Notes under the pieces: generated by a model
Databases searched by the model: none
What the model saw: only the letters and a program-made list of their open reading frames with translations
What the model was told of the DNA's origin: nothing
NCBI GenBank assembly: GCA_017436025.1
Contig: JAFSDX010000044.1
Location: forward strand, 1-41,725
Direction of reading: 5' to 3'
DNA: 41,725 nucleotides
Origin: Thermoguttaceae bacterium
GTDB lineage: Bacteria; Planctomycetota; Planctomycetia; Pirellulales; Thermoguttaceae
Program-made: the position numbers and the translations under genes
In this document: positions 1-41,725 of the stretch, one piece after another
Layout of the letters: every line of letters begins with the position of its first letter
Position numbering within the stretch: the first letter of the stretch is position 1

Positions 1-959
1 AACGCGGCTTTACCCTCGTCGAACTTCTCGTCGTCATCGCCATTATCGGTATCCTTATCGGGTTGCTGTTGCCGGCCGTCCAAGCGGCTCGCGAAGCGGC
101 GCGTCGTATGCAATGCACGAACAACCTCAAACAATGGGGTTTGGCCGTCCACAACTACAGCGACATTAACAAAAAACTTCCGATCGGCGCGACGATGGGC
201 GACTCCGCCAGCCGTTGTGGCATCGGCATCCGCTGCACTTGGTATCCGCGTATGTACGCGTTCATCGAACAAGCCGCGCTCGCGTCGCAATACGACTTCG
301 GCAAGCACTTCTATCAATATCCGAACAACCAAGAAGGCGCCAACGCCAACCGCGACCCGATCGCTTGCGAAAGTGCGAAACCGGATATGTTCTACTGCCC
401 GAGCGACAAACCGGGGAACGAAATCGCGAAGAGCGAAACCTACGGTCGCGCCCGCGCCAACTACGTCGGTTGCTTCGGGTACCGCGCCAACTTCCACGCC
501 GACGAAGTTCCGTCGCAACACACGCACCTCTACACGAAGTTCGAAGGCGCGATGTTCTATCTCTCGAAGTGCATCGGCCTTGAAAGCGTTACCGACGGCA
601 CCTCGAACACGTTGATGATTTCGGAAGTCCTCCTTACCGACGATACGAAAGACGCCGACAAACGCGGCGACGTCTACAACGACGAACGTATGGGGTCCGG
701 CTTCTCGACGATTCTCACCCCGAACTCCACCAGCCCGGACGCGATGTACACCGGCACCTGCCTCGACGAAGACGAACCGCGTCGTCCGTGCGTCGTCGTC
801 GACGCGGTCGAATACACCGCCGCGCGCTCGAACCACTCCGGCGGCGTCAACGCGGCGATGGGCGACGGCTCCGTCCGCTTCTTCTCCGACACGATCAACG
901 CCGACACGTGGAAAGCGCTCTCCACGACCAAGGGCGGCGAAACGAATATCGACCTCTAA
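1..959 (+). CDS. DUF1559 prepilin-like secreted protein (5' truncated)
   Basis: The frame is already open at base 3, so the start lies outside the window; 318 residues are visible. The first visible residues form a type IV prepilin N-terminus (GFTLVELLVVIAIIG) followed by LLLPAVQAAREAARR, which is the hallmark of the DUF1559 family expanded in Planctomycetes. The C-terminal part carries the second family signature, H-X9-DG, at visible residues 278-289 (NHSGGVNAAMGDG). The N-terminal helix would be cleaved and methylated by a prepilin peptidase and would anchor or assemble the protein at the envelope. The family's molecular role is not established. An intrinsic terminator follows directly, and a small lipoprotein gene lies downstream, an arrangement often seen for this family. 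Only a few N-terminal residues appear to be missing. Family assignment is very secure; function is unknown. Confidence 0.95.
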   Translation, partial: RGFTLVELLVVIAIIGILIGLLLPAVQAAREAARRMQCTNNLKQWGLAVHNYSDINKKLPIGATMGDSASRCGIGIRCTWYPRMYAFIEQAALASQYDFGKHFYQYPNNQEGANANRDPIACESAKPDMFYCPSDKPGNEIAKSETYGRARANYVGCFGYRANFHADEVPSQHTHLYTKFEGAMFYLSKCIGLESVTDGTSNTLMISEVLLTDDTKDADKRGDVYNDERMGSGFSTILTPNSTSPDAMYTGTCLDEDEPRRPCVVVDAVEYTAARSNHSGGVNAAMGDGSVRFFSDTINADTWKALSTTKGGETNIDL

Positions 960-1010
960 TCGATTTTTCGTCGGAAATAAATCTAGCGTAAATTTTTGCG
1001 CGATTTGAAA

Positions 1011-1042
1011 AACGTCGTCGCTTTTCGCGGCGGCGTTTTTTT
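1011..1042 (+). terminator. Intrinsic terminator after the DUF1559 gene
   Basis: An 11-base arm (AACGTCGTCGC) pairs with GCGGCGGCGTT across a short TTTT loop, with two G-T wobbles, and runs directly into a T tract. It sits about 50 bases after the stop codon. Confidence 0.8.
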
Positions 1043-1101
1043 GAATCGGCGATAAACGGGGCGCGTTTCGGGCCTCGAACCCTAATATTTGAGAGAAGAA
1101 A

Positions 1102-1518
1102 ATGAACAAGAAGATTTTTGTTTCGGCGTTGGCCCTGTGCGTTTGCGCGTTTGTTTTCGTCGGTTGCGACAAGGGCCCGAAAAAGGTCGCGGTCTCCGGC
1201 ACGATCACCGTCGACGGCGAACCGATCGACGTCGGCGCCGTGAAGTTCGACGCGGTCGACGGTCAAGGCATGTCGGACGGTTGCAAAATTAAAGACGGTA
1301 AATTCGAATGCGAGATGACGACCGGCGAAAAGAAGGTTACCGTTACCGCCGCGTCGAAAGTCGTCGGGCAATTCGAAGCCGATCCCGTCTTGAACCCGGG
1401 CGTGATGAGCGACAAAGTCGAATCGATGGACTTGAGCGTCTTCAAACAAGAAAAAACGATTACGGTCGAAAAGAAGGGCCAAACCTTCGAAATCGATTAC
1501 TCGACCGAAGCGGAATGA
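1102..1518 (+). CDS. Small envelope lipoprotein, transthyretin-like
   Basis: This gene encodes a 138-residue protein with a lipoprotein signal peptide: MNKK, a hydrophobic stretch, then the lipobox FVGC with the acylated cysteine near residue 22. After it comes a short beta-rich domain beginning KVAVSGTITVDGEPIDVGAVKF, which resembles the carboxypeptidase-regulatory or transthyretin-like fold of many small planctomycete lipoproteins. A purine-rich GAGAGAAG lies just upstream of the ATG. The gene stands alone between two intrinsic terminators, directly downstream of the DUF1559 gene, which suggests a functionally paired but separately terminated unit. It probably sits on a membrane facing the periplasm-like space. 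The lipoprotein call is clear; binding partner and role cannot be read from the sequence. Confidence 0.85.
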   Translation: MNKKIFVSALALCVCAFVFVGCDKGPKKVAVSGTITVDGEPIDVGAVKFDAVDGQGMSDGCKIKDGKFECEMTTGEKKVTVTAASKVVGQFEADPVLNPGVMSDKVESMDLSVFKQEKTITVEKKGQTFEIDYSTEAE

Positions 1519-1551
1519 GCGTTTGACGCTTGAATTTCGTTGAGCGAAAGG

Positions 1552-1590
1552 AAATCGACGCGGTTTTTCGAGGCCGCGTCGATTTTTTTT
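1552..1590 (+). terminator. Strong intrinsic terminator after the lipoprotein gene
   Basis: A perfect 12-base inverted repeat (AAATCGACGCGG / CCGCGTCGATTT) with a 10-base loop is followed by a run of eight T residues. It isolates the lipoprotein gene from cysS. Confidence 0.9.
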
Positions 1591-1733
1591 GCGTCGGGGG
1601 CGGACGCGGAACCGGCGGCGCGTCGCGTTTTTTTAAGCGGGCCGACCGGGAAAAATGGGCCGATTCTCCGAAATTTTGCGGTTTTGCGGGAAATTTTCGC
1701 GCTTTTCGCCCGAAACGGTTTTTTTGCCCCGAC

Positions 1734-1761
1734 TTGAAAAATAAAATCGCCGATGTATGAT
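1734..1761 (+). promoter_or_regulatory. Sigma-70-type promoter for cysS
   Basis: TTGAAA (1734-1739) and TATGAT (1756-1761) are separated by 16 bases, about 60-70 bases before the cysS start and downstream of the preceding terminator. Confidence 0.6.
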
Positions 1762-1829
1762 AACGGTAAGGAGCCGTCGCGAGTCGGCGCCGATTTTCAA
1801 CGAACGATTAACCCTCGAAAGTGTTGACG

Positions 1830-3434
1830 ATGATTCGAGTTTTTAATACGCTGACGCGAACGAAAGAAGAATTCCAACCGACGACGCCGGGCAAAGTCGG
1901 CATGTACCTCTGCGGCCCGACCGTTTACAAGCCGAGCCACATCGGGCATATGGTCGGCCCGGTCATTTTCGACGCGATCAAACGCTACTTGACGTACTCC
2001 GGTTTCGAGACGACTTGGGTCGTCAACATCACCGACGTCGACGACAAACTGATCGCCGAGTCGCAAAAACGCGGGATTCCGATGAGCGCCGTCGCCGACG
2101 AAATGACCGCCGACTACAAAGCGAACCTCGCCGCGATGGGCGTCGACACGATCGACGTCTTCCCGAAGGCGACCGACTACATCGGCGAAATTATCGACTT
2201 CACCGCCGACCTGATCGCCAAGGGCTTCGCTTACGAGTCGGGCGGCGACGTCTACTTCGAGGTCGAAAAGTTCGCGGAATACGGGAAGTTGACGAACCGC
2301 ACCCTCGCGCAAATGACCGGCGACGGCGGCGGAACCGCGTCGCTGAAACGTTCGCCGTTCGACTTCGCGCTTTGGAAGTCGGCGAAACCGGACGAACCGT
2401 CTTGGGACTCGCCTTGGGGCAAGGGCCGTCCGGGCTGGCACATCGAGTGCAGCGCGATGAGTTGCTCGATCCTTGGCGAAACGTTCGACGTTCACGGCGG
2501 CGGGCTCGACCTGCAGTTCCCGCACCACGAGAACGAAATCGCGCAAAGCGAAGCCCGCAACGGCAAGCCGATGGCTAAGTACTGGATGCACAACGGCTTA
2601 ATGCAAGCGTCGAACGAGGTCGGCAAAGTCGGCGGTCGCAAGACGCGCGAAGCGGACGGGGCCGAAAACGGCGAAACCGGCGCGAAAGAAGGCGACCTCG
2701 CGTCGCAAGAAGCCGGAAAAATCAGCAAGTCGAAGGGCGCGTCGGCGTTCCGCGACCTGTTGGCGAAGTTCCAACCGGAGAACATTCGCTTCTTCCTCCT
2801 GTCGAGCCATTATCGCCGCCCGATCGACTACAGCGAAGACCGTTTGCGCGAAGTTGGCAAGGGTCTCGAAAGTTTCTATCGCTATTTCAAGCGTTTTGAA
2901 GCGGTTAGCGGCGAGTCGTTTTACTCGCTCGACGCGCCGAAGACCCGCGCCGAAGGGGACGCGTTCGAGAAATCGGAAGCGCTTTCCGGCGAGTTCGGCG
3001 ACCAAATTCGCGCGCTTCGGGCCAAATTCCTCGACGCGATGGACGACGATTTCAACACCGGCGGCGGCGTCGGCGTTTTCTTCGACTATTTGCGAACGCT
3101 GAACAAGTTCGTCGAGAGCGAAAAACTCGAAACGACCGCACCGAACGACGCCGCGACGCAACCGGCTCGCGCGACGTTAAAAGCCGCGACGCAAGTCTTT
3201 AAGGAACTGGCCGCGACGCTCGGTCTCTTCCGCGCTCCGGTCGAAGAAGAGTCGGCGCAAGACGATTCGCTCGTCGAACCGCTGATGACGCTCCTGATCG
3301 ACCTGCGCCGCGCCGCGAAGAAAAATAAGGATTTCGCGACCGCCGACGAGATTCGCAACCGCTTGAAGGAACTCGGCGTTTCGCTCGAAGACCGTCCTGG
3401 CGGCGTCTGCGTTTGGACGCGCGAACGTTCTTGA
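1830..3434 (+). CDS. cysS: Cysteinyl-tRNA synthetase
   Basis: This class I aminoacyl-tRNA synthetase charges tRNA-Cys with cysteine in the cytoplasm. All landmarks are visible: the zinc-binding Cys28 in YLCGPTVY, the HIGH motif at residues 37-40, the WHIECSAMS and FPHHENE segments that supply the other zinc ligands, and a KMSKS-type motif written KISKS at residues 297-301. The open frame extends to GTG 1821, but I prefer ATG 1830 because it places Cys28 exactly as in the E. coli enzyme. The protein (534 residues) is longer than usual. Roughly 30 extra residues rich in Gly, Glu and Lys lie between MHNGLMQ and the KISKS loop, where most family members need only about a dozen. The gene is followed within 100 bases by holB on the same strand. 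Confidence 0.97.
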   Translation: MIRVFNTLTRTKEEFQPTTPGKVGMYLCGPTVYKPSHIGHMVGPVIFDAIKRYLTYSGFETTWVVNITDVDDKLIAESQKRGIPMSAVADEMTADYKANLAAMGVDTIDVFPKATDYIGEIIDFTADLIAKGFAYESGGDVYFEVEKFAEYGKLTNRTLAQMTGDGGGTASLKRSPFDFALWKSAKPDEPSWDSPWGKGRPGWHIECSAMSCSILGETFDVHGGGLDLQFPHHENEIAQSEARNGKPMAKYWMHNGLMQASNEVGKVGGRKTREADGAENGETGAKEGDLASQEAGKISKSKGASAFRDLLAKFQPENIRFFLLSSHYRRPIDYSEDRLREVGKGLESFYRYFKRFEAVSGESFYSLDAPKTRAEGDAFEKSEALSGEFGDQIRALRAKFLDAMDDDFNTGGGVGVFFDYLRTLNKFVESEKLETTAPNDAATQPARATLKAATQVFKELAATLGLFRAPVEEESAQDDSLVEPLMTLLIDLRRAAKKNKDFATADEIRNRLKELGVSLEDRPGGVCVWTRERS

Positions 3435-3449
3435 ACTTGAAACGGAAGT

Positions 3450-3497
3450 CGCGTCGTTTCGACGTTTAAATCGGTCGAGACGACGCGGCGTCGTCTG
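3450..3497 (+). promoter_or_regulatory. Overlapping inverted repeats between cysS and holB
   Basis: A 14-base arm at 3450-3463 pairs with 3474-3487 (one G-T wobble, 10-base loop). The second arm overlaps another perfect 9-base inverted repeat, 3478-3486 with 3488-3496 (AGACGACGC / GCGTCGTCT). The two structures share bases and cannot form together. No T tract follows, so this is not a standard intrinsic terminator. It could affect transcript ends or holB expression. Confidence 0.5.
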
Positions 3498-3530
3498 ACG
3501 AAACGGCGGCTTTTCGGGAGGAAATCGGCT

Positions 3531-4721
3531 TTGAGTTGGCAAGGAATTTTCGGTTGCGACGAGATTGCGCTCCAATTCGCGCGAGCGAACCGACGCAAGC
3601 GGCTCGGCGGAAGTTTTCTGTTCGTCGGCCCGAACGGCGTCGGGAAGCGAACGTTCGCGTTCGCGTTGGCGAAGACGCTTCTTTGCCGCCGTCATTTTCC
3701 GAAACGAGGGGACGCCGCGCTCCTCGACGGTTGGAACGACGCGTCGCAAACCGCCGATTCGCAAGAGTTCGACCGCGACGCCGAACTTCTCCGCTTCCAA
3801 CCTTGCGGCGAATGCGAAAGCTGTCGCCAATTCGAGTTGCGACGCGACGTCGACGAAGCGTTAATCCCGACGCACCCGGACTTTCATTACGTTTGCAAGC
3901 CGCCGGAGCGTTCGCTGTTGCCGCTGGAACTCCTTGTCGGCGATAAAGATAACCGAATGCGCGCCGGGCTCTGTTTCGAGCTGAACCAAACGGCGTATAT
4001 GGGCGGCCGCAAGATCGCGGTGATCGACGACGCCGACTTTTTCAACCAAGAGGGGGCGAACGCGCTCCTGAAAACGTTGGAGGAGCCGCCGGCGAACTCG
4101 TTGATCATCTTGATTGGAACGAGCGCGACGAAACAGCTGCCGACGATTCGCTCGCGCTGTCAAACCTTTAGATTTCAACCGCTTGCGACCGACGCGATCG
4201 CGCAAATTTTGCTCGACCGAGGCCGCGTCGAAACGCCGGAGGAGGCCGATTCGGTCGCGCGGCGTTCGCGGGGCTCTCTCGTCGAAGCGGAAAAGGCGCT
4301 CGACCGCCCGTTCGCCGGGTTCCAACAGGAGCTGTTGCGCGAGTTGGCGCAAGAGCGTTTACACGCCGTCGACTTTGCGGCGCGTTTGAACGAGTTCGTC
4401 GAGGAAGCCGGGAAGGAGGCGCCGCCGCGTCGCCGACGTTTGCAGGCGACCCTTGCGACCGCGCTCGAATTTTATCGCGGGCTCGTCGCCGCGCTCGACG
4501 CGACGTCGCGAGGAGCGCGACCGGTTCGCGACGCGTCGGTCGTCGGGCCGTATCTCCGCGCCGCGCTTGAACTTGGGCGTTGGAACGTCGAGTCGGCGAT
4601 CCGCTGCGCCGAACGAACGCTCGACGCGTTGGAGCAAATCGACCGCAACGCGAACCTTCCGTATATCGTCGAGGCTTGGCTCGTCGAACTCGCCGCCGAA
4701 ACGCGCCGTTTGGGGCGTTAA
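3531..4721 (+). CDS. holB: DNA polymerase III, delta prime subunit (clamp loader)
   Basis: This AAA+ clamp-loader subunit opens and loads the sliding clamp together with DnaX and delta. Residues 33-41 form the Walker-A-like loop GPNGVGKRT. Cys52, Cys92, Cys95 and Cys98 (CGECESC) form the zinc module of DnaX/delta-prime proteins, here with a long spacer between the first and second cysteine. The segment EGANALLKTLEEPP and the SRC motif in TIRSRCQTF are diagnostic. The start is TTG 3531, supported by GGGAGG at 3516-3521 with a 9-base spacer; no ATG is available before the conserved MSWQGIFG. The C-terminal third is divergent. The gene probably shares transcription with cysS. It could be annotated as a DnaX-like ATPase, but the length (396 residues) and the lack of a tau-type C-terminus favour delta prime. 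Confidence 0.9.
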   Translation: MSWQGIFGCDEIALQFARANRRKRLGGSFLFVGPNGVGKRTFAFALAKTLLCRRHFPKRGDAALLDGWNDASQTADSQEFDRDAELLRFQPCGECESCRQFELRRDVDEALIPTHPDFHYVCKPPERSLLPLELLVGDKDNRMRAGLCFELNQTAYMGGRKIAVIDDADFFNQEGANALLKTLEEPPANSLIILIGTSATKQLPTIRSRCQTFRFQPLATDAIAQILLDRGRVETPEEADSVARRSRGSLVEAEKALDRPFAGFQQELLRELAQERLHAVDFAARLNEFVEEAGKEAPPRRRRLQATLATALEFYRGLVAALDATSRGARPVRDASVVGPYLRAALELGRWNVESAIRCAERTLDALEQIDRNANLPYIVEAWLVELAAETRRLGR

Positions 4722-4942
4722 GTCGCGCTCTTATAACGGTTGCGTCGACTGCCGCGCCGACGCTTGCCTTCGGTCGCGTCATCGAGACGTCGTCGACGTA
4801 TTCTCTTAAACAGGCGCCGCCGCGTTTGTCGAGCGTCGCAAATCCTTGGTTGACGCGGCTTGTGTCGTCGCTAAACTTGCTTGACGTCGCGTCGCCGGAG
4901 TCGAAAGGGGAAGCGCGTCGAAAATCTTTTTCGCCGAAACGC

Positions 4943-4971
4943 TTGATTTTCCGAAGCGTCGCGTTTATAAT
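4943..4971 (+). promoter_or_regulatory. Distal promoter P1 of the glycosidase-like gene
   Basis: TTGATT (4943-4948) lies 17 bases before TATAAT (4966-4971), a perfect -10 hexamer, about 200 bases ahead of the next start codon. Confidence 0.55.
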
Positions 4972-5057
4972 CGAAAACGGCGTTCTTCCGCCGCCCGCTT
5001 TTTCGCCGTTTCGACTTATTTTTCTTCCGTTTTTTTCCGCAAAATCGCGTTTGCCGC

Positions 5058-5086
5058 TTGGAATTTCGGCGCGAATCCTTTATAAT
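5058..5086 (+). promoter_or_regulatory. Proximal promoter P2 of the glycosidase-like gene
   Basis: TTGGAA (5058-5063) lies 17 bases before TATAAT (5081-5086), giving a leader of roughly 75 bases. With P1 this makes a tandem promoter arrangement. Confidence 0.6.
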
Positions 5087-5169
5087 TGACGGAAAGTTCC
5101 CGACCGTCCGACGCGCGGCTTTCGTTGCGCTTGTCGGCGGTCGACCCCTTTTGAACGAAAGTCGGATTG

Positions 5170-7302
5170 ATGAGACAAAAAAACGGTTTTTTACTCGGCG
5201 TCGTTAAGTCGTTGAGCGTCGCGGTTTGCGGCGTCGCGACGTTCGTCGCTTCGAGCGTTGTTTTCGCTTGGGACTCGAAAGATTTTATCGTCGAAAAGGA
5301 CGGCGTTTACTCGATTTGCTTGAAGAACGCGGCCGGCGACGTCGCGCTTCGTTCCCCGGCGGAGGGGCTTTGGTCCGTCGCGACCGCTTGGGAAAACGGC
5401 GCGCCCTCCGGTTGGAAACATATTCAAGCCAAGGAGTTGCGAACGTTCGGCGACGCGACGATTCTAACCGGCGAACTCGAACTCGACGGCGGCAAGCTCT
5501 CCGTCCGCGACGTTTACTCGTTGGAAAGCGGGCTCTTAAAGTGCGTCCGTCGCTTCGATTACGTCGGCGAGAAAGACTGGAACGACGCGACCCTTTCCGT
5601 CCGCTTCGAAGCGCTCGGCGAGCGGCTCCCGGCGTTCCTCCCGGGGATCGTCTATTACGGCAACCCGTCCGGCGCGAAAAACACCCCGAACGGCGTCGCG
5701 CGGTATTTCGCAAACCCCGGCGAATTCGCGATTTTCGAAGAGCACCGCTATCCGGAACCGTTCGTTTGCCTTGAAAACGCCCCGGCGAAGACCGGCGTCG
5801 CGCTTTACACCCGTCCGACCCCGGCGCTTCGCGGCTCCGTGCAAGATCAATGGTGGTCGGCGGGCGTTCGCGCGACCGCGGAAGACGTGTCGGAACTCGT
5901 TTTGTACAGCGGGTTTATCGGTTACAACGGTCAAAACTCCGTCGCGAAAGCGCTCCAAGCTCGCCCGATGGAATACCCGAAGGCGACCCTGCGCGTCATC
6001 CCGAAAACGACGATCGAAAAGACGTTTTATCTCGACGTTTGGGCGATCGAGCGCGAAGGAACGGCGTTCCAAAAACCGGTCGAAAAAGCGATCGAATTGT
6101 TCCAACCCTTTTACTGCGAAGACCTTCCGACGACCGAGTTCATCTTGAAGAGCAAGTTCGAGTTCGCGAAGTCCCGCTGGTTCGAGGGCGAAGTCGACGG
6201 CAAAAAGTTCGCCGGTTTCAACATGTACCCGGACTTTATGAAGCCGCGCATCGTAACCGGTTGGTGCGGCCAAGCAGACTCCTTAGGCTTTGCGTTTCAA
6301 GAACTTGAAGACGTTTTGGTCGCGCTCTATCCGGAAGAGGAACGCGACGCGAACCGCGCTTGGATTCGCGACGTCGTGCAACGCTCGCTCGACTTCCTCT
6401 CGACGTCGCCGGTAACCGAAGCCGGTTTCTCCGTTGAATTTGAGCCGTCGAACGCGACGTGGCGTAATGTCAGCGACCCGGTTTCGATGGGCCAATGTAT
6501 GTACAACTTCGCGAAGGCGATCGAGTCGGCGCGCGAAAACAAAATTTACAATACATCGCATTGGGAAACGTTCTTGAAAGCGGCGGCTCTCTCCGCGGCG
6601 AACCGCGTTCTGAAAGACGATTGGAAACCGCGCTCGACCGCCGAAGGTTTTTACGTCGCGCCGCTGATTCTGTCGTATAAACTCTTTGGCGACGAGGTTT
6701 ACAAGCAAGCCGCCGAAAAGGCCGCCGCGACGTTCGCCGACCGGCACCTCTCGATGCGCGAACCGTATTGGGGCGGAACGCTCGACGCGAAGTGCGAGGA
6801 CAAAGAGGGCGCCTGGGCCGCGTTCCAAGGCTTTTTGACGATGTACGACGTGCTGGGCGAAGAGAAATATCTTGCGTGGGCCGAACACGCCGCCGACGTA
6901 TGTATCAGTTATTTAATGGTTTGGGACGTGCCGCTTCCGCCCGGGCGAATGAGCGACTTCCAATTCAAAACGCGCGGTTGGACGGTCGTGTCGGCGCAAA
7001 ACCAACATATCGACGTGTACGGCGTCCTCTTCGCGCCGGAAATTAAACGTCTCGGAAAACTTTTAGGGAAAACGAGTTACGAACGAGTCGCCGAGCCGAT
7101 GTTCCGCAGTTGCGGGCAACTGATCGACGCGTTCGGCAGTCAAGGCGAACAGCTGCAACACACCAACTTCGCGCAACAGGGCGATATGACGGACGTTCTC
7201 AAATTGCGCGGCGGTTACTCCGAAAGTTGGACCGTTTTTTGGATTACGACGCACTTCCTGAACGCCGCGGCGCGTTTCGAACAAGCAAAAACGGTTGAAT
7301 GA
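5170..7302 (+). CDS. Secreted six-hairpin glycosidase-like protein
   Basis: This gene encodes a 710-residue exported protein. The first 35 residues form a signal peptide (basic MRQKN, a hydrophobic core, cleavage near SSVVFA-WD). Residues up to about 300 look beta-rich. From about residue 330 the protein is helical with aromatic-rich repeats typical of (alpha/alpha)6-toroid proteins such as unsaturated-glucuronyl hydrolase or beta-L-arabinofuranosidase-type folds. Examples are GAWAAFQGFLTMYDVLGEEKYL and the C-terminal GGYSESWTVFWITTHFLNAA. A polysaccharide-degrading role outside the cytoplasm is a fold-level inference; I cannot name a glycoside hydrolase family or point to catalytic acids with confidence. 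ATG 5170 is preferred over TTG 5167. Tandem promoters lie upstream, and a hairpin terminator and a secreted phosphoesterase lie downstream. Confidence 0.7.
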   Translation: MRQKNGFLLGVVKSLSVAVCGVATFVASSVVFAWDSKDFIVEKDGVYSICLKNAAGDVALRSPAEGLWSVATAWENGAPSGWKHIQAKELRTFGDATILTGELELDGGKLSVRDVYSLESGLLKCVRRFDYVGEKDWNDATLSVRFEALGERLPAFLPGIVYYGNPSGAKNTPNGVARYFANPGEFAIFEEHRYPEPFVCLENAPAKTGVALYTRPTPALRGSVQDQWWSAGVRATAEDVSELVLYSGFIGYNGQNSVAKALQARPMEYPKATLRVIPKTTIEKTFYLDVWAIEREGTAFQKPVEKAIELFQPFYCEDLPTTEFILKSKFEFAKSRWFEGEVDGKKFAGFNMYPDFMKPRIVTGWCGQADSLGFAFQELEDVLVALYPEEERDANRAWIRDVVQRSLDFLSTSPVTEAGFSVEFEPSNATWRNVSDPVSMGQCMYNFAKAIESARENKIYNTSHWETFLKAAALSAANRVLKDDWKPRSTAEGFYVAPLILSYKLFGDEVYKQAAEKAAATFADRHLSMREPYWGGTLDAKCEDKEGAWAAFQGFLTMYDVLGEEKYLAWAEHAADVCISYLMVWDVPLPPGRMSDFQFKTRGWTVVSAQNQHIDVYGVLFAPEIKRLGKLLGKTSYERVAEPMFRSCGQLIDAFGSQGEQLQHTNFAQQGDMTDVLKLRGGYSESWTVFWITTHFLNAAARFEQAKTVE

Positions 7303-7330
7303 CGTCGTGTAATTTATTCGCTGATTAAGA

Positions 7331-7364
7331 AACGCAACCGTTGTGAAACGTTTGGTTGCGTTTT
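7331..7364 (+). terminator. Probable intrinsic terminator
   Basis: The 9-base perfect inverted repeat AACGCAACC / GGTTGCGTT has a 14-base loop and ends in TTTTG, about 30 bases after the stop codon of the glycosidase-like gene. Confidence 0.65.
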
Positions 7365-7439
7365 GATGAAGAAGGCGGCGGCGACGTTTGATGTCGCGTC
7401 GCCTTTAAGGTAAAAAATAACGAAAGGGAAGGTAAACGA

Positions 7440-8348
7440 ATGAAACGTTCGTTCGAACGACGCGAATTTTTGGGCGCGCTCGGCGCTTTCGGCGCGGCGG
7501 CCCTGACCGGCGAAACGTTTTTGAACGCCGCCGAAACCGTTGAAAAAACGGGACTTCCGAAGAAAGTCGCGGCGCTTGCCGACGGAACGAAGCCGACGCT
7601 GACGATCGCGCATTGTTGCGACCCGCAACTTGGGTTCGGCGTCGCGGACAACGCGGAAGCGGCGTATCGGCAAGACTTGCGCCGACTGGAAAAGGAAATC
7701 GAACTTGTGAACGCGGCGCGACCCGACGTCGCCGTTTTCGCCGGCGATATGACGCATTTGGTCGAGGACGCCCCGCGCGACTGGCCGCGACTTTTGAAGA
7801 AAATCGAGGTTCCGTTTTTGATCGCGCCCGGGAATCACGACGTGCCCGACCCGGTCAAAAAAGCCGCGCTCGACGCCTATTGCGCGATTTTCGGCGACGA
7901 TAATAAGTCGTTAATTGTCAACGGATGGAAGATTGTCGCGGCCAATTCGCAATTTTGCCGACCGACCGACGAAACGGCGCTTCGCGACGAACATAGCGCT
8001 TGGTTCGAGGCGGAACTTCGCGACGCGGCGTCAAGTAAAACGCCGGTTATCGTCGCGACGCACGTGCCGCCGTTTGTGAAAACGCTCGACGAAAAAGACG
8101 CGTATTTCAATTTCCCGACCGCTCAACGCCGAGCGTATCTTGACTTTTGCGTCGAAAACGGCGTAAAGTTCTATCTCGCGGGACATACGCATACGACGCT
8201 CGAACGGGAATATCGCGGCGTTCCGATTCTCAACGGCGAAACGACGTCGCGTAATTTCGATAAACGCCCGTTCGGTTTCCGAATGTTAAAGATTGACGCG
8301 GCAATGAATTACGAATGGAATTTTGTTCCGGTCGAAGTCGACGGTTAA
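7440..8348 (+). CDS. Tat-exported calcineurin-like metallophosphoesterase
   Basis: This 302-residue protein has a twin-arginine signal peptide (RREFLGALG, arginines 7 and 8, then an Ala/Gly-rich core) and a complete dinuclear-metal phosphoesterase core. The core has D61-x-Q63 in place of the more common D-x-H, GD at 102-103, GNHD at 131-134, a histidine at 208 in ATHVPP, and GHTH at 248-251. Export through Tat implies folding with metal in the cytoplasm. The substrate is unknown; related exported enzymes act on phosphoesters of nucleotides, lipids or cell-wall material. A GAAAGGGAAGG element precedes the ATG with good spacing. The D-x-Q variant occurs in part of the superfamily and need not abolish activity. 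Confidence 0.9.
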   Translation: MKRSFERREFLGALGAFGAAALTGETFLNAAETVEKTGLPKKVAALADGTKPTLTIAHCCDPQLGFGVADNAEAAYRQDLRRLEKEIELVNAARPDVAVFAGDMTHLVEDAPRDWPRLLKKIEVPFLIAPGNHDVPDPVKKAALDAYCAIFGDDNKSLIVNGWKIVAANSQFCRPTDETALRDEHSAWFEAELRDAASSKTPVIVATHVPPFVKTLDEKDAYFNFPTAQRRAYLDFCVENGVKFYLAGHTHTTLEREYRGVPILNGETTSRNFDKRPFGFRMLKIDAAMNYEWNFVPVEVDG

Positions 8349-8361
8349 CGTCGAACGGCGT

Positions 8362-9174
8362 TTAGTCGGCGGAGCGTCGAGCGCGGCGCGGGCGTTTGAG
8401 GCGGCGAATTTCGGCTTTCGTCTCTTCGTCGACGCGGCGCGACTCGACGATTTTTTGCAACGACTTGTTGAACGTAAAGTCGTCAAAGTCGTTGCGTTCT
8501 AAGAATTTAAGCGTCGCGTCGGGGAACCGGATAAACGCTTCGGCGACGAGCCAAGCGAGCGACATATCGACGTAATATTCGCCGAGGCGGCGCGCGGCGA
8601 TTTTGTTGGCGCGTTCGAAAACGGCGTCGAGGCAACTCTTTTCGAGAAAATGGTTTAGCGTCGCGACGACGGCGAAACGAACTTCGAACGGGCGTTCCGA
8701 CGCGGCGCAAAAATCGAGCGCCTCCCAAAACTCGGCGCGACGGTCTTTAGGAACGCGGAGCGAACTTGAAAAAACGTCGCACACCGCCCAAGAATCGATG
8801 AAAGGCGCGAACGCGGCGATCGCGTCGAGTTGAGCGTCAAAGTCGAGCGGCGTTTCCGCAACGACGAGACCGACGACGAGAAGTTCTTCGTAACTTTCGA
8901 ATGCGCAAGATGTTGGAGAATTGCGGAGCGTCGCGGTAAAAACGGCGTTTAAAAATTCCGCGCCGTAATTTCGAGCGATTTCTTGAGCCAACGAACGCAA
9001 CGTCGGGACGCGAACGCCGAGAAGTCGGTCGACGCCGGGCAAAAGTTTGCTAACAAACGCTCGATAATCGGGTTCCGCAAGCGCTTCAAGGCGTCGCCGA
9101 ACGGCTTCGAGGGGCGAGGCGGGATCGAAAATTAACGACGATAAATTGTCGCCCTGTTGCATAAAACGCGTCAT
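8362..9174 (-). CDS. AlkD-like DNA alkylation repair protein
   Basis: This 270-residue all-helical protein matches the ALK/HEAT-repeat family of DNA glycosylases that excise N3- and N7-alkylated purines. Recognisable segments are SKLLPGVDRLLGVRVPTLR near the N-terminus, ESYEELLVVGLVV, FAPFIDSWAVCDVFSSSL, and SLAWLVAEAFIRFP with the repeat-type helices that follow. The open frame extends upstream to 9360 but would overlap the neighbouring gene by over 100 bases; ATG 9174 gives a protein of family length. ATG 9162 is an alternative. No convincing ribosome binding site is seen for either start. It is the last gene of a minus-strand run that also contains a helicase-nuclease, so both may serve DNA repair. 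The very basic C-terminal tail (RRLKRPRRARR) could bind DNA. Confidence 0.85.
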   Translation of the reverse strand: MTRFMQQGDNLSSLIFDPASPLEAVRRRLEALAEPDYRAFVSKLLPGVDRLLGVRVPTLRSLAQEIARNYGAEFLNAVFTATLRNSPTSCAFESYEELLVVGLVVAETPLDFDAQLDAIAAFAPFIDSWAVCDVFSSSLRVPKDRRAEFWEALDFCAASERPFEVRFAVVATLNHFLEKSCLDAVFERANKIAARRLGEYYVDMSLAWLVAEAFIRFPDATLKFLERNDFDDFTFNKSLQKIVESRRVDEETKAEIRRLKRPRRARRSAD

Positions 9175-9250
9175 TGTCGGACTTGGGAAAACAAGGTGAA
9201 GCGAACGGACGTCGCGCATCGACGTCGTCTTGAAAGAAACAAGGAAACGT

Positions 9251-11050
9251 TTAACGGCGAAGAAGGCGTTCAAGTTCTCCGCGCTCCGCAATCGGAGCGG
9301 TCGAACCGATTCGGGAACGGCAAAGAACGATCGAACCGAGGCTAACGTTCGGCGCCGCAAATTTGAGCGTCGTTTGGCGACCGTCCGACGAACCGATTTT
9401 CAGCCAACGAAAACGCGACGACGAAGCGGAAGTTGTTGAAACGTCGTTGGTTGGGGCGTTCTCGTCGAGAAGCAAAACGTAAAGGTCGCCGACCGGGAGC
9501 GGCGCGCTTTCGGGGCGACGGCAACGCCAAGCGCCGGAAAAATCGCGATCGAGCCAACCGACGCGGCGATAAACGAACGAAAAGCGCTCCGTTTGCGCGT
9601 CAAGTTGCTCCGTCGTTTTGTCGACCGTTAAGCGATCGGTCGGCAAAAAAGCGATTCGGGAACGCGCTAAGTTGCGTAAAGATTGAAGTTCGGTGTTTTC
9701 CGTTTTAAAAACGTCGAGAGCGTCGGCGTCGGCGAGACGCGGAATGTCGAGCATTCGGAGGGTCGGCGCCAAACGTTGCGCAAAGTGATAATCGCCGGTC
9801 GAAAGAATGGTAGCGACAGAATGTAGTAATCTAAATTGAACGAGCGGGTCGAGTGCGTCGGCGGTTTGCAAACGCGATAAAAAGGCGCTCCAAGCGGCGT
9901 ACCAACGGGCGGCGTCGTCGGCTCGCAACGTTTCCGGAATCGCGCGCGCTTCGTTTTCAAGTTCTTGTAAAAAAACGCGTTGCGCCGACGTCGAAGTCGA
10001 GGTTTCGGGGGCTTGGGCCGGAATATCGACGAAAGCGCGGGCGCCTTGAGCGTCGGCGAAACAAACGTTGCGACCGGGGCGCGGAGGCTGGGGGAGATAA
10101 TAGACGCGATCGGGCGTCGCCGCGAAGGTCCAATATTTTGTCGCCGTTTCCGCTTCCAAGGCAAGGAGAATTTTGCGTTGAATTGCGACGCGGTTTAACG
10201 ACGTAAAACGCCACTCGGCGGCGCGTCGTTCGAGAATCCGGTACTCCTTTGGAAGTCCTTGCCGATAACGGAGTTGCGAGATAAACTCAAGCGCGTTTTC
10301 GGCGGCGTCGGGAGCGACGTAAAAACGTTCGAGAAGCGAACCGCGAACTTCGATGAAATCGTTCCAATTTTCAATCGTTTGCAACGCGTTCAACGAGGCC
10401 GAGGCGCGGTTTAGCTCCGCCCGGTACGTCGCAAGCGTTGCGGCGAGCGAATCGGACGAATCGGAAACCTCGTTAAAATAAGGGGTTGAGGAATGGGCGG
10501 CGACGGGGCGTTCCAAAAACGATTCGAAAAACGAACGGGTTGCTTTTTCGTCAAGCGACGCGGCGTCAAGTTCTGCGAGTCGGCGGAAAAAAACGGAAGT
10601 CGCGTTGAGAAAACGTTGAAATTCTTCGACTTGAGAAACGAACGTTTCGGCCTGTTCGACTAATTTCTCGTCGGCGCGGGACTCCGCTTGCGTTGCGAGG
10701 TTGCGCGCTTTGTCGAGGAGGTCGGAGATTTGCGACGTCAAGTCGTCGACGCGTTCGGAACCGGTTTTCCGCGCTTCTTGAAACTGAAATTCAAGTTGCG
10801 CGAGTTCGGACGCAATATTTTGCGACGACTCGAGCGGTTGTTGTAACCGATTATTTAATAACGGTTGACGCGCATCTTGGGATTGCGTCGGCGTGTCGCG
10901 TAAAGCGCCGTCGACGGCGAAAGCGGCGTCGTTTGCAAGAAGGAAAAGAGGGAAAAACGACGCTAAAGCGCGGCGAGCAACGACGTTAAGCGACGACAAT
11001 AAAAGGCGCCGCGTCGATTTAGCGGAAGTTAAGCGCGTTTGTTTTAACAT
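9251..11050 (-). CDS. Exported coiled-coil protein of unknown function
   Basis: This gene encodes a 599-residue protein with an N-terminal export signal (a basic start, then a hydrophobic stretch ending near AAFAVDG, about residue 48). A long helical region rich in Glu, Gln and Leu follows (residues about 70-230, coiled-coil-like, for example QISDLLDKARNLATQAESRADEKL). The C-terminal part looks beta-rich, with phrases such as GDLYVLLLDEN and RFRWLKIGSSDGRQTTLKF. I do not recognise the family. The start overlaps the end of the helicase-nuclease gene by 7 bases, indicating translational coupling, yet an exported protein is an unexpected partner for a cytoplasmic repair enzyme. It is not an AddB-type protein; no helicase or nuclease motifs are present. 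Confidence 0.75.
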   Translation of the reverse strand: MLKQTRLTSAKSTRRLLLSSLNVVARRALASFFPLFLLANDAAFAVDGALRDTPTQSQDARQPLLNNRLQQPLESSQNIASELAQLEFQFQEARKTGSERVDDLTSQISDLLDKARNLATQAESRADEKLVEQAETFVSQVEEFQRFLNATSVFFRRLAELDAASLDEKATRSFFESFLERPVAAHSSTPYFNEVSDSSDSLAATLATYRAELNRASASLNALQTIENWNDFIEVRGSLLERFYVAPDAAENALEFISQLRYRQGLPKEYRILERRAAEWRFTSLNRVAIQRKILLALEAETATKYWTFAATPDRVYYLPQPPRPGRNVCFADAQGARAFVDIPAQAPETSTSTSAQRVFLQELENEARAIPETLRADDAARWYAAWSAFLSRLQTADALDPLVQFRLLHSVATILSTGDYHFAQRLAPTLRMLDIPRLADADALDVFKTENTELQSLRNLARSRIAFLPTDRLTVDKTTEQLDAQTERFSFVYRRVGWLDRDFSGAWRCRRPESAPLPVGDLYVLLLDENAPTNDVSTTSASSSRFRWLKIGSSDGRQTTLKFAAPNVSLGSIVLCRSRIGSTAPIAERGELERLLRR

Positions 11051-14000
11051 TGCGAATCTCCGTCCGCGGGATTAAAGGAAGACGGCGGCGTGTCGCCAAG
11101 ATGACCGTCGAACGCGTCGGAACGCGTTTGTTCGCAAGGGATAACGGTCTTCGTCGGCGCAAAAGCAAAACCTTCCGAAACGAACGCGAGCCGCAACGAA
11201 ACGCGATCGGCGGGAAGCGAATACCAGTCGGCGACGACCGCGCCGTAAACTTCAAGCTGACGGCGATAAGCGGCCAACGTTTCTTCGTCGGGAAGGCGAG
11301 GCAAAGGATTCGACGAATCGCCGGCGTTCGACGACGCAACATATTGCGGCGAAAGACGATCCGTTTTGAAGTCGATCACGTCGGCGCCGACGACGCGACC
11401 GCCGTCGCGCAATAAAACGAGACGATCGATCGAACCGCGCCAAAGCCGACCGTTCGAACCCAAAAAGGAAAAGGGACGCTCTTGAAAAATTTCCCAAGTC
11501 GGCGTCGCGATTTCCGGGCGAAGCGAAACGGCGGACGACACGGCGTCGTCAAACGAAACGTCTCGGTTGCAAACGTTGTAATTGGAAAGACTTAGAAGAC
11601 GATTGACAAACGGCGTTTCGCACATTTCGTTAAAGCGGTCGAGGGCGCGGCGAACGTCCGACGCGTCGCAACCTAACGCTTTAAGTCGTTCGCGCAAAAG
11701 ACGTTCGTCGGGCTTGCCGTCGACGTCGAGCCAACGAACCGCTTCGAAACAGGCGTGCAACGCTTTGCCGAGCGCGTAGGAAGCGGGGCGGTTCCAACGG
11801 CGCGACGAACGTCCGCCGGTCGGCGTTTCGCGTTGAAAGAGAAGCCGCCGTTCGGCGAACGGTTGGGACGCGGCAACGGCGACAACTCCTTTATCGGCGT
11901 CGGTTACGTTGTCATCGGACGGGCGCGGCGCGGGAAGCGCGATCGGTTCGAAAACCGAACGTAAAGTTTCGGCTTGCGGAGACGATTTCGGCGGCGCGTC
12001 AAATTGCGACCAATTGCTAACGCCCGACGCGAAAACGGTTTGCGCTTTGCCGTAAAAAGGAGAACCCTCCGGAAAAATAAGCGCGTTCGGAGCGAGACCG
12101 GCGCGCAAAATCGACGCGAAACTCGGCGTTTGCGAAGCGGTCTTTTTCGGCGAAACGATCGCGATCAACGAACGAACCGGGCGGGTAACGGCGACATAAA
12201 GTAGACAAAGCGCTTCCTCGAAACGCTCCGTCAGCGCGTCGTCGAAGAGTTGTTGAAACTCTTGCGGCAAAAGGTTTTGGACGTCTTGCGGAACGCTGCG
12301 AAGCGCCGTTTCGATCGGCGACGTCGGCGTTTTGCGACCGACGACAAACGAGGAACGGAAGCGGTCGAGCGGCGCGTCGAGTTCCGGAAGAACGACGATA
12401 TCGAATTCGAGCCCCTTCGACTTGTGCAGGCTCATTACCCGAAGCGTCGCGTCGGACGGCGACTCGATTTTCGTTTCGCGAACCGTTTTGATAAAGCGGT
12501 CGAGGCGGACGTTCGGTTCGTTCTCTTGGTACTTAAACGCCAATTCGATAAGTTTTTCGAGTCGTTCGCGTCCGCGAGCGTCGCAAAGAGGAAAGAGGAG
12601 ATCGGCCGTTTCCGCGACAAAACGTCCTAAGCCGTCGGTTTCGACGCGACGTCGTATATACAAGGAAACGCGACGTCCTGTCGCGGTTTCGGCGTAATTT
12701 TGCGGGGTTAAGTTGAAATGTTTCGCAAGAGGCGCGACGGTCGCCAAGGCGTATTTCGCGACGAGGTCGCCCGGGTGCGAAGCGAGGGTAAGCGTCGAAA
12801 GAACGGCGTTTACCGACGGAGCGTCGGTGAGCGGAGCGCCGCCCTCTTCGCTCGCGTCGACGCCTTGTTTTTTCAACGCGGCGATGAATTTGACGATTAA
12901 TTTGTTGGTGCGCGTCAAAACGCCGATCGTCGCGTTCGGAAATTCGCGACGCAGACGAACGACCCGGGCGACCGCGTAAGCGAGCGTCGCTTGTTTTTGC
13001 GAAATCGTTCCGAATCGACGCTCCGTCGTAAAGCCGTCGGATTCGTCGTCCGTCTCGCCGTCGAACGCGTCGAGGAGGTTTTGCGTCGCGACGTCGTTTG
13101 GAGAGGGCGGAGAAGCGGCAACGTTCGAGTCGGCGGCGGTTTCGGAAGCGAGCGGGCTGGTTTCCGTCGCGTCGATCGGAAGGGCGGAGAAGTCGGGAAG
13201 GACGCCGGAATCGTCGACGAGCGGAGCGACTTCAAGCGCGCAATATCCGAGTTTCGAGGCGTTCGAAGGGGCCGTTTGGTGCGTCGTGAAGCGACGGCTC
13301 CAGTGTTCGACCGCTTTTAGGATCGCGCGTTTTTTGCGAACTTGCGGCGAACCGGGCGCGTCGTCGGCGTCGTATTGAAAAATAGGGTTTTGCTCAAGGG
13401 GAAGGAAGAGACGGTTAACCGTTTCGATCACCGTCGGGCAACTGCGCCAGTTCAACGTCAGCTCCGCCGTTTCGACGCCGGGGAGCGACGATTCGATTTC
13501 GTTGAAGATTTCGGCGACGCCGCCGCGCCAACCGTAAATCGCTTGTTTGACGTCGCCGACGCAAAAAAAGGAACCGCGTCCGGAGGGCTCCGAACGAGCG
13601 GAAGTTTCGACGACGTCGGCGGTTGCGTTATTGGAAACGTCGGTAAACGCGGCGTCTTCGAGCGCGTCGAAAAGAGGCGTCGGTTTCGGCGAGGCGGCGG
13701 AGGAAAGGGCGCGGCGCTTCGCGGCGTCGTCGCGTTCGACGATCGCCTCCGCAAAGGGTTTAAGAATCGTCCATTGGCCGAACGACGCGTCTTGAAATTC
13801 GTCGAGAAGAAGGTGCGACGTTTTCGCGTCGAGACGGTAAACGATTTGGCGAAAACGGTTTTCCCATTGGAGCCGCGCCAAAATTCGCGTTAAGTCGTCG
13901 AAACGGAAGGCGTTTTCCTCCAACTTCGAACGCTGAAAAAAGCCGGAAATCGAGTTCAACGCGATCCAAGTCGCCCGCGTTTGCGACGCGACGTCGGCGA

Positions 14001-14892
14001 GAACCTTCGCTTTGGCAAACGCGGCGAGACGCTCGATCGGCGCGGCGAGAGCGTCGTCAAATTCCGCTTTATAGTACGTTCTGTCGCCTCGAAGCGTCGT
14101 TTGCGTTAAGGTTTGCTTTAAAAATTCGCTCCAATTTTGCGCTTTGGCAAAACCGACTAATTTCGCTAACGCCTTGACATAATTGGAGTTCGGCTTGCCT
14201 GTTTTCGTCGTCGGAAGGGGCGCGGCTTCGAGATAAGCGACGGCTTGCGCGAGTTCCTCGGGCGCGACGGAACGCCAAGGGGCTTTAAGTCGCGTCCAAG
14301 CGTCGGAAGTCGTTTGGTAGTAAAGGCTTAGCGTTTCTTCGACGATTTCCGAAAGTTGGTTTTCGATCGAACGGCGCAAGTCGCCCTTAAAGAGCAAGCG
14401 CGTAAGTTGAACGGCGTTTTGCGTTTGCGAATGCGCGAACGACGCTTGAATCGCTTGACGGAGGAGGCGGGCGTCGTCGACGTCCTCGACGATGCGCCAA
14501 CCGGGCGGGAGGCCGATTTCGAACGCGAAACCGCCGGCGATCTGCATAAAGAACGCGTCGAGCGTGCAGATTCGCAAGCGGTGCAACGAGCGAACGACGT
14601 CGACGGCGAGCGAACGCAAACGCTCTTGCGATAAGACGTTAGCGTCGCCGTCGTAAAGTTGCGCCGAGAGGGCGGCGGCGTTTTCCGGAGAAAGGGCGGC
14701 GTTTCCGAGACGCGCTAAAATGCGGTCTTGGATTTCGCCCGCCGCCTTGCGAGTGAACGTCGTCGCGAGAATCGAGTCGACCGGCGCGCCTTCGAGAAGG
14801 AGACGCAAGTAACGCGCGCTCAACCGATACGTCTTGCCCGAGCCGGCGGACGCTCGAATAACGAGGCGGGAAAACGGCGACGAATCGGACAT
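11044..14892 (-). CDS. AddA/RecB-like UvrD-family helicase-nuclease
   Basis: This 1282-residue superfamily 1 DNA helicase has a RecB-type nuclease domain at its C-terminus. Motifs appear in order: Walker A ASAGSGKT (residues 14-21), motif Ia TTFTRKAA, motif II DEFQD (364-368), motif III GDVKQAIYGWRGG, the motif V region MSLHKSKGLEFD, and motif VI LLYVAVTRP. The C-terminal nuclease motif DFKTD (1174-1178) is followed by the Q-x3-Y element (RRQLEVY), so nuclease activity is probably intact. Such enzymes process double-strand breaks for recombination. No second subunit (AddB or RecC/RecD) is encoded in the window. A GGAG element precedes the ATG at good spacing. The large size and the nuclease motif rule out plain UvrD or PcrA. 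Whether it acts in an AddAB-type complex cannot be told from here. Confidence 0.9.
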   Translation of the reverse strand: MSDSSPFSRLVIRASAGSGKTYRLSARYLRLLLEGAPVDSILATTFTRKAAGEIQDRILARLGNAALSPENAAALSAQLYDGDANVLSQERLRSLAVDVVRSLHRLRICTLDAFFMQIAGGFAFEIGLPPGWRIVEDVDDARLLRQAIQASFAHSQTQNAVQLTRLLFKGDLRRSIENQLSEIVEETLSLYYQTTSDAWTRLKAPWRSVAPEELAQAVAYLEAAPLPTTKTGKPNSNYVKALAKLVGFAKAQNWSEFLKQTLTQTTLRGDRTYYKAEFDDALAAPIERLAAFAKAKVLADVASQTRATWIALNSISGFFQRSKLEENAFRFDDLTRILARLQWENRFRQIVYRLDAKTSHLLLDEFQDASFGQWTILKPFAEAIVERDDAAKRRALSSAASPKPTPLFDALEDAAFTDVSNNATADVVETSARSEPSGRGSFFCVGDVKQAIYGWRGGVAEIFNEIESSLPGVETAELTLNWRSCPTVIETVNRLFLPLEQNPIFQYDADDAPGSPQVRKKRAILKAVEHWSRRFTTHQTAPSNASKLGYCALEVAPLVDDSGVLPDFSALPIDATETSPLASETAADSNVAASPPSPNDVATQNLLDAFDGETDDESDGFTTERRFGTISQKQATLAYAVARVVRLRREFPNATIGVLTRTNKLIVKFIAALKKQGVDASEEGGAPLTDAPSVNAVLSTLTLASHPGDLVAKYALATVAPLAKHFNLTPQNYAETATGRRVSLYIRRRVETDGLGRFVAETADLLFPLCDARGRERLEKLIELAFKYQENEPNVRLDRFIKTVRETKIESPSDATLRVMSLHKSKGLEFDIVVLPELDAPLDRFRSSFVVGRKTPTSPIETALRSVPQDVQNLLPQEFQQLFDDALTERFEEALCLLYVAVTRPVRSLIAIVSPKKTASQTPSFASILRAGLAPNALIFPEGSPFYGKAQTVFASGVSNWSQFDAPPKSSPQAETLRSVFEPIALPAPRPSDDNVTDADKGVVAVAASQPFAERRLLFQRETPTGGRSSRRWNRPASYALGKALHACFEAVRWLDVDGKPDERLLRERLKALGCDASDVRRALDRFNEMCETPFVNRLLSLSNYNVCNRDVSFDDAVSSAVSLRPEIATPTWEIFQERPFSFLGSNGRLWRGSIDRLVLLRDGGRVVGADVIDFKTDRLSPQYVASSNAGDSSNPLPRLPDEETLAAYRRQLEVYGAVVADWYSLPADRVSLRLAFVSEGFAFAPTKTVIPCEQTRSDAFDGHLGDTPPSSFNPADGDSQC

Positions 14893-14964
14893 TAACGAAC
14901 TCCGGAAGTTGAGCGCGGATAAGGTTTGCGTTAGAACGGAACGCCAAGGCGGCGCGTTCGCTTG

Positions 14965-16296
14965 TTACTTGGCGTCGGATTGCGCTTTTTGGGGCGACGC
15001 GGGCGCGGCGGTCGGGGCGTCCGAGGCGACGTTGTTCGACTCGACGTCGTTTCCGAACGTTTGCGACGCGGCTTCGCGAATTTCGAGCGCGGAATCGTCG
15101 GCGCGGAAGAGGTAAAGGACGGAAAGACCGAGTTTATCGGCCAACGCGATTCCTTCTTTTTCGCCCAAAACGAAGAACGCCGTCGCAAACGCGTCCGCTT
15201 CGGCGCAGGTTTCGGCGACGACCGAGACGGCGCCGAGGCGTTCGCCGGAAACGGGTTCGGCGTTTTCAACGATTTCGGTCGGTTTGCCGGAGCGCGGATC
15301 GACGATGTGCGAGAAACGCAAGTCGCCGATTTGCAGGTAGTTGCGGTAGTCGCCGCTCGTCGCCAACGACGCGTTTGGACGAACCGCGGAGTCGAAGTTG
15401 AGGACGCGATAAAGGCGCGGAATATAACGTTGAGCGTCGCGGGCGATTTCCGGGGCTTCGATTCCGACGCGCCAAGGCGTTCGATCTAAAGCGTTGGTTT
15501 CAAAGTGGAAACGCGTTTTTTGACCGCCGCAGCGCGTTTCGCCGCCGACTTCGACGAGATAGTCGGGCAAACCGACTTTTTCAAGCGCTTGCGCGACGCG
15601 GTCGACGGCGAAACCTTTCGCGACGCCGGAGAGGTCGAGCGTCAAGCTCGGGACGCTTTTGCGCAGCGCCGGCTCCGGCTCCGCTCGGACTTCGAGCTTG
15701 TCGTAACCGACGTTTTTGCGGAGTTTCGCGATTTGCTCGTCCGTCGGAAATTGAACGAGCGGCGCTTTGTTCGGGCCGAAACGGTAAAGGTCGACGAGAG
15801 GCGCGACCGTCGGGTCGAAGGCGCCGCCGGTTTTTTGCGCGACGTCGAGCGCGATTTGAACGATTTGCGCCGTCGTCGCGGAGACCGGGAACCACTCGGT
15901 CGATTGCGACGCGTTGAAGCGGGAAATATCCGACTCCGGTTTGAAGGTCGAGGCGGCGAGGTCGACCGCGTCGAGTTCTTTTTGGATAAAACGTTGCAAC
16001 AGCTCTTCGCAAGATTTGGCGGGCTCGGCCTCCGCGTCGACGGTAAGGTCTTTTTCGGTAAGCGTTTGCGCGTCGGCGCAGACGGTCGCGTTCCAAACGG
16101 TTCCCATCGTCTCGCCGGCGATTTCGAAGAGTTGCGTTTTCGGCGGTTGCGCGGGCTTGAAAAGGTAAGGCTTGGCGAAAAAGCCGACTAATACGGCGAT
16201 TAACGCGAAGCGAACGATCGTTCCAAAGGAAGAACCGCCGGAATTTTCGCGGGGTTCGGCGGCTTTTTGCGATTTTTTCGGGGCGTCGTCGGCCAT
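14965..16296 (-). CDS. apbE: FAD:protein FMN transferase, membrane-anchored
   Basis: This ApbE-family enzyme attaches FMN covalently to threonine residues of redox proteins such as NqrB/RnfG-type subunits on the outer side of the membrane. ATG 16296 is chosen over the longer frame; it gives 443 residues starting MADDAPKKS. One membrane segment lies at about residues 26-42 (IVRFALIAVLVGFFAKPYLF), with a catalytic domain outside. Family segments are GETMGTVWNATV, STFKPESDISRFNAS, TGGAFDPTVAPLVDLY, LDLSGVAKGFAVDRV, the flavin-pocket GGETRCGG, and SHIVDPRSGKP, with the metal-site region CAEADAFATAFFVLG. The C-terminal tail is low-complexity Ala/Ser/Pro. It lies between queA and the helicase-nuclease gene, with a 72-base gap to the latter. 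No flavinylated target is encoded nearby. Confidence 0.93.
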   Translation of the reverse strand: MADDAPKKSQKAAEPRENSGGSSFGTIVRFALIAVLVGFFAKPYLFKPAQPPKTQLFEIAGETMGTVWNATVCADAQTLTEKDLTVDAEAEPAKSCEELLQRFIQKELDAVDLAASTFKPESDISRFNASQSTEWFPVSATTAQIVQIALDVAQKTGGAFDPTVAPLVDLYRFGPNKAPLVQFPTDEQIAKLRKNVGYDKLEVRAEPEPALRKSVPSLTLDLSGVAKGFAVDRVAQALEKVGLPDYLVEVGGETRCGGQKTRFHFETNALDRTPWRVGIEAPEIARDAQRYIPRLYRVLNFDSAVRPNASLATSGDYRNYLQIGDLRFSHIVDPRSGKPTEIVENAEPVSGERLGAVSVVAETCAEADAFATAFFVLGEKEGIALADKLGLSVLYLFRADDSALEIREAASQTFGNDVESNNVASDAPTAAPASPQKAQSDAK

Positions 16297-16393
16297 TTTT
16301 GCGTTCTCTATATATATTAATAACGACAAGCGCGGGCGGCGTTCGTCGCTGGGAATCGAATCGACTGGGGAAAGCGAAACGCGCTAAAGCGTT

Positions 16394-17521
16394 TCAAACG
16401 ATTAACATCGCGTCGCCGTAACTGTAAAAACGGTAATCTTCGGCGATCGCCGTTTCGTAAGCGCGCTTGAGCAACTCGTCGCCGCCGAACGTGCGAACGA
16501 GGATGACGAGCGTCGACTTCGGCAGGTGGAAGTTCGTCAGCATCGCGTCGACGACTTTGAAGCGGTAAGGCGGGCGGATGAAGAGGTTGGTCGGGCCGGA
16601 GAAGGGCGCGAGAACGCCGGAGTTGAGCCCGGTCGAGTCGATCGAGCCGTCCGGAAGCGCGTTCGCGGCCGATTCGAGGGTGCGAACCGAGGTCGTTCCG
16701 ATCGCGAAAACCCGACCGCCGCGCGCTTTGCGTTCTTCGATCGCGCGGACGGTCGCTTCCGAAAGGTTGGCGACTTCCGAGTGCATCCGGTGGTCGGCCA
16801 AGCGGTCGACGGTAATCGGCTTGAAGGTGCCGGCGCCGACGTAAAGGGTCGTCGGGCAAACGGCGACGCCGATCGAGCGAATTTCGTCGAGCAGCTCTTT
16901 AGTGAAGTGGAGACCGGCGGTCGGCGCGGCGACGGCGCCGGGGTTCGACGCGTACACCGTTTGATAATTGTCGCGGTCGGCGGGCGTCATCCGGCCTCCG
17001 CGAATGTACGGCGGAATCGGAACCCAACCGACTTTGTCGAGAAAATCGGCGGAATCTTCGCCTTCTTCCGTCAGCGGTTTGACGATCAGCGTCTTCGCGT
17101 CGGTGCGTCCGACGACTTCCAAATAACGCGTAAATCCGCTTCCGTCCGGGTTTTCGAGTTCAATTTTTTCGCCCGGGCGCAACTTGCCGCGCGTCTTCGA
17201 CATAATCTCCCAAAGGCCGCGCGGGTCGAATTGCAAAAAGAGTCCTTCCCAACGACCTCGCGTTTCGGCGCGGCGACCGATCAAACGCGCCGGCAAGACT
17301 TTAGCGTCGTTTAGAACGAGAACGTCGTCGGGGCGCAAATATTCCGGAAGGTCGCGAACGCGGCGGTGTCGAAACGAGCCGGTCGCGCGGTCGACGACCA
17401 TCATACGGGCGGAGGCGCGGTCGGGGTGGGGCGTTTGAGCGATCAAGCGTTCCGGAAGTTCGTAATCGTAAGCGTCGAGTTCCGAGAACGCGGCGTCGAG
17501 CGGCTTGTCGGGAGACGTCAT
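16394..17521 (-). CDS. queA: S-adenosylmethionine:tRNA ribosyltransferase-isomerase
   Basis: QueA transfers and isomerises the ribosyl moiety of S-adenosylmethionine onto 7-aminomethyl-7-deazaguanine in tRNA, making epoxyqueuosine. At 375 residues it is of family length. Diagnostic segments are YDYELPERLIAQTPHPDRASARMMVVDR near the N-terminus, VLVLNDAKVLPARLIG, GAVAAPTAGLHFT, LYVGAGTFKPI, and LTNFHLPKSTLVILVRTFGG at the C-terminus. No other queuosine genes are in the window. Upstream on the minus strand a TATAAT hexamer (bases 17614-17619) lacks a clear -35 partner. It is the first gene of the minus-strand run queA-apbE-addA-like. Confidence 0.97.
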   Translation of the reverse strand: MTSPDKPLDAAFSELDAYDYELPERLIAQTPHPDRASARMMVVDRATGSFRHRRVRDLPEYLRPDDVLVLNDAKVLPARLIGRRAETRGRWEGLFLQFDPRGLWEIMSKTRGKLRPGEKIELENPDGSGFTRYLEVVGRTDAKTLIVKPLTEEGEDSADFLDKVGWVPIPPYIRGGRMTPADRDNYQTVYASNPGAVAAPTAGLHFTKELLDEIRSIGVAVCPTTLYVGAGTFKPITVDRLADHRMHSEVANLSEATVRAIEERKARGGRVFAIGTTSVRTLESAANALPDGSIDSTGLNSGVLAPFSGPTNLFIRPPYRFKVVDAMLTNFHLPKSTLVILVRTFGGDELLKRAYETAIAEDYRFYSYGDAMLIV

Positions 17522-17774
17522 AGGGCGATTTTTGGGGAAAAAGGTTTTTGGTTGGATTTCGGTGCAAAAATAACGAAAAGCGGCGCGACGCGAACGCTCG
17601 AACCGTCGTTATTATTATAACGAACTTGCGGCAAAATAAAAGAGGCGCGACTTTTCTTTCCGCTTCAATTTTGAGGAAAACTCCGAAAAAAGGAGACTTT
17701 TGCGCTAGAATAGGAAGAATGAGAAAGCGGAGCGAGCGGGGGAAGGAAACCCGGTTGCGGAAAGGAGGTGAGAT
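17522..17774. other. Divergent intergenic region queA / glycosyltransferase
   Basis: This stretch separates two divergent transcription units. It contains a minus-strand TATAAT (17614-17619) that may serve queA and a plus-strand TAGAAT (17706-17711) that may serve the glycosyltransferase; neither has a convincing -35 box. A perfect ribosome binding site at 17761-17771 opens the leader frame annotated next. Confidence 0.5.
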
Positions 17775-17867
17775 TTGACGATTTTGAGCGGCAAAAAGGA
17801 GGACGGTCGCGATTTTTGGCGTCTTATCGGCGTTTCGGGGTTGAACGTCGGCGCGGTTTGCGTTTAA
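17775..17867 (+). CDS. Putative 30-residue leader peptide ahead of the glycosyltransferase
   Basis: AAAGGAGGTGA (17761-17771), complementary to the 16S rRNA 3' end, lies a few bases before TTG 17775. The frame from this TTG encodes 30 residues, starting MTILSGKKEDG, and stops with TAA at 17865-17867, one base before the ATG of the glycosyltransferase. The peptide has no recognisable domain. The arrangement fits translational coupling: ribosomes loaded here would terminate on top of the next start, which itself lacks a good binding site. TTG start and short length make this a prediction. Alternatively the strong site could serve a non-annotated longer frame. Confidence 0.4.
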   Translation: MTILSGKKEDGRDFWRLIGVSGLNVGAVCV

Positions 17868-17868
17868 A

Positions 17869-19281
17869 ATGAAAGGAAAGGCGGAAATAACCGACGGTCG
17901 GAACGCGGCGAAAAAAAGGCGGAACTTAATGAAAAGAAGAGCGATATTCAACGGCGATAAGCGAAACGTCGCGAAAGTTGAAAACGACGCGACGTCGCCC
18001 AATAAAAAAATTCGAGTCGCGTTGTTGATAACGGAGCTTTCGCGCGGCGGAGCGGAAAAAGCGTTGTTGCAACTTGCGTCGACGCTCGACTTAACGCGCT
18101 TCGAGCCGGTTGTTTTTTCGCTGAGCGGGTTGGCTCGCGACTTGGAAAACTCGCTCGTTCCGCTCTTTAGGGAGGCCGGGGTCGAGACGGTCGAGCTGGG
18201 GCTGACCGGATTGCGGAACGCGCCGAGCGTTTTTCGGCGGTTGACGCGGGAGTTGAAAAGACGACAAGTCGATATTTTGCAGTCGTTTATGTTTCACGCG
18301 AACATTTTCGGACGCTTCGCCGGGCGCGCGGCGGGGGTTCCGGTCGTTTGCTCCGGGATTCGGGTTGCGGAACGGGACGCGCCGCGGCGGCTCGCGCTCG
18401 ATCGTTGGACGCGAAGTCTCGTTGACGCTTGGGTTTGCGTCGGAGAAGCGACCGCCGAATTTTCGCGAAGCGTCGGACGGCTTCCGGCGAAACGCGTCGT
18501 TTCGATTCCGAACGGCGTTCGCGTTCCCGATTTAAAAACGTTTGAAGCGGCGAACGTAAGCGCCGATTTTACTTGGGTTCCGGAACCGTTCGGGAGGCGG
18601 AAGCGAATCGTTTGCGTCGGGCGGTTGGCGCCGCAAAAAGGGTTCGACCGCTTCCTGGAAAACGCCGCGACTTGGGCGCCGCAAATCGCAAACGATTGGG
18701 AAATTTGGATTGTCGGCGACGGCGAGGAGCGGGACGCGCTGCGGCGAATCGTCGAGACGAACGGAATCGCAAACGTCGTATTTTTCGCGGGTTGGCGACC
18801 GAACGTTCCGGAAATTTTGGCGAGCGCCGACCTCTTCGCGCTGCCGTCGCGTTGGGAGGGGATGCCGAACGCGCTCCTGGAAGCGGCGAGCGTCGGGAAG
18901 CCGGCGCTTTGCTCCGACGTCGAGGGCGTCGCCGAGATTTTAGGAGACGACGCGGCGTCGCAAATATGCGCGTTCGACGACGATAAGTCTTGGCGCGATA
19001 AAATGTCGACGTTAACGAGCGACGACGCGTTGCGGGAAGAACTTGGGCGTCGCAACCGAAACCGCGTCGAGCAAGAGTTTAGCGTCGAAAGCGCGACGCG
19101 AAAATACGAAGCGCTTTGGACGCGGCTTTTGGCGGAAAAAAAGCGTCGACGCTTGACGATAAAACGTCGACGCGTTGAACGTCCGACGTTGAGAAAAGGC
19201 CAAGCGAGAAAAAACGTCGAACGCGACGGCGGCGCTCGCGTTCGACGGAAAGCAAAAAACGACGCGACGTCGTTAGATTAG
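17869..19281 (+). CDS. GT4-family glycosyltransferase with basic tail
   Basis: This retaining GT-B-fold glycosyltransferase of 470 residues probably adds a sugar to a surface polysaccharide or glycolipid at the cytoplasmic face. The N-terminal Rossmann domain starts around residue 46 (KKIRVALLITELSRGGAEKAL). The nucleotide-sugar domain shows GRLAPQKGFDRFLENA and the E-x7-E signature in PSRWEGMPNALLEAASVGKP. About 45 extra residues precede the fold and a very basic tail of about 50 residues follows it, both low in complexity. ATG 17869 has no Shine-Dalgarno of its own but abuts the leader frame's stop. ATG 17929, preceded by AAAGGCGG, is a plausible alternative start. The stop codon overlaps that of the convergent downstream gene. 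Donor and acceptor sugars cannot be inferred. Confidence 0.85.
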   Translation: MKGKAEITDGRNAAKKRRNLMKRRAIFNGDKRNVAKVENDATSPNKKIRVALLITELSRGGAEKALLQLASTLDLTRFEPVVFSLSGLARDLENSLVPLFREAGVETVELGLTGLRNAPSVFRRLTRELKRRQVDILQSFMFHANIFGRFAGRAAGVPVVCSGIRVAERDAPRRLALDRWTRSLVDAWVCVGEATAEFSRSVGRLPAKRVVSIPNGVRVPDLKTFEAANVSADFTWVPEPFGRRKRIVCVGRLAPQKGFDRFLENAATWAPQIANDWEIWIVGDGEERDALRRIVETNGIANVVFFAGWRPNVPEILASADLFALPSRWEGMPNALLEAASVGKPALCSDVEGVAEILGDDAASQICAFDDDKSWRDKMSTLTSDDALREELGRRNRNRVEQEFSVESATRKYEALWTRLLAEKKRRRLTIKRRRVERPTLRKGQARKNVERDGGARVRRKAKNDATSLD

Positions 19282-21767
19282 TCGTCCTTCTTTTTTTGCG
19301 GTTCCCATTCGTTGTATTCCCCGGGAAACTTGGAGTTAAGGGACGCCCAAAACGGGTGTTGGCGGTCGCAACGAGTGCGGGCGTCCTCCAACATAACGAG
19401 CGAACTGGCCGGAACGCGACCGTTCTGCGGCGTCAACTTGCGCCCGTTGAAAACGACCTCCATTCGGCGGTTGAAGTCGAGTTGCTCCGGCGAAAGAAAA
19501 ACGACGCCGCGGTCGGCCGACGTTTGAATGCGCAACTTGTTGCCCGCGATGCGAAACGTCTGCGTTTTAGCGGAGTTATAATTGTTTCCCAACTTCGGCG
19601 GGAAGAGCGGGTCGATCATCGTTTTACTCGGAAAATCGAATAATTCGACGTTCCAAAAAAAGTTGTCCCAAGGTCGAGTCGAGTAAACGACGCGCTCCTC
19701 CGGAACGAAAAAGCGCCGCGTTCGCGTCCGCATCCATTCGAAAACGCGCGTCGTTTCCTCCGAAAACGGTTCGACGCCGCGTCCTTTGTATTGGACGTAA
19801 GTCATATCGAAAGGCCGGGTAAAGTCCATTCCCCAGTCGAGCGTTTCGCGACTGGCCGCGAGTTTGCCCCCGTCGAGTTCGCCGCCGATCGCGTAAAGCG
19901 GGACGAATTCGCCGTTGCGCTTGACGATTTCGGTCAAAAAGGTCGCGGAGCCGCAAATCGGCGCGACGCCGGCCCAAAGGTCGGGGTGCGCCAACGCGAG
20001 ATCCCAAGCCGCGTCGCCTCCCGCGAGGAAACCGGAAAGGAAGACGCGGTCGGAGTCGATCGAGAAGCGCCGCATCGCGTCGCGCATTGTGTAAAGGACT
20101 GCGGCGCAAGACGTTGCGGAGAAGTCGTAACCGAGTCCCGGCTCCGTCCAACGCGGCGCGACAACGATGTAACCGAAGCGCGTCGCTTGACCGTAACGTT
20201 CGCGAACTTTTTTACCCTGCGCGGTCGTTTTTTCGACCCAAGGCCCGCACCACCAGTTGAGCTGTTGCTCGGGGGACGAGCGTTCGCCGTGTAAAGTGAT
20301 AATCGTCGGGTATTTGCGGTTAGGGTCGTATTCCGGCGGGAGCTGAACCCAATAGGAGAACGTCTTGCCGTCTTGGAACGACGGAACGCTAAGTTCGTAC
20401 TGGTAAGGGGTTTCGCGACTCGAACTCGGCGGGCTTTTCGGCGGCTTCATCGTCAATAAAATTCGCGAAACGAGTTCCGGCGTCGACGCTTCCTCGGCGC
20501 GTATTTCGTCCCAAAGCGCAAGTCGTTGCGCGGGGCGGGTTTCGAGAAGGTAGCGTCGCGAAAGTTGGCGAACGCGGTAAAGGGACGCCGTCAGCTCTAA
20601 ACGCTTATCGGAAGCGACGTTGCCGACGAGCCAACCGCTCAGCGCGATCGAGAGTTTTTCGCCGTCGGTCAGCGAACCGTCGTTTTCCGCTTGCTCGAAC
20701 GCGACGAATCTGTCTAACGTGTTGACGTTCAACTCTTTAACGATTTCGAGAACGAGCGGCGCGAACGTTTTTTTCAGTTCGGCGTCTTCGAGTTGATCGG
20801 CGAGCGTTTGAACGCGTTCGACGATATGGGCGCGGCGTTTGGCCTCGTCTTCGTATTGGCGGAGCATTCGGCGAATCGCTTGGATTTTTTCCGGCGAAAC
20901 GCGGTCGGCTTCGAACGAGTCGAGGAGTTCCTTGACTTTGCGGTGTTGACCGGCGGCGCGACGGAGTTCGAGTTCGTCGATAAGTCGTTGCGCGGCAAGT
21001 TGTTTGATTAAGCGCAACGCGACGTCGAGGCGGGCGTCGTTCGCTTCGTCGTTTTGAAAATCGTCGATGATTTCCTGCAGTTCCTCCGCCGCTTGTTCGT
21101 AAAGCGTCGCTTGGACGTAAAACTGGTAAACGCGCAGGCGGTCGTCGAGGACGGTCGGGTCGATTCGTTTTTTGACGAGGGCGCTGAGCGTTTTGCGCGG
21201 AATCGAGTGCGGCGAAAGGCGCGAGTCGACGTTGTGCGTCAAGCCTTGAACGCGAACGTAAGTCGGCGCGATTTCGGTGATTCCTTGAACGATCGTTTGC
21301 CCGGACGCGAGAATCGCGCGGCGGCCGAACTCGTCGAATTCCGACGTCGCCCGATAATAGCCGAGAATGCCGATTCGTTTCGACGGGTCGTTGCAGACGC
21401 GTTGCGGAATTTTGAAGACTTCGAGCGCGGTTCCCGACTCGTCCGGCGCGAGGTCGAGAATGTTGCCTTTCGAAACGTAAATTCGGCGCAGTTCGTCGTC
21501 GATAACGACGATTTTTTCCGATTTGACCGGCGCGGATTCGCGTTCTTGCTTCTGATTGGGGATTGCGAGAACGCTTTGCGTCGGGAAAACGCCGCCGACG
21601 TAGAGCCGACCGTCCTTCATAACGACGCGCGATTGCGCCGCTTCGAGCGAGGAAGGCGCGCCGCCCAGCCCGAAGATCGCGACGAGCGCGCCGCAAAATG
21701 CGAAACGAAGGCGACGCGTAAAGCGGGTTTTCGAGGCGTTTTGCGTTGCGGTGTGTTGACTCGACAT
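19278..21767 (-). CDS. Secreted alpha/beta-hydrolase-like protein, apparently lacking catalytic Ser and His
   Basis: This 829-residue protein starts at ATG 21767 (the open frame runs to 21932, but an N-terminal hydrophobic signal begins about 20 residues after this ATG). The middle (residues about 220-430) is helical and charged, possibly TPR-like. From about residue 445 an alpha/beta-hydrolase fold follows: FSYWVQLPPEYDPNRKYPTI, an oxyanion-type LHGERSSPEQQ, then the strand-turn-helix where esterases have G-x-S-x-G. Here it reads GFLAG at residues 579-583 (LSGFLAGGDAAWDLALAHPD), with leucine where serine is expected. The usual GRGHE-type histidine region reads GRGVEPF. It is therefore probably non-catalytic, perhaps substrate-binding. 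The stop overlaps that of the convergent glycosyltransferase gene by 4 bases. Confidence 0.8.
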   Translation of the reverse strand: MSSQHTATQNASKTRFTRRLRFAFCGALVAIFGLGGAPSSLEAAQSRVVMKDGRLYVGGVFPTQSVLAIPNQKQERESAPVKSEKIVVIDDELRRIYVSKGNILDLAPDESGTALEVFKIPQRVCNDPSKRIGILGYYRATSEFDEFGRRAILASGQTIVQGITEIAPTYVRVQGLTHNVDSRLSPHSIPRKTLSALVKKRIDPTVLDDRLRVYQFYVQATLYEQAAEELQEIIDDFQNDEANDARLDVALRLIKQLAAQRLIDELELRRAAGQHRKVKELLDSFEADRVSPEKIQAIRRMLRQYEDEAKRRAHIVERVQTLADQLEDAELKKTFAPLVLEIVKELNVNTLDRFVAFEQAENDGSLTDGEKLSIALSGWLVGNVASDKRLELTASLYRVRQLSRRYLLETRPAQRLALWDEIRAEEASTPELVSRILLTMKPPKSPPSSSRETPYQYELSVPSFQDGKTFSYWVQLPPEYDPNRKYPTIITLHGERSSPEQQLNWWCGPWVEKTTAQGKKVRERYGQATRFGYIVVAPRWTEPGLGYDFSATSCAAVLYTMRDAMRRFSIDSDRVFLSGFLAGGDAAWDLALAHPDLWAGVAPICGSATFLTEIVKRNGEFVPLYAIGGELDGGKLAASRETLDWGMDFTRPFDMTYVQYKGRGVEPFSEETTRVFEWMRTRTRRFFVPEERVVYSTRPWDNFFWNVELFDFPSKTMIDPLFPPKLGNNYNSAKTQTFRIAGNKLRIQTSADRGVVFLSPEQLDFNRRMEVVFNGRKLTPQNGRVPASSLVMLEDARTRCDRQHPFWASLNSKFPGEYNEWEPQKKKDD

Positions 21768-21895
21768 AGGATTCTCGGTAAAATAAGGGGAATGGCGAAC
21801 GGCGGCGAGGTCGCGCCCAAGCGAAAACGCGCCTAATCGTTTTAACGGCTTGCGCGGCGTTCCGAGGTAAAAAAAACGGCGGACGGACGCTTTTT

Positions 21896-21923
21896 TTGCG
21901 TAATTTACCCAATTTAAGATAAT
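21896..21923 (+). promoter_or_regulatory. Promoter for the zinc-ribbon membrane protein
   Basis: TTGCGT (21896-21901) and GATAAT (21918-21923) are separated by 16 bases, about 115 bases before the start codon, in an AT-rich pocket of the divergent intergenic region. Confidence 0.45.
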
Positions 21924-22037
21924 GTGGAGCAAAACGGCGGGAGCGACTTCCGAGCAACGCGGCGAAAGATGGAAAAATGCGTTGTTTAGGCGGTTTGGGG
22001 AAACGGAGCCGATGAAATTGCGGAGGATTTAGATAAA

Positions 22038-23207
22038 ATGACGACGGTTTCTTTTTTTTGTACGCGGTGTCGCCGTTTGACGACTTTTCCGGCGTCGCGT
22101 CGCGGCGCGATCGTTTATTGTCCGCGTTGTCAACAAGCGCTGATTGTGCCGGATATTCCGTCGTCCGGCGGCGACGGAAATGAGGAAGCGACCGACGAAA
22201 CTGGGGAAAACGGCGGGTTGGGAGAGTTTGAAGAGAAAAACGGTTTTGGCGAAGTAGGGCAAGGCGAAGTCGAAGCGGAAAATAGGGAAGGAAGCGCGGA
22301 AAACGCTGAGTTTAACGAGGGGGCGACGCGGCGGTTTGGGGCGACGATCGCGTCGCACTTGTCGCCGGAGAAAAAACGACCCGAAAATTGGCGACGTCTT
22401 GAAGCGGTGGCGACGGGCGGTTGGGGCGAATCGAGCGACGAACGCGACGACGCGTCGCTTTTGACGCGAGCGGAGGTGTCGGACGCCGAATTTCTTCGTC
22501 GGCTGCGTTCGGAACCGAAGCCTCAAACCGCCGTCAAACCGCCGGTTGCGCCTCCCGTTTTGTGGAACGAAGAAGCGGAACCGCAAGAGAACGCGGACGT
22601 TGGCGGGATTCGAAAGTTCGTTTGGGGAGCGGTCGGCGTCGCGACATTGGGTAGCGCGTTTGCCTTCGGCGCGTTTTGGGCGGGAAACGCGAAAAATGAC
22701 GGCGACGTAAAATCCGCCAAACAAGGAGTTGTTCGAGAAACGATTTTTGTCGAAGGCGCGTTGACGTATCGAACGGCGAACGGAACGAACGCTCCGGACG
22801 ACGGCGCTTTCGTCTTTTTGTTTCCAAACGAGGAAAGTTGGGAAGGCCCGATTACGTTGGGCGACGTTTCGCCGCAACGTCCGAATCCGCCGGGGTTTGG
22901 GGACGTCGTCGCCGACTTGGAAGCGCGCGGCGGGCGGTTCGCGGTCGCCGATTTTGAAGGACGGTTTGCGTTCGACGATCTCGAGCCGGGCGAGTACCGC
23001 GTTTTGCTCGTTTCCCGGCGCGTCGGCGACGATTGGGGAAAGGCTAACCCGGGAGCGTTGAAGGAGATAGAACGTTGCGTGGTCGCGCCGCGCCTCCTGT
23101 TGGGACGCAACCGCTTTTTTTGGACGTTCCGTCGTTTCGACCGCGACGCCGCGACGCTGGAAAAATCGTTCGGCAAAGCGGGCGCGCCTTTTTCGAACGT
23201 TGAATAA
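22038..23207 (+). CDS. Zinc-ribbon, single-pass membrane protein
   Basis: This 389-residue protein is organised in three blocks. An N-terminal zinc ribbon has Cys8-x2-Cys11 and Cys28-x2-Cys31. A long acidic, low-complexity linker (residues about 45-190) leads to a single membrane segment around 195-215 (FVWGAVGVATLGSAFAFGAFWAG). The outer C-terminal domain contains RFAVADFEGRFAFDDLEPGEYRVLLVSRR, typical of carboxypeptidase-regulatory-like or SpaA-type beta domains. Similar zinc-ribbon plus membrane-helix proteins are common in Planctomycetes and may act as sensors or scaffolds, but no function is established. GGAGG lies about 13 bases before the ATG, a longer spacing than usual. The gene is divergent from the hydrolase-like gene. 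Confidence 0.75.
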   Translation: MTTVSFFCTRCRRLTTFPASRRGAIVYCPRCQQALIVPDIPSSGGDGNEEATDETGENGGLGEFEEKNGFGEVGQGEVEAENREGSAENAEFNEGATRRFGATIASHLSPEKKRPENWRRLEAVATGGWGESSDERDDASLLTRAEVSDAEFLRRLRSEPKPQTAVKPPVAPPVLWNEEAEPQENADVGGIRKFVWGAVGVATLGSAFAFGAFWAGNAKNDGDVKSAKQGVVRETIFVEGALTYRTANGTNAPDDGAFVFLFPNEESWEGPITLGDVSPQRPNPPGFGDVVADLEARGGRFAVADFEGRFAFDDLEPGEYRVLLVSRRVGDDWGKANPGALKEIERCVVAPRLLLGRNRFFWTFRRFDRDAATLEKSFGKAGAPFSNVE

Positions 23208-23351
23208 CGGAGCGATAGTTCGTTGAAAAATAAAGCGTTAGTTGCGAGCGACAAGACGTCGACTCGAACGGGAAACGTTTAAAAATTTTTGTCGTTCGTT
23301 AAGATTGCGAATCAAAGCTAATGCTTGTAGCGTTTTTTAAGGAGAAATAAA

Positions 23352-24632
23352 ATGACTTGGGGCAACGAGGAAAAACGGACGTTTAATCGGAAAAAACGTC
23401 GTTTTTTAACTTCCGTTAAAAAACAAGTTGCGTTTTCGACGTTGGCGACGGCGACGGCGGCGCTTGGAACGCTTTGCGGCGCGGCGTCGCTTACCTGGGC
23501 GCAAGACGCGGTTCCGACGATCGACATTTCGCAAGACGTTGAGCGGCAAACAGTTATCGCCGCCGGAACGCCCGAGCTTTACCAAGGGCATCCGTATTCC
23601 GTTTTGAATCCGGACGGTTCGATTCTGCTCGTTTGGTGCGTCAATCACGGCGGCCCGGCGGGGCCTATCGCTCGAAGTCGCGACGGCGGAAAGACTTGGG
23701 AACGCCTCGACGACCGCGCGCCCCGGGGGTATAAGGAGCATATCAATTGCCCGAGTATTTATCGCCTCGTCGACAAAAACGGCAAGGCTTGGCATTGGGT
23801 TTTTTCCGCGCAACCGTTAATGCCGCGCATTGTAAGCGCCGACGGAGGCGAGAGTTGGGAAGAGAAGGAACCGCTCGGTTTTAAGAACGTGATGGCGTTC
23901 AGTTCGATCGTTCCGGCGAATCCCGGCGTCGAAGACGGGCGCTATATCGGCTTCTTTCATCGGCGCCGCGCGGCGGACGGAACGATCCTCAACAAGGAGC
24001 CGAACGTTCCGGGGCGACTCGAAGTCGCAATGTCGATAACTGCCGACGCCGGCTTTACTTGGAGCGAACCGCGAACGATCGCCGACGTTCCGGGGAAAGA
24101 CCTTTGCGAACCGTTCGCGTTTTGGTCGCCGGACAAGAAGGAAATCTGTTGCCTGATGCGCGAAAACACGCATAAAGGGCGAAGTTGTATGACTTTCAGC
24201 GCCGACGGAGGCGAAACTTGGTCGACGCCGACCGATACGAGCTGGGAGCTGACCGGCGACCGGCATATCGGCGCTTACGTCGACGACGAACGCCTCTTTA
24301 TCTGCTTCCGCGACCAAGCGTTAGAGAGCGAGGAAAGGGGAAATTTCGTCGGTTGGGTCGGAACTTACGACGACTTGAAGCAAGCGAAACCGGGCGATTA
24401 CCGCGTGAAGTTGTTACATTCGTTCGCGAAACCTTGGCGCGGCGATTGCGGGTATCCGGGCGTTTCGCGTCTCGACGACGGAACGATCGTCGCGATCACT
24501 TACGTCAAATATCGGGACGACGAAAACAAGCATTCCGTTGTCGCGACGCGCTTTACGGTTGACGAACTCGACAAAATGGCGGCGGAAATCGCGTCGCAAA
24601 AAGCCGTCGAGAAGGAAAAAACGGAAAAATAA
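23352..24632 (+). CDS. Secreted sialidase-family protein (four Asp boxes)
   Basis: This 426-residue exported protein has a long basic signal sequence (hydrophobic core residues about 25-50, cleavage near TWAQD). The mature part is a six-bladed propeller of the sialidase/neuraminidase superfamily. Four Asp-box repeats are visible: [24 protein letters not shown] and SADGGETW. Arginines and acidic residues expected for a GH33-type active site may be present (for example RHIGAY, and [14 protein letters not shown] near the C-terminus), but I cannot assign the triad with confidence. It may instead be a related exo-hydrolase. An AAGGAG element is well spaced from the ATG. Sialidases in gut anaerobes release sialic acid from mucin, consistent with a host-associated lifestyle. 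The C-terminus is a short Lys/Glu-rich tail. Confidence 0.85.
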
Positions 24633-24633
24633 A

Positions 24634-24763
24634 AACGACGCGGCGTCGTTAGCGCGTCCGTCGGCGTTAAGAGCCTAAGAGAAAGGAGTAACGGCGGAGT
24701 TTTTTAGCGCGGAACGTCGGAACGCGCTAACGCTCTCGCCGGGAACGTTGGCGACGCGCCAAC
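24634..24763 (+). repeat. Cluster of three inverted repeats after the sialidase gene
   Basis: Three perfect inverted repeats occur in tandem: AACGACGC/GCGTCGTT at 24634-24650, TTAGCGCG/CGCGCTAA at 24704-24730 (11-base loop), and GTTGGCG/CGCCAAC at 24747-24763 (3-base loop). None is followed by a T tract on the plus strand. The remaining intergenic sequence to the next gene contains a TATAAT at 24777-24782 without a good -35 and a run of nine G at 24807-24815. Confidence 0.5.
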
Positions 24764-24909
24764 GACGATAATTTCTTATAATTGCTACGTAAATCAAACG
24801 GTTAATGGGGGGGGGACGGTAAAGGCGGGGAGCGTCTTTTCGTCCCGAGATAAAAATCGCGTTTAAAAACTAGTTTAAAAGTTGGCTTAGATTGGCGAAA
24901 GGGAAGAAA

Positions 24910-25323
24910 ATGAATTTTACCAATTTAACGTATAAAGACGTCGATATGATTCTCGGCTTCAATTTGACCTTTTGCATTGGGCCTCCCTATTGGTCGCGAA
25001 AGTCCGGTTTGTCTTCTAAAAAAAGAGCGCGAATGGATAGGACGGCGGCGTATCTAATTAAAAGGTTTATCGCGCCTTTGCGGAAGTACAAGTTATTATT
25101 GCCTACCGACGCGCGGGCGCCGTCAAGCGCCTTGGATTGTACGTACAACGTCTATTTATCGAAAAAGCGGATAAAACTCATTGCCGAAGTTTTACAAATT
25201 GGCGTTGAGATAAGTCAAGAAGACAATTATTACGACCTACAGGTAATTACCGGATATGAAATTGAAGAAATCAAAGAATTTTTTGAAAAGTTCAAGTCGA
25301 CGATAAATAAAGGTTGTTTGTGA
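24910..25323 (+). CDS. AT-rich orphan protein of unknown function
   Basis: This gene encodes 137 residues from ATG 24910; the frame opens at TTG 24892, but AAAGGGAAG lies just before the ATG and supports the later start. No signal peptide, membrane segment or known motif is visible. The protein is rich in Lys, Ile, Leu and Tyr, with a charged helical C-terminus (GYEIEEIKEFFEKFKS). Codon use (tta, ata, att, aaa, aat) and base composition are clearly unlike the surrounding GC-rich genes, a sign of recent transfer. It is isolated: hairpin-rich sequence lies before it and an imperfect copy of a 35-base sequence is found on each side. The size and charge would suit an immunity, antitoxin or anti-phage type protein, but nothing in the sequence demonstrates that. 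Confidence 0.65.
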   Translation: MNFTNLTYKDVDMILGFNLTFCIGPPYWSRKSGLSSKKRARMDRTAAYLIKRFIAPLRKYKLLLPTDARAPSSALDCTYNVYLSKKRIKLIAEVLQIGVEISQEDNYYDLQVITGYEIEEIKEFFEKFKSTINKGCL

Positions 25324-25400
25324 AGCGCGTCGAGGCGTTGCAAAATACCCCTCGCGCAACCATTGTAAAAAAAACGTTTACAAAGCGAACGTAAGAATCG

Positions 25401-26573
25401 CTAACGCTCTCGCTTAGAAACGTCGGCGACGCGCGCTAGAAAACGCTTCGACGAGCCCGGCCCGACGCCCGGAAAGCGTCCGATTTCGTCGATTTGGCGC
25501 AACGCCGTTTGCAGCGTCGTTTCCGCGTCCTCGAACGTCGCCGCTTTATTCGGGTAAATCTCGTAAAGTCGGCGATATTTGGTCGGCGTAATGTTCGGCA
25601 TAATAACGTTTGCGCCGCGAGAAAGCGCGCTTTTACGTCCGCCGCTTCCGTCGAGCGTCGCGACCGACGTAACGCTCGGAATATTGGCGTCCGGGCAAAG
25701 AACGCGGGACAACGCGACAACCTTAAACGCGACGTCGTTCGTATTCGGAACTTGATCGCTCGACGTCGGATAACGAAACGCAAAGCGCGGCGCGGCGGCG
25801 CTTTCCGATTGGGGCGGCGAAAGCGCGGAAGGAATCGGCGCCGTTTGCCAATAACCGTCGCGAATTTCGAGCGACCCTAACGGCGTTCCCGGGTGCGGCA
25901 GGAAGGGCCCGGAGCCGATCATATCGAGGTCGAGTTCGCGAAAGAGCGCCAAATCGCGCGCCAGGTCGTCGAACGTTTGGCCGGGAATCCCGATCATAAC
26001 GCCGCTTCCGACTTCGTAACCGATTTCGCGCAAACGCTTTAGAAAGTCGATTCGCTCCGTTAAACCGGTTCCGCCGACGTCGGGATGAAGCGCGCGGTAA
26101 AGCGTCGGATTCGACGTTTCAAAGCGCGCCAAATACCGTCTCGCGCCCGCTTCTTGCCAACGGACGAGTTCCGAATCCGTTCTTTCTCCAAGACTTAGCG
26201 TTACTATCAAACCGAAGTCGTCGCGAATCGCTCGAACCGTTTCGGCGACGAACCCCGCGTCGAGCGTTCGATCTTCGCCCGCTTGCAACACGAGCGTCGC
26301 GAGGCCGTTTTTTTTCGCAAACTTCGCGCATTCGAGGATTTCCTCTTGCGTCATTCGATAACGCTCGACGCGTCGCTCCGCTCGGACGCCGCAATATAAA
26401 CAGTTGCGAGAACAGCGGTTGGAGATTTCGACGAGACCGCGGAGTCGAACGGCGTCGCCGACGCGTTCGCGGCGAATTTGGTCGGCGGCGTCCCAAAGCG
26501 TTTGGAGGCGCTCCGCGTTCGTTTCGCGGAGCCAAGCGGCGATTTCCGGCGGCGAGAGGTTCGAATCGAGCAT
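25401..26573 (-). CDS. hydE: [FeFe]-hydrogenase maturase HydE (radical SAM)
   Basis: This radical S-adenosylmethionine enzyme of 390 residues takes part in building the diiron subcluster of [FeFe] hydrogenase. The cluster motif C-x3-C-x2-C is at Cys54, Cys58 and Cys61 (EISNRCSRNCLYCGVRAE). Other family segments are LVLQAGEDRTLD, LSLGERTDSELVRWQEAG, RFETSNPTLYRALHPD, VMIGIPGQTFDDLARDL, GPFLPHPGTPLG and NVIMPNITPTKYR. About 40 residues after GTPLG (Ser/Pro/Ala-rich) are longer than typical. HydE is separated from biotin synthase and PylB by this pattern, though paralogues exist. HydF, HydG and hydrogenase subunits are not in the window. The gene implies fermentative hydrogen metabolism. A minus-strand promoter and a divergent LysE gene lie upstream. 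Confidence 0.9.
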   Translation of the reverse strand: MLDSNLSPPEIAAWLRETNAERLQTLWDAADQIRRERVGDAVRLRGLVEISNRCSRNCLYCGVRAERRVERYRMTQEEILECAKFAKKNGLATLVLQAGEDRTLDAGFVAETVRAIRDDFGLIVTLSLGERTDSELVRWQEAGARRYLARFETSNPTLYRALHPDVGGTGLTERIDFLKRLREIGYEVGSGVMIGIPGQTFDDLARDLALFRELDLDMIGSGPFLPHPGTPLGSLEIRDGYWQTAPIPSALSPPQSESAAAPRFAFRYPTSSDQVPNTNDVAFKVVALSRVLCPDANIPSVTSVATLDGSGGRKSALSRGANVIMPNITPTKYRRLYEIYPNKAATFEDAETTLQTALRQIDEIGRFPGVGPGSSKRFLARVADVSKRER

Positions 26574-26672
26574 TGGTCTTGCTTAAATTTTGCGGGTAAA
26601 GAGGTTGCGTTGAGTTCGGGCGCGTCGGTCTTCGGCGTCGAGCCTTTGCGGGCGCCGCCGTCCTTATTCTTA

Positions 26673-26700
26673 ATGATAACGCGTCGGCGAATTTTGGCAA
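26673..26700 (-). promoter_or_regulatory. Promoter for hydE
   Basis: On the minus strand TTGCCA (26695-26700) and TATCAT (26673-26678) are separated by 16 bases, about 100 bases upstream of the hydE start. Confidence 0.5.
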
Positions 26701-26720
26701 GAATCGGAGCGCGCCGGACG

Positions 26721-26748
26721 TTGCGTTTTTGCGAAAATCTGTTAAAAT
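26721..26748 (+). promoter_or_regulatory. Promoter for the LysE-family gene
   Basis: TTGCGT (26721-26726) and TAAAAT (26743-26748) are separated by 16 bases. This promoter diverges from the hydE promoter with about 20 bases between their -35 boxes, so a shared regulator is possible. Confidence 0.45.
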
Positions 26749-26859
26749 AACGGAAATTTTTTACGCGACGAAAGCGGGCGCGCCGTCGAACGACGGACGT
26801 TCGAACGACGTTAGCGTCGCGTTAAAACGTTAAAACAGAAGAGATAAGGAGGGCGTCGG

Positions 26860-27549
26860 ATGGCGGCCGAGTTGACGTCGTCGCTCGTCGGAGCGATCGC
26901 GATGGGCGCGGGGTTGGGGTTTTTCGGAGCGGTTTCGCCGGGCCCGCTTCAAACGATTATCGTTTCGGAAACGCTGGCGAACGGAGGGCGCTCCGCTTGG
27001 CGAGCGGCGTTCGCGCCGGTTTGCACCGACCCTTTCGCGTTGGCGTTGGCGCTCTTCGTCGTTTCGAACATTACCGACGGCGCGCTCGCTTGCGTCGCGT
27101 TCGCGGGGGCGGCGCTCCTTTTCCGCATCGCTTGGGCCGAGTTCCGAACGACGGAGGCGGACTTCGATTTTAGTCAAAAACCGCGTCGACCCTTTTACTT
27201 GATCGTCGCGCTTAACTTCTTGAATCCCAATCTTTGGATATATTCCTTTACCGTCAACGCGCTGAATATTTCCGCTTTTCAACGCGATTGCGGTTGGGGC
27301 GTCGCGGCGACGTACCTAATCGCTTTTTTTGTTTCGATAACGCTTTGCAATCTCGCGATCGTCTTTCTTGTCGCCGGTTTGAAGACGTTTTTTAACGCGC
27401 GTTGGTTGGTTTACGTCAACCGCGCGCTGAGCGTTTTTTTGGCGGTCGTCGCGTTGCGTTTCGTTTGGTTGGGGGGCGAAAAACTCGGACTTTTCAACTC
27501 GGCGGCGACCGAAACGGCGCGTTTGGCGTTCGCGCTTTGCGTCGGTTGA
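26860..27549 (+). CDS. LysE-family amino-acid exporter
   Basis: This 229-residue integral membrane protein has about six hydrophobic segments and matches the LysE/RhtB/CadD superfamily, which exports amino acids or other small solutes. The family's first-helix signature appears as GFFGAVSPGPLQTIIVSETLANG (residues about 21-43). The conserved LNPNLWIYSFTV in the third quarter corresponds to the family's N-P-x3-xF motif. AGGAGGG lies about 10 bases before the ATG. It is divergent from hydE. The substrate cannot be told from the sequence. Confidence 0.85.
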   Translation: MAAELTSSLVGAIAMGAGLGFFGAVSPGPLQTIIVSETLANGGRSAWRAAFAPVCTDPFALALALFVVSNITDGALACVAFAGAALLFRIAWAEFRTTEADFDFSQKPRRPFYLIVALNFLNPNLWIYSFTVNALNISAFQRDCGWGVAATYLIAFFVSITLCNLAIVFLVAGLKTFFNARWLVYVNRALSVFLAVVALRFVWLGGEKLGLFNSAATETARLAFALCVG

Positions 27550-27826
27550 ACGACGCTTTATTAATATAGGGCAAAACGAGCGAAAATTAAACGACGAAAG
27601 AACGCGTTGCCAAGCGCGTTGCGTTTGCCGCGTTAAAATGTAGGAAATTTTTCGATTTTGCCGAAATTTGTTAAATTTTTAAACGGTTTTGCCGATAATT
27701 TCGATAGAAGCGCCTTTCGTATCGCGAGCTTTTTCGAGAACGCGGCGCGTCGCCGCGCGGAAGCGCGTTCATTTGGTTGACAATCGTCGGCGCTCCATCG
27801 CGTCGATTTTGGAAAGGAAGCTCGTT

Positions 27827-29866
27827 ATGAAGTTCTTTAACGGTAAGCGTTTCGAGAGCGCCGCGCCGCGTCGAAGCGTCGACGTTTGGTCGGCTCGACT
27901 CGCGGCGGCGACGTTGGTTTGCCCCTTGATCTTTTGCTCTTGTCGGTCGAACGATTCGCAAAGCGTCGATTCGAATCCTTACGCGCAAAACGAGAACCCA
28001 TACGCGAAGTTCGAGCCGAAAACTCCGGAAGAAGAGGAGTATTATCGCGACGTTTACTCCGGCGAGTGGCGCGAGCAAACGAACGTTTTCGGAACCGGCC
28101 CGTCGGTCGCTAAAAAAAGCGGCTCGACGACCCCGCCGCCGCACTGGGGAACGCGACCGGAAGGCGCGAAAGACCTCGCCGAAATACGGTACGAAGCCGC
28201 GCGACGCAACGCCGAGCAAGCGCGACGTTTAGGAACGACGCAAACCGCCGCCGTGCAACCGTTTGCGAACGCTCCGTTCGTTCCGGCTCCAACGCAAACG
28301 GCTTATGGCGCTCCGTCGCAAACGCCGACCTCCTTCCCAAGCGCCGACGCTTATCCGACGCCGACGCCGCCCGCGACGCAAACGCTCGTTTATCCGCAAG
28401 CGCAGGCTCCGACGACCGTTTACGTTTCGCAAGTCCCGCAAACGCCGGAGGTTGCGCCTTCGACCGTCGCGCCGCAAACGCCGTCGCCGTCGAGTTACTC
28501 GCCGTCGCAAACGCCGTCCGTTCCGCAAACGGTTGAAACGCCGGTTCCGACCGTCGACCCGTTTGCCGCTCCGACCGCGCAACCGACGCAAAACGTTTAT
28601 CCGCAAGCGCCTTATCAAGGAGCGAGCGTCGACCGAAGCGCCGGTTGGATTGTTCGCGGGCAAATGCAAGACGAAGCGGAAAATGTTGAAACGAAAGAAG
28701 TTGCGAACGATAAAAACGCCGCTCCCGCCGCGCCGGAAATTAAGCCGGTCGTCGAGTTGAAGGCGGAAAACGTCAAGACGACGCGCGTCGCTCCGAACGC
28801 CGTCGCGCCGTCGAACGCCGTTCCGGCTCCGGCGAATCGAATCGGCGGCCAAGTCCTTCCGTTGCAAGTAGATCCGTCGATCGCCGCGCCCTTTGCGAAC
28901 GTCAATCGCCCGACTTCGCGTCCGCTCGACGCCGACGCTCCGAACGCGCCGCGTTCCGAATTTGGCGAATACGTCGTTACCGGCGGCGACTCGAAGGGCC
29001 CGATGTACTCCCGCGAAGACTGGTCGGTCGAAAATCTCGACAAAGAGGACTCCGTCGCGCACTTCGACACGATCGACGGGCGCATTTTGAGCGAACCGAC
29101 GAACCGTTTGTTCCTGTACAGCCCGCGTTTCGGCGCCGCGCGTCAGGTTGTCGGCCCGATCGCCGGCGAAAGCCGCGTGATGTTGGAAAGCGCGAATACG
29201 ACGACGCAAGCCGTTCAAAAAGAAGACGTTCAAGCCGTCGACGCTCGAACCGCCGAAACGAAACCGCTTGGCGCTTCGCAAAACGCCGGCGTCGCCGGAG
29301 CGGAATCGGCGATGGCGCCGACGATCGGTTCCTCGCGCGTTATGTTGATGGAAGCGGACGCGCAACTCCGCCTGCACGCGTTGCTTACGTCGGCGACGGT
29401 CGACGATTTGGCGACGAACGACGCGTCGTTGATGCTCGAAGGCGCTTTGGCGGCGCAAGGTTGGAGCGGCGAACAAAAGGTCGCGGTCGCGCTCGACACG
29501 GTCAACGCGTTTTCGAATACTTATCTCGAAGGCGCGGGAACGATTTACTCGGTTAAAGACGATACGAAAACCTCGAAACTGCGGGTAATTAAGATCGCGA
29601 ACAAAGACGCGGCGCGCCCGGGCGAGCTGGTCGAGTTTACTCTGCGCTTCGAGAATATCGGCGACGAACCGATCGGGAACGTAACGATTCTCGACAACTT
29701 GTCGGCGCGCCTCGCTTACGTCGACAACACCGCGAAATCGTCGGTTCCGGCGGAGTTCCTCGCGGAGTTGAACGAACAAGGTTCGCTGAATTTGCGTTGG
29801 GAAATTACCGAACCGCTTGAACCGAAAGAGTTTGGCGTCGTTCGCTTCATCTGCAAAGTGCGCTAA
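27827..29866 (+). CDS. Pro-rich envelope protein with DUF11 domain
   Basis: This 679-residue exported protein starts at ATG 27827, supported by GGAAAGGAAG; the upstream frame to 27689 lacks such support. A hydrophobic signal (about residues 22-38) ends in LIFCSCRSND, a possible but non-canonical lipobox. Residues about 130-270 are a low-complexity Pro/Thr/Gln/Ala region with repeated QTP and PQAP units, probably an extended wall-spanning stretch. The C-terminal 100 residues form a DUF11-type beta domain (KIANKDAARPGELVEFTLRFENIGDEPIGNVTILDNL), found in envelope and outer-membrane proteins of Planctomycetes and Chlamydiae. An intrinsic terminator follows. The role is presumably structural. The large open frame on the opposite strand is a shadow of the Pro-rich region. 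Confidence 0.85.
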   Translation: MKFFNGKRFESAAPRRSVDVWSARLAAATLVCPLIFCSCRSNDSQSVDSNPYAQNENPYAKFEPKTPEEEEYYRDVYSGEWREQTNVFGTGPSVAKKSGSTTPPPHWGTRPEGAKDLAEIRYEAARRNAEQARRLGTTQTAAVQPFANAPFVPAPTQTAYGAPSQTPTSFPSADAYPTPTPPATQTLVYPQAQAPTTVYVSQVPQTPEVAPSTVAPQTPSPSSYSPSQTPSVPQTVETPVPTVDPFAAPTAQPTQNVYPQAPYQGASVDRSAGWIVRGQMQDEAENVETKEVANDKNAAPAAPEIKPVVELKAENVKTTRVAPNAVAPSNAVPAPANRIGGQVLPLQVDPSIAAPFANVNRPTSRPLDADAPNAPRSEFGEYVVTGGDSKGPMYSREDWSVENLDKEDSVAHFDTIDGRILSEPTNRLFLYSPRFGAARQVVGPIAGESRVMLESANTTTQAVQKEDVQAVDARTAETKPLGASQNAGVAGAESAMAPTIGSSRVMLMEADAQLRLHALLTSATVDDLATNDASLMLEGALAAQGWSGEQKVAVALDTVNAFSNTYLEGAGTIYSVKDDTKTSKLRVIKIANKDAARPGELVEFTLRFENIGDEPIGNVTILDNLSARLAYVDNTAKSSVPAEFLAELNEQGSLNLRWEITEPLEPKEFGVVRFICKVR

Positions 29867-29906
29867 TTAGGAGCGCGAGGCTTAATAAGCCGACGTAAAA
29901 CGAGAA

Positions 29907-29935
29907 AAGAGCGGTCGTTAGATCGCTCTTTTTTA
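29907..29935 (+). terminator. Intrinsic terminator after the DUF11 gene
   Basis: The 10-base stem AAGAGCGGTC / GATCGCTCTT (one G-T wobble) with a GTTA loop ends in six T residues. Confidence 0.9.
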
Positions 29936-29956
29936 TTGGCGCAACTTGACTTCTCA

Positions 29957-29997
29957 AATAAAAAACGGTCGCGCGTTCTTTACGAACGAGCGACCGT
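29957..29997 (-). terminator. Intrinsic terminator of the ATP-grasp gene
   Basis: On the minus strand an 8-base perfect stem (ACGGTCGC / GCGACCGT, arms 29965-29972 and 29990-29997) is followed by TTTTT and further T/A bases. It lies just downstream of the stop codon at 30025, back-to-back with the plus-strand terminator. Confidence 0.85.
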
Positions 29998-30024
29998 CCG
30001 CGTTAGACGCTGAAAGTTAACGAC

Positions 30025-31236
30025 TTACCGCGTCTGCGCAAGGCGTTCGACGTCGAGCGTTAAAACGCGTTCAAGTTCTTGCGGCTCCGTCGTTTGCGCG
30101 AATGCGATCGCGGCGAGCGGACGTCGGCGCCAATCGATTCGACGCAACTCGAACAACGTTGAAAACTCTCGAGCAAGCGCGTCGTAATCGAAGGCGACGT
30201 CGGAGGTTGCGGCGGATTCGACGAGCGTTTGCGGCGATTCGAAAATCGCGAAAAACGAAACGGCGTCGTCGGTCTCGGCGTCGGCGAGAATCCGTTCCCA
30301 ATCGGGGCGCCCCCCGCGCGTTAGCGTTTCGTAAACGTCGACGCCGTAAGCGTAAAACGCCAGCTCCGTCGTGTGCCAACCGGCGAAGCGGCCCGGGTTG
30401 ATTTCGATTGGGACGAGCGAACCGTCGTCGGCGACGCGGAACTCGGCGTGCAACGGGAACGCGCGGTCGAACGACGTATCCAACGCGGCGGCAACGGTTG
30501 CGCCGATTCGCGCGAGCGTCGTTTCGAGCGTCGGCAAAAGACGGCGGACAAACTTTTTCGACGTCGTGTAAATTCGGTCGCGGACGTCGTTCGCGTCGGC
30601 GAACGGGTGTCGCAAGACGTCGAGAACGACCGGCGTTCCGTCGACGGCGAAGTAAGCGTCGACCGCGATCTCTTCGCCGTCGATCGTTTCTTCGATCAAA
30701 TAACGGGTTAGGTCGACGACTTCGCGCGGAAAGGCGGCGGGCTTACCGTCGACGGACGCGGCGCTTTCGCGGAGAATTTCGGTTCGGACGCGCTCCCAAT
30801 CCGCCGCCGAGTCGACGAAACGAACGCCGACGCTTAAAAATCCGACCGACGGCTTGACGACGAAACGACGCGGTAAGTCTTCGTATCGCAACGTTTGCAG
30901 TTCCGTTAAGTCGACTTCGCGGAAAACGAAATTCGGGTAAAGCGGCGCGACGGCTTGTCGAAATTTCGCTTTGTTCTTGAACAATTCGGCGAAGCGAACG
31001 AACGGCGCGTCGGGCAGAAGAGTTGCGACGCGGCTTAACCCGTTTTCCGAATTGCAGTATAAGGGTTCGGGGATTTTGCGGTAATATTCGACGAACTCCT
31101 TGTCCGAAACCAAGTTAAGGTTGCGGTTCGCGCTGTTGAATTCCTCGACGGCGGCGCCGCGAAGAACGGGCGCTTGCAGTTTTTCCAGCGAGCGGAAAAA
31201 GAAATCGGACGCGAAAGGTTGTTCGACGACGAACAT
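30025..31236 (-). CDS. ATP-grasp enzyme of unknown substrate
   Basis: This 403-residue cytoplasmic protein starts at ATG 31236, supported by TTAGGAGA with good spacing. It has an ATP-grasp fold: an N-terminal pre-ATP-grasp domain, the nucleotide-binding strand PRRFVVKPSVGFLSVGV, the glutamate pair region YLIEETIDGEEIAVDAYF, and the metal-binding segment LHAEFRVADDGSLVPIEINPGRFAG, where a conserved Glu and Asn coordinate magnesium. Such enzymes join a carboxylate to an amine or thiol through an acyl phosphate, as in carboxylate-amine ligases or the PylC/carbamoyl-phosphate-synthase group. Neighbouring genes give no hint of the substrate. It lies downstream of the TPR gene but is separated from it by a terminator-like hairpin, so it probably has its own promoter. 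Confidence 0.85.
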   Translation of the reverse strand: MFVVEQPFASDFFFRSLEKLQAPVLRGAAVEEFNSANRNLNLVSDKEFVEYYRKIPEPLYCNSENGLSRVATLLPDAPFVRFAELFKNKAKFRQAVAPLYPNFVFREVDLTELQTLRYEDLPRRFVVKPSVGFLSVGVRFVDSAADWERVRTEILRESAASVDGKPAAFPREVVDLTRYLIEETIDGEEIAVDAYFAVDGTPVVLDVLRHPFADANDVRDRIYTTSKKFVRRLLPTLETTLARIGATVAAALDTSFDRAFPLHAEFRVADDGSLVPIEINPGRFAGWHTTELAFYAYGVDVYETLTRGGRPDWERILADAETDDAVSFFAIFESPQTLVESAATSDVAFDYDALAREFSTLFELRRIDWRRRPLAAIAFAQTTEPQELERVLTLDVERLAQTR

Positions 31237-31270
31237 TATTGGTCTCCTAAGTCGGAAAGTAAATAAAGTT

Positions 31271-31309
31271 GCGTCGACGTTAAACGCCAAAAGGCGCGAA
31301 CGTCGACGC
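31271..31309 (-). repeat. 11-base perfect inverted repeat in the leader of the ATP-grasp gene
   Basis: GCGTCGACGTT (31271-31281) pairs perfectly with AACGTCGACGC (31299-31309), with a smaller GCC/GGC stem nested inside the loop. It lies 35-73 bases upstream of the ATP-grasp start and just beyond the TPR terminator, where it could be a leader structure or an operator. Confidence 0.5.
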
Positions 31310-31346
31310 GTTAAAAAAAGCCGCGACAAATTGTCAAAGTCGCGGC
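31310..31346 (-). terminator. Intrinsic terminator of the TPR gene
   Basis: On the minus strand the 8-base stem GCCGCGAC / GTCGCGGC (arms 31320-31327 and 31339-31346, 11-base loop) runs into a T tract (31313-31319 as A on the plus strand). It sits about 20 bases after the TPR stop. Confidence 0.85.
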
Positions 31347-31364
31347 GACGAACGTTATCTCGTT

Positions 31365-32852
31365 TTATTTTTGCGGTTGAGCGGGCGTCGATTTAAGCTG
31401 TTGCGCAAGCGCGGCGGCGGCGACGCGTTTGGCGAACGGCGGTTTCGTCGCGAGCGCGGCGTTCAGAAGTTGTTTCGCCGCTTCGGTTTGTCCCTTTTCG
31501 ACGAGCGCGACGGCGAAGTAATACGCGGCGGCGGCGTTGATTTGACCGTCGGCGACCGACTGTTGCAGAACTTGAATCGCGGCGTCGGTTTCTCCGGAGC
31601 GGTAGAGGGTCCAGCCGAGCGTCGCGAGGTAATCGCGGTTGTTCGCTTGTTTTTGGACGTTGCTCGTCGCGTATTGAACGGCGCGTTTGCGCTTCTCGGC
31701 GTCGTCTTGTTCGCAGAGCGCGAGCGCGAGCCCGGCGACCGCTTCGGCGTCGAGCGGGTTTTGGCGGACGACTTCTTGGAACGCCGCCTCGGCTTGCGAA
31801 TAGTCGGAGCGGAAGAGCGCGACTTTGCCGTAAATCTTTAACACGTCGGCGCTTTTGTCGTTGGCGTAAAGTTGGCGAGCGCGCGTCCAAGCGGTTTCGA
31901 GATCGTTTTCCTCAAGAGCGGTCGAAATCGACAAGACGAGCGTTGGAACCGATTTAGGCGACGCTTTTAACGCGGCGTCCAAATATTTTTTCGCGTTGAC
32001 GAGGTCGCCGCGTTCGGCGTAAAGTTGCGAAAGGAGCGCGTCGGCCGGAAGCGTCGTCGACGCGGCGTCGGCGGGCGTTAATTTGTCGGCGCGAGCGAAC
32101 ATTTCGCGAGCTTTATCCTCTTGATTTTGTTGAAATAAGACGCGACCGAGCGCGCGGTCGAGTTCCGCCGTTTCGCCGTCCAATTTGATCAGCGCGAGAA
32201 TCGCTTCTTGCGCGGCGGGCCAACGGCGGCGAGCGTTCGAGTAAGCGAGTTGCAACGTAAGCGCTTTTCGCGTCAGGTTTTGCTTGCGCGTCGGGTTGGC
32301 GTCGTATCGCGCGAGAACGCGTTGGCCTTGGAGGGTCAGGAGTTCGGCGGAGGTGAGCGAACCTTCGAGGAACGCGATTTCGGCGAGCGAGAGGAACGCT
32401 TCCGGGTCGTTCGGCGATTCCTCGGTCGCGAGTTCGAGCGACGTTCTAACCGCTTTCGGATTTTGGAGTTCGGCGAACCAACGCGCCAAAATCAGACGCG
32501 GCGGCGTCGCGGCGGGATTCGAAGCGGCGAGTTCCCGAAGCGACGCGAGGGCTCCCGCTAAGTTTTGCGAATTAAAACGTTGCAACGCCTCTTGGTATTT
32601 CGCTTCTTCGGCGGCGGACAGTTTTGGCGCGTCGGCGACCGGAGCGGTTGGCGTCGCGGCGGGGCGAGGGGCGCTCGGCGCTTGCGCGACTTGGGCGGTT
32701 CGCGGGGCCGATTTATTTGCGGACGCGGCGGCGCGAGGTTTCGCATTTTGCGCGAACGCGGACGGCGACGTCGCGTCGACGCAGAAACCGAGCGCGAGAA
32801 GAAGAGCGAGCGTTCGCGAAGCGCGAGAAACGAAGGGACGTGCGGCGAGCAT
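31365..32852 (-). CDS. Secreted tetratricopeptide-repeat protein
   Basis: This 495-residue exported protein starts at ATG 32852, preceded by AAGGAA at good spacing; the frame continues to 32966 but crosses the promoter. The signal peptide is followed by an Ala/Pro/Lys linker (to about residue 85). Tandem helical TPR units run to the end, with the usual spacing of Ala, Gly and Pro residues (for example DAEAVAGLALALCEQDDAEKRKRAV and DYLATLGWTLYRSGETDAAIQVLQQ). TPR proteins are scaffolds for protein-protein contacts; in the planctomycete envelope the partners are unknown. A promoter lies about 100 bases upstream and a clear terminator follows. Confidence 0.9.
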   Translation of the reverse strand: MLAARPFVSRASRTLALLLALGFCVDATSPSAFAQNAKPRAAASANKSAPRTAQVAQAPSAPRPAATPTAPVADAPKLSAAEEAKYQEALQRFNSQNLAGALASLRELAASNPAATPPRLILARWFAELQNPKAVRTSLELATEESPNDPEAFLSLAEIAFLEGSLTSAELLTLQGQRVLARYDANPTRKQNLTRKALTLQLAYSNARRRWPAAQEAILALIKLDGETAELDRALGRVLFQQNQEDKAREMFARADKLTPADAASTTLPADALLSQLYAERGDLVNAKKYLDAALKASPKSVPTLVLSISTALEENDLETAWTRARQLYANDKSADVLKIYGKVALFRSDYSQAEAAFQEVVRQNPLDAEAVAGLALALCEQDDAEKRKRAVQYATSNVQKQANNRDYLATLGWTLYRSGETDAAIQVLQQSVADGQINAAAAYYFAVALVEKGQTEAAKQLLNAALATKPPFAKRVAAAALAQQLKSTPAQPQK

Positions 32853-33066
32853 ATAGGATTCCTTGAACGGGCCGCAAAGTCGCGGCTTGTAAAACGTTGA
32901 TTTTAAACGAGTTGTTTGGCGTCCGAACGGAAAAGGCGACGACGCCGAGCGCCGCAAGGATACCAAAAATCCGTTCTCGATTCAAGAGCAATATTTCGCG
33001 TTTTTTCGAGAGGGAACGAAAAGGACGAGCGCGTCGCGGAGAAACGAAGAAGCGTCGACCGACCAT
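32713..33066 (-). CDS. Doubtful 117-codon frame with a strong ribosome binding site
   Basis: On the minus strand AAGGAGG (33073-33079) lies 6 bases before ATG 33066. The frame shows a short hydrophobic segment (IFGILAALGVVAFSV) after a basic start, then becomes Arg/Ser-rich where it overlaps the N-terminal coding region of the TPR gene by 140 bases. Codon use in the overlapping half is that of a shadow frame. It may be a short leader gene, a decayed gene, or chance. Function cannot be given. Confidence 0.2.
   Translation of the reverse strand: MVGRRFFVSPRRARPFRSLSKKREILLLNRERIFGILAALGVVAFSVRTPNNSFKINVLQAATLRPVQGILYARRTSLRFSRFANARSSSRARFLRRRDVAVRVRAKCETSRRRVRK
32957..32985 (-). promoter_or_regulatory. 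Promoter of the TPR gene
   Basis: On the minus strand TTGAAT (32980-32985) and TATCCT (32957-32962) are separated by 17 bases. The -10 box is preceded by TGG, an extended -10 element. It lies about 105 bases upstream of the TPR start. Confidence 0.6.
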
Positions 33067-33554
33067 TCGTAACCTCCTTTTTCGGCGGCGATTAAGCGGT
33101 GCGACTCGCCCCGGCTTCGAAGATATTTTTGTCGCCCTTAACGTCGAAATTGGGGGGGCGGCGACGATTGCGAACGCGTTCCTCTCTTGCGCGTCGCCGG
33201 CGTGTTGGAAGAGATTAGGTTGGGAATCGGATCGGAATCGATTGGGAGTCGGAATCGAACGCGACGGAGGAACCGTCGACCGACTTGCCCGCTTCGACGT
33301 TTTTTGTCGTTTGTTTCGCCGAACTCCGTTGGGGTTCGCTAGCGATCGGAAAAAACGCGCGCCAACGGAAGCGTTTTCCGACGTAAACTTTTTATTGGCG
33401 TTCGAAACGAAAATATTGCGCTACTTTAAGGAATCGGCGAGATTATTGGCCGTTTCCGTTTGTCGCACGCTGGAAAAGAAGGTAAAATCGGACGACTTTA
33501 TCTGCATCGCGACCGCTTTTTCGCGGTTTTCGCGAAGAAAATCCCGTTCGCTTC
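33067..33554. other. Intergenic stretch without a convincing gene
   Basis: Open frames cross this stretch on both strands, but none has a ribosome binding site at a suitable start together with recognisable protein features. The sequence is more AT-rich than neighbouring coding DNA. One seven-G run occurs near 33150. Confidence 0.4.
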
Positions 33555-33583
33555 TTGACGCTCGCCGTCGCCGCCGTTACAAT
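33555..33583 (+). promoter_or_regulatory. Near-consensus sigma-70 promoter
   Basis: TTGACG (33555-33560) and TACAAT (33578-33583) are separated by exactly 17 bases, in an AT-rich pocket. It is one of the best promoter matches in the window and points to the unresolved region at 33670-34078 and the protease gene beyond. Confidence 0.65.
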
Positions 33584-33669
33584 AAATTTTATTCGCAAAT
33601 TTTTGAAATAACGACGAAAAACGCGGGGCTTGGAATTTTTGAACGCGATAAATTTTAGACTGGGGGGAA

Positions 33670-34078
33670 ATGAGCGTTTGGAACGAGCAACTTCGCGCTT
33701 GGCTTCGTCGATTGCGCCGACGCCGTAACGTTAGTCGAAGCGTATAATTACGCGTATTTGAAGACGTTGGAAGAGGCGCGAAACGGGGGAAACGGAGCGA
33801 CGCGGACGCCGGAACTCTTTAGGGCGAACGTCGGTTTGCGGAAGGCGTTTTGGGGATTCGTCGTCGAGAAAAAACAACGTCGCGTTCGGAGAAAACGCCG
33901 GTTGGATTCGCTCGAAGCGACCGTTGGGGATTGGCGTTTAGCGTCGCGAACGAGCGCCGCGACGGACTTGCGACCGACGAGGCGAATTGTCGACTACAAC
34001 GCGTCGTCCGACGTCGCGCCGAGACGAAATTGCATTCGGGGGGGCGGCGGTTCGACTCCGGGCCCGCTTTATCGTTAA
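33670..34078 (+). pseudogene. Possible frameshifted or decayed small gene
   Basis: ATG 33670, preceded by six G residues and downstream of a strong promoter, opens a frame that stops after 25 codons (33745-33747). A second frame, open from 33674 to TAA 34078, reads ALGFVDCADAVTLVEAYNYAYLKTLEEARN and continues as a basic protein, but it has no ATG and only TTG 33758 as a start. A single-base change near 33675 would join the two into one protein of about 135 residues. No family is recognised. The region could instead be a long leader of the protease gene or a non-coding RNA. Confidence 0.3.
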
Positions 34079-34147
34079 CGATTGAGAAAACGTCGCTTGG
34101 AGAAGACGCGACAACGGCGCCGAGCGCGCGGCGAAAGGAGAGGAAAG

Positions 34148-34999
34148 GTGGAGAAAAGAAAAGGCGAAACGCGGACGCTCGGCGGAAAAGCGGCGATCTT
34201 TTGCGCAATCTTTGCGTTGGGGGCCGCGACGATTGGAAGCGCGAGCGCCGACGGAGCCGACGAGAAGAACGCGAACACGGAGATTAGGCGCGGGCCCTTT
34301 ATCGTTCGCGCCGACTTCGACTTAACGCCGCTCGAAGGAGAGTTGCGCGAACTCGACGCGCTCGTCGACGAAATGACGAGAACTTTCCGTTTGCCGAAAA
34401 CGCGCGAAAACGTCGTCGTTCGTATCTTCCGCGACGAAGCGACTTGGCGCGATTATTGGAACCGCGAATTCGGCTCGCTTCCTTTCAGGCGCGCGCTTTA
34501 CGACCGCAAAAATTACCTCTTCGACCGCGACGGCGCGAACGGACGCGTTTATCTTTGCGTTAATCCGTTGTTTGCGAACGACTTGCGACACGAGTGCGCG
34601 CACGCGATTTTGGCGGCGACGCTTGGACGGAGCGTTCCGATTTGGCTCGACGAAGGAATCGCCGAATATTTCGAACAGCCGCCGGAAAGTCGTTTAACGA
34701 ACGAAACTTGGCGGTCGGCGACGGTCGAGCGGTTGCGACGCGGCGAATTTTCGACTTTAGAGTCGTTGGAGAAATTGAGTTCGATGAACGAAATGACGGT
34801 TGTTAAGTATTGCGATTCTTGGGCTTGGGTTTGTTGGTTTTTGAACGGCCCGGACGCGGTTCGCGACGTGTTGCCGCAATATTTAAACGACTTGGCGTCG
34901 CGAAAACTTTTCGCGCCGAAACCGAGCAAGCGTTTGAAAGCGATCGCGAAAGACGGCGCCGCGGAGCGTTCGTTGCGACGGTTTTACGGCGCCTTGTAG
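34148..34999 (+). CDS. Exported HExxH zinc metalloprotease-like protein
   Basis: This 283-residue protein starts at GTG 34148. The frame is open from 34082, but only the GTG has a good ribosome binding site (AAAGGAGAGGAAAG), and it gives a proper signal peptide (basic start, core AAIFCAIFALGAATIG, cleavage near ASA). The zinc-site HECAH lies in DLRHECAHAILAATLG (about residue 147), and the third ligand is offered by LDEGIAEYFE about 20 residues later. This is the arrangement of gluzincin peptidases of the MA clan, often annotated in Planctomycetes as DUF1570-type. It probably acts outside the cytoplasmic membrane. The substrate is unknown. A good intrinsic terminator follows. Confidence 0.8.
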   Translation: MEKRKGETRTLGGKAAIFCAIFALGAATIGSASADGADEKNANTEIRRGPFIVRADFDLTPLEGELRELDALVDEMTRTFRLPKTRENVVVRIFRDEATWRDYWNREFGSLPFRRALYDRKNYLFDRDGANGRVYLCVNPLFANDLRHECAHAILAATLGRSVPIWLDEGIAEYFEQPPESRLTNETWRSATVERLRRGEFSTLESLEKLSSMNEMTVVKYCDSWAWVCWFLNGPDAVRDVLPQYLNDLASRKLFAPKPSKRLKAIAKDGAAERSLRRFYGAL

Positions 35000-35026
35000 T
35001 CGACGTTGCGCAAACCGGCGGCGAGA

Positions 35027-35062
35027 AAGACGTTTCCCAATTCGACGGGAAGCGTCTTTTTT
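35027..35062 (+). terminator. Intrinsic terminator after the metalloprotease gene
   Basis: The 12-base stem AAGACGTTTCCC / GGGAAGCGTCTT (one G-T wobble, 8-base loop) runs into six T residues. Confidence 0.9.
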
Positions 35063-35101
35063 GGCGAACGCGTCCCTAAAAGACGGCGAAAACAAAGAAA
35101 G

Positions 35102-35536
35102 TTAGTCGGCGGCGACAACGTGTAAACGCGGGCGTTCGTCGACGGGAACGAAGAGACGCGGGAAGGCGGCGCGGCGCGGCGGTTCGGCGTCGTCGGCGAA
35201 AATTTTGAGCGTCGGAGCGCGTTTCGGCTCCGGTTGAGCGGCGGCGACGGTTCGCGGCGTCGAGCGAAACGCGTCGAAACGCAGAATCGTCGGTTCGACG
35301 TCGGGCGTTTGAGGAGCGAAAACGGCGAGGCGCGGGCGCTCGGGCGTTTCGGAGGTTGAGGGCGCGTCGGTTTTCGACGAACGCTCGGAACGGAACGCAA
35401 GCGAAATAAGGGTTTCCGACAACGAAAGCGCGGCGGAAGCGAGGTCGCCGGGGCGGCGTTCGGCGGCGCGAGCGTCGGCGAAAAAGCGGCGCGCGCGCTC
35501 GGCGGCGTCGTCGAGGTCGCGTTGAAAATCGTTCAT
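35102..35536 (-). CDS. Small hypothetical protein
   Basis: This 144-residue protein starts at ATG 35536 (the frame runs further up to 35857 through a terminator, so the later start is chosen). The first 60 residues form a charged amphipathic helix (DFQRDLDDAAERARRFFADARA) and a short hydrophobic helix (ALSLSETLISLAF). The rest is Pro/Arg-rich with RLAVFAPQ and LKIFADD segments and looks unstructured. No domain is recognised. It is convergent with the metalloprotease gene and lies downstream of the cytochrome gene, whose terminator separates them. Confidence 0.55.
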   Translation of the reverse strand: MNDFQRDLDDAAERARRFFADARAAERRPGDLASAALSLSETLISLAFRSERSSKTDAPSTSETPERPRLAVFAPQTPDVEPTILRFDAFRSTPRTVAAAQPEPKRAPTLKIFADDAEPPRRAAFPRLFVPVDERPRLHVVAAD

Positions 35537-35717
35537 AAGGGCTCCGGCGTCGAAAACGATAAAGGGAAAAAGCGCAAACCCGGGCGAACGAGGTCGCGAC
35601 TCGACGCCCGGCTCGGCGACGATAACAAATCGGCGCGTTCGACGCAAGAGCAAATTTCGGCGAAAGCGGAAAAAAGGGGAAAACGCCCCGACGCAAGAGA
35701 CCGCGTCGAAAATCGGG

Positions 35718-35758
35718 AAAAGAAAAACGCCGAATCGGCGCGGCGGTCGATTCGGCGT
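35718..35758 (-). terminator. Strong intrinsic terminator of the cytochrome gene
   Basis: On the minus strand a perfect 11-base stem (ACGCCGAATCG 35727-35737 / CGATTCGGCGT 35748-35758) with a 10-base loop is followed by a T-rich stretch. It sits about 85 bases after the stop at 35842. The rest of the gap to 35536 holds a second weaker 7-base inverted repeat (CCGGGCG / CGCCCGG, 35580-35611). Confidence 0.9.
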
Positions 35759-35841
35759 CAAAGAGCGGAAGTCGCGGAAACTCGGCGGTTGCGACGCGAA
35801 ACGTCGACCGCCGATTTCCGTTGAAACCGCGTCGAAAAGCG

Positions 35842-38800
35842 TTATTCGTCGCGCCAAGTCGAGCCGACGAGCGCGTCGATTTGCAGGTCGTTCAGCTTTT
35901 CGCCCTTCGAAACGGCGTCGCGGGCGGCTTGCTCGCGTTGACGGAAGTATTGATACCGCTTTTCTTGGTCGACTTCGACGTCGGCGACCGGCGCGAAATC
36001 GGACGCTTCGCCGCGATCTTGCGTCGCGAGTCGCTCTTGACCGCGCTTAATAAGGGCGAGCGCTTCGGCGTATTCCGGCGAGGCGAGCGCGTCGGCGGCG
36101 CCCCAACGGTTCAGGCAAGGGCTCCGCTCCGGACGGTCGAACGAAATCGCGGCGCTCAGCTCCAAGTTTTTCAGGCCGGTCAACTCGGAAAGGCGCTTCG
36201 TTTCGTCGTTCGTTAGCGGCGAACGCCCGTACGGGTTGTCGCGGTACGCCGAGCCGAACGTCGGGTAATACGGCGCGTTAATATCGATCCAAGTCGCGAC
36301 GCGGTCGACCGCTTCCGCGTCGACTTTGCGGTCGACGTAAAGTCCGAGTTCGCGGCGTTTGTCGTCGATTTCCGGTTTCGAGTGTCCTTGCGTCAACACT
36401 TCGTAAAGTCGGCTCTTGCGCGCGCCCCAAAAGTTCGGCTCGAATTTGTTGTGCGGCCCGGCGCCGGGGACGCGAACGAGTTCCTTCGAGCGGATTTGCC
36501 AATACGACGCGTTGAACGCCGGGTTGCGGTCGCCCGCGAGAACGAGCTTTTCGCCCGCCGGTTTGCCGAAGTCGTGACAGCCGACGCAGTATTTGTCGAA
36601 GACCGGTTGGACTTCCTCTAAGTAGCTGAAAAGTCGCGGTTTGCCGAGCCAAGGTTCGAGCGGGAGCGGGTCGCCGGAGAGCGCGGAACCGGCCAAGGCG
36701 CCGGACGTCGGCGCGTCGAGACGGCTCTCGTGGCAACCGACGCAAGCGTTCGTTTCGCCGGGGCGCGCCATAATGCCGCTGCGCATCGACTGAATCATAA
36801 CGCCTTCTTTGTCAAGAAGTTGGAAATAAACGAAACGGTCGGCCGGAACCGCGAACGAAACGCTGCCGTCCTCCGCGACCGGAACCGTCCCGAGGATTCG
36901 TTTGTTGTTGAAGTCGTTCCAAGCCATTCCCGGCGCTTGCGTTCCGGCGCCCTGCCAGTTGGCGTGCGTCCAGAAACGTTTTTCCGGCGACTCGACGACG
37001 CGCAAATATTTGACCGAGCCGGGCTCGACGTTTTGCATCCCGAAACCTTCGTAAACGTTGCTAACGTGGAAGTAGCCGTTCGGGTCGTCGAGGTCGACGC
37101 GGTCGGCGATCGTCGCCGGGACGTCGGTCGGGAGAATCGGGCGAGCGTCGAAACAGCCGGGGCCGTCCGCCCAAACTTGCGTCGCGCCGCCGTCCGGGTC
37201 GAGAACGTAAAGCGCGGTTTCGTCGCCGTTTCCGGTTTGACCGGTCGCCAAAATGAAGCCGTCTTCGAGCGGGAACGGGTCTTCGTACTTGCGAGGCGAG
37301 CGCGTAAACGTATCGTATTTATAGACTTCGCGCAACGGGTCGGCGCCGGGCGCGTCGGAGATCCAGTCGATCGTTTCCGGCGGCCAAGTTTGGAGAACCG
37401 GCGCTTTGCCGTCGAGCCCCAAGCGGCGGTCGATCAGCGCGACGGCTCCCCAAGGTCGGTCGTGGCAAGAACTTAAGACGCAAACGAACGTCGAGTCGTC
37501 GCTGGGAAGCGGGCGCGCGTCGATAACGCCGCCGGGGGACGCGGTGTTGTTGCCCCAAAAGATTTCGTGTTTCGCGCCGTCCGGGTTCGTTACCCAAACG
37601 CCCTGCGCGTCGCCGAAGTTGCGGTCGACGTACTCCCAACGGTCGTAAATGAGGCGACCGTCCGAAAGGAGCGCGGCGTGTCCCTCGAAGAGCGTGCTTT
37701 TGCCGATTTGGCGGACGTTCGAACCGTCGCCGTTCATTTTGTGCAAATTACCCATTATGTGGCGGTTGCACATACAGTACTTCGGTTCGCGCGTCGACGA
37801 GAAGACGATTTCGCCGGTCGGGAGGTAAAGCGGGTCGAAGTCGGACGCGCCGGAGACGAACGTCAGTTGGCGGAACCCGGCGGTTTCGGCGAGCGCGGCG
37901 ATTTCTTCGGCGGTCGTTTCGGCGGTAATCTTGATCGCGGGACGGTCGGCGGCGAGGTTCAGCGTCATTTCGCCGATGTGATAGTCGTCGTTCTTAGATT
38001 TTCGGAACGCAAAAACGACTTTCGTCGCGTCGAACGAAAGCTCCGGGTCGCGGACGATTCCGTCCGGGAGTTCGAGGAGCGTTTTCGACTCGCCGGTTTT
38101 CGGGTTCCAAACGACGAGCGCGGAGCCGCCGACGAAGCTGTTTTCGTTGATTTCGCCCTTTTGGAAGAGCGTCGCGGTGTTGTGATGGTCGGGGCGGTAT
38201 TGTTGGCGGCGAACGTAAATGACCGGCGCGTCGAGAGTTCGGAGAGCGTCGAGCGCGGCTTCGCGACGTTCCGCTTCTTTGCGCTCGGCTTCGAGGCGGG
38301 CCTTTTCGAAGAAGTCGCGGCGCAGTTTCGTTCCGGCGTCGGAAATTTTGCCGGGGATTTCGAACGCGTCGCAGCGGATGTGCGCCCAAGAGCCGGTTTC
38401 GAGGTCGACGACCCGAATCAGCGCGAGACGGCCTTTATACCCGGAGACGTTCCAAACGACCGGGTCGAGCTTTTGGTTGTCTTTGCCCGGCGCTTTCAGG
38501 ACGGTTTCGACGGCGCCGGTTTCGTCGAGAAGGGCCAAGCCGACGTAAACGTTTTGCCGGTTCGCGCCCCCTCCGCCGACGAGGAATTTCAGCTCGTCGC
38601 CGACGATTTCAAAGACCGGCGACTCGATAACGCAACGAACGTCGTCGGTCGGCGACGCGTTGGCGGTCGATTCGAGCGTCGTTAGGTAACGCTTCCCCTG
38701 TTTGACGTAAGGGACGGTTTCGTCGTGAAACTCGACGTTGCGATCGCCGATCGGCTTCGAGTTGGCGCCTTCGACGATCGCCCAACCGCTCGACGCGAGG

Positions 38801-38907
38801 GCGCCGCTTTCGAAGTCGAAAACGAGCGGAGCGTCGGACGCGGCGAAAACGGGCGCCGCCGTCATTAATATTAATAAGGAGAAAAACGACGATAACGTTT
38901 TTTTCAT
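35842..38907 (-). CDS. HzsA-related secreted diheme cytochrome c with beta-propeller
   Basis: This 1021-residue exported protein starts at ATG 38907, preceded by GAGGAA; a signal peptide follows (MKKTLSSFFSLLILM, cleavage near VFAAS). Residues about 20-200 form a beta-sandwich. A charged helix (LEAERKEAERREAALDAL) leads into a WD40/PD40-like propeller whose conserved phrase CNRHIMGNLHKMNGDGSNVRQ and following segments resemble the middle domain of the hydrazine synthase alpha subunit. The C-terminal domain binds two c-type hemes: CVGCH at 722-726 and at 774-778. HzsA-related proteins are widespread in Planctomycetes that do not perform anammox, and their reaction is not known. The gene is monocistronic, between a sirtuin gene and a strong terminator. 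Hydrazine synthesis should not be inferred. Confidence 0.88.
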   Translation of the reverse strand: MKKTLSSFFSLLILMTAAPVFAASDAPLVFDFESGALASSGWAIVEGANSKPIGDRNVEFHDETVPYVKQGKRYLTTLESTANASPTDDVRCVIESPVFEIVGDELKFLVGGGGANRQNVYVGLALLDETGAVETVLKAPGKDNQKLDPVVWNVSGYKGRLALIRVVDLETGSWAHIRCDAFEIPGKISDAGTKLRRDFFEKARLEAERKEAERREAALDALRTLDAPVIYVRRQQYRPDHHNTATLFQKGEINENSFVGGSALVVWNPKTGESKTLLELPDGIVRDPELSFDATKVVFAFRKSKNDDYHIGEMTLNLAADRPAIKITAETTAEEIAALAETAGFRQLTFVSGASDFDPLYLPTGEIVFSSTREPKYCMCNRHIMGNLHKMNGDGSNVRQIGKSTLFEGHAALLSDGRLIYDRWEYVDRNFGDAQGVWVTNPDGAKHEIFWGNNTASPGGVIDARPLPSDDSTFVCVLSSCHDRPWGAVALIDRRLGLDGKAPVLQTWPPETIDWISDAPGADPLREVYKYDTFTRSPRKYEDPFPLEDGFILATGQTGNGDETALYVLDPDGGATQVWADGPGCFDARPILPTDVPATIADRVDLDDPNGYFHVSNVYEGFGMQNVEPGSVKYLRVVESPEKRFWTHANWQGAGTQAPGMAWNDFNNKRILGTVPVAEDGSVSFAVPADRFVYFQLLDKEGVMIQSMRSGIMARPGETNACVGCHESRLDAPTSGALAGSALSGDPLPLEPWLGKPRLFSYLEEVQPVFDKYCVGCHDFGKPAGEKLVLAGDRNPAFNASYWQIRSKELVRVPGAGPHNKFEPNFWGARKSRLYEVLTQGHSKPEIDDKRRELGLYVDRKVDAEAVDRVATWIDINAPYYPTFGSAYRDNPYGRSPLTNDETKRLSELTGLKNLELSAAISFDRPERSPCLNRWGAADALASPEYAEALALIKRGQERLATQDRGEASDFAPVADVEVDQEKRYQYFRQREQAARDAVSKGEKLNDLQIDALVGSTWRDE

Positions 38908-39061
38908 CGGACGGTTCCTCGCGGTTGCAAAACGACGCGTCGGACGCCAAATCGCCGGAAAAATCGGCAAACTCGGCGGCGGCGCGTCGACGGGAAATTG
39001 GGATTGATGCGAAAATAGGGGAAATGGGCGAATTGGGGGGCGGGAAGCGGACGTCGCGGCG

Positions 39062-39853
39062 TCAAGACGCGGTTTCGGAACGCGCTTTAACGAGCGTCGC
39101 GGCCAACTCGACCGCCTTGGGCAGCACGTCGCCGATCGATTCGCGGAAAACGAGCGTCGCGAAACGGTCGAGCGGCGTCGGCGTTCGGTTGACGACGACA
39201 AAGGGAACGTCGGCGTCGCACTCGCGCGGAAGTCCCGCCGCCGGATAGACTTGCAACGACGTGCCGAGAACGAGGAGCAGGCGCGTCTCCCACATCGCCC
39301 GTTGCGCGCTTCGCAACGCTCGTTCCGGAAGCGCTTCGCCGAAGAAAGTAACGTCCGGCTTCAAAACGCCGCCGCAATCGGGACAGCGCGGGATTTGGCC
39401 CGTCGCGACGGTCGCGTCGAAAACGGGACGCTCGAACGAACGCTCGCAAACGACGCAACTCGACGTCCGCAACGTGCCGTGAATCTCCCAAACGAACGTC
39501 GAGCCCGCCGCCGAGTGGAGCGCGTCGATGTTTTGCGTAACGATTTCGACCCGTTTGCCGAGTTTGCGTTCCAAGTCGGCGAGCGCGACGTGCCCGGCGT
39601 TCGGCGCCGCCGCGACCGTTTGCGCGTAAAACGGCCCGAAAATCCGGTAAAATTCGCCCGGATTCTCGTTGAAAAAGTCGATCGAGAAGACCGCTTCCGA
39701 CGTCGTTTGGTAGACGCCGGTCGACGAACGGAAGTCGGGGATTCCGCTTTCGGTCGAGATTCCGGCGCCGGTCAGCGCGGCGATTTTCGGCGTCGCGGCC
39801 AACAGTTCGGCGAAACGTTGAATTTTCGTGTCGAAATCGAGTTCGGCGGGCAT
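39062..39853 (-). CDS. NAD-dependent protein deacylase (sirtuin)
   Basis: This 263-residue Sir2-family enzyme removes acyl groups from lysines using NAD. Motifs are GAGIS at 29-33 followed by TESGIPDFR, TQNID at 106-110, the catalytic histidine 125 in IHGT, a zinc ribbon with Cys133, Cys136, Cys157 and Cys160, and KPDVTFFGE and LVLGTSLQVYPAAGLP at the NAD pocket. The tyrosine and arginine that define desuccinylase-type CobB are not evident in the FNENPGEFYRIF segment, so deacetylase activity is more likely. The start is supported by GAGG upstream. It lies between the cytochrome gene and a protein of unknown function. The symbol cobB is possible but not certain. Confidence 0.93.
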   Translation of the reverse strand: MPAELDFDTKIQRFAELLAATPKIAALTGAGISTESGIPDFRSSTGVYQTTSEAVFSIDFFNENPGEFYRIFGPFYAQTVAAAPNAGHVALADLERKLGKRVEIVTQNIDALHSAAGSTFVWEIHGTLRTSSCVVCERSFERPVFDATVATGQIPRCPDCGGVLKPDVTFFGEALPERALRSAQRAMWETRLLLVLGTSLQVYPAAGLPRECDADVPFVVVNRTPTPLDRFATLVFRESIGDVLPKAVELAATLVKARSETAS

Positions 39854-39928
39854 TGGACGGCCTCTTTGCGGGTAAAACGGGGGACGCGGGTAAAACGGGG
39901 GGACGACGGGCGGGAAAGCGCGGCGCCG

Positions 39929-40750
39929 TTAGTCGCGGGCGTCGACTTCCTCTTCGTCGATTTCTTCGAACGCTTCGTCGAGTTCTTCTTCGTCGATTTC
40001 TTCGAACGCTTCGTCGGTTTCCTCTTCGTCGACGCGGAGAAAATCTTCGAGCTTTTCGTCGGCGGCGAGCCAATCGCGACGGCGGGCTTCGTCGTTGTTT
40101 TCGTCGTTCAAATTGCGGCGAATTTCTTCGTCGTCGAGCGCTTCGCGGCGGCGGTTTTCCTCTTCTTCCCAACGTTGGCGCTCGTATTTTTTGCGGTAAA
40201 ATTCGCGATTTTCGGCGACGCGCCGCGCTTTTTCGTCGACCGGAGCGCCGAAATCGAACTCGTCGTCGACCGCGCCGCGATACTCGACTTCCTGCCCGGT
40301 GAGGTTCGAAACGAGCGTGTGCGTCATCGCGTCGAACACGTCGGAGCGCGAGAGATTTTCGCCGGTCAGCGCGAGGCGGTCGCAGGTTTGCCAATAAACG
40401 ACGTAACCGCGATTTTCGTCTTCAAATTTCAAAACGAGCGCCGTGCTGGTCAGGTCGAGGTAAAAAAAGTTGACTTCGTACCCGGTAAGGACGCGGTCGG
40501 CGACGTAACGCTTGACCTCCGCTTGATCCATTTCCTCGTACTCCGCGTCGAGCGTTCCGAGAATCTGTTTCGCGGCGGCGTCGAGGTCGACCCCTTTCGG
40601 GTAAATCGCGAGCGACCAAAAACTCCCTTCCGGGCTGTCGACGGTGATCCCGTAAGTTCCCTTGTCCCAAGTTTCCGTTTGAACGAACCAGTTGCTCGGG
40701 TAAATAAAGCGGACGCCTAAATCGTCGTATTCTTTGTAATCTTTCGACAT
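39929..40750 (-). CDS. PsbP/DcrB-like protein with acidic repeat tail
   Basis: This 273-residue protein starts at ATG 40750 (GAGGTT spaced correctly; the frame continues to 40792 without support). The N-terminal 150 residues, beginning YDDLGVRFIYPSNWFVQTE, look like the PsbP/Mog1/DcrB alpha-beta-alpha sandwich, a fold found in many small planctomycete proteins. No signal peptide is present. After it come a charged helix (REFYRKKYERQRWEEEENRR) and a strongly acidic tail with two copies of DEAFEEIDEEE, encoded by a 36-base tandem repeat. The function is unknown; the tail may bind cations or basic partners. It lies upstream of the sirtuin gene on the same strand and may be co-transcribed with it. 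Confidence 0.7.
   Translation of the reverse strand: MSKDYKEYDDLGVRFIYPSNWFVQTETWDKGTYGITVDSPEGSFWSLAIYPKGVDLDAAAKQILGTLDAEYEEMDQAEVKRYVADRVLTGYEVNFFYLDLTSTALVLKFEDENRGYVVYWQTCDRLALTGENLSRSDVFDAMTHTLVSNLTGQEVEYRGAVDDEFDFGAPVDEKARRVAENREFYRKKYERQRWEEEENRRREALDDEEIRRNLNDENNDEARRRDWLAADEKLEDFLRVDEEETDEAFEEIDEEELDEAFEEIDEEEVDARD
39951..40022 (-). repeat. 36-base in-frame tandem repeat, two copies
   Basis: Two adjacent 36-base units (39951-39986 and 39987-40022) share 30 identical leading bases and encode 12-residue acidic units in the tail of the PsbP/DcrB-like protein. The period is a multiple of three, so copy-number change would keep the frame. Confidence 0.85.
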
Positions 40751-40927
40751 CGGTAACCTCGGGATAATCTTTCGGCGGGGCGGCTCGGGCAACGAGGGGC
40801 CGTCGCGGCGGGCGGAAAAAAGGGGGGAAGCGTAATTTAAAGCGATTGGGGAAACTGGGAGGATAAGGAGAAGCGGGCTTGCGCCTTAACGTTTGCGCCG
40901 CTTCTCTATGTTGACGTCGGGAAGCGC

Positions 40928-41725
40928 TTACTTGAACGTGTCGCCGACGATTTTTTTAACGTTTTCCGGCGTAACCGGCGAAATAACGCCGTTTTCGGTG
41001 ATAATACCGGCGATCAGCTCCGCCGGGGTAACGTCGAACGCCGGGTTGTAAACGTCGATTCCGTCCGGCGCGGTTTGCTTGCCGAAGCCGCGTCGGATTT
41101 CTTCCGGGTCGCGTTCTTCGATCGGAATCCCGGCGCCGGTTTCGAGCGTCAAGTCGAACGTCGAACTCGGCGCGACGACGTAAAACGGAACGTTGTGCGC
41201 CTTAGCGCAAAGCGCGACGGAGTAGGTGCCGATTTTGTTCGCCGCGTCGCCGTTCGCCGCGATTCGGTCGGCGCCGACGAACACCGCGTCGATCTTGCCT
41301 TCGCGCATCACCGACGCCGCCATCGAGTCGCAAATGAGCGTTACCGGGACGCCGTTTTCCTTCAGCTCCCAAGCGGTGAGGCGGGCGCCTTGCAGGAGCG
41401 GGCGGGTCTCGTCGGCGAAAACGCGAATTTTTTTGTTTTCCTCTTCGACGGCCCAATAGAAAACGGCGAGCGCGGTGCCGTAATCGCTCGTCGCGAGCCC
41501 GCCGGCGTTGCAGTGCGTCAGGTAGCCGCCGCCGTCGCGAACGAATTGCGCGCCGAACTCGCCCATTTTGCGGCAAAGAACGCGGTCTTCGTCGTGAATC
41601 GCGCGGGCTTCGTCGAGGAGCGTCGCGGCGATTTCGGCCGGAGTCGCGGTTCCGCGGAGCGACTGGGCTTTCGCCTTCATTCGGTCGAGGGCCCAAAAGA
41701 GGTTGACGGCGGTCGGTCGGCTCGA
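40928..41725 (-). CDS. mtnA: Methylthioribose-1-phosphate isomerase (5' truncated)
   Basis: MtnA converts 5-methylthioribose 1-phosphate to methylthioribulose 1-phosphate in the methionine salvage pathway. The frame is open to the window edge; before the internal ATG 41680 it reads SRPTAVNLFWALDR, a conserved N-terminal segment, so the true start lies outside. About 265 residues are visible of roughly 350. Diagnostic are the catalytic cysteine in LTHCNAGGLAT and the catalytic aspartate in VGADRIAANGDAANKIGTYSVA, together with PSSTFDLTLETGAGIPIEERDP and the C-terminal NPAFDVTPAELIAGIITENG. A 9-base inverted repeat (GAGAAGCGG / CCGCTTCTC, 40868-40906) follows the stop without a T tract. No other salvage gene is visible. 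Confidence 0.95.
   Translation of the reverse strand, partial: SSRPTAVNLFWALDRMKAKAQSLRGTATPAEIAATLLDEARAIHDEDRVLCRKMGEFGAQFVRDGGGYLTHCNAGGLATSDYGTALAVFYWAVEEENKKIRVFADETRPLLQGARLTAWELKENGVPVTLICDSMAASVMREGKIDAVFVGADRIAANGDAANKIGTYSVALCAKAHNVPFYVVAPSSTFDLTLETGAGIPIEERDPEEIRRGFGKQTAPDGIDVYNPAFDVTPAELIAGIITENGVISPVTPENVKKIVGDTFK

Follow-up and report, generated by a model that had tools for sequence, protein, structure and literature searches.

The interval between a sialidase-like gene and hydE in a Thermoguttaceae bacterium holds a single AT-rich gene bracketed by imperfect repeats, which raises the question of what this gene encodes and how it came to occupy its site. The window analysed here (41,725 nt) is the entire contig C12 of the genome G000 (4.3 Mb, 281 contigs, 88.7% complete), and its relevant features are listed in Table 1. 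The GC content of the gene is 0.401. For 22 window genes (all long ORFs except the pair truncated at the contig ends) the mean is 0.589 (sd 0.024, minimum 0.549), and not one of the 2,622 overlapping coding windows of 414 nt had a GC content this low. The composition thus agrees with the first-pass annotation, which had described an isolated, foreign-looking single gene between imperfect flanking repeats. An in-frame TTG could extend the ORF to 24892, and a purine-rich, RBS-like AGGGAAG was seen by eye at 24900-24906 in the upstream spacer. The promoter scan revealed no sigma-70-like promoter upstream of the gene on the plus strand, and the yield of the promoter and terminator scans did not exceed that of shuffled sequences. 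Eleven window neighbours were scanned; two had no family match, and neither a toxin family nor a recombinase family was detected in the set. A transposon was rejected, since no transposase was found and the 137-aa gene is the only ORF of at least 80 aa wholly inside the interval. An integron cassette was discarded because no attC-like core was seen by eye, and an RNA element because Rfam gave a single weak match (BTH_s1, E 0.13; 17.9 bits, gathering score 74) that was taken as chance.

Table 1 Features of the sialidase-hydE interval (positions in the window)
Feature	Position	Strand	Remarks
Sialidase-like BNR protein, left neighbour	23352..24632	+	PF13088, 1.7e-14
Left imperfect repeat	24712..24759	+	Also in G007, G008 and, up to the contig end, G003; mostly lost in G006
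Upstream spacer	24760..24909	+	Alignable in all four species, pairwise identity 69-95%
Orphan AT-rich gene, candidate immunity protein, 137 aa	24910..25323	+	Orthologues in G006, G007, G008; distant homologues in G017, G067
Downstream spacer	25324..25386	+	25324-25385 identical in G000 and G006 (62/62 bases)
Right repeat	25387..25434	+	Also in G006, G007, G008; minus strand encodes the hydE end
hydE, right neighbour	25401..26573	-	TIGR03956, 9.3e-84, above cut-off

Homologues were searched in 20 genomes of the genus, including G000 itself. Four of these carry a full-length copy (90-100% identity) and a fifth, G017, a distant one (31%); matches in five further genomes (E 0.06 or worse) were taken as chance. 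In G006, G007 and G008 the orthologue, with 90-92% protein identity, occupies the same site between sialidase and hydE. The GC content of all four copies is 0.38-0.40, whereas sialidase and hydE have values of 0.57-0.60. Purifying selection is indicated by dN/dS values of 0.16-0.33 in all six pairs. That a short, isolated gene without family is a non-functional relic of AT-rich DNA is therefore scarcely credible: it is intact in four species and is homologous to proteins of G017 and G067. In G004 a gap of 85 bp separates the sialidase match from that of hydE on a single contig, and this gap contains no gene. The gene is thus conserved and under purifying selection, AT-rich in its four carriers, and either present or absent at one fixed site; the comparison of the interval in relatives that the first-pass annotation had proposed finds it anomalous in composition in these carriers and not present in all. 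The contig of G003 stops in the left spacer and that of G001 starts inside hydE, so neither genome can be scored for presence. These two ends (G003:C542 end, G001:C183 start) and the start of G008:C202 are breaks of MAG contigs in the interval or the adjoining hydE, and they may reflect mixtures of strains with and without the gene or merely fragmented assemblies.

As the earlier annotation had stated, the 137-aa protein has no recognisable family: searches of Pfam, NCBIfam, PADLOC and PHROGs gave nothing above chance (best E 0.017). All six members known, including the two distant homologues described below, were compared with Pfam at E values up to 10, in a search whose filters remove most matches above 0.1. 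No described immunity family was matched, Imm families included, and no SUKH model was matched by any of the six; a chance-level match to RNR_N occurred in four of them (best E 0.03). A sequence search of solved structures returned one match (E 0.69, repressor-like), which was likewise taken as chance. No homologue was found in the phage, plasmid and viral-contig collections, the last searched via short patterns. A pattern-based scan of genome contigs recovered four loci, those of G006, G007, G008 and G017. In overlapping samples of genomes from the class (397) and the phylum (392), with at most 10 candidates scored per genome, only the genome of origin was matched. AT-rich, patchily distributed orphan genes are a common guise of antitoxin and anti-phage defence genes, and the gene has this look; such a function is nonetheless very unlikely here, given the negative PADLOC result, the lack of homologues in the phage, plasmid and viral-contig collections and the absence of a partner gene at the site.

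The model of the window protein (mean pLDDT 78, built from five sequences only) gave a best Foldseek E of 0.082 and a best BFVD E of 0.37, and its best VIA match was a spidroin domain (Z 4.4, 98 residues, rmsd 3.9). The model of the G067 homologue (pLDDT 81) reached a best Foldseek E of 0.11. In VIA it matched residues 159-266 of BIRC6 (Z 8.1, 99 residues, rmsd 3.1), with the next unrelated row at 3.8. The four BIRC6 entries are one protein and count as a single observation; a Z near 8 may reflect a common or chance arrangement, and no function is drawn from the likeness. Among the best 50 matches of each fold list no immunity protein was named, and no known immunity protein gave a fold match that carried weight. 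Strands and helices follow one another in almost identical order in the two models, an agreement that is not independent since the underlying alignments overlap.

A profile built from five homologues and searched over 119 genomes of the family added one protein, in G067 (E 1.9e-5). Its score of 30.5 bits compares with a best of 10.8 in 16,628 scored shuffles and falls to 27.7 bits when the G017 row is left out. The gene or a homologue is thus patchily distributed, occurring in 6 of 119 family genomes. In G017 the homologue immediately precedes a gene matching SUKH-1 (PF09346, 3.1e-20), and at E 1e-5 the genome contains no other match to this family. Three ORFs without Pfam match follow the SUKH-1 gene on a contig of 5.3 kb. 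Repeats of 43 nt with 86% identity flank this SUKH-1 gene (L050:2620-2662 and 3243-3285), making it a second repeat-bracketed immunity gene.

The homologue in G067 is located within a 20-kb stretch (L065, G067:C55:1-20000) that contains four copies of a putative toxin-carrier module, each with differing downstream ORFs, and many small and varied ORFs. An Imm42-like protein (weak match, E 0.026) and a toxin-like tip (DUF4258, E 0.003, under the Pfam cut-off) are encoded in the locus, and 6 of the 10 ORFs scanned had no match at E 0.1. The homologue itself continues in frame and stop-free into a Sel1-repeat protein, which would be odd for an immunity gene. Relatives of the module were found right behind a SUKH gene (G067:C126) and on a G066 contig that also encodes an RHS-repeat protein. 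The module was detected in 2 of the 119 family genomes, both outside the genus of the window, which tells against the immunity reading. The stretch is a probable polymorphic-toxin cassette array with its immunity genes, judging from its gene content. It also holds a duplication: a 300-nt segment from the 3' end of the Imm42-like gene (1827-2126) recurs with 98% identity at 3437-3736, and this second copy lies directly upstream of the homologue.

Since the distant homologues adjoin immunity-type genes, the gene is most likely a stray "antidote" gene passed among related species. We place a little more weight on this reading than on all others together: the gene product would belong to a hitherto unnamed family of orphan immunity proteins and would block a toxin tip that neighbouring cells deliver. 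The immunity role guessed at by the first-pass annotation thereby gains neighbourhood evidence from G017 and G067. Membership of an immunity locus with a known family is seen beside SUKH-1 in G017 and more weakly beside the Imm42-like gene in G067. The proposed family assignment draws on the neighbourhoods of these two distant homologues only, one of them on the 5.3-kb contig. SUKH proteins are not exclusively immunity proteins. The gene in the window is not encoded beside a toxin, its neighbours being sialidase and hydE; orphan immunity copies are known elsewhere, so the absent adjacent toxin removes only the claim of a cognate pair. Alternatively, an accessory gene with a non-conflict function, e.g. 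a small regulator, may stand near immunity genes by accident in two relatives. This is a serious though clearly less probable account. It would explain the lack of any family match and of a toxin family among the 11 neighbours scanned (two of which matched nothing), and the RNR_N and repressor-like matches would suit it if they were not at chance level. It accords poorly, however, with the position of both distant homologues in immunity-type loci, and with the patchy spread through the family and the exchange between species described below.

The flanking repeats had suggested an origin by insertion. The two 48-nt repeats, somewhat longer than first noted, are identical at 40 of 47 aligned bases plus two 1-nt gaps and share an exact 15-mer (24725-24739 and 25399-25413); the right one covers the final 10 codons and the stop of hydE, as the first-pass annotation had seen. 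The caveat that part of their similarity might be chance holds to a degree. When the two intervals were shuffled 1,000 times with dinucleotide content preserved, the repeat score of 29 was never reached (maximum 23). Among 1,951 pairs of stretches drawn at random from the window, however, 3 reached it, so in sequence this GC-rich the similarity is unlikely without being unique. The 14-mer GCTAACGCTCTCGC has just two exact matches across the 4.3-Mb assembly, namely the two repeats, and a dispersed repeat was therefore ruled out as far as exact matches go. In G006 the right repeat is retained and the left one reduced to a 12-nt piece. A perfect 8-bp hairpin seen by eye, CGTTGGCG-ACG-CGCCAACG (24746-24764), overlaps the left repeat and is absent from the G007 and G008 sequences.

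From these repeats the gene could be read as cargo: a small mobile unit, integrating at the end of hydE through site-specific or repeat-mediated recombination, would have brought it in, and the 48-nt repeats would be the ends of the unit or a duplicated target. The idea draws on a repeat score above that of all shuffles, on the existence of an empty site, on a right repeat that is the hydE 3' end, and on direct repeats also found by the G067 homologue (98%, 300 nt) and around the SUKH neighbour in G017 (86%, 43 nt). We nevertheless consider it improbable. The first-pass annotation had predicted an empty site with a single repeat copy; presence and absence do vary, but G004, the one empty site found, carries neither repeat. 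Its hydE has another tail and is joined directly to what, in the other species, is the sequence beyond the left repeat. Short ACGCGCT-like words, seen by eye at both edges of the gap in G004, fit a simple deletion there. A site-specific integrative element should leave one repeat in an empty site and was rejected on this one genome. The interval contains no second ORF of at least 80 aa, and the 14-mer is nowhere else in the assembly.

The phylogeny points in the same direction, since the gene is present in the earliest-branching species and missing from a nested one. In a single-gene rpoB tree (FastTree, 18 of 20 genomes; G014 and G018 omitted because their rpoB is split), G006 is the first branch within a clade of seven species and G004 groups with G007 and G008 (supports 1.0 and 0.958; 0.456 for G004 with G008 alone). 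With a copy in G006, insertion elsewhere is no more likely than loss in G004. For this one gene and one empty site, ancestral presence followed by loss would thus be as simple as a late insertion, or simpler. The hydE tails differ among outgroups, so that the ancestral hydE end cannot be fixed. Taken as agents of movement the repeats find no support, and they are probably not an active recombination site.

Sequence divergence suggests another route of spread. Pairwise identity is 93-98% for the orphan gene, 85-91% for sialidase and 89-96% for the remainder of hydE. The dS of the orphan gene is 0.057-0.137 in the three pairs with G006, and of the overlapping 136-codon windows taken from both neighbours, none was as low in these pairs (0/102, 0/102 and 0/84). 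Beyond the G006 pairs the signal is weak or absent: windows as low numbered 1/89 for G000-G008, 10/89 for G007-G008 and 38/110 for G000-G007. Across the right spacer and its adjoining repeat, G000 and G006 agree at all 111 aligned bases, against 89% identity in the rest of hydE. In the left spacer, G006 is closer to G007 (0.947) than to G000 (0.846). As the dS of the gene lies far under that of its neighbours in the G006 pairs, the interval has probably been exchanged between species, and a swap by homologous recombination is the simplest account of these alignments. A slow rate peculiar to the orphan gene is a less probable explanation of the low dS.

If the gene encodes an orphan immunity protein, the protein would be made without a partner toxin, would be cytoplasmic, and would act by binding and blocking a toxin tip received from a neighbouring cell. 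The toxin might be of the Rhs type and come from related gut planctomycetes, and the benefit would be survival of the target cell. The gene has probably spread in part because species exchanged the short interval by homologous recombination, with sialidase and hydE as the common flanks, and G004 would have lost or never gained it; the flanking repeats would then probably represent a hydE end duplicated in an old insertion or rearrangement.

Gut Bacteroidales and other bacteria are already known to carry and pass on orphan immunity genes (PMC12247911). Cases are also described in proteobacteria, e.g. Vibrio and Serratia. The gene resembles those of gut bacteria in its host, in being of the immunity type without a toxin and in its interspecies spread. 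It differs in being a single gene and not an array, with no recombinase among the neighbours scanned, in its planctomycete origin and in the lack of a SUKH match, and a link to a T6SS is not shown. In contrast to the rAID (acquired interbacterial defence) cluster, an array with a recombinase, the interval contains one gene and no recombinase among 11 neighbours. Polyimmunity loci of polymorphic toxin systems are well described, and planctomycetes are among the lineages listed in PMC3482391. The heterogeneous loci treated there find a parallel in the distant homologues, one beside SUKH-1 (G017) and one in a putative toxin-carrier array (G067), whereas the gene in the window stands alone and has no Pfam family beyond the chance-level RNR_N. 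Immunity genes of the type VII secretion system are also reshaped through homologous recombination, according to PMC9484751; there, however, tandem copies in one genome are involved, whereas the present gene would have been swapped between species via its flanks.

In the literature searched, no publication pairing Thermoguttaceae with an immunity protein was found, nor one joining orphan immunity, direct repeats, Rhs and horizontal spread. The novelty would lie in a family that is nameless in the libraries searched and in a single-gene, single-site case in a planctomycete. In its full form, the proposal is a new planctomycete immunity family with an alpha-beta fold for which the searches made gave no close bacterial match and, at fold level, a likeness to a stretch of eukaryotic BIRC6 alone (G067 model), present as a single orphan gene at a fixed site and traded by homologous exchange of flanking housekeeping genes with no recombinase; this combination is put forward tentatively and is, as a whole, rather doubtful. 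If the immunity reading is right, orphan immunity genes would also shape uncultured gut planctomycetes and could spread singly at a fixed chromosomal location, needing no mobile element of their own, and an undescribed immunity family would exist for which the Rhs proteins of the same group are the place to seek the toxin.

The genus contains both components of such a toxin-immunity system. RHS repeats occur in 4 of the 20 genus genomes, G000 and G008 among the carriers; at E 1e-5 none was found in G006, G007 and G017, all of which have the gene or a homologue, and this tells against the immunity reading. SUKH-1 is more widespread (14 of 20), with three matches in the genome of origin. One of its loci (L116, G000:C148:500-5000) contains a SUKH-1 gene followed by further small ORFs and is possibly another immunity cluster. 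The same genome has two open frames with RHS repeats, G000:C124 (L109) with 5,494 residues and G000:C173 (L110) with 2,637 residues, the latter extending to the end of its contig.
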